NCBI RefSeq assembly: GCF_004116625.1 | Contig: NZ_NXIE01000002.1 | Span: forward strand, 186,001 to 250,000 | DNA length: 64,000 nucleotides | Reading direction: 5' to 3' | Source: Halarcobacter mediterraneus | GTDB taxonomy: Bacteria; Campylobacterota; Campylobacteria; Campylobacterales; Arcobacteraceae | In this document: positions 1-64,000 of the stretch, piece after piece | Position numbering within the stretch: position 1 is the stretch's first letter | Layout of the letters: each line of letters begins with the position of its first letter | The notes under the pieces: model-generated | Database searches by the model: none | Told to the model about the DNA's origin: nothing | What the model saw: the letters and a program-made list of their open reading frames with translations, nothing else | Translations under genes and position numbers: made by a program

Positions 1-149
1 ATGATATGTTTAGAGATTATGTCTGGAATGATGATTATATAGATAATGCAACTATTAGAGCTGAAGTAAATAGAGTTAAAAAAGTTTTAAAAGAGGATTT
101 TATTATAAATATTAGAGGTATTGGTTATATGGTTGAAAGACCTATGTAG
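1..149 (+). CDS. OmpR-family response regulator, C-terminal fragment (5' end outside window)
   Basis: The reading frame is open from the window edge and ends at TAG 147-149. About 48 residues are visible. They show the end of a winged-helix DNA-binding domain: an acidic loop, a helix with the pattern IRAEVNRVKKVL, then the beta-hairpin wing INIRGIGYMVE that closes OmpR/PhoB-type regulators. The receiver domain lies outside the window. It converges on the pqqE end with only a 5-bp gap. It is the only regulator next to the PQQ island, so it is a candidate for binding the 11-bp direct repeats found at those promoters. That link is inference. Confidence 0.8.
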   Translation, partial: DMFRDYVWNDDYIDNATIRAEVNRVKKVLKEDFIINIRGIGYMVERPM

Positions 150-154
150 GTCTT

Positions 155-1255
155 TTAACTAGAAAATTTAATAGAGTTAATTCTATTTCTATAAATAGGC
201 TTTTCACTACTTACTAAAGCTTCTTCTACTTTTTGTAAAACTTTATTATGATAAATTGATTTATCACAAACAGGGTCAGCTTCATGCATATCACCTGTTA
301 AAGCAAAGGCTTGACATCTACAACCCCCAAAATCTTTTTCTTTTTCAGGACAAGTTCTACAAGTAGATTTCATCCATTTATCACCCCTATAATAATTAAA
401 AGCTTCTGATTCTTCCCAAACTTCTTTTATAGAATATTCTTTAACATTTGGAAATTTCAAAGGTAAAGTATTTGCAGTATTACAAGGAAGAGCAACTCCA
501 TCAGGGTTTATTGTCAAAAAAGTACTACCCCAACCATTCATACAGGCTTTTGGTCTTGTTGCATAATAATCAGGTACTACAAAAAAAACTTTCATATCTT
601 TTCTTTTTTCTCGATAATAATCAGTTACTTCTTTAGCTTTTTTCAACTGTTCTTCTGTAGGCAAAAGAGCATTTATATTTTTTAAGGCCCATCCATAATA
701 TTGAATATTTGCTATTTCTAAATAGTTTGCCCCTAAAGATTCTGCAAATTCAATTATTTCTCCTACCTCAGCTATATTTTGTCTTGTTATACAGCTATTA
801 ACAATAAGTTGTAAGCCATTTTTTTTGCACTCTTTTGCAAAAGCTATTTTATCCTTCAAAGCATTTTTATTATTTGTAATTAGCATAGAAGTTTTTTCAT
901 TTGCTGATTGGATTGCTAACTGTACAGTTTTTAAACCTGCTTCTTTTAGCTTTTTTACGATACTTAAATCTCTTCCTAATCCAGAGGTTATTAGGTTTGT
1001 ATAAAACTTTAAATCACTTGCTTTTTTAACTATTTCTAATAAATCTTTATTTAGTAAAGGTTCTCCTCCACTAATCCCTAATTGTACAGCACCCATATTT
1101 CTAGCTTCTTGCAAAACTCTAAACCAATCTTCTTTTTTCATAGAATCTTGTGTTTTAGCAAAATCCAATTGATTATAACAATAAGTACACTCTAAAGGAC
1201 ATTTGTGAGTTAACTCAAGAAGTAACCAAAGAGGTGGCTTAATTTTAGTTTCCAT
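155..1255 (-). CDS. pqqE: PqqA peptide cyclase PqqE (radical SAM)
   Basis: PqqE is a radical SAM/SPASM enzyme that forms the carbon-carbon bond between the Glu and Tyr side chains of PqqA, the first committed step of PQQ synthesis; it acts in the cytoplasm with PqqD as peptide chaperone. Cys19, Cys23 and Cys26 form the CX3CX2C cluster motif (sequence CPLECTYCYN). A GGEPLL motif follows, and the C-terminal half has the Cys-rich SPASM region (CRTCPEKEKDFGGCRC, then DPVCDK). The length of 366 aa is normal. The start overlaps the end of pqqD by 11 bases, so the two are translationally coupled at the end of pqqBCDE. Confidence 0.96.
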   Translation of the reverse strand: METKIKPPLWLLLELTHKCPLECTYCYNQLDFAKTQDSMKKEDWFRVLQEARNMGAVQLGISGGEPLLNKDLLEIVKKASDLKFYTNLITSGLGRDLSIVKKLKEAGLKTVQLAIQSANEKTSMLITNNKNALKDKIAFAKECKKNGLQLIVNSCITRQNIAEVGEIIEFAESLGANYLEIANIQYYGWALKNINALLPTEEQLKKAKEVTDYYREKRKDMKVFFVVPDYYATRPKACMNGWGSTFLTINPDGVALPCNTANTLPLKFPNVKEYSIKEVWEESEAFNYYRGDKWMKSTCRTCPEKEKDFGGCRCQAFALTGDMHEADPVCDKSIYHNKVLQKVEEALVSSEKPIYRNRINSIKFSS

Positions 1256-1514
1256 AAAACACCCACTTTCTATTTATTGCTTCTTCTAAAAAGGCTACTA
1301 CATCTTTTTGTAAATCTTTTATATTGAACTTTTTTTCTAAGATATTTGTAATATCAATTGAAGTATTTGTTCCATCACAAAGATTCATTATTTCACCAGC
1401 ACTTTGATTTAATTGAACCATTCCTTCTGGATATAAAAGTACAAAACACTCTTGCGCTTCTTCATATTGTAATTGAAAATGTTCATTAATTACTAGTAAT
1501 TTTTCTTTGTGCAT
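1245..1514 (-). CDS. pqqD: PQQ biosynthesis peptide chaperone PqqD
   Basis: PqqD is a small RiPP-recognition protein that binds PqqA and presents it to PqqE. The 89-residue product has the family's core pattern, including the segment [20 protein letters not shown], followed by [11 protein letters not shown] and a C-terminal helix. The beginning overlaps the pqqC end by 29 bases and the end overlaps pqqE by 11 bases, which indicates one translationally coupled mRNA. The upstream Met is kept as start because conserved residues begin shortly after it. Confidence 0.94.
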
Positions 1515-2226
1515 GACAATCCTTAATATTAAAGTAAGGTGGTCTTTTTAATTCATATGCTAAATATAAAGCATCGCAAATAGTCCACAAAATATCTAAT
1601 TTAAATTGTAAAATTTCACAAGCTCTTTCTTGCAACTGTAAAGTATTAAACTCTTCCAAAGTTAAAGATAGTCCATGTTGAACATCTCTTCTTGCTTCAC
1701 TTAATCTTTTTTGAAAATATCTTAATCCTTTTTGTTCTATCCAAGGATAATTTTTAGGCCAAGTATCAAGTCTTTGTTGATGAATTTGAGGTGCAAACAT
1801 TTCAGTTAAAGAAGACATAGCAGCTTCTTTCCAAGGAGATTGTTTTGCAAAGTTTACATAAGCATCAACAGCAAATTTAACAGCTGGTAAAACAAATTTA
1901 TGAGAAAGTAAATCCTCTTTTTTTAAACCAACTGCTTCTCCAAGTTCTAACCAAGCTTCAATTCCTCCACCCACACTATCATGGTCTATAATTCTATCAA
2001 TCCACTTTCTTCTATCTTCTAACGGTGGATTATTTGACATAATTGCTGCATCTTTAATAGGAATAGCTGTTTGATAATAAAATCTGTTTGCAACCCAACC
2101 TTGTATCTCCTCTTTTGAACACTCGCCTTGATACATTCTTATGTGAAAGGGATGATGAATATGATACATTCGTCCCATATCTCTTAATTTTAATTCAAAA
2201 TCATTTTTATTTAGTACTTTACTCAT
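1486..2226 (-). CDS. pqqC: Pyrroloquinoline-quinone synthase PqqC
   Basis: PqqC is a cofactorless oxidase that performs the final ring closure and eight-electron oxidation of the intermediate AHQQ to PQQ. The 246-aa product is close to the usual length of about 250 and shows conserved segments [37 protein letters not shown] and the C-terminal helix [15 protein letters not shown]. Since PqqC consumes oxygen, PQQ formation should depend on at least microaerobic conditions. It lies 16 bases after pqqB and overlaps pqqD. Confidence 0.96.
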
Positions 2227-2242
2227 CTGTTCTCCTTTAGTT

Positions 2243-3157
2243 TTATATTTCTATACTCATTCCATCATAAGATATCTCTATATCATGGGAGATAAGTTCA
2301 GTATATTCTTTACTTGTTTCATCTAAAATTGGATTTGTGTTATTTATATGAATTAATATTTTTCTAGGTTTATCTAAAGTATCTAGTATTTTAATAAGTC
2401 CATGTTCTCCAGATAATGGTATATGTCCCATATCTGTTCCAAGTTTTTGTGAAAATCCATTTTTTATCATTTCATCATTTGTCCACAAAGTTCCATCAAC
2501 TAATAAAATATCAGCTTGAGACATTTCTTTAATAATATGTTTTTCTAAAACTCCTAAACCTGGAAGATAAAAAAGTTTTTTACCTGTAAGTTTATTTTTC
2601 ACTACTATTCCAATATTATCTCCACTTCTAGGTTTATCTCTATATTTAGAATATGGAGGCGCATTTGAAATAAGAGGAAGTGCATAAAATTCATGATTAG
2701 GCATAATAGGAAGTTCAAAAGATTTTGAATTTGGAATAATTTCATTATAAATAGTTCCTCCTCCATCCCAATGCTCTAACATTTTAAATAAAGGGAAAGA
2801 AGTATTAAGTTCTTCATTAACTTCTTTAGTACAATAAACTTCATGGGGACAGCCTTCTCGTAGCATCAAAAGTCCAGTAGTATGGTCAATTTGAGCATCT
2901 ATAAAAATAATTGCTTTAATTTTAGTTTCTCTTGGTTTTGTAGGATGTAAAAAAGATGAATTATGTATTTGTTCCAAAATATCAGGGGAAGTATTAAATA
3001 AAACCCAATTTTCACCATCTTCACTAATAGTAATAGAACTTTGAGTTCTTCTTTTTATACTCTTTTTACCTTCTCTATAACCTTTACAATTATTACAATT
3101 ACAATTAAACTGAGGAAGTCCTCCTCCTGCACTAGAACCTAAAATTTCTATTCTCAT
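2243..3157 (-). CDS. pqqB: PQQ biosynthesis protein PqqB
   Basis: PqqB has a metallo-beta-lactamase fold and acts as a hydroxylase on the cross-linked tyrosine in PQQ assembly. The N-terminus carries the typical [17 protein letters not shown] segment with paired cysteines, and later segments [16 protein letters not shown] and GHIPLSG match the family. Length 304 aa is normal. It is the first gene after the hairpin that separates it from pqqA and is followed at 16 bases by pqqC. A purine-rich ribosome binding site (AAGGAAAC on the minus strand) precedes the ATG. Confidence 0.95.
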
Positions 3158-3210
3158 TTTTTGTTTCCTTTATTCTTTATAAAAAGTTAAAAAAACCTTT
3201 TATAAAAAAT

Positions 3211-3230
3211 AAGTCGGGAGTACCCGACTT
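3211..3230 (-). terminator. Hairpin between pqqA and pqqB (partial terminator/attenuator)
   Basis: A perfect 8-bp stem (AAGTCGGG with CCCGACTT) and a 4-nt loop is followed, in the direction of the pqq genes, by a T-rich stretch. It lies directly after the pqqA stop and before pqqB. This is where partial termination would make more pqqA mRNA than pqqBCDE mRNA, as known from other PQQ operons. Confidence 0.7.
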
Positions 3231-3283
3231 ATAAATATTTAAAATTAGGGATAAGATTAAAATCGTTTACATTATATATGTTC

Positions 3284-3358
3284 TTATTCATGACAAATAT
3301 ACATTGTAACTTCAAAACCAAATCTATTATCAACAAATGTAGGTGTTTCCCATTTCAT
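3284..3358 (-). CDS. pqqA: PQQ precursor peptide PqqA
   Basis: A 24-codon gene read on the minus strand. It starts MKWETPTFVDNRFG and continues with F-E-V-T-M-Y, which gives the diagnostic Glu-x3-Tyr (Glu16 and Tyr20) that PqqE cross-links and that become the PQQ skeleton. The lysine/tryptophan start and the PxFxDxRFGFEVTMY pattern are typical of PqqA. A very strong ribosome binding site (AAAGGAGGG) stands 6-7 bases before the ATG, fitting a substrate peptide that must be made in bulk. The promoter just upstream carries the shared GCTA-type direct repeat. Confidence 0.96.
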   Translation of the reverse strand: MKWETPTFVDNRFGFEVTMYICHE

Positions 3359-3391
3359 GTTTGTTCCCTCCTTTCAAAGTTTATTTATAAA

Positions 3392-3423
3392 AGTATATAA
3401 AAGAAATATAGCAAGAATATAGG
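3392..3423 (-). promoter_or_regulatory. pqqA promoter with 11-bp direct repeat operator
   Basis: On the minus strand a CCTA half-site (starting at base 3423) is followed exactly 11 bases later by GCTATA (starting at 3412). Exactly 15 bases after the start of that second half-site comes a -10 hexamer TATACT (3397-3392). The same spacing is seen at six other promoters of the PQQ island. Confidence 0.65.
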
Positions 3424-3440
3424 CATTATATTTTTGCTAT
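3408..3440 (-). terminator. Hairpin after the pentapeptide-repeat gene
   Basis: Stem ATAGCAA-AATATA pairs with TATATT-TTGCTAT (13 bp with one mismatch, 5-nt loop), lying 10 bases beyond the stop of the pentapeptide-repeat gene and followed by a T-rich run on the minus strand. It overlaps the pqqA operator, so the same bases may serve as terminator and regulator site. Confidence 0.55.
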
Positions 3441-3449
3441 CTTTTATTA

Positions 3450-4151
3450 TTACCAATCAACTGGACAATTAATACATTTATCCATTAAAACATCTGCAAA
3501 ATTACCATAATGCAATCTTGCTCCTGTTAAATTTGCTTTATATAAAGAAGAGTTAGGAATTTTAACTTCCTGTAAATTTGCATTTGTGAAGTTTGAACCT
3601 GAAAAATCTATACTTCCCATTCTTGCTGCTTCTAAATTAGAAGCTTGAAAATTACAATCTTTCATACTTGCTCCACTCATTCGTGCAAAATTTAAGTTTG
3701 CACCATAAAATGATGCTCCATCATACTTTCCACCTTGTCCAAAAAGTGCCCAAGCATTTACTCCATCAAAATTTGCATTATAAGCTTTTGTAGCTCTAAT
3801 ATTTGCATGCCTTAAATCTGCCCTTGCTAAATTCACATTTTCTAAATTAGTCCTACTCATATCTGATTGGTTTAATATTGCATGTCTTAATTTAGCATTT
3901 TTAAAATTTGCACCTTTTAATTTAGAATGACTTAAATCAACTCCATCTAAAACTGCACCTTCAAAATTTGCACCCTCTAAATTAGAATCTTTTAAATCCA
4001 AGTCTGATAAGTTTTGATTACTCAAATCAACATTAGGACAATTTGTTTTAGGTTCTAACTTACATCCATTTATAGTAGGATAAAGTTCTTCATTAATGTC
4101 AGCCTTACAAAAAGAAAAAAACACTAATAATATTAAAATCATATTTTTCAT
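3450..4151 (-). CDS. Exported pentapeptide-repeat protein
   Basis: A 233-residue protein with a short signal peptide (cut near residue 17) and, from about residue 40 to 225, a continuous run of A(D/N)LXX pentapeptides such as LSDLDLKDSNLEGANFEG. These fold into a right-handed quadrilateral beta-helix. Four cysteines flank the repeats (two in the N-terminal part and two in the final CINCPVDW), which suggests disulfide capping in the periplasm. It lies directly downstream of the PQQ alcohol dehydrogenase and is probably cotranscribed with it across a hairpin. No enzymatic motif is visible. A scaffold or assembly role for the dehydrogenase is a guess from position only. Confidence 0.85.
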   Translation of the reverse strand: MKNMILILLVFFSFCKADINEELYPTINGCKLEPKTNCPNVDLSNQNLSDLDLKDSNLEGANFEGAVLDGVDLSHSKLKGANFKNAKLRHAILNQSDMSRTNLENVNLARADLRHANIRATKAYNANFDGVNAWALFGQGGKYDGASFYGANLNFARMSGASMKDCNFQASNLEAARMGSIDFSGSNFTNANLQEVKIPNSSLYKANLTGARLHYGNFADVLMDKCINCPVDW

Positions 4152-4164
4152 AACTCACCTTTAT

Positions 4165-4192
4165 AAGTAGATAGTAAAACTACTATCTACTT
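4165..4192 (-). terminator. 12-bp perfect hairpin between the alcohol dehydrogenase and pentapeptide genes
   Basis: The arms 4165-4176 and 4181-4192 are perfectly complementary over 12 bp with a 4-nt loop. In gene direction there is no clean T-run after it, so it may protect the dehydrogenase mRNA 3' end or attenuate rather than fully stop transcription. Confidence 0.6.
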
Positions 4193-4204
4193 TTTATATA
4201 AAAC

Positions 4205-6091
4205 TTATTTTTTTATTTTGAATACCCAGAATGATCCACCCTGAGAAACTGTTTTAGTTAATTTAGCCATGTCTCCACCCCATAAAGGAACAGCTCCACC
4301 ATAACCACTTGCTAAACCAATGTATTGTTCTCCATCTTCTTCCCAAGTAATTGGGCAAGAGATAATTCCTGAACCAGTTTGGAATTTCCATAACTCTTCA
4401 CCAGTTTTTGCATCAAATGCTTTTACATAACCTTCACCAGTTCCAGTAAATACAAGTCCACCTTTAGTAGCTAAAACACCAGCCCATAATGGAAGTTTTT
4501 CTTTATGAGACCATACAATTTCACCTTTAACAGGATCAACAGCTCTTAAAACACCTACATGGTCATCATAAGTTTTTTTGATTTTAAACCCTTGACCTAA
4601 ATATGCAGCACCTTTTTTATATTTAATAGGCGTAGTCCAATAGTCTTCTTCCCAATGATTTGCACCAAGATAAAATAATCCTGTATCTTGTGAATATGCC
4701 ATTGGATTCCAGTTTTTACCACCTAAGAATGGAGGAGCAACTTGAATAGCTTTACCTTTACTTTCTCCTTCTTTTGGAAGAGGTGGATATTGATTTATAT
4801 CAACTACAGGTCTTCCTGTTTTTTCATCAATATGACTTGCCCAAGTGATTTTATCAACAAAAGGGAATGCTTTTATAAATCTTCTAGCTTGATCTTCTCT
4901 TTGATGTTTTGCTTTTTTCATATTTTCTCTATTAATTACATAGAAGAAACCATTTCTATCTGCATGAGCTGTAGCTTTTATAGTTTTTCCATTTTCTACA
5001 TAATCAAATAAAACTAATTCATTATTACCAGAAAAATCCCAACCATCATTTGGAGTATGTTGGTAGAACCATTTAATATCTCCAGTTGTTGGATCAATTC
5101 CAATTTGTCCTGAAGTATATAAACTATCCCAATCTCTTGGATCTCCACCATCAGCAGTTCTTTCCCATGTATTCCATGGTGCAGGATTACCTGTTCCTAT
5201 AATAATAGTATTTGTTTTTACATCATAACTAGCACTTTGCCAAGGAGCACCACCACCATGACTCCAAGCTGTTTTTTTACCAGTTGGGTTTTTAGGATCA
5301 TTTGGCCAAGATGGAGCTTTAGGATCTCCTGATGGAGTAGATTTTTTCCCATTTAATCTACCATAATGTCCTTCAACAAGCGGTCTCATCCAAACTTCTT
5401 TTCCTGTATCAGGATCTAATGCAAATAATTTACCTAATACACCAAACTCATCTCCAGATGAACCATGTACTAGAAGAACTTTTCCTGTTTTTTTATCTTT
5501 TACAATTGTTGGAGCACCAGTCATTGTATAACCATCTTTGTAGCCTCTTTTTGGATTATCATCATATCCAAATCTTTTTTTCCAAACTACTTTTCCAGTA
5601 TCTTTATTTAAAGCTACAATTCCTGCATCTAGTGTTCCAAAGAATACTTTATCTCCAAAAATTGCAGCACCTCTATTTACAACATCACAACAAGGTCTAA
5701 TATCCCCTGGTAACCTATGACTATATTCCCAAATTCTTTTTCCTGTTTTTGCATCTAATGCAAATAATCTTGAATAAGAACCCGTTACATAGATTATTCC
5801 ATCATGAACTAAAGCTTGTGACTCTTGTCCTCTTTGTTTTTCCCCACCAAAAGAATAACTCCAAACTGGCACTAAATCTTTTACAGTTTTAGTATTTATT
5901 TGAGTTAATTTTGAGTATCTTTGTGCTTTAGGTCCCATACCATAACCTAAAACATTTTCTGTACTCTCTTGGTCATTTAGAATATCATTCCAAGTTACCT
6001 TACTAGTTTTAGTATCAGCAAAACCAGCCTGAACCCCAAGTAAACCAAGAAGTGTTACAGCTGCAACCTTCCTTACTAAGTGATTACTCAT
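4205..6091 (-). CDS. PQQ-dependent alcohol dehydrogenase (periplasmic quinoprotein, calcium type)
   Basis: A soluble eight-bladed propeller quinoprotein that oxidises primary alcohols in the periplasm with PQQ and passes electrons to a cytochrome c. Signal peptide 1-25 ends AGFA. Vicinal cysteines Cys134-Cys135 (RPCCDVVNRG) are the disulfide ring of this family. The segments GGAPWQSASYD and GTGNPAPWN and the repeated W-docking motifs (AxDxxTGkxxW) are present. The catalytic Asp352 is followed two residues later by Ser354, not Asp, which marks a calcium-dependent ExaA/PedE-like enzyme rather than the lanthanide XoxF/PedH type. Length 628 aa is normal. It is divergent from pedF with the shared operator at its promoter. 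The exact alcohol substrate cannot be read from sequence. Confidence 0.93.
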   Translation of the reverse strand: MSNHLVRKVAAVTLLGLLGVQAGFADTKTSKVTWNDILNDQESTENVLGYGMGPKAQRYSKLTQINTKTVKDLVPVWSYSFGGEKQRGQESQALVHDGIIYVTGSYSRLFALDAKTGKRIWEYSHRLPGDIRPCCDVVNRGAAIFGDKVFFGTLDAGIVALNKDTGKVVWKKRFGYDDNPKRGYKDGYTMTGAPTIVKDKKTGKVLLVHGSSGDEFGVLGKLFALDPDTGKEVWMRPLVEGHYGRLNGKKSTPSGDPKAPSWPNDPKNPTGKKTAWSHGGGAPWQSASYDVKTNTIIIGTGNPAPWNTWERTADGGDPRDWDSLYTSGQIGIDPTTGDIKWFYQHTPNDGWDFSGNNELVLFDYVENGKTIKATAHADRNGFFYVINRENMKKAKHQREDQARRFIKAFPFVDKITWASHIDEKTGRPVVDINQYPPLPKEGESKGKAIQVAPPFLGGKNWNPMAYSQDTGLFYLGANHWEEDYWTTPIKYKKGAAYLGQGFKIKKTYDDHVGVLRAVDPVKGEIVWSHKEKLPLWAGVLATKGGLVFTGTGEGYVKAFDAKTGEELWKFQTGSGIISCPITWEEDGEQYIGLASGYGGAVPLWGGDMAKLTKTVSQGGSFWVFKIKK

Positions 6092-6177
6092 CTTTTTCTC
6101 CTATATGAAAATTTATAGTCTACTTTTTAAAACTCTTTATTTATGAGAAAGTAAAGTATTTTTAAAAAGATTACGTA

Positions 6178-6210
6178 ATCTTAATGTAGTTTTATAGCTT
6201 AAATTTAGCC
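6178..6210 (-). promoter_or_regulatory. Alcohol dehydrogenase promoter with 11-bp direct repeat
   Basis: Minus-strand sequence GGCTAAATTTAAGCTATAAA (6210-6191) contains two GCTA half-sites 11 bases apart. The -10 candidate TAAGAT (6183-6178) starts 15 bases after the second half-site start. The ATG is about 87 bases further down, so the leader is moderately long. Confidence 0.7.
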
Positions 6211-6297
6211 AATACAAAAAAACTTTTCTAATTATTGATTTTTTGGGAGAATATTATAAAAATAAAATATTTATGAACTATTTTTTTTCATTATATT

Positions 6298-6373
6298 GCT
6301 TTATTTATGCTATAAAAGTATCTCTTAGAACCTATTTCATGGCTATAATCAGGCTATAAAAGCAAGATATACT
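6298..6373 (+). promoter_or_regulatory. pedF promoter with tandem 11-bp repeats
   Basis: The main pair GGCTATAATCAGGCTATAAA is at 6341-6360, with -10 TATACT at 6368-6373, 15 bases after the second half-site start (6353). A further CCTA lies at 6331 and a second pair (GCTT at 6298, GCTA at 6309) lies upstream. All five half-site starts fall on one 11-bp grid (6298, 6309, 6331, 6342, 6353). Confidence 0.7.
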
Positions 6374-6402
6374 TTCACTAATAATTTTAAAAGGAGAACA
6401 AT

Positions 6403-6810
6403 ATGAGCATTATAAATAAAATTACATGTTCACTATTAATAACTTCTACTTTAGCATTTGCTCATGGTGATGCTGCACCTCAAAAAGTAGATACACAAGG
6501 TTTACCAGAAATTGGATATGACGTATATACAAATCCTTTTTCTGGAAATGAAAAAGCAATAGAAGTAGGTAAAACTGCATATAATCAAAATTGTGCTAGA
6601 TGTCATGGTTTAGAAGGAAAATCAGGTGGAATTGCACCAGATTTAAGATTATTAACAGATGGAGATGATGAATATTTTGCGGGTATGGTTAGAGCTGGAG
6701 TTGTTAGAAATGACAATGTATATATGCCTCCATTTCCAGATGATATAATTCCTAATTCTGCACTTTGGGCTATTTATAGCTATTTAGAAACACTTCCTGA
6801 AGAAGATTAA
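6403..6810 (+). CDS. pedF: Cytochrome c-550 PedF, electron acceptor of the quinoprotein dehydrogenase
   Basis: A 135-aa exported monoheme cytochrome c. The signal peptide is residues 1-20 (LAFA before HGDAAP). The heme-binding motif Cys64-Ala-Arg-Cys67-His68 lies in NQNCARCHGLEGKSGGIAPDLR, which with the N-terminal HGDAAPQKVDTQGLPEIG matches the c-550 family that partners PQQ ethanol dehydrogenases (PedF/ExaB type). A Met for axial ligation is available in the YMPPFP segment. It is divergent from the dehydrogenase, preceded by AAAAGGAGAAC, and carries the shared promoter, so both redox partners should be induced together. Confidence 0.92.
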   Translation: MSIINKITCSLLITSTLAFAHGDAAPQKVDTQGLPEIGYDVYTNPFSGNEKAIEVGKTAYNQNCARCHGLEGKSGGIAPDLRLLTDGDDEYFAGMVRAGVVRNDNVYMPPFPDDIIPNSALWAIYSYLETLPEED

Positions 6811-6837
6811 AACATAGTTATACTATGTTTTAATCTT
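6803..6837. terminator. Bidirectional terminator between pedF and the ABC permease
   Basis: Fifteen-bp perfect stem (6803-6817 with 6823-6837) and a 5-nt loop, with A/T-rich flanks on both sides. It overlaps both stop codons of the two convergent genes. Confidence 0.85.
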
Positions 6838-7616
6838 TATTTATTTACCTTTTTTACTTTAAAACCTAAAAATGCAATTACTAATGAAACAATAAAAGAA
6901 CAAAATAATATTAATAAAGAGTACATATCAATTTGAAAATATAAACTATGTCTTATTGCTTCAATCATATATGTAAAAGGATTGAAACAAGAAATCTTAT
7001 ATATTAAAAAAGAGGCTTCTTTTATTTGAGATAAAGGATATAAAGCTGAACTTAAAAAAAACATTGGAAAGATAACAAAATTCATCACTGAAGCAAAATT
7101 TTCTAACTCTTTAATAACTGAAGATAAAAAAAGTGCAAAAGCATTTAAAATTATTGAAGATAAAATTATAAGAGGAACAGTCAGAATAATAGCAAAAAAG
7201 CTAATTTCAATTCCATATATTCTTGCTACAATTAAAAAAGTCAAAGCTTGTATTGTTGAAACTATTGAAGTAGCAAACATTTTACAAAAAATAAGATAAT
7301 TTCTATTTATATAAGAAGCTAATAAAATTTTCATACTACCCATTTCTCTATCAAAAATCATAGTTAAAGAACTTTGCATTCCATTAAAAAGTATAACCAT
7401 ACCTACTAAACCGGGAATAATATAAGTTTCATAATCCACTGCTTTTTCATAAGGAGAAGTTAGTATTAATTCTAAACTTGGTTTTAGACCTATTGAAAAG
7501 ATACATAACCATAATAATGGTCTAATTAAAGCTGAAAAAAATCTACTTTTTTGTTTAAAAAACCTTATTAACTCTTTATAAACTATACCTTTTAGGCAAT
7601 TAAAATATATATTCAT
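6837..7616 (-). CDS. ABC-2 type transporter permease of the PQQ alcohol dehydrogenase system
   Basis: A 259-aa integral membrane protein with about six hydrophobic helices and the ABC-2 family layout: a cytoplasmic N-terminal helix (KGIVYKELIRFFKQKSRFFSALIRPLLW), then helices around residues 25-45, 65-85, 105-130, 140-165, 175-195 and 230-250. It follows its ATPase partner with a 2-base gap. Similar permease/ATPase pairs are a recurring part of PQQ alcohol-oxidation clusters (for example the Pseudomonas ped cluster). The cargo is unknown; efflux of a toxic alcohol or aldehyde is a common proposal. Confidence 0.85.
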   Translation of the reverse strand: MNIYFNCLKGIVYKELIRFFKQKSRFFSALIRPLLWLCIFSIGLKPSLELILTSPYEKAVDYETYIIPGLVGMVILFNGMQSSLTMIFDREMGSMKILLASYINRNYLIFCKMFATSIVSTIQALTFLIVARIYGIEISFFAIILTVPLIILSSIILNAFALFLSSVIKELENFASVMNFVIFPMFFLSSALYPLSQIKEASFLIYKISCFNPFTYMIEAIRHSLYFQIDMYSLLILFCSFIVSLVIAFLGFKVKKVNK

Positions 7617-7618
7617 TT

Positions 7619-8350
7619 TTATTCCATTATTTCATTAAAGATATCTACTAAATTCTTTTGTTCATATTTCAAAAGCAAATTTTCAACCTTTGTTTGTTCA
7701 ATAATTTCTCCATTTTTAATTAAAGCTATGCTATCTTTATTTTCTACCTCATCAAATAAGTGACTAATCCAAAGAACTGATAAGTTTTTATATTTAACTA
7801 ATTGTCTTACATAATCTAAAATATCAAATCTTGCTTTTAAATCAAGTCCTACTGTTGGTTCATCTAAAAGTAAAAGTTTTGGTTTGTTTATTAAGGCTCT
7901 TAGTATTTCAACTTTTCTTCTTTGTCCTCCACTTAAATTCCTTGCTGGAGTATCAAGAAATTTATCTAAGTTTAGTTTTTCTATTTCTTTTTTAATACTT
8001 TCTAAACTCTCTTCAAAGGCAAGCCCTTTTAATGCTCCATAATAATATAAGTTTTGTTTTACTGTTAAATCTAAATCCAAAGTAGCTTCTTGAAAAACTA
8101 CTCCAATATCTTTTAATGACTTTGTATAATTTTCTATAGATTCACCATTTATAAAGATTTTTCCATCTTCAAGTTTTAATAATCTTGTAATAAGAGAGAA
8201 AATAGTTGACTTTCCTACTCCATTTAATCCAAGTAAAACAAAAAACTCACCCTTTTTAATATTAAAAGTTACATCATTTAATATCTGTTTTTTTCCATAA
8301 AAGAAATTTACATTATTAAATTCTAAAATATTCTTTTCACACTTATTCAT
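7619..8350 (-). CDS. ABC transporter ATP-binding protein of the PQQ alcohol dehydrogenase system
   Basis: A 243-aa ABC ATPase with Walker A GLNGVGKST (about residues 41-49), Q-loop VVFQEATLD, signature NLSGGQRRKVEIL, Walker B LLLLDEPTVGLD and H-loop ISHLFDEVE. It powers the permease encoded 2 bases downstream. Its own promoter carries the shared 11-bp direct repeat, which ties the transporter to the quinoprotein regulon by sequence and not only by position. Confidence 0.92.
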   Translation of the reverse strand: MNKCEKNILEFNNVNFFYGKKQILNDVTFNIKKGEFFVLLGLNGVGKSTIFSLITRLLKLEDGKIFINGESIENYTKSLKDIGVVFQEATLDLDLTVKQNLYYYGALKGLAFEESLESIKKEIEKLNLDKFLDTPARNLSGGQRRKVEILRALINKPKLLLLDEPTVGLDLKARFDILDYVRQLVKYKNLSVLWISHLFDEVENKDSIALIKNGEIIEQTKVENLLLKYEQKNLVDIFNEIME

Positions 8351-8377
8351 AAAGACTTCTTTCTATATTTATTTTAT

Positions 8378-8410
8378 ATTTTATTACAAATTTATAGCGT
8401 CAATTTAGCC
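8378..8410 (-). promoter_or_regulatory. ABC operon promoter with 11-bp direct repeat
   Basis: Minus strand GGCTAAATTGACGCTATAAA (8410-8391), half-sites 11 bases apart, -10 TAAAAT (8383-8378) exactly 15 bases after the second half-site start. Confidence 0.7.
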
Positions 8411-8413
8411 AGA

Positions 8414-8446
8414 TGCTAAACTACAGCTATAAATTTTTCATATACT
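8414..8446 (+). promoter_or_regulatory. Promoter of the DUF302-like gene with 11-bp direct repeat
   Basis: Plus strand TGCTAAACTACAGCTATAAA (8414-8433), half-site starts 8415 and 8426, -10 TATACT at 8441-8446, again 15 bases after the second half-site start. It is back to back with the ABC operon promoter. Confidence 0.7.
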
Positions 8447-8469
8447 TAAAAAAATAAAAAGGTGAAAAA

Positions 8470-8928
8470 ATGTTTAAAAAAGTTTTACTCTTATCTCTTA
8501 TCTTATTAACACTCCTATTTTCAAAAGAAAAAAATAATTCTTATATAAAGTATAAAATAGAAAACAATAATATTGAAACTGCTTATATGTTTTTAAAAAG
8601 TGAACTTTTAGCAAATGGCTACAATATAGTATATGAAGGTGACTTTGCAAAACTTACAAAAAAAGTAGGAAAATTATTAAATAAAGAAAGTAAATTAAGT
8701 TTTGGTAAAAAAATTGCTTTTTGTAAAGGCTCATTAAGTTTTAAACTACTTGATGAAAATATAGATAATATAGTTTTTTGTCCTTTTAGTATAGCAGTTT
8801 ATAAAGAAAAGAAAGAAGCACATTTTTATATTTCATACATAAATTATAAAGCTTTAAAAAAAGATGAAAAAATAATAAAACAAATAAATAAAGATATAAA
8901 AAGAATTATAGAAAAAGTGATTTTTTAA
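8470..8928 (+). CDS. Exported DUF302-like protein of the PQQ island
   Basis: A 152-aa protein with a cleavable signal peptide (residues 1-18, ending LLFS). The remainder resembles the DUF302 fold: an N-terminal strand-helix with repeated hydrophobics (TAYMFLKSELLANGYNIVYEG), a central FGKKIAFCKGSLSFKLL segment that parallels the family's 'fGnP..gt.l' region, and a final strand pair AVYKEKKEAHFYISYINY. Two cysteines are present (CKG and FCPF). The function of DUF302 proteins is not known to me. Its promoter has the same operator as the dehydrogenase, so it probably serves alcohol oxidation or the response to its products. Confidence 0.75.
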   Translation: MFKKVLLLSLILLTLLFSKEKNNSYIKYKIENNNIETAYMFLKSELLANGYNIVYEGDFAKLTKKVGKLLNKESKLSFGKKIAFCKGSLSFKLLDENIDNIVFCPFSIAVYKEKKEAHFYISYINYKALKKDEKIIKQINKDIKRIIEKVIF

Positions 8929-8958
8929 ATAAAAAGATTCATAAGAATCTTTTTATTT
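8927..8958. terminator. Bidirectional terminator between the DUF302-like and porin genes
   Basis: Stem AAAAAGATTC (8931-8940) pairs with GAATCTTTTT (8945-8954) around an ATAA loop, extended by further A/T pairs on both sides, between convergent genes. Confidence 0.85.
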
Positions 8959-8963
8959 TATGA

Positions 8964-10145
8964 TTAAAAATTAATCTCAACTGCTGCAACTATAGTTTCA
9001 ATATCTTTTAAATTATCCTCATCGAAATTTCCTTTTGCATATCTAAGAGTAACATTCGTATGTTTTGTAAGTTTATAAGAGACTCCTAAATTGTACTCTG
9101 TTATTTTTATATCTTCATTTATATTATTAAAACCCATATCATCAATTGAATGATGTGCTAAATTTCCTTCAAGTGTTAAATCTTTGTTCATTTTATATCC
9201 AAGATTTAAAGCAAATAATCTTGTATCTCCATAAAAACCAACTCTTCCTAATGCTGCCATTCCTAAATCATCATTAGTTAAATAAGATACTGGTAAATCT
9301 GGACCTGAAACATATCCTTCTTCTGTAGTAAGCGCTGCAATTCCAACTTTTAATGGTCCAAAATTTCTTGCTACATTTAAATATGCTCCAAACATTTTTT
9401 CATCTACAATTCCTGATGAATATTTGTCTCCTGTTCTTTTTTCTACTTGTGCTTGAATTTCAAATCCTGAATATTTTCCTAAAGCAAAAGCATTAAACAT
9501 ATGGCTATTAGCATCAGCAAAACCATCTGGGACTTCTGTATTATTTTGTAAATATACATATCTTCCACCTAATAGCATTTCATCTATTGTAATTTGCCCA
9601 CCAACAGAATAAGCATCAAAATCGCCATCTCCTGTACCACTAATTCCTAAACTTGAACTTTGATTAGTTACAGAACCTTCAACAGCTTTATAATCAAAGG
9701 CATATAAAAGAATATCTGGACGAGGATTGTATCCTACATATGCCAAATCAATAGGGTCTCCATTACTACCATAAAATTTTGTACCATAGCTATCTTCAAT
9801 TCTACCAGCTAATAAAAATTTATTTTCATTAAAAGGAACCGTTACATAAGCTTCATCCCAGGTAAACTCATCATTATCATTATTTCCCCAAGCATTATTA
9901 TCTGCAACAATTCTTGTATGAATTTTTACCACCTCATCAACTGTAAAATCAAGATTTAATCTAAGTCTTGATTCAAATTCTTGTTTATCCATATTTAATC
10001 CAGCAGAACTATCTCCTTCTACAGAAACACCTCTTACTCTAACATCTCCACTGACCTTTAAATCAGATATTAAATCTAATTCCCCAGCATTCATTGATGT
10101 TAATACCACTGACGTAAGTAAACTCAATAAACCAAGCTTCTTCAT
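8964..10145 (-). CDS. Outer-membrane porin-like beta-barrel protein
   Basis: A 393-residue exported protein. The signal peptide covers about residues 1-20 (SMNA before GELDL), then alternating hydrophobic beta-strands run to a C-terminal aromatic (VAAVEINF), the outer-membrane assembly signal. The opening LKVSGDVRVRGVSVEGD and the strand patterns RLRLNLDFTVDE and RYVYLQNNTE are like Campylobacterota porins of the Opr/alginate-porin type. It lies between PQQ-system genes and a copy of the shared promoter faces it from about 370 bases upstream, so it may admit the alcohol substrate or PQQ-related metal. Specificity is inferred. Confidence 0.82.
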   Translation of the reverse strand: MKKLGLLSLLTSVVLTSMNAGELDLISDLKVSGDVRVRGVSVEGDSSAGLNMDKQEFESRLRLNLDFTVDEVVKIHTRIVADNNAWGNNDNDEFTWDEAYVTVPFNENKFLLAGRIEDSYGTKFYGSNGDPIDLAYVGYNPRPDILLYAFDYKAVEGSVTNQSSSLGISGTGDGDFDAYSVGGQITIDEMLLGGRYVYLQNNTEVPDGFADANSHMFNAFALGKYSGFEIQAQVEKRTGDKYSSGIVDEKMFGAYLNVARNFGPLKVGIAALTTEEGYVSGPDLPVSYLTNDDLGMAALGRVGFYGDTRLFALNLGYKMNKDLTLEGNLAHHSIDDMGFNNINEDIKITEYNLGVSYKLTKHTNVTLRYAKGNFDEDNLKDIETIVAAVEINF

Positions 10146-10515
10146 CCTTTTCCCCTTATGATAAATTCAAAGTTAATAAATAAACTCCACTCAAAATTCA
10201 TTTATCAAAACTTTATGGGGAAAATCATAACTCTTCGATATAGCTAGATTATAGCAAGCAAAGAAATTAATAAAATTCAATAATTTATTTATAAAAAGAA
10301 TCAATATAAAAATGGCTTTTATTAATAGATTTATAATCTATTAATATTTTTTAAAAAAATAAAAATATTGTTTTGATTTTTTTATCTTTATTTTTTAATA
10401 ATCTTATTGCTATAAAACTATTGATAATTTAGACTTTTCTATTTTTTTCTATTTTAAATTAAGACAAACACCATAAAATCAACTGTTTATAAGATTTTAT
10501 TTTTATATTTAAAAT

Positions 10516-10548
10516 AATATAAATGGCATTTATAGCATTAATTTAGCA
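10516..10548 (-). promoter_or_regulatory. Porin-facing promoter with 11-bp direct repeat
   Basis: Minus strand TGCTAAATTAATGCTATAAA (10548-10529), -10 TATATT (10521-10516) exactly 15 bases after the second half-site start. It points at the porin gene, whose ATG is about 370 bases away. Confidence 0.6.
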
Positions 10549-10557
10549 TAAGAACAT

Positions 10558-10590
10558 AGCTATAATAAGGCTATAAAATAAGAATATAAT
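10558..10590 (+). promoter_or_regulatory. SoxYZ-like operon promoter with 11-bp direct repeat
   Basis: Plus strand AGCTATAATAAGGCTATAAA (10558-10577), half-site starts 10559 and 10570, -10 TATAAT at 10585-10590. The ATG follows about 30 bases later with AAAAGGATTTCTT before it. Confidence 0.72.
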
Positions 10591-10619
10591 TTTAAAAATC
10601 AATTTTAAAAGGATTTCTT

Positions 10620-11366
10620 ATGCTACGAGTATTACTTCTTATAATATTTCTTTTTGCAAGTATTAATTTATATGCAAAAAACCCTATTTCATCACCAAAC
10701 TTTGATGATATTAGGAAAGAAATAATTGCTGATGAAAAGTATGTTTTTGATGATAAAAATATACTTATAAAAGTTCCAAAATTTGCAGATAATCCACTTC
10801 AGGTTCCTATTTTTGTAGATGCAAAAAAAATAAAAAATGCAAAAAGATTAATACTTTTTGCAGACTTTAATCCTATTACAAAAATTATAGATATGGATTT
10901 AGAAAAACTTTTACCCATAGTTTCATTAAATATTAAAGTTGCTCAAGAAACACCAATAAGAGCCCTAGTTTTAGATAAAAATGGTCTTTGGCATATTGGA
11001 AGTGAAAATATAAAAAGTTTTGGTGGAGGATGTTCTGTTGGTAGTCTTTCTTCTTTAAATGAAGAATTAAAAAAACTTTTGGGAAAGGGTAAGATTTCAG
11101 TTTATAAAAACAATACTACTTTTAAAATAAAAAGTTCAATCTTTCATCCAATGGAAACAGGATTAGTTTTTGGAAATGAAGAATTTTATATAAATAAAAT
11201 AAGAATAAAAACAGATAAAAATATAGTTTTATCAACTATAAAAACCTATTCATCAATTAGTGAAAACCCTAGATTCACTTTTGAAACAAAAGAAGAAACA
11301 AAAAACTTTATATTAGAACTTCATGATACATCAGGAAATGAATTTCTTTTAAGTAGTAAAAAATGA
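10620..11366 (+). CDS. Quinoprotein dehydrogenase-associated SoxYZ-like carrier protein
   Basis: A 248-aa exported protein (signal peptide 1-19) that fuses a SoxY-like domain (about 25-140) with a SoxZ-like immunoglobulin-fold domain (about 150-248). At the junction is Gly135-Gly-Gly-Cys138, comparable to the swinging-arm cysteine of SoxY that carries sulfur intermediates. In other bacteria such fused SoxYZ-like proteins occur beside PQQ dehydrogenases together with a metallohydrolase, as here. The actual cargo is unknown. The stop overlaps the next gene's ATG by 4 bases. Confidence 0.85.
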   Translation: MLRVLLLIIFLFASINLYAKNPISSPNFDDIRKEIIADEKYVFDDKNILIKVPKFADNPLQVPIFVDAKKIKNAKRLILFADFNPITKIIDMDLEKLLPIVSLNIKVAQETPIRALVLDKNGLWHIGSENIKSFGGGCSVGSLSSLNEELKKLLGKGKISVYKNNTTFKIKSSIFHPMETGLVFGNEEFYINKIRIKTDKNIVLSTIKTYSSISENPRFTFETKEETKNFILELHDTSGNEFLLSSKK

Positions 11367-12256
11367 GAGTTTTTATACTAATAATAGCCTTTATTGCAGT
11401 AACTTCTGCAAAAGACTTTGATTATAACTTAAAGGCTATTCAACTAGCAAAGAATAGCTATTATATTTATGGCAAAGAAGAATACTTTTCTATACAAAAT
11501 GGTGGAGATATTGCTAATGTATCATTTATAGAAACAAATAAAAGTGTTATACTTATTGATACAGGTAGTTCTTTTGCCTATGGAAATCAAGTAAAAAGAC
11601 TTATTGAAGAAAAAACTAAAAAGCCTGTAAAACATATAATAAATACCCACCATCACTCAGATCATTTTTTAGGGAATAATGCTTTTAAGAATGCAACAAT
11701 TTATTCAGATAAATTCACTGCAAAAGAAATAAAAAAAAATGGAGAACTTTATATAAAGAATTTAGTTGCCCTATTAGGTGAAACTATGAAAGGAACTAAG
11801 ATAAAAAATGTGGACATAATACTACAAAATGATAATAAAGATTTTGATGGATATAAGTTACACTTTTTTTATCTTAAAGGTCATACAAAAAGTGATTTAG
11901 TTATTTATGACAAAAATACAAATATCCTATATGCTTCAGATTTAGTTTTTAATAATAGAGCTTTGGCAACTATAGATGCTAATTTAAAAGAATGGGTTAA
12001 TAGTCTAAACTTATTAAAAAAAATAGATTATGATATTTGTGTTCCAGGACATGGGAAAGCTTTTAAAGATAAAACTCCTCTTGATTTAGATATCAAATAT
12101 CTAAATTTTTTAAAAACAACTTTAGAATATGGAAATAAAAATGGCTTAAATGTTTTTGAGATTTTAGATTTAAAAGTTCCTAAAGAGATAAAAAACTTTT
12201 CAATGTTTGAAGAAGAGTACGAAAGAAGTATTATAAACCTATCTAATAAGCAGTAA
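11363..12256 (+). CDS. Quinoprotein relay system zinc metallohydrolase (MBL fold)
   Basis: A 297-aa periplasmic metallo-beta-lactamase-fold protein with signal peptide 1-16. It has the metal motif His96-x-His98-x-Asp100-His101 in NTHHHSDHFLGNNAF, a later KGHTKSDLVIYD histidine, the bridging Asp in NILYASDLVF and CVPGHG near residue 230. It is coupled to the SoxYZ-like carrier gene by an ATGA overlap. The pair matches the 'quinoprotein relay' families found with PQQ dehydrogenases. A thioester/thiol hydrolysis on the carrier cysteine, as in SoxB-like or glyoxalase II-like chemistry, is possible but inferred. Confidence 0.88.
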   Translation: MRVFILIIAFIAVTSAKDFDYNLKAIQLAKNSYYIYGKEEYFSIQNGGDIANVSFIETNKSVILIDTGSSFAYGNQVKRLIEEKTKKPVKHIINTHHHSDHFLGNNAFKNATIYSDKFTAKEIKKNGELYIKNLVALLGETMKGTKIKNVDIILQNDNKDFDGYKLHFFYLKGHTKSDLVIYDKNTNILYASDLVFNNRALATIDANLKEWVNSLNLLKKIDYDICVPGHGKAFKDKTPLDLDIKYLNFLKTTLEYGNKNGLNVFEILDLKVPKEIKNFSMFEEEYERSIINLSNKQ

Positions 12257-12273
12257 AAGTGAAACTTTTACTG
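12251..12273. terminator. Bidirectional terminator, end of the PQQ island
   Basis: CAGTAAAAGT (12251-12260) pairs with ACTTTTACTG (12264-12273) around a GAA loop between convergent genes. Confidence 0.8.
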
Positions 12274-13674
12274 TCTTAAAAAATCTACAATAAGTCTAAC
12301 TCCTGCTCCTGTTGCACCATAAGGATTATAGCCCCAAACCTTATCTCTGTAAGCTGGTCCAGCTATATCAAAGTGCAACCACTTTTTCTTGTTTTCTTTT
12401 TTTATAAATTTATCCAAAAATAATGAAGCTGTAATAGTTGCACCTGCTTTTGAAGAGGTTGAGTTAGCAATATCAGCAACTTCACTTTTTATCATAGTAG
12501 GTAAATATCTATTAAAAGGTAGAAAACCTACTAATTCACCAGAACTTTTAGCTGCTTTTTTTATCTTCTTTTTTAATTTTCCACTATGTCCTAATACTGC
12601 ATTTGTATATTCACCTAAACCAATAATACAAGCACCTGTTAAAGTTGCAAAATCAAATATATAATCGATATCTTCAATTTTATCTTGAGCATAACATAAA
12701 CAATCCGCTAAAACAAGTCTTCCTTCAGCATCTGTATTTTTAACTTCTATGGAAATACCATTTTTTGCTTTTAATACATCATCTGGTTTAAAAGCATTTC
12801 CTCCTATCATATTCTCAACTGCACCTAATATTCCATGAACTTCATATTCGCAATTTATAGCTTTTAAACAACTCATTATTCCTAATACAGCACTTGCACC
12901 ACTTTTATCACATTTCATTGAAACCATTCCTGCTGCTGGTTTTAAACTCAAACCACCTGAGTCATAAGTTAAGCCTTTTCCTACAAGAACAATTTTTCCT
13001 TTTGATGCTTTAGGTTTATAGCTTAAATGTATTAATTGGCTTTCATGTCTTGAAGCTCTTCCTACTGCATACATAGCATTCATATTATTGTTTATTAAAA
13101 ACTCTTCCCCATAAACTTTACACTCTAAATCATTTTTACTAGCTACTTCTAAAGCTTTGCTACTCATAGTTTTTGGATAAAAATCTTCAGGAGGAGTATT
13201 TACAATATTTCTTACCATATTTACACTTTGACAAACAGCTAAACTAAGATTTAATTCAGTTTCAAGTTCTTCATAGATTTTTGAACTTCCTGTTGGGTCT
13301 ATATATATCTTTTTTTTATTATGATGTTTTTTAGTTTTAAAAGTATCAAAAGAGTATGAACCCAAAATCAAACCTTGAATAATTGATTCTAAATCAAACT
13401 CAAAATCTTCTTCAACTAAAGAGATATTTATTTTTTCAAATTTTGTTTTATTTAAAAACCTTATTGTATGACTAAAAGCTATTTTTATATCTTCTTTTTT
13501 TAATTTTGAAACTCCAACAAAAAGTCTATTTCCTAGTAGTTGAACTTGCCCTTCTAAAGCTTTAAAGTTTAAATCTTTTAATAATTTTTTTTCTTCTAAA
13601 TTACATTTTTTTAGATTTTTAATTACTTTTATCTCTAAGTCAAAATTTCTAGTATTTGTAAGTTGTATATTCAT
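12268..13674 (-). CDS. pepA: Leucyl aminopeptidase (M17 family)
   Basis: A cytoplasmic dinuclear-metal aminopeptidase of 468 aa. The N-terminal regulatory domain covers about 1-150. The catalytic domain holds LVGKGLTYDSGGLSLKP (metal-binding Lys and Asp), KCDKSGASAVLG and the family signature NTDAEGRLVLAD. It removes N-terminal residues, preferring Leu, from peptides. It is a housekeeping gene with its own promoter region, convergent with the relay metallohydrolase and separated from it by a shared terminator. Nothing odd apart from a Lys-rich stretch in the linker (KTKKHHNKKK). Confidence 0.95.
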   Translation of the reverse strand: MNIQLTNTRNFDLEIKVIKNLKKCNLEEKKLLKDLNFKALEGQVQLLGNRLFVGVSKLKKEDIKIAFSHTIRFLNKTKFEKINISLVEEDFEFDLESIIQGLILGSYSFDTFKTKKHHNKKKIYIDPTGSSKIYEELETELNLSLAVCQSVNMVRNIVNTPPEDFYPKTMSSKALEVASKNDLECKVYGEEFLINNNMNAMYAVGRASRHESQLIHLSYKPKASKGKIVLVGKGLTYDSGGLSLKPAAGMVSMKCDKSGASAVLGIMSCLKAINCEYEVHGILGAVENMIGGNAFKPDDVLKAKNGISIEVKNTDAEGRLVLADCLCYAQDKIEDIDYIFDFATLTGACIIGLGEYTNAVLGHSGKLKKKIKKAAKSSGELVGFLPFNRYLPTMIKSEVADIANSTSSKAGATITASLFLDKFIKKENKKKWLHFDIAGPAYRDKVWGYNPYGATGAGVRLIVDFLRQ

Positions 13675-13760
13675 CTAAAATCCTTTGTAGAATTTTATCA
13701 AAAATATTCATATGAAAGATTAATTTTAATTTTTTATATCAAAAAGCAAAGTTAATTTAT

Positions 13761-13792
13761 AAAAAGAAAACAAATAGTTTTGCTTTCTTTTT
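13761..13792 (-). terminator. Terminator of the aldolase gene
   Basis: Arms 13761-13774 and 13779-13792 pair (14 bp with one mismatch) around TAGT and end in a T-run on the minus strand, just after the fba stop. Confidence 0.7.
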
Positions 13793-13800
13793 ATATTAAT

Positions 13801-14868
13801 TTAGTTCTTATTTAAAGAACAAAGATCAGAAAATGCTGTTTCCAATCTTTTTATCATAGATTCTTGACCTGCTCTTAACCATTTTCTTGGATCATAATAA
13901 GACTTATTAGGTTTATCTTCACCTTCTGGGTTACCAATTTGTCCTTGTAAGTAATCATGGTTTTTAGATTCAAATTCTCTTACTCCATCCCAAAATGCCC
14001 ATTGAGTATCTGTATCAATATTCATTTTTATAACACCATAATCAATAGCTTCTCTAATTTCTTCTAAAGCAGAACCTGAACCACCATGAAAAACAAAATT
14101 AACTGGTTTAGTAGAAGTATTGTGTTTTTCTTCAATATATTTTTGTGAGTTGTCTAAAATCTTTGGACTTAATACAACATTTCCAGGTTTATATACTCCA
14201 TGAACATTACCAAATGAAGCTGCAATTGTAAAATTATTAGAAACACTTTTTAATTGTTCATAAGCAAAACACACCTCTTCAGGTTGAGTATATAATAAAG
14301 AATTATCAACATCACTATTATCAACACCATCTTCTTCTCCACCTGTAATACCTAACTCAATTTCAATCATCATATCAAGTTTATTCATTGTCTTAAAATA
14401 CTCTACACACGTAGAAACATTCTCTTCCAATGACTCTTCTGATAAATCTAACATATGAGAAGTAAATAAAGATCTACCTGTTTTTTCAAAATGCTTTTTT
14501 CCTGCTTCAAGTAAACCATCAATCCAAGGTAAAAGTTTTCTTGCCGCATGATCAGTATGTAATATTACAGGTATTCCATAAGCTTCTGCCATATTATGAA
14601 CATGCATAGCTCCACTTATTGCACCTAAAACTGCTACATCAGCAGTTTTAAGACCTTTTCCTGCAAAAAATTGTGCTCCACCATTTGAAAATTGTATAAT
14701 TACTGGTGAATTTACTTTTGCTGCTACTTCTAATACAGCATTGATAGAATCTGTTCCTACAACATTAACAGCAGGAATAGCAAATTTATTCTCTTTTGCA
14801 TAAGCAAATAATTTTTTTGCCTCACTTCCACTTAAAACACCAGGTTTAACAATATCTAATACAGCCAC
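13801..14868 (-). CDS. fbaA: Class II fructose-bisphosphate aldolase
   Basis: Zinc-dependent aldolase (355 aa) that interconverts fructose-1,6-bisphosphate with two triose phosphates. In Campylobacterota it serves mainly gluconeogenesis. Visible motifs: HTDHAARKLLPWIDGLLEAG with the Zn-ligand His pair, EIELGITGGEEDGVDN, the FHGGSGSALEEI phosphate loop and KMNIDTDTQWAFWDG near the end. It follows the PEB4-like gene by 15 bases, an arrangement also known in Campylobacter. Confidence 0.96.
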   Translation of the reverse strand: MAVLDIVKPGVLSGSEAKKLFAYAKENKFAIPAVNVVGTDSINAVLEVAAKVNSPVIIQFSNGGAQFFAGKGLKTADVAVLGAISGAMHVHNMAEAYGIPVILHTDHAARKLLPWIDGLLEAGKKHFEKTGRSLFTSHMLDLSEESLEENVSTCVEYFKTMNKLDMMIEIELGITGGEEDGVDNSDVDNSLLYTQPEEVCFAYEQLKSVSNNFTIAASFGNVHGVYKPGNVVLSPKILDNSQKYIEEKHNTSTKPVNFVFHGGSGSALEEIREAIDYGVIKMNIDTDTQWAFWDGVREFESKNHDYLQGQIGNPEGEDKPNKSYYDPRKWLRAGQESMIKRLETAFSDLCSLNKN

Positions 14869-14883
14869 TAATTTCTCCTTCTA

Positions 14884-15708
14884 TTATTTAATTACGATTT
14901 TTGCTTTATCTCTTAATTTGTTAGCTTCAGATTGTAATTTATCTGAAAACTTTTTTTGTTTTATTACTTGTTTTATTCTTTCTTGTATTTCATTATATGC
15001 TAAGTTTTTCTCAGCTTCTTTGTCTTCTAAATAAATAACATGATACCCAAATTGTGTTTTAACTGGTGTTTTTGAATATTTTCCAACTGCTAAAGCTTTT
15101 GCAGCTTTTGAAAATTCTGGAACCATTTTAGTCTCAGGAAATTTTCCTAAATATCCACCTTTAGGACCACTAGGACCTACTGATTTAGTTTTTGCTAATT
15201 CTACAAAAGTATCTTTTTTATTAGATGCTTTATCTAAATCTTTAATGATATCTTTTGCTTCTTTTTCAGTTTTAGTTAAAATATGTCTAGCTTCTAAAGT
15301 TGCTGGAACTTTAAATTGTGCTTTATTTTTATTGAAATAATCTTTTGCTTCTTTTTCAGTAACAGTAATTTTTTCAGACTCTTTTTTTAGCCAAACTCTT
15401 AAAGCTAAATCTTGCTTTAGTTTTTCTAAGTTTTCTTTATACTCTTTATCTTTTTCTATTCCATTTGAAATAGCTTTTTTAGTAAGAAGCTTATTATTTA
15501 TAATTTGATCTAAGATTTGATTTTTATTCTTTTTAGGTAAAGAGTCAAAATTAATATTAGGATTACCTAATAATATCGCTACATCTTGTTTTGTAATTTT
15601 GTCTCCATTTACAGTTGCAACAACATCTGAAGCGCTTAATGTCCCAGTTGTAAGTGCTACTGCTGTAATAACACTTGAAACTATTTTTCTACTTGTAATT
15701 TTAATCAT
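14884..15708 (-). CDS. Periplasmic PpiC/parvulin peptidyl-prolyl isomerase (PEB4/SurA-like)
   Basis: A 274-aa exported chaperone/isomerase. A signal peptide (about 1-26, ending TLSA) is followed by a SurA-type N-terminal helical domain (VVATVNGDKITKQDVAILL) and a parvulin domain at about 137-230 with ARHILTKTEKEAKDI, FVELAKTKSVGPSGPKGGYLGKF and TQFGYHVIYLED. It folds outer-membrane and secreted proteins. The synteny with class II aldolase is the same as the peb4-fba pair of Campylobacter jejuni. Confidence 0.9.
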   Translation of the reverse strand: MIKITSRKIVSSVITAVALTTGTLSASDVVATVNGDKITKQDVAILLGNPNINFDSLPKKNKNQILDQIINNKLLTKKAISNGIEKDKEYKENLEKLKQDLALRVWLKKESEKITVTEKEAKDYFNKNKAQFKVPATLEARHILTKTEKEAKDIIKDLDKASNKKDTFVELAKTKSVGPSGPKGGYLGKFPETKMVPEFSKAAKALAVGKYSKTPVKTQFGYHVIYLEDKEAEKNLAYNEIQERIKQVIKQKKFSDKLQSEANKLRDKAKIVIK

Positions 15709-15837
15709 TATAATCCTTAATAATTTTTAGTTTTCTAATTTTATCTTTATTTTATTAACATCAAGTTAACTAATTCTTATTTACTTTAAATTTCAAAATT
15801 TTCCTTAAAAAACCTTTAAATTTAAAAAAAAATATGA

Positions 15838-15880
15838 TATAATACGCCCCAAAATTAAAGTTAACTTAAATTTAAGTTAA
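15838..15880 (+). promoter_or_regulatory. Response-regulator promoter with a perfect 20-bp palindrome
   Basis: A -10 element TATAAT (in GATATAATACG, near 15838-15843) is followed by TTAACTTAAATTTAAGTTAA at 15861-15880, which equals its own reverse complement over all 20 bases. It lies in the likely 5' leader of the two-component operon and could be an autoregulatory operator or an mRNA hairpin. Confidence 0.6.
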
Positions 15881-15901
15881 AAAGCTATAAGGGAATTCTA
15901 A

Positions 15902-16582
15902 ATGAGAATATTAATTATTGAAGATGAAATCACGCTAAATAGAACTCTACAAGAAGGTTTAACAGACTTTGGATACCAAGTAGATGCTGCTGAAAACTAT
16001 AAAGATGCAGAATACTTTATTGATATTAGAAATTATGATTTAGTATTAACAGACTGGATGTTACCAGATGGTGATGGTATAGAATTGTGTAAAATTGTAA
16101 AAAACAGAAGTTCAAGAACAGCAGTTGTTATTTTATCAGCAAGAGATGATAAAGACTCTGAAATTGAAGCTTTAAAAGCTGGAGCTGATGATTATATTAA
16201 AAAACCATTTGATTTTGATATCTTACTAGCAAGAATAGAAGCTAGATTAAGATTTGGTGGAACAAATATAATTGAAATTGAAGATTTAGCAATCAATCCT
16301 GACGAAGAAAAAATTGAATATAATGGTGAAGAAATTGAATTAAAAGGTAAACCTTTTGAAGTATTAACTCACCTTGCTAGACATAGAGATCAAATTGTAT
16401 CTAAAGAGCAATTACTAGATGCTATCTGGGAAGAACCAGAATTAGTTACTCCAAATGTAATTGAAGTTGCAATTAACCAAATTAGACAAAAAATGGATAA
16501 ACCATTAAATATTTCTACTATTGAAACAATCAGAAGAAGAGGTTACAGATTCTGCTACCCTGATACTGACGAAGAAGCATAA
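15902..16582 (+). CDS. OmpR-family two-component response regulator
   Basis: A 226-aa regulator with a receiver domain (about 1-115; acidic pocket Glu7-Asp8, phosphoacceptor Asp51 in DLVLTDWMLPDGDG, conserved KPF near residue 101) and a winged-helix DNA-binding domain (about 125-220, ending VEVAINQIRQKM...TIRRRGYRF). The histidine kinase gene follows 28 bases later, so the two form a pair. The stimulus is unknown. The upstream palindrome suggests autoregulation. Confidence 0.94.
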   Translation: MRILIIEDEITLNRTLQEGLTDFGYQVDAAENYKDAEYFIDIRNYDLVLTDWMLPDGDGIELCKIVKNRSSRTAVVILSARDDKDSEIEALKAGADDYIKKPFDFDILLARIEARLRFGGTNIIEIEDLAINPDEEKIEYNGEEIELKGKPFEVLTHLARHRDQIVSKEQLLDAIWEEPELVTPNVIEVAINQIRQKMDKPLNISTIETIRRRGYRFCYPDTDEEA

Positions 16583-16610
16583 GAAGATACACCTAAAAGG
16601 TTAATGGCGT

Positions 16611-17906
16611 ATGACACAAGCGAAGAGCATTTATAAACAGTTTTACCAAAAACTTATACTTGCAACTTCGCTTTTTATTATTATACTTTCATTTATTTTT
16701 TATGGCTATACTAAATCAACTATCTATGAAGAGCTTAAAGAGTCTCTTCTTTCTGATGCTGAACTAATTTTTAAAATTAGTCAAAATGCAGATGCAAATT
16801 CTAAAAACTTTAATATTATTACCCATAAAGGTATAAATGTTGATATGGTCACGCTAAAGCATTTTCCAGAAATTCCATATACTACATTCAAAATTAATGA
16901 TGATCACTTTATGCAAATTTTATACCCTTTTAATAAAGATAAAAAACAATATATAAAAATTGTAAAAAATATTAACTCTTCAATACAAATGTTAACAAAA
17001 ATCTTTAATAATATATTATTAATTTCTTTTGGTGGATTAATAATGGTTGTCTTATATGCATTTACTGTTTCAAAAACACTATTAAGGCCAATTATACAAA
17101 TTACAAAGAACTTATCTAATATGGATGAGAATTACCTTACTCAAATAAATAAAAAGAACTTACCTATAGAGTTTCATCCTTTAGCTAATTCTATAAATTC
17201 ATTAACAACTAGAATTGAAACAAATATTAAATTTAAAAAAGAACTTTTTATAGGGGTTGCTCATGAATTGAAGACTCCTCTTGCAGTAATGAAGCTAAAA
17301 AACGAGGTAACTTTAATGAAAGATAGAGAGCCTCAAAAGTATAAAGATACTTTAAAATTAACAATTGAACAAATAAATGATATGAATAAAATGATTAGTT
17401 CAATTTTAGATATTGGTCGAGCAGAAGGTGCACAATTTGAGAAACCAGAAGAAATAGATTTAGTTCAGTATATGCAAAGAAAAACAAATGACTACAGAAT
17501 GTTAAGTGCTAAAAAAAAGATAGTTCTAACATTTTTTTCTAATGTAAATCACCATAAAGTAAATATTCAAGCAACTTTATTAAATCAAATAATTCAAAAC
17601 TTTGTCCAAAATGCAATAAAATTTACTCCAGATGATAAAGCTATTGCAATTAGATTAGAAAAAACAAAAAAAACAACAACTATTACAATTACTGATGATG
17701 GAAGTGGAATCGATGAATCAATTGACCTTTTTGCTCCTTTTAAACGAATGGGAGAAGAAAGTGGCGCAGGATTAGGTTTATTCTTAGCAAAAAATGCAGC
17801 AGATGCTTTAGGAGCAGAAGTTTCTCTAAAAAATAGAGAAGATGGAAAAACTGGATGCGTTGCTACTTTAATTTTAAATAACAAAACATCTCAGAAAAAA
17901 GATTAA
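16611..17906 (+). CDS. Two-component sensor histidine kinase
   Basis: A 431-residue inner-membrane kinase. TM1 is at about 15-34, a short periplasmic sensor of roughly 100 residues follows, TM2 is at about 135-155, then HAMP (LLRPIIQITKNLSNMDEN). The dimerisation helix carries the phosphorylated His in GVAHELKTPLAVMK (near residue 218). The ATPase domain has NAIKFTPDD (N box), DDGSGID (G1) and GAGLGLFLAKNAA (G2). It pairs with the response regulator immediately upstream. The 3' end overlaps the convergent CoA-binding gene by 4 bases. Confidence 0.94.
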   Translation: MTQAKSIYKQFYQKLILATSLFIIILSFIFYGYTKSTIYEELKESLLSDAELIFKISQNADANSKNFNIITHKGINVDMVTLKHFPEIPYTTFKINDDHFMQILYPFNKDKKQYIKIVKNINSSIQMLTKIFNNILLISFGGLIMVVLYAFTVSKTLLRPIIQITKNLSNMDENYLTQINKKNLPIEFHPLANSINSLTTRIETNIKFKKELFIGVAHELKTPLAVMKLKNEVTLMKDREPQKYKDTLKLTIEQINDMNKMISSILDIGRAEGAQFEKPEEIDLVQYMQRKTNDYRMLSAKKKIVLTFFSNVNHHKVNIQATLLNQIIQNFVQNAIKFTPDDKAIAIRLEKTKKTTTITITDDGSGIDESIDLFAPFKRMGEESGAGLGLFLAKNAADALGAEVSLKNREDGKTGCVATLILNNKTSQKKD

Positions 17907-18334
17907 TTAAAAATATTATTGTGTTCTATTTTAGTACATTTATTTTGTACTACTTTCATTCCTGTTTCTTTAGCTTTATTCGCAGCTTCATTATTTACAA
18001 GTCCTAATTGAGTCCAAACAGTATCAACGTCACCTCTATCAATGGCTGCATCAACAACTTGCCCAATAACATCTGGTTTTCTAAAAATATCCACCATATC
18101 AACTTTAAAAGGTATTTCTTTCAAACTTCTATAAACTTTTTCTCCTAAAATCTCATCTTCTTTAGGATAAACAGGGACTATTTTAAAGCCTGCATTTTTT
18201 AAATATTTTGCAACTTTATTACTTGCTTTTTCTTCATTTGGAGATAATCCAATGATTGCAATTGTTTTTGTATTTTCAAAAATTTCTTTTATTTCTTCAT
18301 TATTACTATTTACTGAAGGGAATTCACACTCCAT
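17903..18334 (-). CDS. CoA-binding domain protein
   Basis: A 143-aa protein formed almost entirely by a Rossmann CoA-binding fold: KTIAIIGLSPNEEKASNKVAKYLKNAG at the N-terminus, VPVYPKEDEILGEKVYRSLKEIP, then VDMVDIFRKPD and VWTQLGLVNNEAANKAKETGMKVVQNKC. This is the YccU/CoA_binding_2 family, similar to the N-terminal domain of succinyl-CoA synthetase alpha. The physiological role is not defined. Confidence 0.9.
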   Translation of the reverse strand: MECEFPSVNSNNEEIKEIFENTKTIAIIGLSPNEEKASNKVAKYLKNAGFKIVPVYPKEDEILGEKVYRSLKEIPFKVDMVDIFRKPDVIGQVVDAAIDRGDVDTVWTQLGLVNNEAANKAKETGMKVVQNKCTKIEHNNIFN

Positions 18335-18400
18335 TTGCTATCCTTTAATTCTAATATTTTTAAATATTAGCAAAATTAATGTTAAAGTAAATCTAAAAAT

Positions 18401-18787
18401 CTATTCTTGAATATCTATAGGAATATATTTTATGCATCTTGCACTAAAAAAGTCTCTTGAATAATTAGGAGATGAAAACATATGACTATTTAAATCCCAG
18501 CCATTTTCCTTTTCTATAATTATACTTTGAGCTACTTTCCTTATTGCTTTACTTTCACAAATAACTTTTTTACCCTCATTAAAAGTTTTTTCAACTTCAT
18601 TAATTCTAGATGAAGTAATACTATAATGAGTTACTACTAATAAAGATAAAACAGCTCCAACAATTATTGAAGATCTCTTCCATACTCCTTTAGCTATAAA
18701 AGGTCGTGTAGTAACTATTAAAGTAACCACTAAGATAAAAAAAGAGATTGCTAAATACCCTGCTTCTAATTTAAAAAAAAGTTCCAT
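18401..18787 (-). CDS. Small membrane protein of unknown function
   Basis: A 128-aa product with two hydrophobic helices (about 8-27 and 40-57) and a polar C-terminal domain with two cysteines (VICESK and SARCIKYIP). I do not recognise a family. It lies 10 bases after the siroheme decarboxylase on the same strand, so it is probably cotranscribed with it and may belong to the denitrification set. Confidence 0.7.
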   Translation of the reverse strand: MELFFKLEAGYLAISFFILVVTLIVTTRPFIAKGVWKRSSIIVGAVLSLLVVTHYSITSSRINEVEKTFNEGKKVICESKAIRKVAQSIIIEKENGWDLNSHMFSSPNYSRDFFSARCIKYIPIDIQE

Positions 18788-18797
18788 TTATTATTCC

Positions 18798-19799
18798 TTA
18801 TTTAATAATATATTTATTTTCCCATTTGGTAAAAGCATCAGAAAAATATTTAATTCTTACTTTTTTAAACTCTCTAAAAGAGTGTAAAGGCATATATTCT
18901 CTATACTCTATTTCACTAGCAATATTATCTATTATATTTTGTGTTTCTTCATCTGTTTTACCATGTATCATAGTAAATAAATTATAATTCCATGTTGAAT
19001 ATTTTGGTCTTAAATAGCAATGCGTAACAGCAGTAAAAGAAGCTGCTATTTTTCCCATAATATCTGCTTTTTCTTCATCAATATTCCAAACAACCATTGC
19101 ATTTGAATTAAAGCCTGCTTTTCTATGATTTAAAATAGTGGCATACCTTCTCATAATCCCATTATCTTGAAAAGCTTCTAAAATAGAAAAGAACTCATCA
19201 TAACTCATATTTAGTCTTTCAATAATGTCTTTAAAGGGTTCTTTAATAATTTGTAAATCATCTTGTACTTCTTTTATTACATCATAATGTTTTTTTTCTA
19301 AAGTCATTTTTTCATATTTTTTTTGAGAAACTATCTCTTTTTTGTTTGCATTATTCGTTGTATCAAGTTTAACTGCAATTTTAAATAGTTTTAAAGTAGG
19401 TAATATTATAAAATCTTTTGCTGATGTAAGTTTTGCTAAGATAGAAACTAATTCTTCCAAATTAGTTTTTGATGTGGGAGCAATAGCCAGAGTAAACCAA
19501 ATATTATACCTATGATTTCTCTCATAATTATGAGAGATACCTGGATGAGAATTTAATATTTCTACAGCTTTATCAATATTATTTTCTTCTATTTCAAAAG
19601 CAACTAAAGAAGACTTATATCCCAATTTTTTAGTATCAAATATTGCAGAAGTTTGTCTAATTGTACCCTTGTCTTTTTCTTCTAAAATTACATCTAAAAC
19701 ATCTTTTTCATTTATATTTAATTCACTTGCAATATTTGCAAAAGGTCTTTGTGTAAAAGGAATACCTTTTTGTATTCTGTATAAAATTTCATTTTTCAT
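18798..19799 (-). CDS. Fused siroheme decarboxylase (NirDL/AhbAB type) for heme d1 synthesis
   Basis: Converts siroheme to 12,18-didecarboxysiroheme in the heme d1 pathway. The product contains two consecutive Lrp/AsnC-like units (about 1-150 and 165-333). Each has a winged helix plus ferredoxin-like domain, with the siroheme-binding motifs SHNYERNHRYNIWFTLA in the first half and THCYLRPKYSTWNYNLFTMIHG in the second. In many organisms these are separate NirD/L or NirG/H subunits; here they are one chain. I chose the ATG at 19799 because GGAGAAGA lies directly before it; a Met 11 codons upstream lacks such a site. A DNR/FNR-like palindrome sits 52 bases upstream. Confidence 0.88.
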   Translation of the reverse strand: MKNEILYRIQKGIPFTQRPFANIASELNINEKDVLDVILEEKDKGTIRQTSAIFDTKKLGYKSSLVAFEIEENNIDKAVEILNSHPGISHNYERNHRYNIWFTLAIAPTSKTNLEELVSILAKLTSAKDFIILPTLKLFKIAVKLDTTNNANKKEIVSQKKYEKMTLEKKHYDVIKEVQDDLQIIKEPFKDIIERLNMSYDEFFSILEAFQDNGIMRRYATILNHRKAGFNSNAMVVWNIDEEKADIMGKIAASFTAVTHCYLRPKYSTWNYNLFTMIHGKTDEETQNIIDNIASEIEYREYMPLHSFREFKKVRIKYFSDAFTKWENKYIIK

Positions 19800-19850
19800 T
19801 ATTCTTCTCCATAATGTTGAAAAGTATATCACTTAGAGAAGTTTTTTCCA

Positions 19851-19864
19851 TTGACTTTAATCAA
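19851..19864. promoter_or_regulatory. FNR/DNR-type palindrome between nirDL and the Crp/Fnr operon
   Basis: TTGACTTTAATCAA, the half-site pattern TTGAC-N4-(G/A)TCAA of FNR/DNR/NssR regulators. It is centred in the divergent region, so it can serve both the siroheme decarboxylase and the operon that encodes a Crp/Fnr regulator. Confidence 0.65.
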
Positions 19865-19922
19865 TAATTAGAAGCCAAGTTTTTATTATAATAAATTCTA
19901 AATCTAAACTAAAGAAGTAAAA

Positions 19923-20324
19923 ATGAAAAATTATTTATTATTGGCAGCTTTCTTAGGAATATTTTTATTCTTAAGTATCTCAGTTATGAAAGAAGGTATG
20001 CCCACATCAAAAAATGAAAGAGTTTATAAAATAGTTCAAAACTATATGCCTTATTATTTAGAAAAAAGAGTTGGTGGCTATTCTATTGTTCATAAAGAAA
20101 CAAAAATAAAAGAAAAACCTCCTGCAAAAGAATTATTTATAAGATTAGAACAACTAGAAAAACAGTGGGCAAAAAAATTCCTTAAACTTGAAAACTCAAC
20201 ACTTTATATTTTAAATGAAAAAAATGAAAAGATAAAAGGAATACAATTAAAAAATAAAGATGAAATACTTTGGGTAAAAAATTATTTCAATCTAAAGGAT
20301 TTAAATGAAAAAGAAATTAAGTGA
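19923..20324 (+). CDS. Membrane-anchored hypothetical protein upstream of the Crp/Fnr regulator
   Basis: A 133-aa protein with one N-terminal hydrophobic segment (about 4-21) that is either a signal peptide or an anchor, followed by a charged, Lys/Glu-rich domain containing NYMPYYLEKRVGGYSIVHKETK. I recognise no family. The end overlaps the regulator start by 20 bases, so the two are cotranscribed. It may be a nitrite or NO-related accessory protein, inferred from position only. Confidence 0.65.
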   Translation: MKNYLLLAAFLGIFLFLSISVMKEGMPTSKNERVYKIVQNYMPYYLEKRVGGYSIVHKETKIKEKPPAKELFIRLEQLEKQWAKKFLKLENSTLYILNEKNEKIKGIQLKNKDEILWVKNYFNLKDLNEKEIK

Positions 20325-20937
20325 AATTTATTTATTCAAAAATCTATCAGATGAAGTTTTGGAACAAATGGAAGATTTTACTTCCATTTTAAAACTTTCA
20401 AAAAACAATATTCTTTTTTATGAAGGTGATGAGTCTAAATATTTATATCTTTTAACAGATGGTATTATCAAGCTATATAAAACCTCTTCAAATGATAAAG
20501 AGATTATCTTAAAGTATTTTCATAAAAATGAGTTAATTGCAGAAGTTGCAAACTTTGAACAAATACCCTACCCTGCAACAGCTCAATCTTTTACTGATAC
20601 GGAATTACTCAAAATTGATTTTGAAAAATTAAAAGAGTTAATATTTTTAAATCCTCAATTATCATATTTAATTCAAAAATCTTTAATTCAAAAAGTTAGA
20701 AACTTAGAAAATCTTATTTCTTTACATTTAGTTTTGGACTCAAAAAAACGTGTTGCAAAATATATATATGATAATGCTGATGATTTTTTTAATACAAAAA
20801 ATTTGAAAATTGCAGAAATCTTAAATATATCTCCTGAAACTTTTTCTAGAGTATTAAGTTCTTTGAAAAAAGAAAAAGTAGTTGACACTAAAAATAAGAT
20901 GATTAATAAAGAAGCATTAAAAGAGATATATACCTAA
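20305..20937 (+). CDS. Crp/Fnr-family transcriptional regulator (NO/nitrite-responsive type)
   Basis: A 210-aa regulator with an N-terminal cyclic-nucleotide-binding-like beta-roll (about 10-120; LFYEGDESKYLYLLTDGIIKLYK) and a C-terminal helix-turn-helix (about 150-205; LKIAEILNISPETFSRVLSSLKKEKV). It lacks the N-terminal cysteine cluster of FNR, so it does not sense oxygen through [4Fe-4S] and is more like DNR or NssR, which respond to nitrogen oxides. It sits beside nirS/nor and the heme d1 genes, whose promoters carry FNR/DNR palindromes. Start preceded by AAAGGA. Confidence 0.85.
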   Translation: MKKKLSEIYLFKNLSDEVLEQMEDFTSILKLSKNNILFYEGDESKYLYLLTDGIIKLYKTSSNDKEIILKYFHKNELIAEVANFEQIPYPATAQSFTDTELLKIDFEKLKELIFLNPQLSYLIQKSLIQKVRNLENLISLHLVLDSKKRVAKYIYDNADDFFNTKNLKIAEILNISPETFSRVLSSLKKEKVVDTKNKMINKEALKEIYT

Positions 20938-20950
20938 AAGTATATATCTC
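20923..20950. terminator. Bidirectional terminator between the Crp/Fnr regulator and nirS
   Basis: GAGATATATAC (20923-20933) pairs perfectly with GTATATATCTC (20940-20950) around a 6-nt loop, between convergent genes. Confidence 0.8.
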
Positions 20951-20958
20951 CTTATATC

Positions 20959-22680
20959 TTAAGCTCCTGGAATAGTTTGTCTATGTTCTACTGAATAAGT
21001 AAAAGTAGGAGTTGTAAGATTATTTATATATTTAATAAATCTTCCTGTATCAGATTCATAAATACCAATTCTTCCTGTTGTCCATTCTGAAATCATAGTC
21101 CATTTTCCATGATTTGCTGGTTCAGCATGAAGTAATCTAGGTTGTACAGGTTCTTTAACTTTGTCTCCTGTTTTAGTTGAATATTCAACAACTTTATCTT
21201 TACCAATTTTTGGATTTGATTCTGGGTAAGTTATAGTTTTATATTGAGTTGCATCCCAAGTTTGTAGTACTTTCTTAGTTTTTGCATCAATTAATTTACC
21301 TTTTTTCTTACCAACTTTTATTATTCTATCAGTTTCTAAAGTATCTTTATTTATTAGGTGAACTTCATTATAATTTTCTGGTTTAGCAAGTACAGTATCC
21401 GCCCAAATATATGGAGTATGATGTGAAGTACCTACAAATAATCCACCACCTGACGTTGGAACTTTTTTAACAATTTTCCAATTTGAATCCCAAATAACTA
21501 CAGACCCTATATTCATAGAAACAGTAGCATGATATTGTTTTTTATTTTTCTTACTATACCATGAAGATCCTTGTCCAGGATGGGGTTTAGTTTTTTCTCC
21601 TGTATAAACTTTTGCAGCAAGATTTTTCTCTTTAAAATCCACAATTCCCATTACATCACTTCCTTGTGAAGCAATCATATAATATCGTCCAAAATCTTCA
21701 CCTTCATCTTCATTTAAAAAGGCATCATGCAAAACTTTACCAATATTTGGGATATCTCCTACAATAGGGAAATCAGGTTTAGAATAGTCAATAATATATA
21801 CTCTACCCGCATCTTTTAAAGCTAATGCAAAATATGGTCCATATGGAGTATCAGCTAAAGAGGCAACCCTTGAAGCTTCTATTTGTCCTTCTGTATTAAT
21901 TACAGCAGATGTATCATAAACTTTTAAAGGTTCTAAAGTCATTGCATCACAAAGTACAGCTCCTCCTGGAGTATAATTTCCTGCAATAATATATTTTCCA
22001 TTAGGAGATACTGCTAAACCTCTTGATTCAAACCCTACTTGAACTGAAGCAAGAGCTGGTTGACCTGGTGCAGCAATATCAAACATTGTTAATCTTCCAG
22101 ATCTTGATATAGAATAAGCATATCTTGGATTCTTTTTATTTGTAACTGTTACGTGAACAGCAAAACCAGCTTTATGTCTAGATAAAACTTTTCCAGTAGT
22201 ACTATCAATAAAATCAACTAATGATGCATCTCTTTCAGTAGCAAAAGTAATATCTAATACAGATTTTGTATCAACAGCTTTAGGATATTTTTTTAGTAAT
22301 TCTTCCCTATCAACTAGTTTTGTCCATGTACTATAAATTTGATCAAAATCTAATTTATATTTAACATTATTTTTCCAATTCATTAACCAATCAACCATGC
22401 CATCTGCATCATCTTTTGAAAACATATGTTTCCATTGTGGCATTGCAGTATTTTCAACACCAGCTAAAATTGCATCACGTAAAGTATGTCTTTCTTTCTT
22501 CTTCAATGCAGCTGGTCTTAAGTCTGAACCAACACCTCCTTGATGTATTGGTCCATGACACCCTTGACACTCTTTTTCATAAACAGTAGGAAAGTCCATT
22601 TTAGAAGTTCCTGCAAATAGTAATGGAGTACTTGTAATAGCTACAAGAAACATTATTCTAAAGTTCTTAATAAATCTCAT
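20959..22680 (-). CDS. nirS: Cytochrome cd1 protein, probable nitrite reductase NirS (with NirN-like features)
   Basis: A periplasmic heme c/heme d1 protein of 573 aa that should reduce nitrite to NO. Signal peptide about 1-23. The heme c motif Cys38-x2-Cys41-His42 is in CQGCHGP. The eight-bladed d1 propeller follows, with His176 (FAVHVT) as the likely d1 iron ligand and His318 (VLHDAF) matching one active-site His of NirS. The second NirS His (SHLG) is replaced; the aligned segment reads TVSMNIG. The stretch HHTPYIWADT is reminiscent of NirN. It is the last gene of the nor operon, supporting a nitrite-reducing role, but a dihydro-d1 dehydrogenase (NirN) cannot be excluded. Confidence 0.78.
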   Translation of the reverse strand: MRFIKNFRIMFLVAITSTPLLFAGTSKMDFPTVYEKECQGCHGPIHQGGVGSDLRPAALKKKERHTLRDAILAGVENTAMPQWKHMFSKDDADGMVDWLMNWKNNVKYKLDFDQIYSTWTKLVDREELLKKYPKAVDTKSVLDITFATERDASLVDFIDSTTGKVLSRHKAGFAVHVTVTNKKNPRYAYSISRSGRLTMFDIAAPGQPALASVQVGFESRGLAVSPNGKYIIAGNYTPGGAVLCDAMTLEPLKVYDTSAVINTEGQIEASRVASLADTPYGPYFALALKDAGRVYIIDYSKPDFPIVGDIPNIGKVLHDAFLNEDEGEDFGRYYMIASQGSDVMGIVDFKEKNLAAKVYTGEKTKPHPGQGSSWYSKKNKKQYHATVSMNIGSVVIWDSNWKIVKKVPTSGGGLFVGTSHHTPYIWADTVLAKPENYNEVHLINKDTLETDRIIKVGKKKGKLIDAKTKKVLQTWDATQYKTITYPESNPKIGKDKVVEYSTKTGDKVKEPVQPRLLHAEPANHGKWTMISEWTTGRIGIYESDTGRFIKYINNLTTPTFTYSVEHRQTIPGA

Positions 22681-22722
22681 CTTCTTCTCCTTCTAGATTC
22701 TTTTATTAACTATGTTAGTTGC

Positions 22723-22884
22723 CTAACTCTCTTTTGCCTCTTCTTCTAATCTCTTCTTTTCAGACTTGTAAATCCAAAACATTGGAAGTACAATTACAGT
22801 ATGAAGAAATAAAGTTAGAGTTAGAGGTCCTTGATTAAGTGTGCCAAAAAAACTTGGCACAACATCAACAAATGCTTCAAACAT
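22723..22884 (-). CDS. 53-aa single-helix membrane protein in the nor-nir operon
   Basis: A short gene between norB and nirS. The product begins MFEAFVDVVPSFFG, has one hydrophobic helix at about residues 18-38 (LTLTLFLHTVIVLPMFWIY) and ends in a charged Lys/Glu tail. GGAGTGAATA gives a proper ribosome binding site. It starts 15 bases after the norB stop. It may be a small subunit or assembly factor of the NO or nitrite reductase. I do not recognise a named family. Confidence 0.75.
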   Translation of the reverse strand: MFEAFVDVVPSFFGTLNQGPLTLTLFLHTVIVLPMFWIYKSEKKRLEEEAKES

Positions 22885-22899
22885 TATTCACTCCTTATT

Positions 22900-24318
22900 T
22901 TATATTGTTACTTGTCTATATCTTTTTGATATCGTTAATAAATCTTTTATTAAAAATAAAAAACCAATAAAAGTTACGATACCTAATGCAAGTCTCCAGC
23001 CTAAGCCCTGCACAAACCAAACAAGATTTTGAGATACAAAAAAAGCTTCCCATGTAGCACCCATTTGTGCTCTTTCAACGAGAACTTGTCCATATCCAGC
23101 AACTGTTAAAGAAACAGTCATACCTAAAACACCTATAGTAATTAAAGAAATTGCCATCTTTGATGCAAAGGTAGATTTCATTACTTTAATGCCATTTTTA
23201 CCTTGAACTCCTAAATAAAACATCCCAATTAATATCGTTGCATATGCTCCAAAAAAAGCAAGATGTCCATGAGCTGATGTAAATTGCGTACCATGAGTAT
23301 ATATGTTTACTTGAGGTAAAGTATGAAAGAATCCCCAAACACCTGCTCCTAAGAAGTTCCCAAAAGCATTTGTTACAAACCATGCAAATGCTGGTGTATT
23401 ATTCATTGTTTTTTCATTAGTATCTCCTTTAAGTCCAGTTTCTTTACCCCAGTCATAAATTACATGAACGAACATTGCTACTAAAGGAACAGGTTCTAAA
23501 GCTGAGAATAAAGCACCAATTTCCCACCAATATTCTGGTGTACCTATCCAAAAATAGTGATGTCCTAAACCAAGAATCCCTGAACCAAATAACATAGCTA
23601 CTTCAATCCATAGCCACATTTCAACAACTTCTCTTCTTGCACCTATCATTTTGATTAATCCATATGCAGCTAAACAACCAACAAAAACTTCCCAAGTTGC
23701 TTCAACCCATAAGTGAATAACCCACCACCACCAATATTGGTCCATAGAAATATTATCAGTAAAAAACATACCTGCAAGATATAAACCTGCTAAAGCTAAA
23801 ACATCTGCCATTAGAACAGTCATAATTCCTGTTCTTTCACCTTTCATTGCTGTTGCAAAAAGATTAAAAACAAAAACTAAAACAACTACTACTATTCCTA
23901 TATCTGCCCATCTTGGAGCTTCAATATATTCTCTACCTTCATTAATAAACCAAATTGTACTTTCTTCTGCTGGACCAACTTGTACTAAAATGTAAACAAG
24001 AACAACTACTGTAACAGCAGCAGTTAATATATAAAATGCAATTTTTCCAAGTTTGATTCCAACTGTTTCAATTCCAGTTTCTTCAGGAATCAAATAATAA
24101 ACAGAACCTATCATTGCATAAAGCATCCACACAACTAAAGCATTAATATGAACCATTCTTGCAACTGAAAAATCAAATGTTTCAAAAAGAAAACTTGGAT
24201 ATAAAAACTGTGTTGCAGCAATAAGTCCCATCATTAACTGTGCTCCAAATAAAATTGCAGCTACAATAAAATAGTTAATTGCTAACTTTTGAGATTCAAA
24301 TTTTAAATTATTTACCAT
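22900..24318 (-). CDS. norB: Nitric oxide reductase subunit B (cNOR catalytic subunit)
   Basis: A 472-aa heme-copper-type integral membrane protein with about 12 helices that reduces two NO to N2O at a heme b3/FeB centre. Features: HINALVVWMLYAMIGSVYYLIPEETG with a heme ligand His, WWWVIHLWVEATWEVFVGCLAAYG with the FeB His and Glu, HHYFWIGTPEYWWEIG, and HGHLAFFGAYATILIGM with the proximal heme ligands. It lacks the N-terminal quinol-oxidising extension of qNOR, so it takes electrons from NorC. Start overlaps norC by 11 bases. Confidence 0.96.
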   Translation of the reverse strand: MVNNLKFESQKLAINYFIVAAILFGAQLMMGLIAATQFLYPSFLFETFDFSVARMVHINALVVWMLYAMIGSVYYLIPEETGIETVGIKLGKIAFYILTAAVTVVVLVYILVQVGPAEESTIWFINEGREYIEAPRWADIGIVVVVLVFVFNLFATAMKGERTGIMTVLMADVLALAGLYLAGMFFTDNISMDQYWWWWVIHLWVEATWEVFVGCLAAYGLIKMIGARREVVEMWLWIEVAMLFGSGILGLGHHYFWIGTPEYWWEIGALFSALEPVPLVAMFVHVIYDWGKETGLKGDTNEKTMNNTPAFAWFVTNAFGNFLGAGVWGFFHTLPQVNIYTHGTQFTSAHGHLAFFGAYATILIGMFYLGVQGKNGIKVMKSTFASKMAISLITIGVLGMTVSLTVAGYGQVLVERAQMGATWEAFFVSQNLVWFVQGLGWRLALGIVTFIGFLFLIKDLLTISKRYRQVTI

Positions 24319-24982
24319 GAATTGCTCCTGTTACACCATCAGTTGACATTCTTCCAAAATTTCGTGGGAAACCATTAGTATCAATAGATGACATATGTTT
24401 TAAAAAGGCAACTAAGCCCATTGCTTCTTTTTCTGTAATCCCTAAATTAGGCATCATTCTTTCGTGAGAAGGATATAAAGAAGGATTTTGCAAAAATTTT
24501 GACATTGCTTCTTCTTTTGTTTTTGAATTAGTCATAGGTATATATGAACCATTAGGTCCCCATGCAGGGTCTAACCATGCTTTTGTTAAATCTGGTGCAT
24601 AATATGCTCCATTACCAAGTAAGGTATGACAATTCATACAGTTTTTAGCTTGTGATGCTAATTTTCCTAAATGAAGAAGTTCTCTTGCTTCTTCTTTTGA
24701 CCAATTATCTCGACCAAAGAATTTCTCTTTTTCACCAATAATAGGCACCTCATGACCTCTTTTTTTATCCATTTCATAAGTAATCTTATAATTAATTACA
24801 GTAGGAGCTGGTACTCTTTTTGTAATACCATTTTTTAGGTCTTCATCTGTTCCCATACTAATTTGTCCTAAAGAATCAAAGGTAAGCCAAATTAATAATA
24901 TTGCAGCAAAACCTGTTACCCATCCTGCAGACCTTCTCCAAAAAGGAATACTAGTCCACACAGAAACAATTTTTTTCGACAT
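24308..24982 (-). CDS. norC: Nitric oxide reductase subunit C (membrane cytochrome c)
   Basis: A 224-aa protein anchored by one N-terminal helix (about 17-35) with a periplasmic cytochrome c domain that feeds electrons to NorB. Heme motif CMNCHTL (in AKNCMNCHTLLGNGAYYAPDLTKAW) and an axial Met in HERMMPNLGITE. Slightly longer than the typical 150 aa because of a periplasmic insertion after the anchor (KNGITKRVPAPTVINYK onward). It overlaps norB. Confidence 0.95.
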   Translation of the reverse strand: MSKKIVSVWTSIPFWRRSAGWVTGFAAILLIWLTFDSLGQISMGTDEDLKNGITKRVPAPTVINYKITYEMDKKRGHEVPIIGEKEKFFGRDNWSKEEARELLHLGKLASQAKNCMNCHTLLGNGAYYAPDLTKAWLDPAWGPNGSYIPMTNSKTKEEAMSKFLQNPSLYPSHERMMPNLGITEKEAMGLVAFLKHMSSIDTNGFPRNFGRMSTDGVTGAIHGK

Positions 24983-24997
24983 TTCTGCCTCCTTTAC

Positions 24998-25324
24998 CTA
25001 TTGTTCGTATCTTTTTTCAGCTAAAAGATTTATGTAATAATATAGATGTGGTAATATTAAATAACACACCATAGTTACCATCAATGCCTTGATAGTAAAA
25101 TCATTACTCTGAATTTTTATTGCAACAAAATACATACAATATGTTTGAAATGCCCAAAAAACATAAGCAAAGGGTTGATATGCTTTTTTTAGCTTTTTCA
25201 TTTTTACTAAAGTATATATTGCAACATAAAATAGTCCAAATATTAATACAAAAGAAGAAGCTAAAAATATTGGTAGAAAATCTTCTAAAGCAATTTCTGG
25301 TCTGTTTATCAAGATCGGTTCCAT
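24998..25324 (-). CDS. Small membrane protein, first gene of the nor operon
   Basis: A 108-residue protein with three hydrophobic helices (about 17-37, 50-70 and 77-97) and short polar ends. It lies 15 bases before norC and downstream of the FNR-like box, so it is the promoter-proximal gene of the nor-nir operon. No family recognised with certainty. Plausible as a nor assembly or accessory protein. Confidence 0.72.
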   Translation of the reverse strand: MEPILINRPEIALEDFLPIFLASSFVLIFGLFYVAIYTLVKMKKLKKAYQPFAYVFWAFQTYCMYFVAIKIQSNDFTIKALMVTMVCYLILPHLYYYINLLAEKRYEQ

Positions 25325-25392
25325 TTTTTCTCCTTTTTATATAAATATTAAGAACTCTGAAAGAATTTTATTCTAAACCATAATTAAAAAAA

Positions 25393-25406
25393 ATGATATA
25401 AATCAA
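25393..25406 (-). promoter_or_regulatory. FNR/DNR-like box upstream of the nor-nir operon
   Basis: Minus strand reads TTGATTTATATCAT, one base off the TTGAT-N4-ATCAA consensus, about 70 bases before the first gene of the operon. Confidence 0.55.
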
Positions 25407-25437
25407 TTATTAAAGTATTTTCAAAGTTTTAATACTT

Positions 25438-25623
25438 TTATAAGTAATATAAACCTATACCTAAAACTAAAGAAAATAAAATTGTCAAAAAAACTGTAAT
25501 AAAATTATAAAATTTATCAGATATCTTTATTTTTTTTTCAATAAGCTCTGTAACTTTCATTGCTGGGTAAATCATAAAAACAAGTAAAACTATACTATAC
25601 ACAAGAATCAAAACTACATTCAT
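25438..25623 (-). CDS. Tiny two-helix membrane protein upstream of the nor operon
   Basis: About 61 residues with hydrophobic helices at roughly 3-22 and 40-60 and a Lys-rich loop (VTELIEKKIKISDK). The ATG at 25623 is preferred because AAAGGA stands six bases before it; an ATG two codons upstream touches that site. The gene is separated from the nor operon by about 110 bases and shares the divergent region with the FNR/DNR box at 25682. Function unknown. Confidence 0.6.
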   Translation of the reverse strand: MNVVLILVYSIVLLVFMIYPAMKVTELIEKKIKISDKFYNFITVFLTILFSLVLGIGLYYL

Positions 25624-25681
25624 ATTCATTCCTTTAAATAATCTTATAAATAAAAGTTTATCTTTTTATTTTATTTTTTTA

Positions 25682-25695
25682 TTGACAAGGGTCAA
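25682..25695. promoter_or_regulatory. Perfect FNR/DNR palindrome at the heme d1 operon
   Basis: TTGACAAGGGTCAA, perfectly symmetrical half-sites TTGAC and GTCAA with a 4-base centre, 47 bases before the cytochrome c/nirJ/nirF operon and able to act on the divergent small membrane gene as well. Confidence 0.75.
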
Positions 25696-25742
25696 GAAAC
25701 AAACTTATTTATTATGTTAAGATTCTTAAAAAAAGGCTTATT

Positions 25743-26066
25743 ATGGTACTTCTAAAGTTATTTATTTATTTAAGTTTTCTTATAACAATTTCTTTTTCAT
25801 CAAATATTAGCAATAAAGTATTCAAAGAGTATTGCTGGGGATGTCATCATGAAACATCAACTGCCTTTGGACCTTCTTTTAAAGAGATTGCTAATAAAAG
25901 AACAGAAGGAGAAATAAAAGGTCATATAGTTGCTCCAAAATCCACTTATAAAAACTTAGGTTATAAAAGAAGTGTTATGCCTAGTTTTGGAAATGTATTA
26001 TCAGATGAAGAATTAAACTCTATCACAAAATATATACAATCATATAAAAATACAAAGGTTAAATAA
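25743..26066 (+). CDS. Periplasmic monoheme cytochrome c (NirC-like)
   Basis: A 107-aa small cytochrome c with a signal peptide (about 1-20) and heme motif CWGCHH near residue 30, with a Met for axial ligation in RSVMPSFGNVLSDEEL. It opens the nirJ-nirF-cobA operon (1 base before nirJ). In other denitrifiers NirC, a cytochrome of this size, sits in the same place and takes part in the last steps of heme d1 maturation or delivers electrons to NirS. Assignment as NirC is from context. Confidence 0.85.
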   Translation: MVLLKLFIYLSFLITISFSSNISNKVFKEYCWGCHHETSTAFGPSFKEIANKRTEGEIKGHIVAPKSTYKNLGYKRSVMPSFGNVLSDEELNSITKYIQSYKNTKVK

Positions 26067-26067
26067 G

Positions 26068-27195
26068 ATGTTCAGGCTATCAAACTTAATTAAATCAACT
26101 ATTGAAGATGAAAAATCAAGAACAATCAATGGGTCAATTGCTATTTGGAACCTAACTAATAGATGTAACCTATCATGTTTACACTGTTATAGTAAAGCAG
26201 ACCCAAAAGGAAAAGATATTTTAAGTCTTGAAGAGATAAAAGAAAATATTTTAAGATTAAAAGAGAGTAATGTAAATTTTGTAATCTTATCAGGGGGAGA
26301 ACCTCTTTTACGCTCAGATATATTTGAAATCGCACAATATATGAGAGAAAAAGGGATTATTACTTACTTATCTACAAATGGAATGTATATAAAAGAAAAT
26401 AATGTAAAACAAATAATTGACAATTTTAATTATATAGGAATATCTATTGATGGAATTGAAGAAATACATGATTTATTTAGAGGACAAAAAAATTCATACT
26501 CAAAAGCAATCAATGCTATAAAGCTTATTCAAAAAAATGCAGGGAAAGTAGGAATAAGATTTACAATAACAAAAGAAACAAAAAATAGCTTTTATCAAAT
26601 GTTTGAATTATGCGAAAAATTAAATGTAAATAAATTATATATTTCTCATCTTGTTTATTCTGGACGAGGGAAAGAGAATCTTGATATTGACATATCAAAA
26701 GAAGAAAGAAGAGAATATGTCAACTATATAATTGATAAAGCCTTTGAATATTATGAAAAAGGTAAAGATATTGATATTGTTACAGGGAATATGGAAATGG
26801 ATGCTATTTTACTACTAAAAAGATTTGAAGATAAGTATCCTCAAAAAGTTGCATTATTAAAAGAGAAATTAAAAAATTGGGGAGGTAACTCAGCGGGGAA
26901 AAGACTTTTAAATTTAGATTGGTTAGGGAATGTTAAACCTGATCCTTTTTTTCCTTTTTCAATAGGGAATTATTTTCAAACTCCCTTTAACAATATTTGG
27001 AACACAAATAATAATGAAATTCTCAATAAATTAAGAGAAGTACCAAGAAAGATAAAAGGAAAATGCCAAGAATGTATTTATTTAAATATTTGTAATGGAG
27101 GTTCAAGAGCAAGAGCATATGCAATAAGTGGTGACTTATGGGAAGAAGATCCCTCATGTTATTTAACATTAAATGAAATAAAGGAAAGAAAATGA
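26068..27195 (+). CDS. nirJ: Heme d1 biosynthesis radical SAM protein NirJ
   Basis: A 375-aa cytoplasmic radical SAM/SPASM enzyme that replaces the propionates on rings A and B of didecarboxysiroheme with keto groups in heme d1 synthesis. The cluster motif is Cys33-x3-Cys37-x2-Cys40 in TNRCNLSCLHCYSKAD, followed by LSGGEPLLR. The C-terminal SPASM region reads CQECIYLNICNGGSRARA and ends near DPSCY. The stop overlaps nirF by 4 bases. Confidence 0.94.
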   Translation: MFRLSNLIKSTIEDEKSRTINGSIAIWNLTNRCNLSCLHCYSKADPKGKDILSLEEIKENILRLKESNVNFVILSGGEPLLRSDIFEIAQYMREKGIITYLSTNGMYIKENNVKQIIDNFNYIGISIDGIEEIHDLFRGQKNSYSKAINAIKLIQKNAGKVGIRFTITKETKNSFYQMFELCEKLNVNKLYISHLVYSGRGKENLDIDISKEERREYVNYIIDKAFEYYEKGKDIDIVTGNMEMDAILLLKRFEDKYPQKVALLKEKLKNWGGNSAGKRLLNLDWLGNVKPDPFFPFSIGNYFQTPFNNIWNTNNNEILNKLREVPRKIKGKCQECIYLNICNGGSRARAYAISGDLWEEDPSCYLTLNEIKERK

Positions 27196-28286
27196 AGCTT
27201 TTAAATATATTTATAGTATTTGTAATTGTAACAACTCTAGCTTATTCAAAAGAAAAGATTTTTGTTGTTGAAAGAGAAGATTCATCTTTAGCAGTAATCT
27301 ACAATGGTTTAAAAAAATCAACTATTGAAAAAATGCATAATATGAATCATGGAGTAGTAAAATTTAAAGGCAAAGATGCCTATGCTATTTCAAGGGATGG
27401 ATATGTTGTCAAATTTGACCCAATTTCTGAAAAAATATTAAAAGAATATAAAACTTCAGAATCTGCAATTGGATTTGTTATTGGGGAAAATTATGTTGCA
27501 GTTGCAAATTATGATGATAAAAGTGTTGATATTTTAACAAGAGATTTAAAACCAATTAAAAAAATTAAAACTGGTTCCAAAAATGTGGGTATTAAAATCT
27601 ATAAAAACTATTTAATATTTTCACAAATGGATAAGGACACTATTTCAATATATAAAGATAAAAAAGAAGGTAAAACTTCTCCAGTTTTTGAAAAATATAA
27701 AGAGTTTACAAATGTAGGAAGTTTACCCTTTGATGCAATGATTAAAGATGAAAAATATATTGTTGGTTTTTTTACATCAAAACATTTTGGAGTAGTTGAT
27801 TTAAAGACAAATACCTATAAAAAAGTTAAAATCTTTTTAGATAAAGATAAAAAAATGGTTTTAAAAGTACCGCACTTTGGTTTTTGGTCAATTGGAGGAG
27901 ATAAAGTATTTATTCCTGCTGTGGGAGATAATAAAGTATTAGTTTATGATAATGAATATAAATTAATCAAAAATATAGAAACTAAAGGTTTACCAGTATT
28001 TACAAGTTTAAGTCCAGATAAAAAATATTTGGCAGTTACTTACTCAGGCAAAGACTTTCCAACTATTCAAATCATAGATACAAATAGTTTAAAAATCGTT
28101 CATACTTTTAACTTTGATGGGAAAGTTTTACATTTAAGATGGTCAAAAAAACAAAAAGAGTTATATGTATCTGTAAATGATACAAATAAAGTTTCAGTAA
28201 TTGATACAGAAAAATGGTTTATACATAAAGATATTTTAAATGTAAAAAAACCTTCTGGAATTTTTATATATGAAGATGGAGAATAA
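27192..28286 (+). CDS. nirF: Heme d1 biosynthesis protein NirF
   Basis: A 364-aa exported d1-type propeller protein without heme c domain. Signal peptide about 1-19 (TTLAYSKEK). It is homologous to the d1 domain of NirS (SIGGDKVFIPAVGDNKVLVYD, SLSPDKKYLAVTYSGKDFPTIQIID) and acts in the periplasm in a late step of d1 synthesis on the precursor. Coupled to nirJ by a 4-base overlap and 2 bases from the methyltransferase gene. Confidence 0.92.
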   Translation: MKLLNIFIVFVIVTTLAYSKEKIFVVEREDSSLAVIYNGLKKSTIEKMHNMNHGVVKFKGKDAYAISRDGYVVKFDPISEKILKEYKTSESAIGFVIGENYVAVANYDDKSVDILTRDLKPIKKIKTGSKNVGIKIYKNYLIFSQMDKDTISIYKDKKEGKTSPVFEKYKEFTNVGSLPFDAMIKDEKYIVGFFTSKHFGVVDLKTNTYKKVKIFLDKDKKMVLKVPHFGFWSIGGDKVFIPAVGDNKVLVYDNEYKLIKNIETKGLPVFTSLSPDKKYLAVTYSGKDFPTIQIIDTNSLKIVHTFNFDGKVLHLRWSKKQKELYVSVNDTNKVSVIDTEKWFIHKDILNVKKPSGIFIYEDGE

Positions 28287-28288
28287 AA

Positions 28289-29026
28289 ATGGGAAAAGTT
28301 TATTTAACAGGTGCTGGTCCTGGAGATATTGATTTAATGACTGTAAAAGCTGTAAAAATAGTGAAAAAAGCTGATGTGATTATTTATGATAGATTAGCAA
28401 ATCCTGAAATATTAGATATGGCATCTTCAGACTGTGAAAAAATATATGTGGGAAAAGAAGATGGGAAACACTGTAAATCACAAGATGAGATAAATGAGAT
28501 TATTTATCAAGCAGCATTAAAATACAATATTATTGTAAGATTAAAAGGTGGTGACCCTTTTGTATTTGGAAGAGGAGGAGAAGAAGCCTTATATCTTAAA
28601 GAAAGATATATTGGTTTTGAAATAATTCCTGGAATAACTTCTGCAATTTCTGTTCCTGCATATGCAGGTATTCCAGTAACACATAGAGGAATCACAACTT
28701 CTTTTAGAGTAGTTACAGGACATGAAACACCTAAAAAAAAGACTTCTCAAATACAATGGGAATCTTTTTCAAGTGATGAAACAATTGTTTTTTTAATGGG
28801 TCTTCATAATATAGAACTAATCACTAAAAAACTTATTGAAGTAGGTAAAGAAAAAGATTACCCCTGTGCAGTGATTTCAAAGGGAACAACAAAAGAGCAA
28901 AAAACAGTTATTGGTACTCTTGAAAATATTGTAGAAAAATCTAAAGATATTAAAACTCCTGCAATAATAATTGTAGGAAAAGTAATAAATTTAAGAAAAG
29001 AGATTAAATGGTTTGATGAAATATAA
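28289..29026 (+). CDS. cobA: Uroporphyrinogen-III C-methyltransferase (NirE/CobA type)
   Basis: A 245-aa SAM-dependent enzyme that methylates uroporphyrinogen III at C2 and C7 to precorrin-2, the entry to siroheme and heme d1. Motifs: KVYLTGAGPGDIDLMTVKAVK, VRLKGGDPFVFGRGGEEALYL, GITSAISVPAYAGIPVTHRG and VFLMGLHNIELI. As a stand-alone enzyme at the end of the nirJ/nirF operon it is functionally NirE; I use the generic symbol. Confidence 0.93.
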   Translation: MGKVYLTGAGPGDIDLMTVKAVKIVKKADVIIYDRLANPEILDMASSDCEKIYVGKEDGKHCKSQDEINEIIYQAALKYNIIVRLKGGDPFVFGRGGEEALYLKERYIGFEIIPGITSAISVPAYAGIPVTHRGITTSFRVVTGHETPKKKTSQIQWESFSSDETIVFLMGLHNIELITKKLIEVGKEKDYPCAVISKGTTKEQKTVIGTLENIVEKSKDIKTPAIIIVGKVINLRKEIKWFDEI

Positions 29027-29114
29027 TTCACTATTAATTGCCGTAATACAAACAATATTATTTTATCTAATTTTAAGAAAGTTGTAATTATAATTATTAT
29101 TTAAAGGATCATTT

Positions 29115-30596
29115 ATGACTATATCAACTAATAATAACTTTTTTAACCAAATTACTTCTAATATTGCAAAAAAAAATATTACAAGTACAAATAATGACTC
29201 TTTTAAGATTTATAAAGAAAGTCAAACTGAAATTACGGCTTTTACTAAAAAGGTAGAAGATGACTTTTCAACTTATACAGCGAAAGAACTTAGTGAACTT
29301 TCTTATGAAGAGGTACAAGAAAATTATGAAGAAATAAAAAGAAGATTAGAATATAGCATAAAAAAAGCTCAAGATATTTTAAATTCAGATTCTTTCAAAA
29401 ACTATCAAAAAGAACTTATACGAAATGGTGACTATGAGATAAGAGGTGGTTCAAAAGAACACCAAGTACGCATGGAAATAAATATAGAAGAGACTACAAC
29501 ACAAATTGTATCTCTTGGTTCAAAATATAATATAAGCAAACCTACTATTGAAAAAGCTTATGAAAATATAAATATAAAAGAATATAACGAATTGCAAGAC
29601 TTACTAAGCTTTAATGATAAATTTAAAATTGTTAATTTTTTTGAAAATGATGAAATTAATAAAACTATTTATAATAATTATGAAGATAATAGCCAAGTTT
29701 ATTATGAGCAACCACATATATCTGATCTTGATGGTGCAAACTTCGGATTTAATGCAGGAAGTGCTTATAATATACAAGGAACAGATTTAAAAGCTATTCT
29801 TCAATCAGTAAAAGATGCAAAAGAATTTATAGAGAGACATGGTGTAAAAACAGTTAAAAGTGATGGTAGTTTTAGCAATGGCTATTTAATAAATGGGGAT
29901 GAAATATCTATTGCAGGAAAAAGATTTAGTATCTATGATGTAAATAAGAACATTAAAGAAGATAATGAATATAAAACTATAAAAGAGAAAGAATCAAGTA
30001 CTAAAATAGAAGAAAAAATCATTGACTATAGTTTATATAATACAGCACAATTAAGAGAAATATCATTTGAAGAAGCTAAAGGGAACTACGATGAACTAAA
30101 AACAACTCTAGAAGACTTATTAAAAAATTCTAATAACCTTAATAAAGAAGATCAAGATAACCTTCTTGCTTTTAAAGCTCAGCTTGAAAAAGTAAACTAT
30201 TCTGATAATGATAAGTTAAATGAAACTATATATAATAAATTAAGTGATATAGAAGATTCAAAAGTAGCTGTTTGGAGTGATTTAGTAATTACTGAAAATA
30301 TTCAAAATATTCAAGATGGAAAGATTTCTTCTTTAATATTAAATGGTATTTCTTTTTCAAAAGATGAAATTGGAAAAACAAATAATATAAATGAAAAAAA
30401 TAAAGAAGAAAAAAATAAAGAGAACACTACACAAATAGGAGAGAAACATATAAATATCGATTATATTATTAATACTGTTTCCTTAGCAGTTTCAAATACT
30501 CAAAATACACAAGATAAGCCTTATTCTAAAGAACACATAAAGATTTATTCTGATTTCATCTCACAATATAATCAGATTAAAGACTCAATATTTTAA
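29115..30596 (+). CDS. Hypothetical protein with an internal duplication
   Basis: A 493-residue, Asn/Lys/Glu-rich protein without signal peptide, membrane segment or cysteine. Two related helical units can be seen: about residues 52-88 (YTAKELSELSYEEVQENYEE) and 307-340 (YNTAQLREISFEEAKGNYDE), both predicted coiled/helical and followed by NDK-rich linkers ending in INKTIYN/LNETIYN. I know no function. It has its own ribosome binding site (AAAGGATC) and stands alone. Confidence 0.75.
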   Translation: MTISTNNNFFNQITSNIAKKNITSTNNDSFKIYKESQTEITAFTKKVEDDFSTYTAKELSELSYEEVQENYEEIKRRLEYSIKKAQDILNSDSFKNYQKELIRNGDYEIRGGSKEHQVRMEINIEETTTQIVSLGSKYNISKPTIEKAYENINIKEYNELQDLLSFNDKFKIVNFFENDEINKTIYNNYEDNSQVYYEQPHISDLDGANFGFNAGSAYNIQGTDLKAILQSVKDAKEFIERHGVKTVKSDGSFSNGYLINGDEISIAGKRFSIYDVNKNIKEDNEYKTIKEKESSTKIEEKIIDYSLYNTAQLREISFEEAKGNYDELKTTLEDLLKNSNNLNKEDQDNLLAFKAQLEKVNYSDNDKLNETIYNKLSDIEDSKVAVWSDLVITENIQNIQDGKISSLILNGISFSKDEIGKTNNINEKNKEEKNKENTTQIGEKHINIDYIINTVSLAVSNTQNTQDKPYSKEHIKIYSDFISQYNQIKDSIF

Positions 30597-31468
30597 AAGT
30601 TTATTGAGACATAAAAACTCATATTAAACTCATTATCTTCACTTAAAAAATTATTTTTATGATAAATAATATATGAAGGTTTTGTTGTTGTTTCATATTC
30701 ACTATTGATTAACCACTTATGATAAACCCAATTTATAAATTTTAAAATATCTCCTTGGTGTCCTTGTAAATCAAATTTAGCATAGACACCACTAGAGATT
30801 TTAAACTTTGGAACCCTTTGAGACAAAATTTCACTCTTTTCTTCTGTCTCAATACAAGCAATATATTGACACTCATTTAAAGGTGTAATAACAGGATTAT
30901 CATGAAGTAAAGCAATTTGTTTATAGTTTTTTATATCATTATTTAAAATAAGAGTTTGAAGTTTTTGCCAAGTTTGTTTGATATTTATATTATAACCTTT
31001 ATTTCTAATATAATAAGCATCTATTTCTGGCATCTTAACAATACTTGGACTTAATTTTGAAAAGCTAGCTGTTGATTGCATCGCTTTAATAGATTGCTTC
31101 ATTATCTCCTTAGAATAGTCTTTATATCCACCTTTTCTCCAATCTTTGGGAGACATATTAAATCTTTTTGAAAAAGCCTTAATAAATGAGGAATGAGAAC
31201 TATAACCACATAAGTTTGCAATATTGGATATTGTTGAATATTTATTTGTTAATAATAAGTTAGCTGCTTTTTGCAATCTAATAGATTTTATGCTTTCATA
31301 TATATTTTTCCCAAAGGCTTCTTTAAAAATTCTATGCATATGAAACTTACTAATATCTAAATCATAACTTAACTCTTCTAAATCAATATGAGTATCGATA
31401 TGAGTGTATATATAGTACATTATATCATTTGCAATTTTTAATCTTTTTTCTAAAGTATTTTTTTTCAT
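30593..31468 (-). CDS. AraC-family transcriptional regulator with GyrI-like effector domain
   Basis: A 291-aa protein with two AraC helix-turn-helix motifs at the N-terminus (about 15-110; LEELSYDLDISKFHMHRIFKEAFGKN and ISNIANLCGYSSHSSFIKAFSKRFNMSPKDWRK). The C-terminal 130-291 region is a GyrI-like small-molecule binding domain (VKMPEIDAYYIRNKGYN...). This N-terminal-HTH architecture is typical of Rob/SbmC-like regulators of drug or stress response. The stop overlaps the convergent 493-aa gene by 4 bases. Confidence 0.88.
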   Translation of the reverse strand: MKKNTLEKRLKIANDIMYYIYTHIDTHIDLEELSYDLDISKFHMHRIFKEAFGKNIYESIKSIRLQKAANLLLTNKYSTISNIANLCGYSSHSSFIKAFSKRFNMSPKDWRKGGYKDYSKEIMKQSIKAMQSTASFSKLSPSIVKMPEIDAYYIRNKGYNINIKQTWQKLQTLILNNDIKNYKQIALLHDNPVITPLNECQYIACIETEEKSEILSQRVPKFKISSGVYAKFDLQGHQGDILKFINWVYHKWLINSEYETTTKPSYIIYHKNNFLSEDNEFNMSFYVSINF

Positions 31469-31611
31469 AATTGTAGTTTATCAAATTTAGAATAAATTTT
31501 AAGCACAAATAGACAATTTATTAAACATTATAAGACAAAATAAGAAGCAAAAAAGATAAAGAATTTTTCTTTTTATAATCATACAATAAAAGAAAAACTT
31601 AAAGGTTTAAA

Positions 31612-33063
31612 ATGGAAAAGATATCAAAAGTATTAATTGCAAATAGAGGTGAAATCGCTCTTAGAATTATTAGAGCTTGTAAAGAACTTGAAATTACAAG
31701 TGTTGCAATATTTTCTGAAGTAGATGTTGAAGGTTTATGGGTAAGAAAAGCTGATGAATGTTATCCAATAATGGGAGATGTAATAAAAGCTTATTTAGAT
31801 TATGAAGTAATAATCTCAATTGCAAAAAAAGCAAACTGTGATGCAATTCATCCAGGATATGGATTTTTAAGTGAAAATGCAGATTTTGCAAAAGCTTGTG
31901 AAGAAAATGGCTTAATATTTATTGGTCCAAAACCTGATCATATTGCATTATTTGGCGATAAAATGGCTTCAAAAGTTGCTATGAAGAAAGTTGGTGTTCC
32001 AGTACTTGAAGGAACAGATGAACCAATTGAAGATAAAAAAGAAGCTAAAAAAATTGCTGCTGAAATTGGCTTTCCTGTAATCATTAAAGCTGCCTTTGGA
32101 GGTGGTGGAAGAGGAATGAGAATTGTAAGAGCTCAAAAAGAGTTTGATTCTATGTTTGATAGTGCAACAAATGAAGCTCTTAAATTCTTTGGTAATGGAC
32201 AAGTATTTATTGAAAAATATGTTGAAAATCCTAGACATATTGAAGTTCAAATTATTGCAGATAAATATGGGAATGTAATTCATTTAGGTGAAAGAGATTG
32301 TTCAATCCAAAGAAGACACCAAAAAGTAATTGAAATTTCTCCCTCTCCAAGATTAAGTCAAGATGTAAGAAAAGAGTTATACAGAATCTCTACAAAAGCA
32401 ATGTTTAAATTAGGATATGAAAGTGTAGGAACAGTAGAATTTTTAGTTGATGAAGCTGATAATATTTATTTTATTGAAATGAATACAAGGGTTCAAGTAG
32501 AACACCCTGTAACAGAAATAACAAGTGGTATTGATATTATTCAAAGAATGATTGAAATTGCAGCTGGGGATAAAATGAAATATATGCAAGAAGAGATTAA
32601 TTTTAGAGGATATGCAATAGAATTTAGAATAAATGCAGAAAATCCTCAAAAAAACTTTATGCCTTCTTCTGGAACAATTGAAAAATATTTAACACCTAAT
32701 GGACCTGGGGTAAGACTTGATTCAGCTGCTTATACAGGATATAAAGTTCCTGCAAATTATGATTCTATGATTGGTAAACTTATTGTTTGGGCATTAGACT
32801 GGGATGGTACAGTAAGAAAAGCAAGAAGAGCTCTTGATGAATTTGTATTAGAAGGTTTTCCTACAAATATTGAACTACATAGGGAAATAGTAAGAGATGA
32901 AGATTTTAAAGAAGGAAATCTAACAACTAGTTATTTAGATAAAAAAATGGATTTATTTACATTAAGTGCTAAAGACCATATTCAAGAAGAAGAAAAAAGA
33001 ATTTCTAAGATTATGCAATTTATAAAAAATATTAAATCAAAGAATGTGAAAGTGAGAAACTAA
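31612..33063 (+). CDS. accC: Acetyl-CoA carboxylase, biotin carboxylase subunit
   Basis: A 483-aa ATP-grasp enzyme that carboxylates biotin on the carrier protein using bicarbonate and ATP, in the first step of fatty-acid synthesis. Motifs: KVLIANRGEIALRIIRACKEL, CDAIHPGYGFLSENADFA, KAAFGGGGRGMRIV, RDCSIQRRHQKVIE and FIEMNTRVQVEHPVTE. There is no biotin-acceptor lysine, so it is the separate AccC subunit. It is directly followed, with one base between, by a carbonic anhydrase gene, a logical source of bicarbonate. Confidence 0.95.
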   Translation: MEKISKVLIANRGEIALRIIRACKELEITSVAIFSEVDVEGLWVRKADECYPIMGDVIKAYLDYEVIISIAKKANCDAIHPGYGFLSENADFAKACEENGLIFIGPKPDHIALFGDKMASKVAMKKVGVPVLEGTDEPIEDKKEAKKIAAEIGFPVIIKAAFGGGGRGMRIVRAQKEFDSMFDSATNEALKFFGNGQVFIEKYVENPRHIEVQIIADKYGNVIHLGERDCSIQRRHQKVIEISPSPRLSQDVRKELYRISTKAMFKLGYESVGTVEFLVDEADNIYFIEMNTRVQVEHPVTEITSGIDIIQRMIEIAAGDKMKYMQEEINFRGYAIEFRINAENPQKNFMPSSGTIEKYLTPNGPGVRLDSAAYTGYKVPANYDSMIGKLIVWALDWDGTVRKARRALDEFVLEGFPTNIELHREIVRDEDFKEGNLTTSYLDKKMDLFTLSAKDHIQEEEKRISKIMQFIKNIKSKNVKVRN

Positions 33064-33064
33064 A

Positions 33065-33697
33065 ATGACAATTGAAGATTTAAAAGAAGGAAATCAACTC
33101 TTTAGAAATACAAAATTCAAAGATTATAAAAACGACTTTGAAACTCTTGTTGAAAAAGGTCAAAGTCCAGAAATACTATTTATAGGATGTAGTGATAGTA
33201 GAGTAGTTCCAGACTTAATAATTTCTTCAAAACCAGGGGATATGTTTATTGTAAGAAATGTGGGGAACTTCGTTCCTCCTTACAAAGATGACAATGATTA
33301 CCATGGTACTACTGCAGCAATTGAGTTTGCCCTTAGTGTACTAAATGTTAAACATATTATTATTTGTGGACACTCAAACTGTGGAGCATGTAGATCTTTG
33401 TATTTAGATTTAGAAAATGACAAAACACTAATTCATATGAAAAAATGGCTTCAACTAGGTATGAAAGCAAAAGAAGAAGTACTAAAAAAACTCAATTTTA
33501 AAACACAAGAAGAAGAAATTTATACACTTACAGAAAAAACTTCTGTTATATATCAACTTGAAAATCTTCTAACTTTTCCAGAAGTAAAGAAAAGAATAAA
33601 AGAAGGAGATCTAAGTATTCATGGTTGGTATTATAAAATAGAAGATGGAACTATAGAGTGTTATAATAAAGAGAAAAAAGAGTTTGAAAGTTTATGA
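33065..33697 (+). CDS. Beta-class carbonic anhydrase
   Basis: A 210-aa cytoplasmic enzyme interconverting CO2 and bicarbonate. Zinc ligands and the catalytic dyad are visible in FIGCSDSRVVPD (Cys, Asp, Arg) and IICGHSNCGACRSL (His and Cys), with the DMFIVRNVGNFVPP segment between. It is one base after accC and therefore very likely supplies bicarbonate to biotin carboxylase. The end overlaps the convergent DHH gene by 6 bases. Confidence 0.95.
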   Translation: MTIEDLKEGNQLFRNTKFKDYKNDFETLVEKGQSPEILFIGCSDSRVVPDLIISSKPGDMFIVRNVGNFVPPYKDDNDYHGTTAAIEFALSVLNVKHIIICGHSNCGACRSLYLDLENDKTLIHMKKWLQLGMKAKEEVLKKLNFKTQEEEIYTLTEKTSVIYQLENLLTFPEVKKRIKEGDLSIHGWYYKIEDGTIECYNKEKKEFESL

Positions 33698-34741
33698 TAA
33701 ACTATCTAGTTTATTTTGAATAAACTTTTTAACCTCAGCATAATCTATAGTCTCTTTAAAATCATCAAATTTACAACCACTAGCATTTACATGACCACCA
33801 CCATTTGCTAGTTTCTGAGCAATAAGGGAAACATCAACTTTCCCATCTGCTCTAAATGAAGTATTTCCTTTTTTACTAATATCAATAAAAAAATCATACT
33901 CTTTGTTTGCTACTAAAAAAGCATTTGCTGGAATTGAAATTGAACCTAATGTATAAGTTAGAATACCTTTGTGACCTTTATATGTTACTGTTAATTTTTC
34001 TTTTAATTCTTCAATTGAAGAAACTAAATATTTTGCAGCTAAATTGTCTATAGTATCATCTTTACCATTTTGTTTTAAATACTCTTTTTTTATACTATGA
34101 ATGCTATTATCCAATAAGATATTTCCATTTTCTTTATCTAAAAACTTTGAAGCTTCTTTTAATAAATATAATCTAAAATCTCTATTTAAATCTGCAAAAA
34201 GAACATTATTTATTTCTCTTACTCTACTAATCATAGTTAATAAAACTTTTCCAAATTCAAAATTTTTTACTTCATTATCAAGCCAAATATCAATTGCATT
34301 TACACTATCAATTAAAGGTTTTAACCATTTTGTAGTTTCCTCATCAAAACCTTTATGCTTTTGCAAAATATATTCATAAGTAATTTTTGCAGCACATTTA
34401 CTAACATCTAAAAAGTACCAATCATATTTTTGAGCACTTTTTTCTCCTGTAGCATGATGATCTAAAAGTTGAAGTTCTATCTTATAACCATTATTGTTTA
34501 ATTCTTCAATACTCCTATTTAAATCTTTTGCTTCTTGTAAAGTAAGATTTAAATCTGTAACTAGAAAAAGTACTTCTTCATTCTCATAAGATTGAATTGT
34601 TTCTAAAATCTTTTTCAAAGATAGCTTTACTTCTAAACCATAATTCGCATTATAAAAAAAACCTTCTTTAAAATACTCTTTTGTAATTAGTTGACAAGAA
34701 AAACCATCTAAATCAGTATGAGATAAATGAAAAAGCTTCAT
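33692..34741 (-). CDS. DHH/DHHA1-family phosphoesterase
   Basis: A 349-aa protein with the DHH motif set: HTDLDGFSCQLI (metal-binding Asp pair at the N-terminus), FLVTDLN, LLDHHATGE (the DHH motif) and the DHHA1 end GGGHVNASGCKF. Such proteins are metal-dependent phosphodiesterases that hydrolyse short oligonucleotides or cyclic dinucleotides. The precise substrate cannot be read. It overlaps the Rrf2 regulator by 4 bases and forms an operon with it. Confidence 0.9.
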   Translation of the reverse strand: MKLFHLSHTDLDGFSCQLITKEYFKEGFFYNANYGLEVKLSLKKILETIQSYENEEVLFLVTDLNLTLQEAKDLNRSIEELNNNGYKIELQLLDHHATGEKSAQKYDWYFLDVSKCAAKITYEYILQKHKGFDEETTKWLKPLIDSVNAIDIWLDNEVKNFEFGKVLLTMISRVREINNVLFADLNRDFRLYLLKEASKFLDKENGNILLDNSIHSIKKEYLKQNGKDDTIDNLAAKYLVSSIEELKEKLTVTYKGHKGILTYTLGSISIPANAFLVANKEYDFFIDISKKGNTSFRADGKVDVSLIAQKLANGGGHVNASGCKFDDFKETIDYAEVKKFIQNKLDSLS

Positions 34742-35142
34742 GTAGCTATATCCTTTAATGTAAGACTTCCTAAAAAGTCATTTATTTTTCCTTGTAGATT
34801 ATTTAGTAAAGGCCAAACGCTACAGGCATTTGCAATATCTTGTGGACATGATGTAATAGAAGGTGAACACTCAAATACTGAAGGTATTTTTTCTTCAGCT
34901 ACTGTTGTAATTTCTAAAATTGTAATTTCATCATAAGGTTTTTTTAGAACAAATCCACCATTAACACCTCTTTGAGAAAGTACAATATCATTTTTTGCAA
35001 GATTTTGCATAATTTTAGCTAAAAAAGATTTTGGAATATTTAACTCTCTTGACAAAACATCAACATTTTTAGGACTATCACTCTTAGCAATAGAAATTAA
35101 AGAAAGTAAAGCATATTCGCTCTTTTTTGTAAGTAACATCAT
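34738..35142 (-). CDS. Rrf2-family transcriptional regulator (probable Fe-S sensor)
   Basis: A 134-aa winged-helix repressor of the Rrf2 family: LLTKKSEYALLSLISIA, the recognition helix region LSRELNIPKSFLAKIMQNLAKNDIV, wing SQRGVNGGFVLKKPYDEITILEI. Three cysteines in the C-terminal helix follow the pattern C-x6-C-x7-C (FECSPSITSCPQDIANACS), consistent with a ligated Fe-S cluster as in IscR/NsrR although the spacing is slightly wider. It may respond to NO or iron-sulfur status; this is inference. Confidence 0.9.
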   Translation of the reverse strand: MMLLTKKSEYALLSLISIAKSDSPKNVDVLSRELNIPKSFLAKIMQNLAKNDIVLSQRGVNGGFVLKKPYDEITILEITTVAEEKIPSVFECSPSITSCPQDIANACSVWPLLNNLQGKINDFLGSLTLKDIAT

Positions 35143-35236
35143 TATTCCTAATAATTTTTCTAACTATTCTACAAGAAGATTTATTAATTTTTATTATTAT
35201 TATAAATTAGTTTCTATCTTTATGTTTAATTCAAAA

Positions 35237-35269
35237 AAAAAGGTTGCAAGGAAAGCTTGCAACCTTTTT
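35237..35269 (-). terminator. Terminator after rpsO
   Basis: Fourteen-bp stem (35237-35250 with 35256-35269) and 5-nt loop, flanked by A-run and T-run; it follows the rpsO stop and separates it from the Rrf2 gene. Confidence 0.88.
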
Positions 35270-35289
35270 TAATCTTGATAAGCTTTTAA

Positions 35290-35562
35290 TTACTTAGCTC
35301 TAATTCCTAACTCTGCAACTAAAGAAGTAAATCTTGCATAATCAGTTTTCTTTAAATATGCAAGAAGTCTTTTTCTTTTTCCAACCATTTTTAAAAGACC
35401 TAATCTTGATGAGTGATCTTGTTTATTTGATTTTAAATGCTCTGTTAAAACTCTAACTTGCTCTGTTAATAGTGCAATTTGTACTTCTGCTGAACCTGTA
35501 TCGTTGTCTTCTCTTCTGAACTTTGCAATAATCTGTGCTTTTACGTCCTGATCTAAAGCCAT
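35290..35562 (-). CDS. rpsO: 30S ribosomal protein S15
   Basis: A 90-aa ribosomal protein that binds 16S rRNA and organises the central domain. Family patterns: [46 protein letters not shown] and the final [13 protein letters not shown] strong AGGAGG ribosome binding site precedes the ATG. It is a single-gene unit ended by a strong terminator. Confidence 0.97.
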
Positions 35563-35718
35563 AATAACCTCCTGATAGGTATATAAATAATCTCACTTAA
35601 CTAAAGTGGAAAAAGATTTTATCTAAGTTAATATTAATATACCTTTAAGAAAACCTTATTATTAGTTATATTTAATATAAGTAAACTATAATGTTTAAAT
35701 TAAAAGCAAAGGAAACGA

Positions 35719-36537
35719 ATGCAGAAAAGATTTATTTTAAATAAAGCCTACTCTTACAAACTTTTTATGTTGATTGCATTTTTTTTATTTTCATCTGTTA
35801 TGTATCAAGGTCATATACAAATAGGAGAAATATATTCTATTTTATTTTTTATCTCTTTAGCACTTTGTGCTTTCCAAATTGCTTCTATTATTTATGTCAC
35901 TTTTATAAAAAGAATTATAGAAATAAAAATTGATGAATCTACTATTTTATGGGAAGTATCCGATAATAATAAAGTTAATAAAAAGCAAATTATTAAACTA
36001 ACTGATATTGAAAATATCAAAACAGAAATAAACTATTTATTTGGAAATGTTTATTCTTCTTTTCAAGTAGTATTTCAATTAAAAGATAAAAGTGAAAGAA
36101 TTCTTACTGATGGTATTACTTATGATTTTGGCTTAAAAAAAGCAGAAGAAGTATGTAAGTTTCTTCTTGATAATAATTTAGGAGATAAGCAAGATATAAA
36201 ATTTTCAAGATTAATCAAAGAATTAAATATAGATACAAATAAAAATCAAAAATTCACAAAAAAAGAAAATGAGCATTATTATACTGGAATCATTTCAGAT
36301 AATAAAAAAGAATTTTTATCTTTAAGAATTCAAATTGAAACCTTATATGATAAATATAAAATTGTAGAAAAAAATATCAATAATGAATACTTAGTAAAAA
36401 ATGAAGAAAATAAAGACTCATATATTCATTTAAAATCAAATGTATTAGGTCTTTTTATAGACTTTTATAAGGTTAAAAGAAAAGAAGAGTTTAAAACCTT
36501 GGAAGAAATGGGGAAAAGAAAAAAAATAGGATTTTAA
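35719..36537 (+). CDS. Membrane protein of unknown function
   Basis: A 272-aa protein with two N-terminal helices (about 15-32 and 40-62) and a cytoplasmic domain. The part after the helices (IIEIKIDESTILWEV...) looks like a PH-like YdbS/bPH2 beta-domain reading ILWEVSDNNKVNKKQIIKL, and the rest is charged. I do not recognise a specific family. It stands between rpsO and moaA without an obvious operon partner. Confidence 0.7.
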   Translation: MQKRFILNKAYSYKLFMLIAFFLFSSVMYQGHIQIGEIYSILFFISLALCAFQIASIIYVTFIKRIIEIKIDESTILWEVSDNNKVNKKQIIKLTDIENIKTEINYLFGNVYSSFQVVFQLKDKSERILTDGITYDFGLKKAEEVCKFLLDNNLGDKQDIKFSRLIKELNIDTNKNQKFTKKENEHYYTGIISDNKKEFLSLRIQIETLYDKYKIVEKNINNEYLVKNEENKDSYIHLKSNVLGLFIDFYKVKRKEEFKTLEEMGKRKKIGF

Positions 36538-36538
36538 A

Positions 36539-37507
36539 TTATCCCCCTGTTTCGTAAAATGCTCTGGTTGAAGTCTCATTAGAATCTTCGCTAGACCATT
36601 TATTTTTTTCTGGTTTATTAGCAAGAACCTCTTTTAAAATAGCTGCTGCTTTTTTAATATTACCTTCTTTTATAGCTTCTTTTATACTTTTTGAATCTTC
36701 ATAATATAAACAGGGAATTAAAACACCGCTTGCTGTAAGTCTTATTCTATTACAGGTTGAACAAAAATCATCTTTATGGGGTTCTATAATTCCAAAAACA
36801 TAACCATCATCTAATTTATAATTTTGAGAAGGAGAAGAACCTTCTCTTTCTTGCTTTTGAAAACTATATGATTTTCTTATAAGTTCTTGTATCTCTTCAC
36901 TATTTAAACCTTTTGCAGTATTTTTAGCATGAGAGTTTTCCATATATTCTATAAATCTTATAGGAAAACCTTTTTCTTTGCAAAAGTTTAGAATATCTAC
37001 TAATTCAGTATCATTTATCCCTTTCATTGGGACACAGTTTATTTTTATCTTTAAACCAACTTTATGAGCAGTTTCAATTCCTTTTAAAACTTTTTTTAAA
37101 ACATTTTTTTGAGCTATTTTAGCGGCAACATCTTCTTTTAGAGAATCTAGAGATATATTTATTCTTCTTAAACCTGCATCTTTAAGTTTCCCTGCAGCGT
37201 GTTCTAGTAAAAAACCATTTGTAGTTAAAGCTAAATCAATATCATTTTTATATGAAGAAATCATCTCAACAAAGTTTTCTAAACCTTCTCTTAATAAAGG
37301 TTCGCCACCTGTTATTCTAACCTTTTTAATTCCTTCATCAATACCAACTTTAATAAACTCAAATAATTCTTCATATGTTAATAATTCTTCTTTTGGAACC
37401 CAAGAAAAAGGTTTTTCAGGCATACAGTATTGGCATCTAAAGTTACATCTTTCTGTAACTGAAACCCTTAAATAATCTACTGTTCTACCATGCCCATCTA
37501 TTAACAT
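36539..37507 (-). CDS. moaA: GTP 3',8-cyclase MoaA
   Basis: Radical SAM enzyme (322 aa) that starts molybdenum cofactor synthesis by rearranging GTP. The N-terminal cluster is Cys21-x3-Cys25-x2-Cys28 ([12 protein letters not shown]), with [11 protein letters not shown]. The C-terminal second cluster is [18 protein letters not shown], and the essential terminal Gly-Gly closes the protein (FYETGG). Standard length and complete. Confidence 0.96.
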
Positions 37508-37585
37508 TTACACTCCATTTAAGTCAAAATTTCGTTAGCATATTATATTAAGACTTAAATTTGACAAATAGTTTCTTACTAATTA

Positions 37586-38548
37586 TTAAGAAAATAAGTT
37601 TTTAAAGAAACTTAAAAAACCTTTTTTATCTTCATTAAGCATATTATATGCTTCATTTATTGAGTCAACTCTTTTTGCTGCATATAATAATATTGCTACA
37701 TTTAATTTTGCAAGTTTAATAGTTTCTTTATCAGGATTTTTAACAAAATCTAAAGCCTGTTCTAAAGTTAAATTCTCAAATTTCTTATTATAATTTATCC
37801 CAAGGTTTTTTAAATTCACACCTTTATCTTCAAGTTTTCCATTTTCCTCAATCCAATATTTAAAATTAGAAAAAACCTCTGGAGTTCCTTCATTTCCTTT
37901 CAAAACAAAGAAATTCTTATATTTATTTGAAAAAAGTTTTGTATATTTTTCTACATATGGTCTATGAAAAGCAGATGTTATTGCATATTTTGAATTTGCA
38001 GGATTTAAAAGTTTCTCAGTTGTATTAAAAATTGTTCTCATATATAATTTTTTTCTTAAAGCCGTTAAATCAGATAACTCTTTAAAATAATTCTTTCTAT
38101 CATAAAAGTGTATATTATCTTCTAAGTCTACATTTGTAGCAATATCTTTTACAGTAACACCCTCTTTTGCAGGTTGTAAATAATCTCCACTAATAACTAT
38201 ATCTAAAGGTTTAATATGATTATTCTTTTCAAAAAACTCTTTTAGTATTTTTCCATATAAAGGAAATAAATAAGGTTGTTTTGTTTTCCCATCATAAGAA
38301 AAACCTAATTCAATTGATTCTGGAATATTTTCTCTTCTAATATACTTTTCAAAAGATTCCAAACATGCTTCAATCTCTTCATCACTCTCTAATTTCACCC
38401 TTAAAAGCATCAAAAAAGCTGCAGCTTGTTCACTTTCACACTTTTGTTCTAAAATTCCTTGAATAGCTTCAATAGTCTCTTCTTTTGTCAAATTTCTATT
38501 AGACTTTGGTCCTGTTCCAACTGCTTTAATATATTTAAAAAAATTCAT
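37586..38548 (-). CDS. Glycosyltransferase family 3 protein (TrpD2/anthranilate phosphoribosyltransferase-like)
   Basis: A 320-aa protein. The N-terminal helical bundle (LTKEETIEAIQGILEQKCESEQAAAFLMLLRVKLESDEEIEACLESF) and the following alpha/beta domain resemble the nucleoside phosphorylase/TrpD fold. The phosphoribosyl-binding Gly loop of true TrpD is not visible, so it is more like YbiB/TrpD2, which binds nucleic acid and is linked to stress. Assignment is by fold and the N-terminal pattern only. Confidence 0.75.
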   Translation of the reverse strand: MNFFKYIKAVGTGPKSNRNLTKEETIEAIQGILEQKCESEQAAAFLMLLRVKLESDEEIEACLESFEKYIRRENIPESIELGFSYDGKTKQPYLFPLYGKILKEFFEKNNHIKPLDIVISGDYLQPAKEGVTVKDIATNVDLEDNIHFYDRKNYFKELSDLTALRKKLYMRTIFNTTEKLLNPANSKYAITSAFHRPYVEKYTKLFSNKYKNFFVLKGNEGTPEVFSNFKYWIEENGKLEDKGVNLKNLGINYNKKFENLTLEQALDFVKNPDKETIKLAKLNVAILLYAAKRVDSINEAYNMLNEDKKGFLSFFKNLFS

Positions 38549-38624
38549 AAAAAATCCTATCTTTTTTCGTATTTTAACACAAATTATTCAATAACTTATA
38601 AAAATTTTACTTAATTTATGTAAA

Positions 38625-39005
38625 ATGATTCTTATGAAAATATTTTTAATATCTATACTACTTTTAAACATATCTTTTGCCACTAATATTAGAAGTGCTT
38701 TTGCAATTGGCATTTTTGATGAAGATGGAAATGGGGAAAATATACAACATATTAGAAAAACAAAGAAAAACTATAATGGTACTTGTTTTTCAAAAGTTTT
38801 TGTAAATGGAAATTATGGAAGTAATACCCCAATGGTAAAAATAGGAAACTCAATTGGACACTTACAATCTACTAAATCAATTTATAATAAATATAAAATA
38901 AAAACAGGTGAAGTTTTATTATTTAAACATTATGGTGTAAAAAGTGGATATATAAAAGTATGGATACTAGATAAGCTCTATGATTCAAGAGTTTTTATTA
39001 AATAA
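38625..39005 (+). CDS. Small exported protein of unknown function
   Basis: A 126-aa product with a signal peptide (cut after about residue 19, ISFAT) and a mature part with strands (TCFSKVFVNGNYGS, GEVLLFKHYGVKSGYIKVWILDK). The start could also be the ATG three codons downstream; neither has a strong ribosome binding site. No known family recognised. Confidence 0.6.
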   Translation: MILMKIFLISILLLNISFATNIRSAFAIGIFDEDGNGENIQHIRKTKKNYNGTCFSKVFVNGNYGSNTPMVKIGNSIGHLQSTKSIYNKYKIKTGEVLLFKHYGVKSGYIKVWILDKLYDSRVFIK

Positions 39006-39094
39006 TTATTTTTTATCTACAAAAGTATAAATCTAATTCTAATTTTTATTATTATTTTTGTACAATATCAATCACATTAAAAAAAAGAGTAGTT

Positions 39095-41092
39095 ATGATA
39101 AATAAATTTAATTTGGAAGAATTAAAAAATAAAGCTCAAAAAATAAAACTTCTCTATGCAGAAGATGATCCTGCTATTATGAAAAGTATTGTTGGCTTAT
39201 TAGAATCCATATTTAAAAAACAAAATATAATAACCGCAAAAGATGGGCAAGAAGCTTTAGAAAAGTTTCAAGAAGAAGGAAATATTGATTTAATCATAAC
39301 TGATATAAATATGCCCAAAATGACTGGTATAAACCTAATAGAAGAAATTAGAAAATTTAATATTGATATTCCTACTATAATCATTTCAGCGTATGACAAT
39401 AAAAACTTAATAAATGATGCAATAAGAGCAGGAATAGATGGTTTTATCTTTAAACCTTTAGAAATAGAACAATTCTATCAAACCCTAAAGAAAGTAATTG
39501 AAAAATGTAATCTTATAAAAGAAAATAAAAAGAATCTAATCATTTTAAAACAGTATCAAGATATTACAAACAAAAGTGCAATCATTTCAAAAACTGACCC
39601 AAGAGGTGTTATTACCTTTGTAAATGAAAACTTTTGTGAAATATCAGGATATACAGAAGAGGAATTAGTTGGAAACAATCATAGTATTGTAAGACATCCA
39701 GATAATCCAAAAGAGTTATTTACTGAACTTTGGCAAACAATAAGAGTTGAAAAAAGACCTTGGACAGGAATTATTAAAAATCTTTCAAAAGATGGGAAAA
39801 GTTATTTTGTAAAATCTACTATAAAACCTATACTTGACCATAATGGAGAAATTATTGAATATATGGCATTAAGAGATAATGTAACCCAAATAATGAGTGA
39901 AAGAAGACAATTAATTGCAAGTTTAGAGTCTTGTAACAAAGTTTTTCTAGCCTTAATTCAAATAGAAAACTTCGATATTCTAGATAAATTCTATGATAAT
40001 AAAAGTATTGAAAAGATTGAAGAAATTTATGGAGATACGATTATAGGATTATTACCAAAAGAAGCTCAAATCTTTGAAAAGATTTATAAATTAGGAGATG
40101 GTCTTTTTGCTCTTAGCTGTGATTATTCAAGACTAGAAAAGATTAATAAACCAATAAACAATCTTCTTAGTGAATTAATAATAAATACAAAACAAGAAAC
40201 CATTAGATTTGAAAATATTGAATATGATATTTCAATTATTGCAAGTTATTGTATTGGAGAAAAGAATATCTATGAAAATGCTAAGTATGGCATTGAAAAA
40301 GCTATAGAATCAAATATAAGCTTGCTTTTCGCAAACAATCTTGTAGAAGAAGCACAAAAAACAGCCCAAAGAAATATTGAAACAATTCATATGGTAAAAA
40401 AAGCCCTTGATAACTATAAAATTGTCTCTTTTTTCCAACCAATTGTTGAAAATAAAACTCAAAAAATCATAAAATATGAATCTTTAGTAAGACTTATAAA
40501 TGAAGAAGGAGAAACAATTTCTCCTTTTTTCTTTCTTGATGTTTCTAAAAAAGGTGCTTATTATACAAAAATTACAAATAGAGTAATTGAAAGTTCTTTT
40601 AATGTCCTTGAACACATAAAACATAATGTTAGCATTAACTTATCTGTTTTGGATATAGAAAATAATAGTATTAGAAAAAAAATTATTGAACTTATTAGCA
40701 AAGAAAAATATAAAGGTAGAATTACCTTTGAACTTTTAGAAGATGAAAATATTAAAGACTTTACTACTATTAAAAATTTTATTTCACAAGTTAAAGAAAT
40801 AGGTAATGTAAAAATTGCTATAGATGATTTTGGAAGTGGATACTCAAACTTTGAAAGATTATTAGAATATACTCCAGATATACTAAAAATTGATGGTTCA
40901 TTAATTAAAAATATTGAGACAGACACTTTTAGTAGAAATTTAGTAGAAACCATAGTAAGTTTTGCAAAAAAACAAAATATTGAAACCGTTGCGGAATATG
41001 TAGAAAATGAAAATATATATAAAATCTTAAAAGAAATGGGAGTTGATTACTCACAAGGTTATTATTTTGGAAAGCCTGAAAAAATAATATAA
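39095..41092 (+). CDS. Response regulator with PAS, degenerate GGDEF and EAL domains
   Basis: A 665-aa signalling protein. Receiver domain about 15-130 with acidic Asp24/Asp25, phosphoacceptor Asp70 (LIITDINMPKMTG) and Lys120. PAS domain about 155-270 (DPRGVITFVNENFCEISGYTEEELVG). A GGDEF-like region about 280-420 with no GGDEF motif (KLGDGLFALSC instead), so cyclase activity is unlikely. EAL domain about 435-660 with YESLVRL (Glu462), NLSV Asn, FELLE Glu and DDFGSGYSN (Asp577/578), all residues needed to hydrolyse cyclic di-GMP. It is likely a phosphorylation-controlled phosphodiesterase. Confidence 0.92.
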   Translation: MINKFNLEELKNKAQKIKLLYAEDDPAIMKSIVGLLESIFKKQNIITAKDGQEALEKFQEEGNIDLIITDINMPKMTGINLIEEIRKFNIDIPTIIISAYDNKNLINDAIRAGIDGFIFKPLEIEQFYQTLKKVIEKCNLIKENKKNLIILKQYQDITNKSAIISKTDPRGVITFVNENFCEISGYTEEELVGNNHSIVRHPDNPKELFTELWQTIRVEKRPWTGIIKNLSKDGKSYFVKSTIKPILDHNGEIIEYMALRDNVTQIMSERRQLIASLESCNKVFLALIQIENFDILDKFYDNKSIEKIEEIYGDTIIGLLPKEAQIFEKIYKLGDGLFALSCDYSRLEKINKPINNLLSELIINTKQETIRFENIEYDISIIASYCIGEKNIYENAKYGIEKAIESNISLLFANNLVEEAQKTAQRNIETIHMVKKALDNYKIVSFFQPIVENKTQKIIKYESLVRLINEEGETISPFFFLDVSKKGAYYTKITNRVIESSFNVLEHIKHNVSINLSVLDIENNSIRKKIIELISKEKYKGRITFELLEDENIKDFTTIKNFISQVKEIGNVKIAIDDFGSGYSNFERLLEYTPDILKIDGSLIKNIETDTFSRNLVETIVSFAKKQNIETVAEYVENENIYKILKEMGVDYSQGYYFGKPEKII

Positions 41093-41111
41093 GAGTAAAA
41101 CTACTCTTATA
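41088..41111. terminator. Bidirectional terminator between the EAL protein and phoD
   Basis: TATAAGAGTA (41088-41097) pairs with TACTCTTATA (41102-41111) around AAAC, between convergent genes. Confidence 0.75.
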
Positions 41112-42876
41112 CTATTTTATTTGTATTAACTAAAGTTTTTAAAGATACTTGTCTTGATGCATCTAAACTATAATTAGTAGAAGCATAATTATCCAAATAA
41201 TACCAATTTGTAGTAGCTTCATCCTCTGTGAAAGTTACAGTCATAAATCCTCTTTGATTTAAGTTTGTATATTTTAAATCATCTATTAAAAAAGAAATTG
41301 CATTTTCAAAAGCTTTTGCAGAATCCATAGAAGTTAAACCTGCATAATCTTCCATCCCTGGTGAAGATACAGAAGTAACTGCATATTCTACACCCACACT
41401 ATTTCCATTAGAATCTTTTAATTCATTTGCCCAAGAATTATGAGTGTCTCCTGATAAAACAATAAGATTTTTCCCTAAAGACAAAGAAGTGCCTAAAAGA
41501 ACTTCTCTTTCATAAAAATACCCATCCCAAGCATCTAAGTTATATGGTAATGTAGTATTAAGCCTTAAAGCTTCTTCTTCACTTACTGTTGAACCTCCTG
41601 ATAAAATCCTTGTTTTTATTGAAACAAGTTCCGAAACTTGTTCATTTAACTGAGTTAATAAAGCAAGTTTTTGTTCATCTGTTAAATCATTTTCTAACTG
41701 AGAAATAGATGTTAGTAATTCTGCTGGTAAAAACATTCTTCCCATTAGTACTTGTTGACCTAAAACCTGCCAAGTTGAAGCTGATGTGCTTAATTTATTT
41801 TGTAACCATAATAATTGCTCATTTCCTAACATTGTTCTACTTGAATCAAGTAAATCTGAAGAAAAACTTACAGAATCAAAATTTGCACTTTTATCAAAAT
41901 AGTTTGAATAGTTTAATTGTTTATCTCTACTTAATACTCTAGTATCAAGCATATATAAACTTACTAAATCTCCAAACTCAAAATTTCTATAGATAATCTC
42001 ATTATTATCTTCTTCATAAGCTCTAATAGGTAACCATTCAAAATAAGCTTTTAAAGCTGCCATTTTTCTTGTTTGAAAATCTCCTTCTGTATCATTATTA
42101 TGATTCTGGGCTCCATCTTTATAAGTATCATTTGCTATTTCATGGTCATCCCAAACAGTTATAAATGGTACTTTCTTATGTAGAGCTTGTAAGCCTTCAT
42201 CTGTTCTATATAAAGCATATCTTTTTCTATAATCCTCTATGGTTAAAAGCTCTGTGTCATTATCACTAGGCAAAGCTCTACCTATTTCAACAGCATTTTT
42301 AGTAGCATAAGCAGGAGTAAGTCCATCAGCTTCAAACATTCCATATTCATATATATAATCACCTAAATGTAAAACAACATCTAAATCTTGTATTTTTGAA
42401 GCTTCCATATATGCATTAAAATATCCATTTGGATAGTTAGAACATGAAAATACCGCCATTTTTACTTGACTAGGATTAGATGAAATAGTTTTTGTTTTTC
42501 CTATAACTGAAACTTTATCATTTGCTTTAAATCTATAATAATATTCTTTATCAGATTCTAAGTTTTGTAAGTCTATTTTGACAGTATAATCATTGTCTTT
42601 TTTAGCTTTTGCATCACCTGAATGAATCAAAGTAGAAAAGTCTTCAAATTTTGAGACTTCATAAGAAAGACTTAATTCATTTAAATTATTTTCAGGAGTA
42701 AGTCTAGTCCAGATTATTACACTATCTTCAGTAGGATCTCCACTAGCAACCCCATGCAAGAAATCAACATTTGTTGAATTTGAATTACTACCACAGGCAC
42801 TTAACCCAGTAGAAACAACTATAGAATAAAAACTTAATGCAGATATTTTAAGAAAGTCTCTTCTTGTAAATTTCAT
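41107..42876 (-). CDS. phoD: PhoD-like alkaline phosphatase/phosphodiesterase, Tat-exported
   Basis: A 589-aa metal-dependent phosphatase. The N-terminus has a Tat signal (TRRDFLKISALSF) leading to LSACGS, a possible lipobox, so it may be a lipoprotein. The PhoD N-terminal domain (about 38-130; HGVASGDPTEDSVIIWTRLT) is followed by the metallophosphatase domain with VFSCSNYPNGYFNAY, LHLGDYIYEYG, VWDDHEIANDTYKDGA, VLGQQVLMGRM and VLSGDTHNSWAN, which carry the Fe/Ca ligands. It releases phosphate from diesters in the periplasm. No Pho box was found upstream. Confidence 0.93.
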   Translation of the reverse strand: MKFTRRDFLKISALSFYSIVVSTGLSACGSNSNSTNVDFLHGVASGDPTEDSVIIWTRLTPENNLNELSLSYEVSKFEDFSTLIHSGDAKAKKDNDYTVKIDLQNLESDKEYYYRFKANDKVSVIGKTKTISSNPSQVKMAVFSCSNYPNGYFNAYMEASKIQDLDVVLHLGDYIYEYGMFEADGLTPAYATKNAVEIGRALPSDNDTELLTIEDYRKRYALYRTDEGLQALHKKVPFITVWDDHEIANDTYKDGAQNHNNDTEGDFQTRKMAALKAYFEWLPIRAYEEDNNEIIYRNFEFGDLVSLYMLDTRVLSRDKQLNYSNYFDKSANFDSVSFSSDLLDSSRTMLGNEQLLWLQNKLSTSASTWQVLGQQVLMGRMFLPAELLTSISQLENDLTDEQKLALLTQLNEQVSELVSIKTRILSGGSTVSEEEALRLNTTLPYNLDAWDGYFYEREVLLGTSLSLGKNLIVLSGDTHNSWANELKDSNGNSVGVEYAVTSVSSPGMEDYAGLTSMDSAKAFENAISFLIDDLKYTNLNQRGFMTVTFTEDEATTNWYYLDNYASTNYSLDASRQVSLKTLVNTNKIV

Positions 42877-42959
42877 ATTAACTCACCTTTTTTAATTTGG
42901 CGAATTATAATACTAGAGTATTACATATGAATTACAAGAAAAGTTTTATATATATTAGA

Positions 42960-44198
42960 TTACATATATTTTTTAAGAACTTCAGGAATTGCTACTGTTC
43001 CATCTTCTTGTTGATAGTTTTCCATAATTGCAAGTAAAGTCCTTCCAACTGCTAAACTTGAACCATTTAATGTATGAGCTAAAATATTTTTCTTCCCATC
43101 TTTATATCTGATTTTTGCACGTCTTGCTTGGAACTCTCTTGTATTTGAAATAGAAGAGATTTCTCTATATTTATTTTGACCAGGAAGCCAAACTTCTAAG
43201 TCAATAGTTACAGCTGCACTAAAACCTAAATCACCAGTACATAATTGCACCTTTTGATGAGCCAGACCTAAAGAAGTTAATAAATCACTTGCACAAGAAA
43301 CCATTTTTTCAAATACTTCTTCTGACTCTTCTTGTTTTGTAATAGCAACCATTTCAACTTTATCAAATTGGTGTTGTCTAATTAATCCTCTTGTATCACG
43401 TCCCGCACTTCCTGCTTCTTTTCTAAAACAAGGAGTATAAGAAGTTAACATTAAAGGTAACTCTTCTGCTGGAACAATTTCATCATTGTAAAGGTTTGTT
43501 AATGACACCTCAGCAGTAGGAATTAAATATAAATCTTCCCCTTCAATTTTAAATAAATCATCTTCAAATTTTGGAAGTTGACCTGTTCCTTGAAGTGTAT
43601 TAGAGTTTGCCATAAATGGAACATACCACTCTTCAAAACCTCTTTGTCTATTAAAATCAAGCATATAATTTATAAGTGCTCTTTCAAGTCTTGCACCCTG
43701 CCCTTTAATAGCAGAGAATCTTGATTTAGCTAGTTTTACACCTCTTTCAAAGTCTAACCAACCGTTATCTAAATCCCAGTGCTCTTTTGGTTCAAAATCA
43801 AAAGTTGGTTTCTCTCCAATAGTTTCTAATACAACATTCTCTTCTTCATCTGCACCATCTGGAACATTTGCATCTGGAAGATTTGGAACACCAAGTGCAA
43901 TAGAAGTAAGTTTTTCTTCTAAAACTCTAACTTCTTCTTCCATTTCTTGCTTTTGTGCTTTTAACTCATTAATATTAGCTTGTAAAGGAGCAATATCAAG
44001 TCCCTCTTTTTTGTATCTTCCAAACTCTTTTGATAATTTATTTTGCTCGGCTGTAACATTTTCCATCTCTTGTCTTTTTACTTTAGCTTCTTCTGAAATG
44101 GCTTTTAAGTTGTCTAAAACCTCTTGCTCAACACCTTTTCTTTCAAGTGAATTTGCAATATTTTCAAAATCTTTTTGTAGTAGTCTTACATCAATCAT
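42960..44198 (-). CDS. serS: Seryl-tRNA synthetase
   Basis: A 412-aa class II aminoacyl-tRNA synthetase. N-terminal long coiled coil (about 1-110) that recognises the long arm of tRNA-Ser; catalytic domain with motif 2 ([28 protein letters not shown]) and motif 3 ([20 protein letters not shown]). Full length; a housekeeping gene with its own promoter. Confidence 0.97.
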
Positions 44199-44321
44199 AA
44201 TTATTCTTTCTTATCGTGATTTTTCGAGATTATATCAAATTTTTTACAGATTTAGCTAAATCGGATTTTTAATCCTGCTTGTCATGTAGCACTTTTGATT
44301 AAGTCTTAATTTACTATTCAA

Positions 44322-44336
44322 TGATTATAATTCTCA
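44322..44336. promoter_or_regulatory. Weak Fur-box-like sequence before the iron-uptake cluster
   Basis: TGATTATAATTCTCA has the 7-1-7 layout of TGATAATNATTATCA with several mismatches and lies just before the first gene of the iron cluster. Confidence 0.3.
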
Positions 44337-44363
44337 AAATTGTCAATAAAAAAGGGGAGATTT

Positions 44364-44681
44364 GTGAAAGAAAAACTTTATTTAGTTTATAAAGAATTAT
44401 CTATTCCTGAAACAAGTGGAAAGAAAATAGGACTTTTTAGAACACTTTGTTCTATCTTTGGAGGTTTATTTGTTTCTTATTTAGGAATGACTTTATTAAT
44501 ATATATAATTCCTGGAAAACCAGGAGAGTCTATAGTTGTACCTTTATTGCTAAACACTTTTGTTTGGGCAGCAACTGCTTTATGGATAAGTATTTCTCCA
44601 ACAAAATGGAGTGCTCTTTTAAAATCAGTCATCCCTTCTTTTATTTTTATAGTTCTGATAGCAATTTTATATAATTTATAA
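44364..44681 (+). CDS. DUF3649-like small membrane protein of an iron-uptake cluster
   Basis: About 105 aa from a GTG start at 44364, preceded by GGGGAG; an in-frame TTG eight codons earlier has no ribosome binding site. Three hydrophobic helices (about 22-45, 52-72 and 80-100 of the product) with the pattern GGLFVSYLGMTLLIYIIPG resemble the DUF3649 proteins that precede PepSY/PiuB iron-transport proteins. Located 8 bases before the PepSY gene. Confidence 0.75.
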   Translation: MKEKLYLVYKELSIPETSGKKIGLFRTLCSIFGGLFVSYLGMTLLIYIIPGKPGESIVVPLLLNTFVWAATALWISISPTKWSALLKSVIPSFIFIVLIAILYNL

Positions 44682-44689
44682 GGTTTAAA

Positions 44690-46273
44690 ATGAGTTTAGA
44701 ATTAACACAAAAAGAGACAAGTAAACTATTTAAACAAAGATTACAAAGAGTACATGTAGCTGTAGGAATAAGCTTTTCTATTTTGATGTATTTAGCTGTA
44801 TTTTTTGGAATTTTTGCTATTTTACTTCCATATATACAAGTTTGGGAAAAACCTTCAAGGCATTATCAAATCCCCGATGTTACAAAGATAGATTACTCTT
44901 CTATGATAGACCCAGTTCTTGCTGACCCTGAATATCCAAAAATAAACCCTATTTCAATTACACTTCCTGGATATATGGAAGATCCTGCACTTAGAATTTG
45001 GACACAATTTACTGAGACAAAAGTATTTAATCCAAATACAACTAAAGAAGTTAAAAATGAAGATGAAGCCTCTCAATTAGCAAGATTTTTAAACCATATG
45101 CACTATGGTAGACCTTTTAAAACCTTAGGTTACATTATCTTTGGTTTTGTAGCAGTTGCAGGTATGTTTTTAGTAATAGGTGGTTTAATTCAAGTTCTTA
45201 TAATAAAATACAAAGATAAAGGTAAAAACGCTGCTAGCAAATTTTCTAAATGGCATCGTAAAATATTTACTTGGCTTTTTGCTCCTTTTATTATCATTAC
45301 TCTTACGGGAGCTTTGATGAATATAGGATATTCAGGATCTGCACCTATGACATTTTTAGCTTCAAAAGGACAAACTCATGAACTTTGGGCTATTTCAGGT
45401 CCCGTTCTTTTTCCTCCTGAACCAAGAATAGAAAAGAAAAATGATACAGTTACTATGCTTACTATGAATGAATTATTAAAAAAAGCAAAAGAAGTAAATC
45501 CAAATATTGATTATCAAAGAATAAAACTTACAAACTGGGGTGATTCTTCTGCTATTGCAAAAGTTGAAGGCTATAATCCATATATGCCTTTTTTAAATGG
45601 TATTTCAAATAAACCAAGTGTAACATTAAGTGGTGTTGATGGAAAAGTCATAACACAACAAAAGGTTCTAGATAAACATTGGAGCGGAATCTTTTATGAT
45701 AGTATGATGTTTCTTCATTTACTTTTTGGAGTAGATACTTTCACAAGATTGTTTATAGCTACTATTATGACAATATGTGCTTTTGCATTAGGTTTAGGGG
45801 TATTACTTTGGTTAGAAAAAAAAGCTAGAAAATTTCCTCTTAATATTCCTGTTTATAATGGTTATAGTAAATTTTGTCTTTCTGGAATGATTGGAATAAT
45901 TCCTGCAACTGGATTGTTATTTTTCTTACAATGGTTACTTCCCTTTGATATGGAAAATAGATTTTTAATCCAAAAAGGATTATTCGCTATTTTTTGGATA
46001 GGAACTTTAACTTGGGCTTTTTATAGAATAAACTCTTATCAAGCTGCTAAAGAATTCTTGTACATAGGAGCACTATTTTTTGTATTGAGTCCTTTTATTC
46101 ACTTTTATAATAGTGGTTTTAATCCTTATGAACTTTATACTCAAAATATGACAACTATTTTAAGTGTTGATATTGGATTATTTATTTTTGGGGCTTTACT
46201 TTATTTTGTAGCTAAAAAGCTTCCAAGCCAAAGAAAAACTGTTCAAGAATTTTGGGCAAATAAACTTAAATAA
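44690..46273 (+). CDS. PepSY-associated TM protein (PiuB-like, siderophore iron uptake)
   Basis: A 527-aa inner-membrane protein with TM helices at about 22-48, 150-172, 195-215, 355-378, 395-420 and 435-500. Periplasmic PepSY regions lie between TM1-TM2 and after GALMNIGYSG. The FLNHMHYGRPFKTLG and KWHRKIFTWLFAPFIIITLTGALMN segments with conserved His resemble ferric reductase/PiuB proteins that release iron from siderophores. It lies in one operon with a DUF3649-like protein and a FecI/FecR pair and shares the theme of TonB-dependent iron uptake. Confidence 0.88.
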   Translation: MSLELTQKETSKLFKQRLQRVHVAVGISFSILMYLAVFFGIFAILLPYIQVWEKPSRHYQIPDVTKIDYSSMIDPVLADPEYPKINPISITLPGYMEDPALRIWTQFTETKVFNPNTTKEVKNEDEASQLARFLNHMHYGRPFKTLGYIIFGFVAVAGMFLVIGGLIQVLIIKYKDKGKNAASKFSKWHRKIFTWLFAPFIIITLTGALMNIGYSGSAPMTFLASKGQTHELWAISGPVLFPPEPRIEKKNDTVTMLTMNELLKKAKEVNPNIDYQRIKLTNWGDSSAIAKVEGYNPYMPFLNGISNKPSVTLSGVDGKVITQQKVLDKHWSGIFYDSMMFLHLLFGVDTFTRLFIATIMTICAFALGLGVLLWLEKKARKFPLNIPVYNGYSKFCLSGMIGIIPATGLLFFLQWLLPFDMENRFLIQKGLFAIFWIGTLTWAFYRINSYQAAKEFLYIGALFFVLSPFIHFYNSGFNPYELYTQNMTTILSVDIGLFIFGALLYFVAKKLPSQRKTVQEFWANKLK

Positions 46274-46288
46274 AAAAGGAAAAATAAA

Positions 46289-46792
46289 ATGAAGAAGATA
46301 TTTGTAGTAATAAGTACTTTATTTGTAATAACAACACTTTATGCACATACTTTACTTATGAATGTAATGAATAATGAAGATAATACAATTACTGTTATTG
46401 GAGAATTTAGTACAGGAGAAAAAGCAGCTGGAGCACTAGTAAGATTAGAATCATTAGTTTCTGGAGAAATCTTATTTAAACAAAGACTTCCTGTAGAAAG
46501 TGAGTTAACTATTGATATACCAAAAGAACCTTATCAAGTTGTTCTTGATGGTGGGCCTGGACATACTATAGTAAAAGAAGGAATAGAACCCCTTGAAGGT
46601 TTTGCAAAAGAAGTGAAAGAAAAAGCTAAATCAAATAGTGAAAAACTATCAAAAGCTGAAAACTTTAATAATGAATGGAGTTTAACTACAATTATTTTAT
46701 TTACTATTTGTATTGTTTTACTTTTATTAGCTTTATATTTTAGTTCAAGAAATACTAATAAAATATTAAATGAGATTAGACAAAAAAACTAA
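46289..46792 (+). CDS. Exported protein with C-terminal membrane anchor, iron cluster
   Basis: A 167-aa protein: signal peptide about 1-20 (LYAHTLLM), a beta-rich domain (NTITVIGEFSTGEKAAGALVRLESLVSGE...), a charged helix and a C-terminal TM segment (about 133-152). It resembles periplasmic anchor proteins found next to metal transporters (CbiL/DUF4198-like), but the match is weak. It follows the PepSY gene by 15 bases. Confidence 0.7.
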   Translation: MKKIFVVISTLFVITTLYAHTLLMNVMNNEDNTITVIGEFSTGEKAAGALVRLESLVSGEILFKQRLPVESELTIDIPKEPYQVVLDGGPGHTIVKEGIEPLEGFAKEVKEKAKSNSEKLSKAENFNNEWSLTTIILFTICIVLLLLALYFSSRNTNKILNEIRQKN

Positions 46793-46801
46793 TTAAATTA
46801 A

Positions 46802-47287
46802 ATGTTGCATTTTTATGAAGAATTAAAATCTTATATTCAAAAAAACGTAAAAAATAAAGAAGATGCAATAGAAATAGTTCAAGAAACCTATACAAAAGCC
46901 CTTGAGTTTGAATCAAAAAGTATTATAAAAAATAAAAGGGCTTTATTGTATAAAATTGCAAAAAATATTATTATAGATAACGCCAGAAAAGAAAAAAACT
47001 ATCAAAATGTCCTATATGAAGAAGAAAATCATTCAATTCCAAAAGAAGAACAACCTGAAGAATTGATTTTTGATTCAATACAAAAAGACTTATTAAAAGA
47101 AGCTGTAGAAAAACTTCCTGCAAAAAATAAACAAGCCTTTGTTTTACACTTTATAAAAGGATACACTAAACAACAAATAGCACAAATAATGGGGATAAGT
47201 CTAAATGCAGCTCAAAAACACATAAGAAGAGCTACAGAAAAAATCAAAGAATATCTATCTTTGTATGATTGGGATATAAATGAATAA
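46802..47287 (+). CDS. ECF sigma factor of the FecI type
   Basis: A 161-residue extracytoplasmic-function sigma factor. Region 2 is at about 5-70 (IEIVQETYTKALEF, LLYKIAKNIIIDNARKEKNY). Region 4 is at about 100-155 (EAVEKLPAKNKQAFVLHFIKGYTKQQIAQIMGISLNAAQKHIRRATEKIKEYL). It overlaps the FecR-type gene by 8 bases, so sigma and anti-sigma are coupled. It should direct transcription of the TonB receptor 1.7 kb downstream. Confidence 0.92.
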   Translation: MLHFYEELKSYIQKNVKNKEDAIEIVQETYTKALEFESKSIIKNKRALLYKIAKNIIIDNARKEKNYQNVLYEEENHSIPKEEQPEELIFDSIQKDLLKEAVEKLPAKNKQAFVLHFIKGYTKQQIAQIMGISLNAAQKHIRRATEKIKEYLSLYDWDINE

Positions 47288-48266
47288 ACAAGAAAAAATA
47301 GAAGAACAAGCAGTAAATTGGTATAACTGTAATAAAGAAGGTTTAACACCTAAACAAAAAAAAGATTTTAATAACTGGCTAAATGAAAATACAGAACATA
47401 AAAAAGCATATGATAGTTTAAATAAACTACAAACACTTTACAACTCTTTAGAGGATGAATATTTAGAAGAACTTGCAGATGAAGCTATAAAAGGAGCAAA
47501 AAAAACAAAGATATTAGAACAAATTAAATCTTATACTATTGCTGCAAGTTTTTTTATAATAATATTTACAGGACTTTTCCAAAGCTATAATTATTATCTT
47601 CAACCTAGCTATATAAACTCTTTAGTTACACATATTGAAACTATCAAAGAGTTTAAACTACCAGATAATACAAAATTAGCCCTTGATGCAAAGACAAAAA
47701 TAAATATAAAATATTTTCATAATACTAGAAAAATAAAACTTTTATATGGAAAAGTATTTTTTGAAGTAGAAAAAGATAAAAATAGACCTTTTAATATAAT
47801 CTCAAATAAAACTCATATTCAAGTAGTTGGAACTTCCTTTGAAGTAGAAAATCAAGAAAATAAAACAACAATAAAAGTAAAAGAAGGTATTGTAAAAATT
47901 TCAAAAATAAATGACTTTGAGAACTTGCAAACAATCACTTTATTAAAAAAAGGACAAGAACTTACTTTAAATAAATCTAGTAAAGTCCTTAATAAATCAA
48001 CTATAGATATAAATAATATAGCTTTATGGAAAAATAACAAACTATTCTTTGATAATAAATCGCTAAAAGAAGCTGTAAAAGAGTTTTCAAAGTATACAAG
48101 AAATAAAATTACTATTGAAAGTAAAGACATAATAAACTTTCCTATCACAGGTCATTTTAATACAAATGAAATAGATAAATTTTTACTAGCATTAAAAACT
48201 ATCTATCCAATAAAAATAAGAAAAGAAAAAAATATAATTTATATAAATAAAAAAATATTAGATTAA
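47280..48266 (+). CDS. FecR-type anti-sigma/transmembrane signalling protein
   Basis: A 328-aa inner-membrane protein with a cytoplasmic N-terminal DUF4880 domain (about 8-75; AVNWYNCNKEGLTPKQKKDFNNWLNENTEHKKAYD), one TM helix (about 84-103) and a periplasmic FecR domain (about 120-230; DNTKLALDAKTKINIKYF...) plus a C-terminal STN-like part. It transmits the ligand-bound state of the TonB receptor to the FecI sigma factor. Confidence 0.92.
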   Translation: MNKQEKIEEQAVNWYNCNKEGLTPKQKKDFNNWLNENTEHKKAYDSLNKLQTLYNSLEDEYLEELADEAIKGAKKTKILEQIKSYTIAASFFIIIFTGLFQSYNYYLQPSYINSLVTHIETIKEFKLPDNTKLALDAKTKINIKYFHNTRKIKLLYGKVFFEVEKDKNRPFNIISNKTHIQVVGTSFEVENQENKTTIKVKEGIVKISKINDFENLQTITLLKKGQELTLNKSSKVLNKSTIDINNIALWKNNKLFFDNKSLKEAVKEFSKYTRNKITIESKDIINFPITGHFNTNEIDKFLLALKTIYPIKIRKEKNIIYINKKILD

Positions 48267-48278
48267 TAATTATTATCA
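48264..48278. promoter_or_regulatory. Fur-box-like palindrome
   Basis: TAATAATTATTATCA matches the 7-1-7 consensus TGATAATNATTATCA with a single difference. It lies between fecR and doxX, 52 bases before the doxX ATG. Confidence 0.6.
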
Positions 48279-48329
48279 CTTAAAGTTTATTATAGTATTA
48301 TTTCAAAAATTTTATTTAGGAGTTAGATA

Positions 48330-48749
48330 ATGAAATCTATAGAAAACTTTTTAGCAAGAGTTTTATGTGAAGATATTGGTAAGTTAATACTTAGACTTAA
48401 TTTAGGTTTTTTAATGCTTTTTCACGGATATAAAAAATATGTAAATGGTATTGAGGGAATTAAAGGCTTAGTAACAAAAGCAGGTCTTCCTGAATTTCTT
48501 GCTTATGGAGTTTATTTAGGTGAAATTGCTATTCCTATTTTACTAATAATAGGACTGTATACTAGAATAAGTAGTTTAATTTATGCTTTAACTATGTTTT
48601 TTGCAATTTATTTAGCTCATTCTAGTCATATATTTGCAATAAATGAAAGATCAGGTGCCTTAGCTATTGAAACACCTCTTTTATTCTTACTTGGAGCTGT
48701 TACATTAATGTTCATTGGTTCAGGAAGAATCGCTTTAGATAGAAAATAA
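48330..48749 (+). CDS. DoxX-family membrane protein
   Basis: A 139-aa integral membrane protein with four helices (about 20-35, 58-78, 83-103 and 110-130) and the DoxX patterns RLNLGFLMLFHGYKKYVNGIEG and AYGVYLGEIAIPILLIIGLYTR. Its role in bacteria is not settled (redox or detergent-stress link). The preceding Fur-box-like sequence suggests iron control and it is between fecR and the receptor gene. Confidence 0.9.
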   Translation: MKSIENFLARVLCEDIGKLILRLNLGFLMLFHGYKKYVNGIEGIKGLVTKAGLPEFLAYGVYLGEIAIPILLIIGLYTRISSLIYALTMFFAIYLAHSSHIFAINERSGALAIETPLLFLLGAVTLMFIGSGRIALDRK

Positions 48750-48756
48750 TACTATA

Positions 48757-48791
48757 ATCTAAGGTTTTAGTAATAAGCTAAAACCTTAGAT
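48757..48791 (+). terminator. Terminator after doxX
   Basis: ATCTAAGGTTTTAG (48757-48770) pairs perfectly with CTAAAACCTTAGAT (48778-48791) around a 7-nt loop, followed by a T-rich stretch. Confidence 0.82.
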
Positions 48792-48882
48792 AACTTTCTT
48801 TATATTTTATAGTCTTTTTAATAAATTCTAAAATTTCTTTATTTTTTTTAAAAATTTTTGTCCTCTTTTTCTAAGTTTTACG

Positions 48883-48898
48883 TCTTCATATATGAAGA
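48883..48898. promoter_or_regulatory. 16-bp palindrome upstream of the TonB receptor
   Basis: TCTTCATATATGAAGA equals its own reverse complement over 16 bases and lies 44 bases before the receptor ATG. It may be an operator; the owner is unknown. Confidence 0.4.
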
Positions 48899-48942
48899 TT
48901 ATATAAATAATACTCACAATCAATACTAATTAAGGAGATAAA

Positions 48943-51237
48943 ATGAATCTATTAAAGAAATCTTTAATAGCACCAACACTGGCGGTTTTATTGTATTCAA
49001 ACCTATATGCAAAGGAATCATATACTGTAGAATCAATGAGTTTAAAAGAGGCTATTGAGAACATATCGAAAAAAGTAAATATACCTTATATGGTAAATAG
49101 TAATTTAATAAAAGGTAAAACCTCACAAAAAATAGAAAATATAAGTGGGGTAAAAAATGCTTTAGATAAGGTTTTAGAAAATAGTGGATTGGAAGCTACT
49201 ATTATAGATGGAACTATTATTATAAAAAAGAAAAAGTTAAAAGAAAAAAATACTATTTTAAATAATAGTATTCATAAATTTGATGATATTATGGTAACAG
49301 GAGAACTTCAAGAAAGAAACTTACAAAATACCCATTCAAGTGTCTCTGTAATATTAGGAGAAAAACTAGATACATCAATGGATCAAGATTTATCAGATGT
49401 CCTTGAAAAAGTAGCAGGTATCAATGGAGTAGGAAGTGATTTAAATTTTGCTATTAGAGGAATGAAAGATAGTGGAGTTGTGGGAGAAGGTCAGACTATA
49501 TCTTATCAAGTTGATGGAACATATATCCCATCAAGTAGAGCTTTATGGGGAAGTTCTATTACAAGTACTTGGGATTTAGAACAAATTGAAGTTTTAAGAG
49601 GACCACAGTCAACGCAACAAGGACAAAATGCTATGGCTGGGGCTATAAATGTTAGAACAAAAGATCCTATTTTTGAAGAAGAGTATAAATTTAGAGCAGA
49701 TTATGCTTCTTTCAACGAGAAAAAATTAGCAACAGCTATAAATATTCCTTTGAATGAAAACTGGGCATTTAGATTAGCTGGAGAATATGCTTCAAATGAT
49801 GGAGATATAAAGCATATAACTACAGGTGAAGATGTAGGTAAAGGGGAAACAAAATATCTTAGGGGAAAACTAAGATATGCCAATGATAACTTAGATATGA
49901 TATTGACTATTGCAGATAACTATAGAGAAGTTCCTGAAAAAAATATTGATATAAATGAATATCCACATAGAAGAGTAGTTAGCAAAGATTACAAAATGGA
50001 AGTAGATTCAAATACTTATAATCTTAATATAAATTATGATTTTGATGATAAATGGAGTATTAAATCAAATAGTTCATATTTAGATAGTGAATATACTACA
50101 AAGTCAGATGGATTTATTAGAGGAGTGGATGATGAAGTTCTATCTGAAGAATTAAAAGTACTTTATACTGAAGATAAATTAAGACTTGTTGTTGGTTCTT
50201 ATTATAGTTTACATAAAGAAAAAGATTCATCTAAGCTTTCAGGAATGGAACTTACAAGATTTGGATATCCAGGAGTTTTTATGAATTCTACTGGGGAAGG
50301 AAATGATGAAACTACAAATTATGCACTTTTTACAGAACTAGAATATGAATTAAATAATAAATGGACAGTTATTGCAGGTCTTAGATATGATAAAGAGAAA
50401 CAAGTATATGATAGTTTTTCAACAACTACTGTTACACCTTATGACCCTGTTGGTTTTGCAAGTAGTAGTACAGAAGATAAAGATTCAAAATATGATGCAT
50501 TATTACCAAAGCTAGGACTTATATACACTATAAAAGAAGATATAACTACAGGTTTTACTATACAAAAAGGATATAGAGCAGGAGGAAGTGCAATTAATTC
50601 TTTAGGGCAGGAGTATGAATTTGATCCAGAATATACTACAAATTATGAGTTGTCATTTAGGTCATTACTTTTAGATAAAACACTTAAATTTAATACAAAT
50701 ATTTTTTATACAAAATATGAAGATATGCAAATATCATTAGTAGGTCCAAGTGGGAGTATATATGATAGTTATATTACAAATGGAGGAAAATCTTCAATAT
50801 ATGGAGCAGAAATTGAAACAGATTATGATGTAAATGAATCTTTAAATCTATTTTTTAATTTAGCATATGCAAAAACACAATTTGATGAATATAATGAAGG
50901 TGGAGTTGATTATAAAGGAAAAGAGTTCCTAAATGCTCCAAAATGGACTGGTTCTATAGGAGGTTCATATAAATTTAATAGAAATATTATGATGAATTTA
51001 TATGGGACATATACAAGTCATAGTTATGCCACTTTAGATAATACTGAAGAAACAAAATCTGATTCGGCTTTTATAACAAATACAAGTATCACTTATAAAT
51101 CAGATGATAATTGGTCTGCAAAATTATATGTAAGAAATCTTTTTGATAAAGAATATATAACATATAGAGGTCTTTATGATGTATCCCAAGCATCTGACCC
51201 AAGAGTAGTAGGTATTAGTTTTAACTATCAATTCTAA
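48943..51237 (+). CDS. TonB-dependent outer-membrane siderophore receptor with STN signalling domain
   Basis: A 764-aa receptor. Signal peptide about 1-23. The N-terminal STN/secretin domain (about 27-95; MSLKEAIENISKKVNIPYMVNSNLIKG) interacts with a FecR-type protein. The plug domain is at about 115-230 (LSDVLEKVAGINGVGSDLNFAIRGM, EVLRGPQSTQQGQNAMAGAINV). The beta-barrel runs to the end, closing with the aromatic signature VVGISFNYQF. It should import a ferric siderophore or similar chelate using TonB and induce its own synthesis through the upstream FecI/FecR pair. Confidence 0.94.
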   Translation: MNLLKKSLIAPTLAVLLYSNLYAKESYTVESMSLKEAIENISKKVNIPYMVNSNLIKGKTSQKIENISGVKNALDKVLENSGLEATIIDGTIIIKKKKLKEKNTILNNSIHKFDDIMVTGELQERNLQNTHSSVSVILGEKLDTSMDQDLSDVLEKVAGINGVGSDLNFAIRGMKDSGVVGEGQTISYQVDGTYIPSSRALWGSSITSTWDLEQIEVLRGPQSTQQGQNAMAGAINVRTKDPIFEEEYKFRADYASFNEKKLATAINIPLNENWAFRLAGEYASNDGDIKHITTGEDVGKGETKYLRGKLRYANDNLDMILTIADNYREVPEKNIDINEYPHRRVVSKDYKMEVDSNTYNLNINYDFDDKWSIKSNSSYLDSEYTTKSDGFIRGVDDEVLSEELKVLYTEDKLRLVVGSYYSLHKEKDSSKLSGMELTRFGYPGVFMNSTGEGNDETTNYALFTELEYELNNKWTVIAGLRYDKEKQVYDSFSTTTVTPYDPVGFASSSTEDKDSKYDALLPKLGLIYTIKEDITTGFTIQKGYRAGGSAINSLGQEYEFDPEYTTNYELSFRSLLLDKTLKFNTNIFYTKYEDMQISLVGPSGSIYDSYITNGGKSSIYGAEIETDYDVNESLNLFFNLAYAKTQFDEYNEGGVDYKGKEFLNAPKWTGSIGGSYKFNRNIMMNLYGTYTSHSYATLDNTEETKSDSAFITNTSITYKSDDNWSAKLYVRNLFDKEYITYRGLYDVSQASDPRVVGISFNYQF

Positions 51238-51240
51238 AAA

Positions 51241-51262
51241 TAAAGAGACATTCGTCTCTTTA
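51241..51262 (+). terminator. Terminator after the TonB receptor
   Basis: TAAAGAGAC pairs with GTCTCTTTA around ATTC directly after the stop, with a T-rich tail. It marks the left border of the type IV secretion region. Confidence 0.8.
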
Positions 51263-51394
51263 TAAAACCTTAAAATATAGCTACTAATACATTACATTTA
51301 AACCAACTCTTATTTTTATATAAAGATTTTAATACTTAATATTTTAGTATAATATATGACTTAAAAGATATCAAAATAATTTTTTTTTAAATTC

Positions 51395-51433
51395 AATGTT
51401 ACTTTTCTAAACAAATAAATTTAAATGTTACTT
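51395..51433 (+). repeat. Direct repeat AATGTTACTT upstream of virB2
   Basis: The 10-mer AATGTTACTT occurs at 51395-51404 and again at 51424-51433 in the 267-base gap before the secretion genes. It may be a regulator site. No tRNA or integrase att core is seen here. Confidence 0.4.
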
Positions 51434-51504
51434 ATAATTTATAATTTTATTTAATATTATATAAATATTTATATAATAATAAAATTATTTTAAAAGGAGT
51501 TTAA

Positions 51505-51777
51505 ATGAGAGAAAAGTCTCAGTTTTTAGTTTTGGTATTATTTTTAATTTTACCTAGTTTGGTTTTTGGTAGTGGTATTGAAAAAGCTAATACCTTAATG
51601 GATAATGTATATACAGCAATGCACGCAATAGCAATTATTACGGTAACAGTTTGTATTATGTGGGTTGGATATAAAATCTTATTTGGTGGAAGAGCATTAC
51701 AAGAATTTGGTGGTGTAATCTTAGGAGCTATTTGTATTGCTAGTGCTGCTGAAATAGCTGCATTTTTAATAAGTTAA
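51505..51777 (+). CDS. virB2: VirB2-type pilin
   Basis: A 90-aa small pilin of a type IV secretion system with two hydrophobic helices (about 38-58 and 65-88) after a signal peptide (about 1-22, ending VFGSG). The layout KANTLMDNVYTAMHAIAIITVTVCIMWVGYKILFGGRALQEFGGVI is typical of VirB2/TrbC: the mature pilin makes the conjugative pilus. First gene of the operon, preceded by AAAAGGAG, and 5 bases before virB4. Confidence 0.88.
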   Translation: MREKSQFLVLVLFLILPSLVFGSGIEKANTLMDNVYTAMHAIAIITVTVCIMWVGYKILFGGRALQEFGGVILGAICIASAAEIAAFLIS

Positions 51778-51782
51778 AAATT

Positions 51783-54539
51783 ATGGAACGAGAAATTCTT
51801 TTCAAAGGAATGACTCGACCTGCTATGCTTTGGGGAGTTCCTATCGTTCCGTTAGTTTCTGTTTCTGCAATTATATTATTACTTTCAATTTGGTCTTTAA
51901 AACTGTACTTAGCACTTATTATCTTTCCAGTTTTTTTAGTAATGCGAACAATGGCTTTAATTGATGTATTTATTTTTAGATTATTATTTTTAAAATTTAA
52001 AACAAATACTAACAATAAAAAATATTATGGTGCAAAAACATTTCATTCTGTGGAGTATAGAAAAATGCAAAAAAGAATTGATTTTCCTGAGGTTTCAGTA
52101 TTGGCATTGAATAAAAACCCTTCTTTTGAAAAGTTTATTCCTTATTCTTCATTAATTGCAGATGACATAGTAATAAATAAAGATTCTATGTTAATGACAA
52201 CTTGGGAAATAAGTGGCGTTCCTTTTGAATTGACTGATAAACAAAAAATTGAAGGACATAAAAAATCTTTAAATATGATTTTTAAAACTTTTTCAACTGA
52301 AAATGTAAGTTTTTATTTTCATAATATTAGACGAGATATAGAAGTAAATCTAAATGCAGAATATAAAAATAAATTTTTAGAAGAAACAAACACTAAATAT
52401 TATGAAAACTTTAAAAAAGGTAGCTTAAAAGCTAATAAACTTTATTTAACTCTGATTTATAATCCTTTTAGAGATAAAGTGGATAGATCATCATTTATAA
52501 AGCTTAATCCAAGAAAGCGTTATAACGAGTTAAAAATTTATATAAAAAAAATGCGTGAGTATTCAAGTCGATTAGAAGCTAACCTTAACGCTTTTAAAGT
52601 AGATAGATTAAAAGTTTATGAAAAAGAAGGCAATAGTTATTCAAGTCAATTGGAATTTTACAATTATCTAATTGGTGGGAAAAATACTAAAGTTAGAGCA
52701 TTAAATGCACCTTTAAATGAGTATTTAATAGGAGCTCTTAGGAATTTACAATTTAATTCGGATACTGTTCAATTAAATTATAATGATGGTGGCAAAAATT
52801 TTGCACGAGCAATAGAAATAAAAGATTATACAAGCGAAACTTATATTGGAATACTAAATAGCCTTTTATATCTTAATGTAAATTACACAATCACTCAATC
52901 TTATGATCCTATTCAAAAACATGAAGCAAGAAGTAGATTAAAAAAACAACATGGTAGATTAATGAGTTCAGAAGATGATTCAATAACTCAATTAGAACAG
53001 TTTAGTACAGCTTTAGATGAACTTGCAAATAATGAAATTAGTTTTGGAAATTATCATTTTTCAATTTTAGTTTTCTCTGATACTTTAAAAGGAGTAAAAG
53101 AAGATACTAATAAAGTTATAACAGCTTTAAATGATTTAGGATTAAGTGTTACTTTAGCAGATATTGCACTTCCTGCAACTTATTTTTCACAATTTCCTAC
53201 AAATTATCATTTAAGACCTAGAGTTAGTTTATTAAGTTCTAAAAATTATAGTTCTTTAATAGCTTTGCATAATTTCCCAAACGGTCGAAAATCTAACAAT
53301 GCTTGGGGAGACGCAATCACAATTTTAAAGACTACTAACAATCAACCTTATTATTTTAATTTACATCAATTTTCATCTAAAAATGATTTTGGGGAGTTCC
53401 CTCTAGGAAACTTTACAGTTATAGGACAAAGTGGATCAGGTAAAACTAACTTTTTAGGTTTTATTTGTAACCAACTTTTAAAGTATGCTAATAAAGAAAC
53501 ATTTCCAGATAATGTTCCAGATGAAAAACAAAAAATGACTTTAGTTTATCTTGATAAAGATAAAGGAGCTTTAGCAAATATATTAGCAGGTGGTGGACGT
53601 TATTTATCTTTAGCTAATGGAGAACCAACAGGATTTAATCCTTTTATGGTTGAGAATAATCCTACAAACATAAGAAGTTTAAATACATTAATAAAAATCT
53701 TAGTAACAAGAAATGGAGAGATTTTATCTACAGCTGATGAAAAGAAAATAGCAAATGGGATTGATTTCATTATGAATGAATTTTCAAGAAGTGAACGAAA
53801 GTTTGGTATTTCTCTTTTATTAGAAAATATGACAAAAGATTTTAATGATGACAACTCATTAAAATCACGATTGGAATTATGGAAAAATGGTAAACAATTT
53901 GGGTGGGTATTTGACAATGAATATGATTCTTTAGACTTCCCTGACGAAATTAATTTTTTTGGAATAGATGGAACTGAATTTTTAGATGATAAAGATGTTA
54001 GTGCTCCTATGAGCTTTTATATTTTATGGAGAGTAACTAATCTTATTGATGGTCGAAGATTTGGACTTCTAATTGATGAATGTTGGAAATGGTTAGAAAA
54101 TTCTTTAGTTCAAGAAATGGCAAAAGATAAGTTAAAAACAATTAGAAAGAAAAATGGTATTTTAGGTTTTGGAACTCAAAGTGCTAGTGATTTATTAGAA
54201 CTTGATATTGCTAAAACTATTGTTGAACAATCTGCAACTTCTATTTTCTTTTACAATGATAAAGCAACTTTTGATGATTATGTTAAAGGTTTTAAATGCA
54301 CAGAAAAAGAGTTTAAAACGATTGAAAATTTTGTAAAAACAGATTATAGATGTTTGATTAAAAGAACAGATGAAAGTGTTGTAACAAGTTTAGACTTAAG
54401 TACTATAGGAAAAGAAAATATTTCAATTCTAAGTACAGGAGAAGCAAATGTTGAGTCTATAGAAAAAATATTTGCACAAGAAAATCTTAGTCTTGAAGAA
54501 AAAGTTAATCAACTTCGAGAATATTACAAGGCTAGTTAA
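51783..54539 (+). CDS. virB4: VirB3-VirB4 fusion ATPase of a type IV secretion system
   Basis: A 918-aa protein. Residues 1 to about 75 are a VirB3-like segment with two TM helices (KGMTRPAMLWGVPIVPLVSV). The rest is a VirB4/CagE ATPase with N-terminal domain about 110-500, Walker A GQSGSGKTN near residue 548 and Walker B FGLLIDECWKW near 760. It powers pilus assembly and substrate transfer. The fusion is typical of Campylobacter-type systems. Confidence 0.94.
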   Translation: MEREILFKGMTRPAMLWGVPIVPLVSVSAIILLLSIWSLKLYLALIIFPVFLVMRTMALIDVFIFRLLFLKFKTNTNNKKYYGAKTFHSVEYRKMQKRIDFPEVSVLALNKNPSFEKFIPYSSLIADDIVINKDSMLMTTWEISGVPFELTDKQKIEGHKKSLNMIFKTFSTENVSFYFHNIRRDIEVNLNAEYKNKFLEETNTKYYENFKKGSLKANKLYLTLIYNPFRDKVDRSSFIKLNPRKRYNELKIYIKKMREYSSRLEANLNAFKVDRLKVYEKEGNSYSSQLEFYNYLIGGKNTKVRALNAPLNEYLIGALRNLQFNSDTVQLNYNDGGKNFARAIEIKDYTSETYIGILNSLLYLNVNYTITQSYDPIQKHEARSRLKKQHGRLMSSEDDSITQLEQFSTALDELANNEISFGNYHFSILVFSDTLKGVKEDTNKVITALNDLGLSVTLADIALPATYFSQFPTNYHLRPRVSLLSSKNYSSLIALHNFPNGRKSNNAWGDAITILKTTNNQPYYFNLHQFSSKNDFGEFPLGNFTVIGQSGSGKTNFLGFICNQLLKYANKETFPDNVPDEKQKMTLVYLDKDKGALANILAGGGRYLSLANGEPTGFNPFMVENNPTNIRSLNTLIKILVTRNGEILSTADEKKIANGIDFIMNEFSRSERKFGISLLLENMTKDFNDDNSLKSRLELWKNGKQFGWVFDNEYDSLDFPDEINFFGIDGTEFLDDKDVSAPMSFYILWRVTNLIDGRRFGLLIDECWKWLENSLVQEMAKDKLKTIRKKNGILGFGTQSASDLLELDIAKTIVEQSATSIFFYNDKATFDDYVKGFKCTEKEFKTIENFVKTDYRCLIKRTDESVVTSLDLSTIGKENISILSTGEANVESIEKIFAQENLSLEEKVNQLREYYKAS

Positions 54540-54543
54540 TAAG

Positions 54544-54608
54544 TCGGATAAGGAAACTTAAAAAATAGTCCTACTTGTAGGATCTACTTTTTAAGGCAAA
54601 CTTACCGA
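54544..54608 (+). ncRNA. Putative structured RNA element between virB4 and virB5
   Basis: In the 121-base gap, arms 54557-54574 and 54577-54595 pair over 18 bp with one mismatch and one bulge (CTTAAAAA.TAG.TCCTAC with its complement, 2-nt loop). They are enclosed by a second helix, 54544-54552 (TCGGATAAG) with 54601-54608 (CTTACCGA). The block is followed by two CGTTAG units. The nested arrangement suggests an RNA fold (attenuator, processing site or small RNA). Its function is unknown and the helix prediction is by eye. Confidence 0.5.
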
Positions 54609-54660
54609 AAACAACCGTTAGGGCGTTAGTCTTAGAAATTAAATTTATAAAGGAGAAAAA

Positions 54661-55401
54661 ATGAAAAAAATTGGTTTAAGTATATTACTTTCAAGTAGTT
54701 TACTTTTTAGTTCGGGTATTCCTGTTGTGGATGCTGTTGCAAATGCTCAATCTTTAGCTCAAAATATACAAGAAATAGCTACTTGGGCAGAAGAAGCTTC
54801 AAGATGGATTGAAACTACAACGCATTATGCAGATCAAATACAAGCTTATGAAGATCAGCTTTTAAGTCAAACAGAGATTAGGGATTCAGTACAGTTTATT
54901 AAGGATATACGAGACTTTAGTAATTTTGCTAAAAATTATAATGGTAGTTATATGAATCTAACAACTGATGTTTTAAGTGGTAATTCAATAATAGCAATTA
55001 AAGCAAGAAGTTTATTCGATAGATACAATATTTTTGATGATTGTGAAGAGAATTATTATACAAGTGTAGAAAAGAATATTTGTAAAAATAAAATGACTAG
55101 GAGAGTACAAGAGATAGCAGTATATCAAGAAGCAAATACAAGTTTAGGAAGTATTACAGATGATCTAAATAGTTTAGCTAATAAATTGGCTAATTCAACT
55201 GATATCAAAGAATCTCAAGACATTAATAATGCTATTCAAATGAAAATGGCTCAAGTCGAGGTAATAAAAACTCAAATAGAGCTTTTTAATCAACAAAGTA
55301 AGAGCTTGGATCAAATAGATATAAAGAATAAAGAACAAGAGTTTAAAAAGAGCTTGAGAAAAGCTGATACTCAAGATTATAGTAATGCTTTTGGAAATTA
55401 A
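54661..55401 (+). CDS. virB5: VirB5/TrbJ-type minor pilin protein
   Basis: A 246-aa exported protein: signal peptide about 1-18, then a long alpha-helical, coiled region (NAQSLAQNIQEIATWAEEASRWIETTTHYADQIQAYEDQLL). Two cysteines at about residues 122 and 135 (FDDCEEN, KNICKNK). VirB5 proteins sit at the pilus tip. Its last 16 residues are nearly the same as the end of the next lipoprotein. Spaced 121 bases from virB4 by a structured element. Confidence 0.82.
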   Translation: MKKIGLSILLSSSLLFSSGIPVVDAVANAQSLAQNIQEIATWAEEASRWIETTTHYADQIQAYEDQLLSQTEIRDSVQFIKDIRDFSNFAKNYNGSYMNLTTDVLSGNSIIAIKARSLFDRYNIFDDCEENYYTSVEKNICKNKMTRRVQEIAVYQEANTSLGSITDDLNSLANKLANSTDIKESQDINNAIQMKMAQVEVIKTQIELFNQQSKSLDQIDIKNKEQEFKKSLRKADTQDYSNAFGN

Positions 55402-55618
55402 AAGCAGCTCATTAAAAATAAAAGGAAAAAAAATGAAAAAGACAATTTTAATAGGTTTAACTTTAGGGTTAGTTTTTGGTTTTACTGGTTGTAGTGATAA
55501 AGAAAAAAAAGCAAAAGATATTGCAGCTGAAAAAATTATTGTAGATCACGAAAAAGAAGAGGCATTTAAAGAGAGCTTGAGAAAAAAAGATACTCAAGAT
55601 TATAGTAATGCTTTTGGT
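55342..55618 (+). repeat. Duplicated coding tail shared by virB5 and the next lipoprotein gene
   Basis: The 55-base block at 55342-55396 (encoding FKKSLRKADTQDYSNAFG) recurs at 55565-55618 (encoding FKESLRKKDTQDYSNAFG) with only a few base changes. It is a local duplication of the end of virB5 in the same frame. Confidence 0.85.
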
Positions 55619-55645
55619 AGTCCTGTTTCAAAACATAAAAATTAA
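55433..55645 (+). CDS. Small lipoprotein between virB5 and virB6 (EexN/TrbK position)
   Basis: A 70-residue lipoprotein. The start at 55433 is chosen by AAAAGGAAAAAA before it; an upstream in-frame start overlapping virB5 is less likely. Lipobox FTGC near residue 19, then a short charged tail DKEKKAKDIAAEKIIVDHEKEE ending in the repeated FKESLRKKDTQDYSNAFG. The location and size match entry-exclusion lipoproteins of conjugative systems, but no diagnostic motif is present. Confidence 0.7.
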   Translation: MKKTILIGLTLGLVFGFTGCSDKEKKAKDIAAEKIIVDHEKEEAFKESLRKKDTQDYSNAFGSPVSKHKN

Positions 55646-55655
55646 GTAGTTTAAA

Positions 55656-56570
55656 ATGGGAATGTTTGTAAGTATTGGAGATGAAATAGATGATATTTTT
55701 TCATTAATAGATAGTGCAGCAACTTCTGATTTAATGACTGAATTATCAATTTTATTTAGTATTTCAATTACTATTATGATTACAATTAAAGGTTATGCAA
55801 TATTAGCAGGTAAAACACAAGATCCTATAAGAGAAATTTTATGGGATCTTGTGTTAAAAGCAGTGATTATAACTTTTGCTTTAAATATAGGTGGTTGGCT
55901 TACAATGGTTATTGATGCAATGAATGGTATTCATCAATGGGCAGGTGGGAGAGTCTCTTTATATGCTGAAATGGATCAACTCTTTGCAAAAGCTAAAGAG
56001 GTTGCAAATATGGCATATGAAAAAGGGAATATGTTTAGCGGTACTATTGCTTTACTTTTAGTTTACTTAGGTTTCTTCATTGGAGCTATACCAGCACTTA
56101 TCATAACTATTGTTACCTCTTTTACATTAAAGATTTTAGTTATGATTGCCCCTTTTATGTTCTTTGCTCTTTTCTATGGTTGGTTAAAAAATATGTTTAC
56201 TCAATGGCTTTCTTTATTTTTTGCTAATACATTGGCGGTTCTTTCTGTTACATTAATTTTTAGTGCTGTTGTAAATAAATTTGAGAATTTTATCTCTCAT
56301 TCTGGTAACTCTATTAATAATGGTTTAGATCCTTTTTATGTAGGTGTTCAAGTAATTATAGTTGGTGTTCTATTAGTAGTATTAGTTTATGTTGCTTATC
56401 ATATAGCAGAAAAAGTAGCAACGGTTAGCATGGAAAGTGTAATGAAAAGTAGTTTCGGAAGAACTCTACAGGATGGTAAAAATATAGGTGGTGCAAGTGG
56501 TTCTGCTGCTGGTCGCAGTTATACAGTTGTTAGAACCCAAGTCGATAAATATAGAGGTAAAAAAGGGTAG
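55656..56570 (+). CDS. virB6: VirB6/TrbL-type membrane protein
   Basis: A 304-aa inner-membrane channel component with about six helices (around 25-45, 62-85, 130-150, 155-180, 185-210 and 220-250). The conserved central region LIITIVTSFTLKILVMIAPFMFFALFYGWLKNMFTQWLSLFFANTL matches VirB6. A cytoplasmic Gly/Ser-rich tail follows. It belongs to the inner-membrane complex that conducts DNA. Located 10 bases after the lipoprotein. Confidence 0.92.
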   Translation: MGMFVSIGDEIDDIFSLIDSAATSDLMTELSILFSISITIMITIKGYAILAGKTQDPIREILWDLVLKAVIITFALNIGGWLTMVIDAMNGIHQWAGGRVSLYAEMDQLFAKAKEVANMAYEKGNMFSGTIALLLVYLGFFIGAIPALIITIVTSFTLKILVMIAPFMFFALFYGWLKNMFTQWLSLFFANTLAVLSVTLIFSAVVNKFENFISHSGNSINNGLDPFYVGVQVIIVGVLLVVLVYVAYHIAEKVATVSMESVMKSSFGRTLQDGKNIGGASGSAAGRSYTVVRTQVDKYRGKKG

Positions 56571-56605
56571 TAAAAAATGTATATGGAAAATTCAAAGGAA
56601 AATAA

Positions 56606-56752
56606 ATGGTAAGAATAGTTTTAAATAGTTTATTTTTAATACTTATAATTAGTATAACTGGTTGCCAAAAAAATGTTAGTACTCCAAATAAAGTTTTTGA
56701 TTCTAATAATTGGGAACCAGTAAATAAAATTAAAAAGGAAAATAATGGCTGA
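56606..56752 (+). CDS. virB7: VirB7-like lipoprotein
   Basis: A 48-aa gene overlapping the virB8 start by 8 bases. The signal helix ends in a lipobox ITGC (Cys20), and the mature part contains NNWEPVNK, the Trp-x-Pro-Val-Asn pattern seen in VirB7 lipoproteins that bind the VirB9 outer-membrane ring. Preceded by AAAGGAAAATAA. The size fits VirB7 in other systems. Confidence 0.72.
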   Translation: MVRIVLNSLFLILIISITGCQKNVSTPNKVFDSNNWEPVNKIKKENNG

Positions 56753-57413
56753 AAAATATGATTCAGAAAAAGCCTTAGATTTTGAGACAAGCAAACAAGA
56801 ACTTTATGATAAGAGTCAAAGAAGGGCGTGGGGTGTTGCTATTACTATGACTTTTGTAACTTGCTTACTTGCTATTGCTATTATAGTTTTAGTTCCATTA
56901 AAAACTGTTGTTCCTTATATGACAATGGTCGATAAAAATGGAAGAGTAGAGATTATATCTACGGTAACTACTGAAAAATTATCAAAACAAGAAGCTTTAG
57001 ACAAATATTTTGCAAAGGTATATGTGCAAACAAGAGAACAATATTTCTATGATATGTTACAAAAAGATTATATTGAAACACAAATCTTTTCTTCTGAAAA
57101 TGTAGCTGCTGATTATAGAAAAATTTTTAGTGGCGACGATTCAAGAGACAAAGAATTAAAAGATGATGTAGAAATAAGTGTAAATGTAAATAGTGTTGTT
57201 CTGTCTGAAAGTGCAGGAACAAAAATCGCAACAGTTAGGGCAAAACTATCTTCAAAAAATTTAACTACAAATACAGAATTGATAAGAAGTTATAAGGTAT
57301 TTACTTTCTCTTATGACTATTATCCTGATCTTAAACAAAATGCAAAAGAAAGACTTGTAAATCCTTTAGGATACAAAGTTTTAACATATAGAATTGATGA
57401 CGAGGTAAACTAA
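56745..57413 (+). CDS. virB8: VirB8 assembly protein
   Basis: A 222-aa bitopic inner-membrane protein: cytoplasmic N-terminus (about 1-30), TM helix about 32-52 (WGVAITMTFVTCLLAIAIIVLV), and a periplasmic NTF2-like domain (about 70-222) including YVQTREQYFYDMLQKDY. It links inner-membrane and core complexes. The stop overlaps virB9 by one base. Confidence 0.94.
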   Translation: MAEKYDSEKALDFETSKQELYDKSQRRAWGVAITMTFVTCLLAIAIIVLVPLKTVVPYMTMVDKNGRVEIISTVTTEKLSKQEALDKYFAKVYVQTREQYFYDMLQKDYIETQIFSSENVAADYRKIFSGDDSRDKELKDDVEISVNVNSVVLSESAGTKIATVRAKLSSKNLTTNTELIRSYKVFTFSYDYYPDLKQNAKERLVNPLGYKVLTYRIDDEVN

Positions 57414-58297
57414 TGAAAAAATTAATAATAGTTTTAGCACTAATTTTAAGTAACTCTTTTTCTGCTGAAATTCCTGAAAAATCAACTTTTGATAAAAGAG
57501 TAAGATTCGCAGTTTTTAATCCTGAGGAAGTATTTAAAATTTATGCAAAAGATGGATATACAACAGTTTTAAAATTGGAAGATGGGGAAAAAGTTATAAA
57601 TGCAGCAACTGGTTTTTCAGAGGGGTGGGATATTACAAATAAAAATAATTTTGTTTTTATTAAACCTCAAGCTTATATGTCTCAAGTTTCAGTTTCAGAA
57701 AATGGGGAAACAATAAATAAAAAGAGTGTTATAAAACCTAGCTATAAATGGAATACTAATTTGATTATCACTACTGATAGAAGAGAGTATTTAATTGACT
57801 TAAGACTAGCATTTAATACAGTATTTTTTAAAATAAATTTTGTTTATCCAGATACAAAAATAAAAGAGACAAAAGAAGCTCTTATTGCAAAAGCAAAAGA
57901 AGAAGAACAAAAATATATTAAAAAAGAGTTAAACAAAACTACAGTTCCAAGAAACTGGGAATTTTTTATGAATGTAAATAAAGATAGTGAGGGTATTGCT
58001 CCTAACTTTGCATATGATGATGGAGTCTTTACTTATTTAGGTTTTGATACAACTAAAACAATTCCTAGTGTGTTTTTATTTGAGAATGAAGAAGAAAGTA
58101 TCCTTAATACTCATATTGAAAAAGATGGAAAATATGATGTTTTAGTAATTCATAAAACTGCAAAAATGATTATTTTAAGATCTGGTAAAAAAGTAGTTGG
58201 TCTATTAAATGAAGGATACGCAAAAAATCCTTTAGAAAAAACAAGATATACAACAACCGACTCAGTTAAAAGAGAGGTAATACAAAATGGAAAATAA
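57413..58297 (+). CDS. virB9: VirB9 core-complex protein
   Basis: A 294-aa exported protein: signal peptide about 1-18 (SNSFSAEIP), N-terminal beta-domain (KRVRFAVFNPEEVFKIYAKDGYTTVLKLEDGEKV) and C-terminal domain about 200-290 (YDDGVFTYLGFDTTKTIPSVFLFENEEES). It forms the outer-membrane ring with VirB7 and VirB10. The end overlaps virB10 by 11 bases. Confidence 0.94.
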   Translation: MKKLIIVLALILSNSFSAEIPEKSTFDKRVRFAVFNPEEVFKIYAKDGYTTVLKLEDGEKVINAATGFSEGWDITNKNNFVFIKPQAYMSQVSVSENGETINKKSVIKPSYKWNTNLIITTDRREYLIDLRLAFNTVFFKINFVYPDTKIKETKEALIAKAKEEEQKYIKKELNKTTVPRNWEFFMNVNKDSEGIAPNFAYDDGVFTYLGFDTTKTIPSVFLFENEEESILNTHIEKDGKYDVLVIHKTAKMIILRSGKKVVGLLNEGYAKNPLEKTRYTTTDSVKREVIQNGK

Positions 58298-59387
58298 TGA
58301 ATTAGACAATCGTTTAACTGAACTAGATAAAGATGAGAATAACAGAAATAGAAGATTACAAGCATATGCTTTAATGATTTTTTCTATACTTGTTTTAATA
58401 CTTTTAGTTGTTGCTTTTTATTTTAATGTGATTAAAGATGATGAAGAGGACAAAAAACAAAAAGATGATAATTCACATACAACTAGAGTAATGCACAAAG
58501 ATTTTGAAAGAGAGAAAAAAGCAACTCCTACACTAAAAGAAATTATGAGACCTTTTAATCCTCCACAGATAGAACCTATTGAAAGAAAACCTCTTTTTAC
58601 AGAAAAAGAGAAAATAAATTATAATCCTATGATTGTAAAAGGTTCAAGTAAAGCATTAATAGAAGATAAAAGTAGTCCAACTTTTAAAACCCCTACTATG
58701 GATATCCCAACTTCTAATTTTAAAGATAGTTTTAACCCTGATTATGTAGGGGAAGTTTTTCAACCTTCAAGTGCAAGTGTTAGAAAGTTTGATCCTAACT
58801 TTTTATTACCTAAAGGTACTTATATAGGTTGTTCATTAAATACTAGGCTTGTAAGTAGTATAAAAGGTGGTATTTCTTGTACGGTTAGTGATAATGTTTA
58901 TAGTGCAAACGGAAATATTTTATTAGTTGAAAGAGGGTCAAAGATAACTGGAATGTTTAAAAACGATCAAATGAATGATGGAGTTAATAGAATATTTGTA
59001 ATTTGGCAAGAAATAACGACTCCTAATAACTTAGTTATTCCTGTATTTAGTGGTGCTTCTGACACTTTAGGTGGTAGTGGTATAGAGGGTTGGGTAAATC
59101 ATAAATGGATGTTAAGATTTGGTTCTGCCATTATGCTTAGTGCAGTTGATGATATATTTAATGTTCTTGCTTATCAAATTAATGATAGAAATAATACAGA
59201 AGATAACAATATTGACTATACAGAAAACACAAGAGAAAATGCAAAAGATATGGCAAGTATAGCTTTAGAAAACTTTATTAATATAAAACCTACTCTTTAT
59301 AAAAATCAAGGGGATTTAGTAGGTGTTTATGTAAATAGAGATATTGACTTTTCAAAAGTTTATAAACTATCTAAAAATAGGGATTAA
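58287..59387 (+). CDS. virB10: VirB10 core-complex protein
   Basis: A 366-aa protein that spans the cell envelope. TM helix about 28-50, a Pro/Lys-rich periplasmic linker (about 65-165) and the C-terminal TrbI/VirB10 domain about 170-365 with LLPKGTYIGCSLNTRLVSSIKGGISCTVSDNVYS, ERGSKITGMFK and SGIEGWVNHKWMLRFGSAIMLSAVDD. It gates the outer-membrane pore. 2 bases from virB11. Confidence 0.94.
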   Translation: MENNELDNRLTELDKDENNRNRRLQAYALMIFSILVLILLVVAFYFNVIKDDEEDKKQKDDNSHTTRVMHKDFEREKKATPTLKEIMRPFNPPQIEPIERKPLFTEKEKINYNPMIVKGSSKALIEDKSSPTFKTPTMDIPTSNFKDSFNPDYVGEVFQPSSASVRKFDPNFLLPKGTYIGCSLNTRLVSSIKGGISCTVSDNVYSANGNILLVERGSKITGMFKNDQMNDGVNRIFVIWQEITTPNNLVIPVFSGASDTLGGSGIEGWVNHKWMLRFGSAIMLSAVDDIFNVLAYQINDRNNTEDNNIDYTENTRENAKDMASIALENFINIKPTLYKNQGDLVGVYVNRDIDFSKVYKLSKNRD

Positions 59388-59389
59388 CT

Positions 59390-60394
59390 ATGAGTATATC
59401 TTTAAAAAAATATGCAAAAAAATATTTTGGAGACTTTTTAGAAGATAATGAGATATTAGAAATTGCTTACAATGGTGGAGATTCTATTTTTACTCAAAAC
59501 TATAAAGGAGAATGGAAAGAACATATTACATTACTTAATTTCGACTCCTCTTTTGCTTTTGCAACAAGTGCAGCAAGTTTTAAAGAAGATGTTATAAAAG
59601 AAACAAAATCAATATTAAGTGCTATTTTAGTAAATGGAGAAAGGACACAAATTGTTATTCCTCCAGCTACTAAAAAAGATATTATTAGTATAACTATTAG
59701 AAAACCATCTAACACTCGTTATACTTTAGATGATTATAAAAAACAAGGTATGTTCAAAGAGTTAATACAGATAAAAGACAATGAAACTAATCCAAAAGAT
59801 CAAGAGCTTTTAGAACATTATGAAAAAAAAGAAATTGAACAGTTTCTAAAAAAAGCCGTAGAATATGGTAAAAATATTGTAATTGCAGGAGAAACAGGAA
59901 GCGGAAAAACTACTTTTATGAAATCATTAATTGATTTTATTCCTGAGGACGAAAGAATTATAACAATTGAAGATGTAGAGGAAATAAAATTTACAAAGCA
60001 CAAAAATTATGTACAATTATTTTACCCTAGTGAAGCAAAAGAAGGAGATTTTTTAACAAGTGCAAGTTTATTAAAATCTTGTTTACGTATGCGACCTGAT
60101 AGAATACTCTTAGCAGAGTTAAGAGGAGCGGAAACTTACGATTTTATCAATGTATTATCAAGCGGTCATGGGGGTTCAATGACTTCTTGTCATGCAGGGT
60201 CGGTTAATGAAACATTTACAAGATTAGGACTAATGACTTTACAAAACCCTCAAGGGCAAAAACTACCCTTTGAAATAATACAAAAAAACTTAAAAGATGT
60301 TATTGATATTGTTGTTCATATGACAGCACATAAAGGTAAAAGAGTAATTACAGATATTTATTTTAAAGGGGCAAACAATGTTAGCTCTAAATAA
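59390..60394 (+). CDS. virB11: VirB11 traffic ATPase
   Basis: A 334-aa hexameric ATPase with N-terminal domain about 1-140, Walker A GETGSGKTT near residue 166, Asp box TIEDVEEIKF, Walker B-like RILLAELRGAETYDFI and the His box SSGHGGSMTSCHA. It cooperates with VirB4 and VirD4 in pilus assembly and DNA transfer. The end overlaps virD4 by 17 bases. Confidence 0.95.
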   Translation: MSISLKKYAKKYFGDFLEDNEILEIAYNGGDSIFTQNYKGEWKEHITLLNFDSSFAFATSAASFKEDVIKETKSILSAILVNGERTQIVIPPATKKDIISITIRKPSNTRYTLDDYKKQGMFKELIQIKDNETNPKDQELLEHYEKKEIEQFLKKAVEYGKNIVIAGETGSGKTTFMKSLIDFIPEDERIITIEDVEEIKFTKHKNYVQLFYPSEAKEGDFLTSASLLKSCLRMRPDRILLAELRGAETYDFINVLSSGHGGSMTSCHAGSVNETFTRLGLMTLQNPQGQKLPFEIIQKNLKDVIDIVVHMTAHKGKRVITDIYFKGANNVSSK

Positions 60395-62222
60395 AGGTAA
60401 AGTAACTTTCTTACTTATAGTTGATTTATTTTGTACTTATTTTATAAGTGGTGTAGTAATTTTCCTTGTAAATGATATGAGTTTATGGGATATTGCAAAA
60501 TACTATAATTACACTTTTACGTATAAAGCTTTAATTCAAAATTATCCTCTTGCTTACTCTTCTTTTCTATATACTTTTTTATTTTTTACAGTTTTAGTCT
60601 CAATAATTCCATTTCTTCCACAAGGTAAAAGTTTACATGGATCAGCAAGATTTGCTAAAAAGTGGGAAATTGTAAAAATGAAACTTTTTTCTCAATCTGG
60701 ACTTATTGTCGGAAAATTTAAAGGTAAGTTATTAAGATTTGATACTCAAGAGTTTGTAGCTTTAGGAGCTCCAACAAGAAGTGGTAAAGGTGTTTCTATT
60801 GTTATACCGAATTTATTAGAATGGAAAGAATCTTGTGTGGTTCTTGATATTAAACAAGAATGTTTTGATTATACCGCTAAATATAGAAAAGAAGTATTAC
60901 AAAATGATGTTTACTTATTTAATCCATTTTCTTATAAAACAAATCATTATAACCCTTTAAGTGTCATTAATATGGAAGATATAGAAAATAGAGATAAACA
61001 ACTATTAGATTTTGCAAATTTATTATATCCTCTTCAAGGTTCAGAACAAAACCAATTCTTTAACTCTCAATCCCAAAACCTTTTTATTGGACTTTGTTAT
61101 TTATATAAAGATTTAGCTCTTACAAGTAAAGGAAAAGAATTTTTAGAAGATTATGAATTAAATGTAGAATTTACAATGTATGGTATTCTTAAACTTAGTG
61201 AAGGATTTGAGATAGAACAAGAATCAGAAAGTTATATTGATGATGATACTGGAGAAGTAGAAGAGGAAGAAGCACAAACATTAAAAGGTCTTGATGATCT
61301 TTATGAATACTTAATATTTTTAGAAATTCTATCAGAAGAAGCAAAAGAAAGATTAGGCTCTTATATCAATATCAAATCAGTAAATACTAAATCATCTGTT
61401 GAAAGTACATTTAATACGCCTTTATTGATCTATCGAAATGAACCAATAAGAACCGCAACGAGTAAAAGTGATTTTAGTTTAGAAGATGTAAGAAAAAAGA
61501 AAATGACAATTTATTTAGGAATTACCCCTGATAATTTAGAAATAAGTAAACCTATCTTAAATATCTTTTTCTCTCAATTTATTTCTTTAAATACTAAAGA
61601 GTTACCAGTTAAAAATAAAGAACTTAAATACACTTGTTTAGCTCTTATGGACGAATTTACAAGTATCGGTTATATGCCTATACTTTTAAAAGCAGTTTCT
61701 TATATTGCTGCATACAATATAAGACTTATGACAATTTTCCAATCAATTTCACAACTCGAAGCACCTACCCCCGAGGGATACGGAAGAGAAGGGGCAAAAA
61801 CTTTATTAAACAATCATAAATTAAAAATCTTTTTTGCTCCTGATGATGTAGATGAATCGGAGAAATTATCGAAGAGATTAGGAGATACAACAAGGGTAAT
61901 AAAATCTAAATCATACTCAAGTGGTAGGAGTGTTTTAGAACATGGTACAAGAGGAGAAAATAAAAGTGAAGCAAGAAGAGCTTTAATGTTACCGCAAGAA
62001 TTAAGAGAAATGGGGCAAGAAAATGAACTTATTACAATGGCTAATGAGAAACCTATTTTTTGCAGTAAATCTTTTTACTTCAATGATCAATATTTTATGG
62101 ATAAGTTTAAAAAAGTATGCTTGCAATTAAAGCAAGTTAAAGGTCTACCAAATAGAGAACAATTAGAAAATGCTGTTAATAGCAATGAATTAAATATACA
62201 AATAAAAAATATAAAAGGATAA
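60378..62222 (+). CDS. virD4: VirD4-type coupling protein
   Basis: A 614-aa type IV coupling ATPase that links the DNA-relaxase complex to the channel. Two N-terminal TM helices (about 10-30 and 60-80), Walker A GAPTRSGKGVS near residue 129, Walker B LALMDEFTSIG near residue 420, and an acidic insertion EVEEEEAQ (about 293-302). Its presence marks the system as conjugative and not only an effector injector. Confidence 0.95.
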   Translation: MLALNKGKVTFLLIVDLFCTYFISGVVIFLVNDMSLWDIAKYYNYTFTYKALIQNYPLAYSSFLYTFLFFTVLVSIIPFLPQGKSLHGSARFAKKWEIVKMKLFSQSGLIVGKFKGKLLRFDTQEFVALGAPTRSGKGVSIVIPNLLEWKESCVVLDIKQECFDYTAKYRKEVLQNDVYLFNPFSYKTNHYNPLSVINMEDIENRDKQLLDFANLLYPLQGSEQNQFFNSQSQNLFIGLCYLYKDLALTSKGKEFLEDYELNVEFTMYGILKLSEGFEIEQESESYIDDDTGEVEEEEAQTLKGLDDLYEYLIFLEILSEEAKERLGSYINIKSVNTKSSVESTFNTPLLIYRNEPIRTATSKSDFSLEDVRKKKMTIYLGITPDNLEISKPILNIFFSQFISLNTKELPVKNKELKYTCLALMDEFTSIGYMPILLKAVSYIAAYNIRLMTIFQSISQLEAPTPEGYGREGAKTLLNNHKLKIFFAPDDVDESEKLSKRLGDTTRVIKSKSYSSGRSVLEHGTRGENKSEARRALMLPQELREMGQENELITMANEKPIFCSKSFYFNDQYFMDKFKKVCLQLKQVKGLPNREQLENAVNSNELNIQIKNIKG

Positions 62223-62225
62223 AAA

Positions 62226-62666
62226 ATGAATAAAATAAAATTATTAGGAAGTTTAGCAATTACTGGATTATTATTAAGTGGGTGCTCTCAAAAAGCACCA
62301 GATCCTAAACCAGTTGAAAACTGGGATAAAGGATCTTCTTTAACTATTAATAAATCTCTTTTATTAAAACAAACTGCAAGTGTACCAAAAGATCCTTTTT
62401 TATCTACAAATAATTGGACTTATCAAGTTAATGCAACAAAAAAAGATAAAGAACTTTTTAGTAATGAACAAATTGTTAAAACTTTTTTAGTTGCACATAA
62501 TGCAAAAGAGATAATTATAGTAGGTAGAAATGATTTAATAACAGATTATAGAGATTATTTTACAAATAATCAAGTTACAGCTTCAATTAAACTCCAACCA
62601 GTTGTTCCAAAGGAAGAAAATTTTAATACAGTAAATATACTATTTTTTAATAAGGTTGAAAAATGA
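62226..62666 (+). CDS. Cag12-like conjugation lipoprotein
   Basis: A 146-aa lipoprotein with a signal peptide and lipobox LSGC (Cys20), then a short mature domain with DPKPVENWDKGSSLTINKSLL and NYRDYFTNNQ-type strands. Lipoproteins like this follow virD4 in Campylobacterota T4SS operons and resemble the Cag12 family. The assignment is based mainly on length, lipobox and position. The next gene starts before its stop (4 bases). Confidence 0.7.
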   Translation: MNKIKLLGSLAITGLLLSGCSQKAPDPKPVENWDKGSSLTINKSLLLKQTASVPKDPFLSTNNWTYQVNATKKDKELFSNEQIVKTFLVAHNAKEIIIVGRNDLITDYRDYFTNNQVTASIKLQPVVPKEENFNTVNILFFNKVEK

Positions 62667-63298
62667 AAAAAATAATAGTGAGCTCTTTAATGAGCTCTAT
62701 TTTTACAACAACACTTTTAAGTCAAGATTTTTCATTTGCTGAGTTTACAGGAGATAAAAAATTAGCTTGTGAAGCTGTTCTTTGTTTATCTACTTCAAAT
62801 CGTCCAAGTGAATGTGAACCATCAATAGAAAAATATTTTTCTATACTTAGAAAAAAAGCAGAAGATACCTTAGAAGCAAGAAAAGATTTTTTAGCTCTTT
62901 GCCCTGTTGGAGATAGTGCAGAAGCAGATAAAGAGTTTCAAAATTTAAGAGACAATATAATCCCTTATATAACGGAAAATTGCTCTATTGAAAATTTAAA
63001 TCGAATAGAGTATGGAGAATATTATAAAAGAGATAGAAGAATTAATCCTGAGCTTACTAGATCTTGTGAATTATTAATGAGTAGTTCATATACTTACTTA
63101 AACCCTAAATATACTTGTTCAGGAGAATGGTATATACTTGAAGAATGGAACAGAGGTACAGTTCTTGAAAGAATCTCAGAAAAAGAATTTAGACAATTAC
63201 CAAGAAAAGAAACAAAAGTAAAAATGTTTGGAGATAATGAGACAGCATATTATAAATATGTTCCAATAAAAAAAGATTGTTGGGTATTTGAAAATTGA
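62663..63298 (+). CDS. TrbM/KikA-like conjugal transfer protein
   Basis: A 211-aa exported protein: signal peptide about 1-20 (LLSQDFSFA), then the TrbM signature FTGDKKLACEAVLCLSTSNRPSECEPSIEKYFSI...FLALCPV with paired cysteines. It has an unusually long Cys-containing C-terminal extension (RSCELLMSSSYTYLNPKYTCSGEW...KDCWVFEN). It is a conjugation accessory protein whose mechanism is unclear. Confidence 0.85.
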   Translation: MKKIIVSSLMSSIFTTTLLSQDFSFAEFTGDKKLACEAVLCLSTSNRPSECEPSIEKYFSILRKKAEDTLEARKDFLALCPVGDSAEADKEFQNLRDNIIPYITENCSIENLNRIEYGEYYKRDRRINPELTRSCELLMSSSYTYLNPKYTCSGEWYILEEWNRGTVLERISEKEFRQLPRKETKVKMFGDNETAYYKYVPIKKDCWVFEN

Positions 63299-63424
63299 AA
63301 GAATAAAAGTAAACAACATTAAGAAAAAAAAGATATAATTTATTTTTATATAAAATAAAGAGATACTTTGATTAATAAAATATTATTAATATTATTTACT
63401 TTACACTTATTAGGAGTTAAGATA

Positions 63425-63919
63425 ATGGCAGAAGAACATATTATTAAATTTAGTGAATATCATGATTTAGGTTTTGATATTTATGAAGCAAGTGATGCTT
63501 CTCTTAGATATAGCAATTTATTTATGGGAAATCGTACAAAAGAGTTTGATGATGAGCCAAGAAATTTAGCTCCTAGTAAAACTTCTGAAGATGAAGAGGA
63601 TATGAGGGCAAATATGGGAATTTTTCCTGTTTTTGCTGGAAAAGTTAGACTTACTTGGCATGATTATAATGATAATCCAATTGAATATAGTTTTGATTTT
63701 AATGATATCTTTCCTGATAAGACTATTCCTTATCCAAAAGAGTTAGAAGATCTAATTATTTGGGAAGAGCCTTTAGAAGATGATCCTGGTATTATTTTAG
63801 AAATAATTAATAGAACTCTTAATATTTATACTATAGTTGATATAGATACACTAATTCCTGGAACAAATAAAATAAAAACTATCAGGTACCATGAAAAAGT
63901 ATATACTAAAGAGTTTTAA
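63425..63919 (+). CDS. Hypothetical protein of the conjugation operon
   Basis: About 164 aa from the ATG at 63425, chosen because TTAGGAG precedes it; an in-frame TTG 19 codons earlier would add a hydrophobic segment resembling a signal peptide, so export is not excluded. The product is acidic with an aromatic-rich C-terminal half (GKVRLTWHDYNDNPIEYSFDFNDIFPDKTIPYP). I recognise no family. Confidence 0.65.
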   Translation: MAEEHIIKFSEYHDLGFDIYEASDASLRYSNLFMGNRTKEFDDEPRNLAPSKTSEDEEDMRANMGIFPVFAGKVRLTWHDYNDNPIEYSFDFNDIFPDKTIPYPKELEDLIIWEEPLEDDPGIILEIINRTLNIYTIVDIDTLIPGTNKIKTIRYHEKVYTKEF

Positions 63920-63922
63920 TAA

Positions 63923-64000
63923 ATGGGAAATATTCTTTCTAAAAAAAATGTATCTTCTCACTCTTTAGATGAAAAAGATTGGGAACTTTATAATGACAAT
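63923..64000 (+). CDS. Partial gene running off the right edge
   Basis: Begins MGNILSKKNVSSHSLDEKDWE at 63923, three bases after the previous stop, and continues past the window end. 26 codons are visible with no frame break. No family can be assigned from this part. Confidence 0.55.
   Translation, partial: MGNILSKKNVSSHSLDEKDWELYNDN

Follow-up and report, generated by a model that had tools for sequence, protein, structure and literature searches.

The window, that is, the whole stretch of 64,000 nucleotides from Halarcobacter mediterraneus analyzed here, contains a type IV secretion system (T4SS) operon of 12.4 kb (51505–63919), which runs from virB2 through virD4 in the order virB2, virB3-virB4 fusion, virB5, small lipoprotein, virB6, virB7-like, virB8–virB11 and virD4. 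Pfam matches were obtained for nine genes of this operon. Most of the genes overlap or are 2–15 nt apart, the latter being the spacing given in the preliminary description, but 31 nt follow virB5. The apparent gap of 174 nt between virB6 and virB8 is filled by an unlisted lipoprotein ORF of 48 aa (56606–56752, lipobox ITGC), which is probably VirB7. Between the end of virB4 (54539) and the start of virB5 (54661), a gap of 121 nt is present. Its GC content is 31%, versus 28% for the operon and 13–23% for the other gaps of at least 10 nt; the gap is indeed GC-richer, but modestly rather than far. The features in and around this gap are listed below, with reference to G068, a genome from another genus of the same family that carries two T4SS copies.

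51783–54539, plus strand: virB3-virB4 fusion gene, upstream of the hairpin (PF05101 and PF03135; 59% identical to G068)
54543–54612, plus strand: whole conserved hairpin element, GTCGGATAAGG..CCGAAAAC, 70 nt (covariance model R1, window 91 bits and G068 101.7 bits; alignment)
54544–54552, plus strand: 5' arm of the outer helix, TCGG-A-TAAG, with bulged A at 54548 (column pair 9:64 is A-U in the window and U-A in G068)
54553–54556, plus strand: 5' side of the internal loop, GAAA; GCAAA in G068 (fold, alignment)
54557–54568, plus strand: 5' arm of the inner helix, CTTAAAAAATAG (column pair 20:53 is A-U in the window and U-A in G068)
54569–54583, plus strand: variable tip, sequence not conserved (alignment)
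54584–54595, plus strand: 3' arm of the inner helix, CTACTTTTTAAG (columns 24:49: A.C mismatch in the window, A-U in G068)
54596–54600, plus strand: 3' side of the internal loop, GCAAA; identical in G068 (fold, alignment)
54601–54608, plus strand: 3' arm of the outer helix, CTTACCGA (fold, alignment)
54616–54629, plus strand: two CGTTAG units (54616–54621 and 54624–54629), outside the element and not conserved in G068
54650–54655, plus strand: Shine-Dalgarno (SD) sequence AAGGAG of virB5 (unpaired with the hairpin present; mean unpaired probability 0.82 around SD-ATG)
54661–55401, plus strand: virB5 (PF07996; 44–45% identical to G068 VirB5)

The nested hairpin previously described, with an outer helix (54544–54552/54601–54608) enclosing an inner hairpin (54557–54595), is both the MFE and the centroid fold, and its mean pair probability in a 470-nt context is 0.97, with 0.95–0.97 as the range for the element. 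It consists of an outer helix of 8 bp from which an A bulges, a 4×5-nt internal loop, a 12-bp inner helix and a variable tip; written as RNA, these are the outer helix UCGG-(A)-UAAG/CUUACCGA, the internal loop GAAA/GCAAA and the inner helix CUUAAAAAAUAG/CUACUUUUUAAG, followed by the tip. The 18-nt arms reported as an 18-bp pair do pair with each other, but the pairs number about 16 and are interrupted by an A.C mismatch and a bulge. The two CGTTAG units exist as well, but they lie outside the interval 54544–54608 with which they had been described and have no conserved counterpart in G068, the sole homologue; the conserved element does not include them. The pairs of the hairpin are all Watson-Crick and the minus strand folds equally well, so folding cannot separate RNA from single-stranded DNA.

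Chosen for looking structured, the 70-mer at 54543–54612 folds at −21.5 kcal/mol, with z = −5.0 against its own shuffles (−2.4 to −3.0 when flanks are included), and its energy is in the top 0.14% among the 70-mers of the window. However, when the 12.4-kb operon was shuffled with its dinucleotides preserved, 4 of 12 shuffles held a 70-mer at least equally stable, and the window itself has stronger folds, for example inside virB6. By energy alone, the hairpin goes only weakly beyond chance. We dropped folding energy as sole evidence because shuffled operons equal it. The same equality would be expected of a hairpin arising by chance in an AT-rich gap, an explanation that we regard as extremely unlikely: sequence and pairing persist in G068 although the proteins have diverged by about 40%, and this homologue refutes chance unless the G068 copy was very recently acquired.

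In both T4SS copies of G068, a homologous hairpin is located directly upstream of virB5, and the sequence just 5' of virB5 reads GTCGGATATGGCAAACTTATAAAATAG, tip, CTATTTTATAAGGCAAACATACCGAAAAC. About 89% of the non-tip columns (50 of 56) are identical between the window and G068, while protein identity is 59% for VirB4 and 44% for VirB5 and noncoding DNA 5' of virB2 aligns poorly. A near-unchanged hairpin at the same place in an otherwise very different relative indicates a real conserved element. Moreover, all 20 pairs derived from the window sequence alone are kept in G068 and none is broken; two double compensations (columns 9:64 and 20:53) each change A-U to U-A, and the sole window mismatch (A.C, columns 24:49) is a pair in G068. 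If the 5 substitutions are placed at random, the probability that all pairs are kept is 0.0002 and that of at least two double compensations is 0.003. The G068 hairpin folds with z = −7.2, versus −5.0 for the window, and its internal loop is exactly two-fold symmetric, GCAAA/GCAAA, reading 5'-G[GCAAA]C-3' on both strands. The covariance check thus yields a lone homologous element in which two pairs have changed in compensation on both sides and every pair is intact, which supports a conserved structure. This covariation comprises two pairs in two independent sequences (window and G068), and the column-shuffle control (126/500) is powerless with n = 2, so that the evidence for conservation is good rather than overwhelming. 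Judging from the sequence comparison, we consider the hairpin a genuine, conserved and uncatalogued cis element of two T4SS lineages.

The element is rare. Covariance model R1, built from the two sequences (window and G068), scores credibly at only three places among 104 family genomes: the copy in the window (91 bits) and both copies in G068 (101.7 bits). Samples of 397 genomes from the phylum and 399 from the order contain no other credible copy. The best outsider, a match of 35.5 bits in G165, lies inside a cytochrome-like coding gene with several pairs broken and was discarded as chance, and weak matches of 21–27 bits in other genomes were rejected because they lack the loop motif. In Rfam release 15, neither the window hairpin nor that of G068 has a match at the gathering threshold, the best scores being 17.6 bits for the window (preQ1-II, gathering 47) and 18.5 bits for G068 (mir-62, gathering 70). 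DNA similarity searches with the hairpin returned RBS-like A-rich matches only. Exact 15-mer scans of genome and viral contigs gave many matches, whose scanned stretches were without the other arm or the fold, and scans for VirB4 in the genome and viral contig collections found no relatives.

VirB4 homologues occur in only four other genomes of the family, namely G064, G068 (two copies), G075 and G086. Between virB4 and the hairpin, G068 has a lipoprotein gene that is homologous to window 62226–62666, and thus the hairpin goes with virB5 rather than with virB4; its distance to the virB5 ATG is 48 nt in the window and 36 nt in G068. The three sister T4SSs (G064, G075 and G086) have no hairpin, and their slot between virB4 and virB5 holds other genes or nothing: the lipoprotein gene only in G064, and the lipoprotein gene plus a 66-aa ORF in G075 and G086. 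The T4SS operons of Campylobacter pTet/pCC31 type are homologous, with VirB4 about 55% identical, but differ in that their slot contains Rha-family, ssb and hypothetical genes, as in the Campylobacter and Helicobacter plasmids compared here, and the hairpin was not found in pTet-type plasmids. The VirB4 proteins of G075 and G086 are 99% identical. Their 66-aa ORF between the lipoprotein gene and virB5 (L029 and L030) is strongly diverged and its flanks are nearly identical; this slot, which corresponds in position to that of the hairpin, is hypervariable. The lipoprotein gene belongs to the Cag12 family (PF13117) and is found after virD4 in the window but after virB4 in G064, G068, G075 and G086; it has moved within the operon. 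In the VirB4 tree, G068 groups with G075 and G086, then G064, and the window is outside. The hairpin distribution is out of step with this tree, and a minimum of two loss or two gain events is required to explain presence in the window and G068 with absence from the others.

Such a patchy distribution could point to an element acting at the DNA level, that is, a folded-strand recombination site or mobile hairpin (attC-like or MITE-like) inserted in a variable T4SS slot. The similarity between the window and G068 has sharp edges, the slot is a hot spot whose gene content differs among relatives and includes the hypervariable ORF in G075 and G086, both strands fold, and the bulge, unpaired spacer and variable tip recall integron attC sites, which have an extrahelical base, an unpaired central spacer and a variable terminal structure. 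However, the hairpin lacks the R-box consensus (RYYYAAC/GTTRRRY), its base being GTCGG/CCGAAAAC and not complementary R boxes, and its bulge interrupts the outer helix, not the L helix; no attC-like sites were found in the window, and there are no attC arrays. No intact integron integrase was found in the genome of the window (G000), whose only integron-integrase-like gene contains interrupting stops and scores below the cut-off, and none is clear in G068. In addition, the hairpin is present as a single copy per T4SS and nowhere else in the 104 family genomes, unlike a mobile repeat, and in both cases it is directly upstream of virB5. Taken together, we regard a DNA-level element as unlikely. 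The interrupted integrase-like gene of G000 lies at L384 8027–8990 (C1:774027–774990), with no attC sites found nearby. The oriT of a MOBP conjugative element was also dropped as a candidate, since a relaxase search limited to PF03432 gave no cognate match in G000 (two in G068). With a PF03432 relaxase nowhere in the genome, the window T4SS appears to be orphan or non-conjugative. No integrase was recognised beside the operon (51505–63919 and flanks).

At the RNA level, an intrinsic terminator or attenuator would lower expression from virB5 onward, and attenuation was among the roles first proposed. The inner hairpin of the window does have an A-tract before and T5 after its upper stem, but the T run forms part of the stem, with AAGGCAAAC after it, and a terminator scan of 50900–64000 called 4 sites, the hairpin not among them. 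In G068 the inner stem is nearly all A-U and is followed by GGCAAAC, without a U tract. Termination or attenuation is thus very unlikely.

A regulatory RNA switch, or a protein-bound or autoregulatory leader, might instead toggle virB5 translation like the leaders of gonococcal traH and parA. The hairpin is located in the virB5 leader, and its conserved unpaired GCAAA/GCAAA internal-loop bases are as expected for a ligand or protein site. There is also a T4SS precedent: stem-loops in gonococcal T4SS gene leaders control protein levels, and mutations in the 5'-UTR stem-loops of traH and parA in the gonococcal genetic island (GGI) alter these levels strongly (PMC8716806). Those stable stem-loops are likewise just upstream of T4SS genes, but they are promoter-proximal and occlude the SD and start codon (PMC8716806), whereas the window hairpin is inside the operon with the SD open. 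The mean unpaired probability of SD-ATG with the element present and after its deletion in silico is 0.82 versus 0.79 in the window and 0.74 versus 0.66 in G068; the predicted openness of the virB5 SD and start codon is thus unaffected by removing the hairpin, which argues against an SD-masking switch. An SD-occluding switch of the GGI traH/parA type was rejected on the values with the hairpin present. Moreover, no Rfam riboswitch matches at a useful score, and a regulatory switch or protein-bound leader for virB5 translation has, in our opinion, a low probability.

The explanation that we tentatively prefer, with slightly less than even confidence, is an intercistronic cis element that makes virB5 onward a separate expression unit via mRNA processing or stability or via protein binding. 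As modeled, the hairpin most likely acts as RNA, and we infer that its role probably concerns mRNA processing or stability. With a gap of 121 nt, stop-start coupling of virB5 to virB4 is ruled out, and virB5 has its own AAGGAG. The two-helix hairpin with its symmetric purine-rich internal loop would break translational coupling to the upstream gene, and the strong ribosome-binding site of virB5 would stay open beside it. The hairpin would probably be recognised by an RNase, for example RNase III, or by a protein that binds double strands, and the bound protein or RNase would process or stabilise the virB2–virD4 messenger at this point; virB5 and the downstream genes would thereby be expressed separately from virB2–virB4. 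Intercistronic hairpins for processing or stability by RNase III or RNase Y likewise place a long, interrupted duplex between the genes of a polycistronic operon, and to our knowledge a symmetric GCAAA/GCAAA loop is not a known feature of them. H. pylori, of the same phylum, has RNases J and Y as well as an RNase III that cuts stem-loops of its rRNA precursors (PMC11821409).

The role in setting the ratio of pilus parts, as suggested in the preliminary description, is plausible because the hairpin is directly upstream of virB5, which encodes a minor pilus component. A more specific and rather doubtful proposal is an undescribed structured-RNA family, whose symmetric GCAAA/GCAAA loop would bind a T4SS-encoded or host protein and set the dose of VirB5 at the pilus tip. 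Apart from a few models, little is understood of how one T4SS operon gives unequal amounts of its parts, and an uncatalogued, conserved hairpin exactly before virB5 offers a small concrete target for post-transcriptional dosing of pilus components. Being known from two T4SS lineages only, it is too rare so far for general importance to be claimed.

Three further observations were made in the window. The strongest 70-nt fold is formed by a 17-nt inverted repeat, AACACAAGATCCTATAA/TTATGGGATCTTGTGTT (55814–55855), within the virB6 coding sequence. On the minus strand, 35506–35616 matches the Ribosomal S15 leader (RF00114) with 39.7 bits against a gathering threshold of 39.5 bits. In the operon, the C-terminus of virB5, FKKSLRKADTQDYSNAFG (55330–55398), is repeated in the next small lipoprotein as FKESLRKKDTQDYSNAFG (55565–55617), a recent-looking segment duplication.
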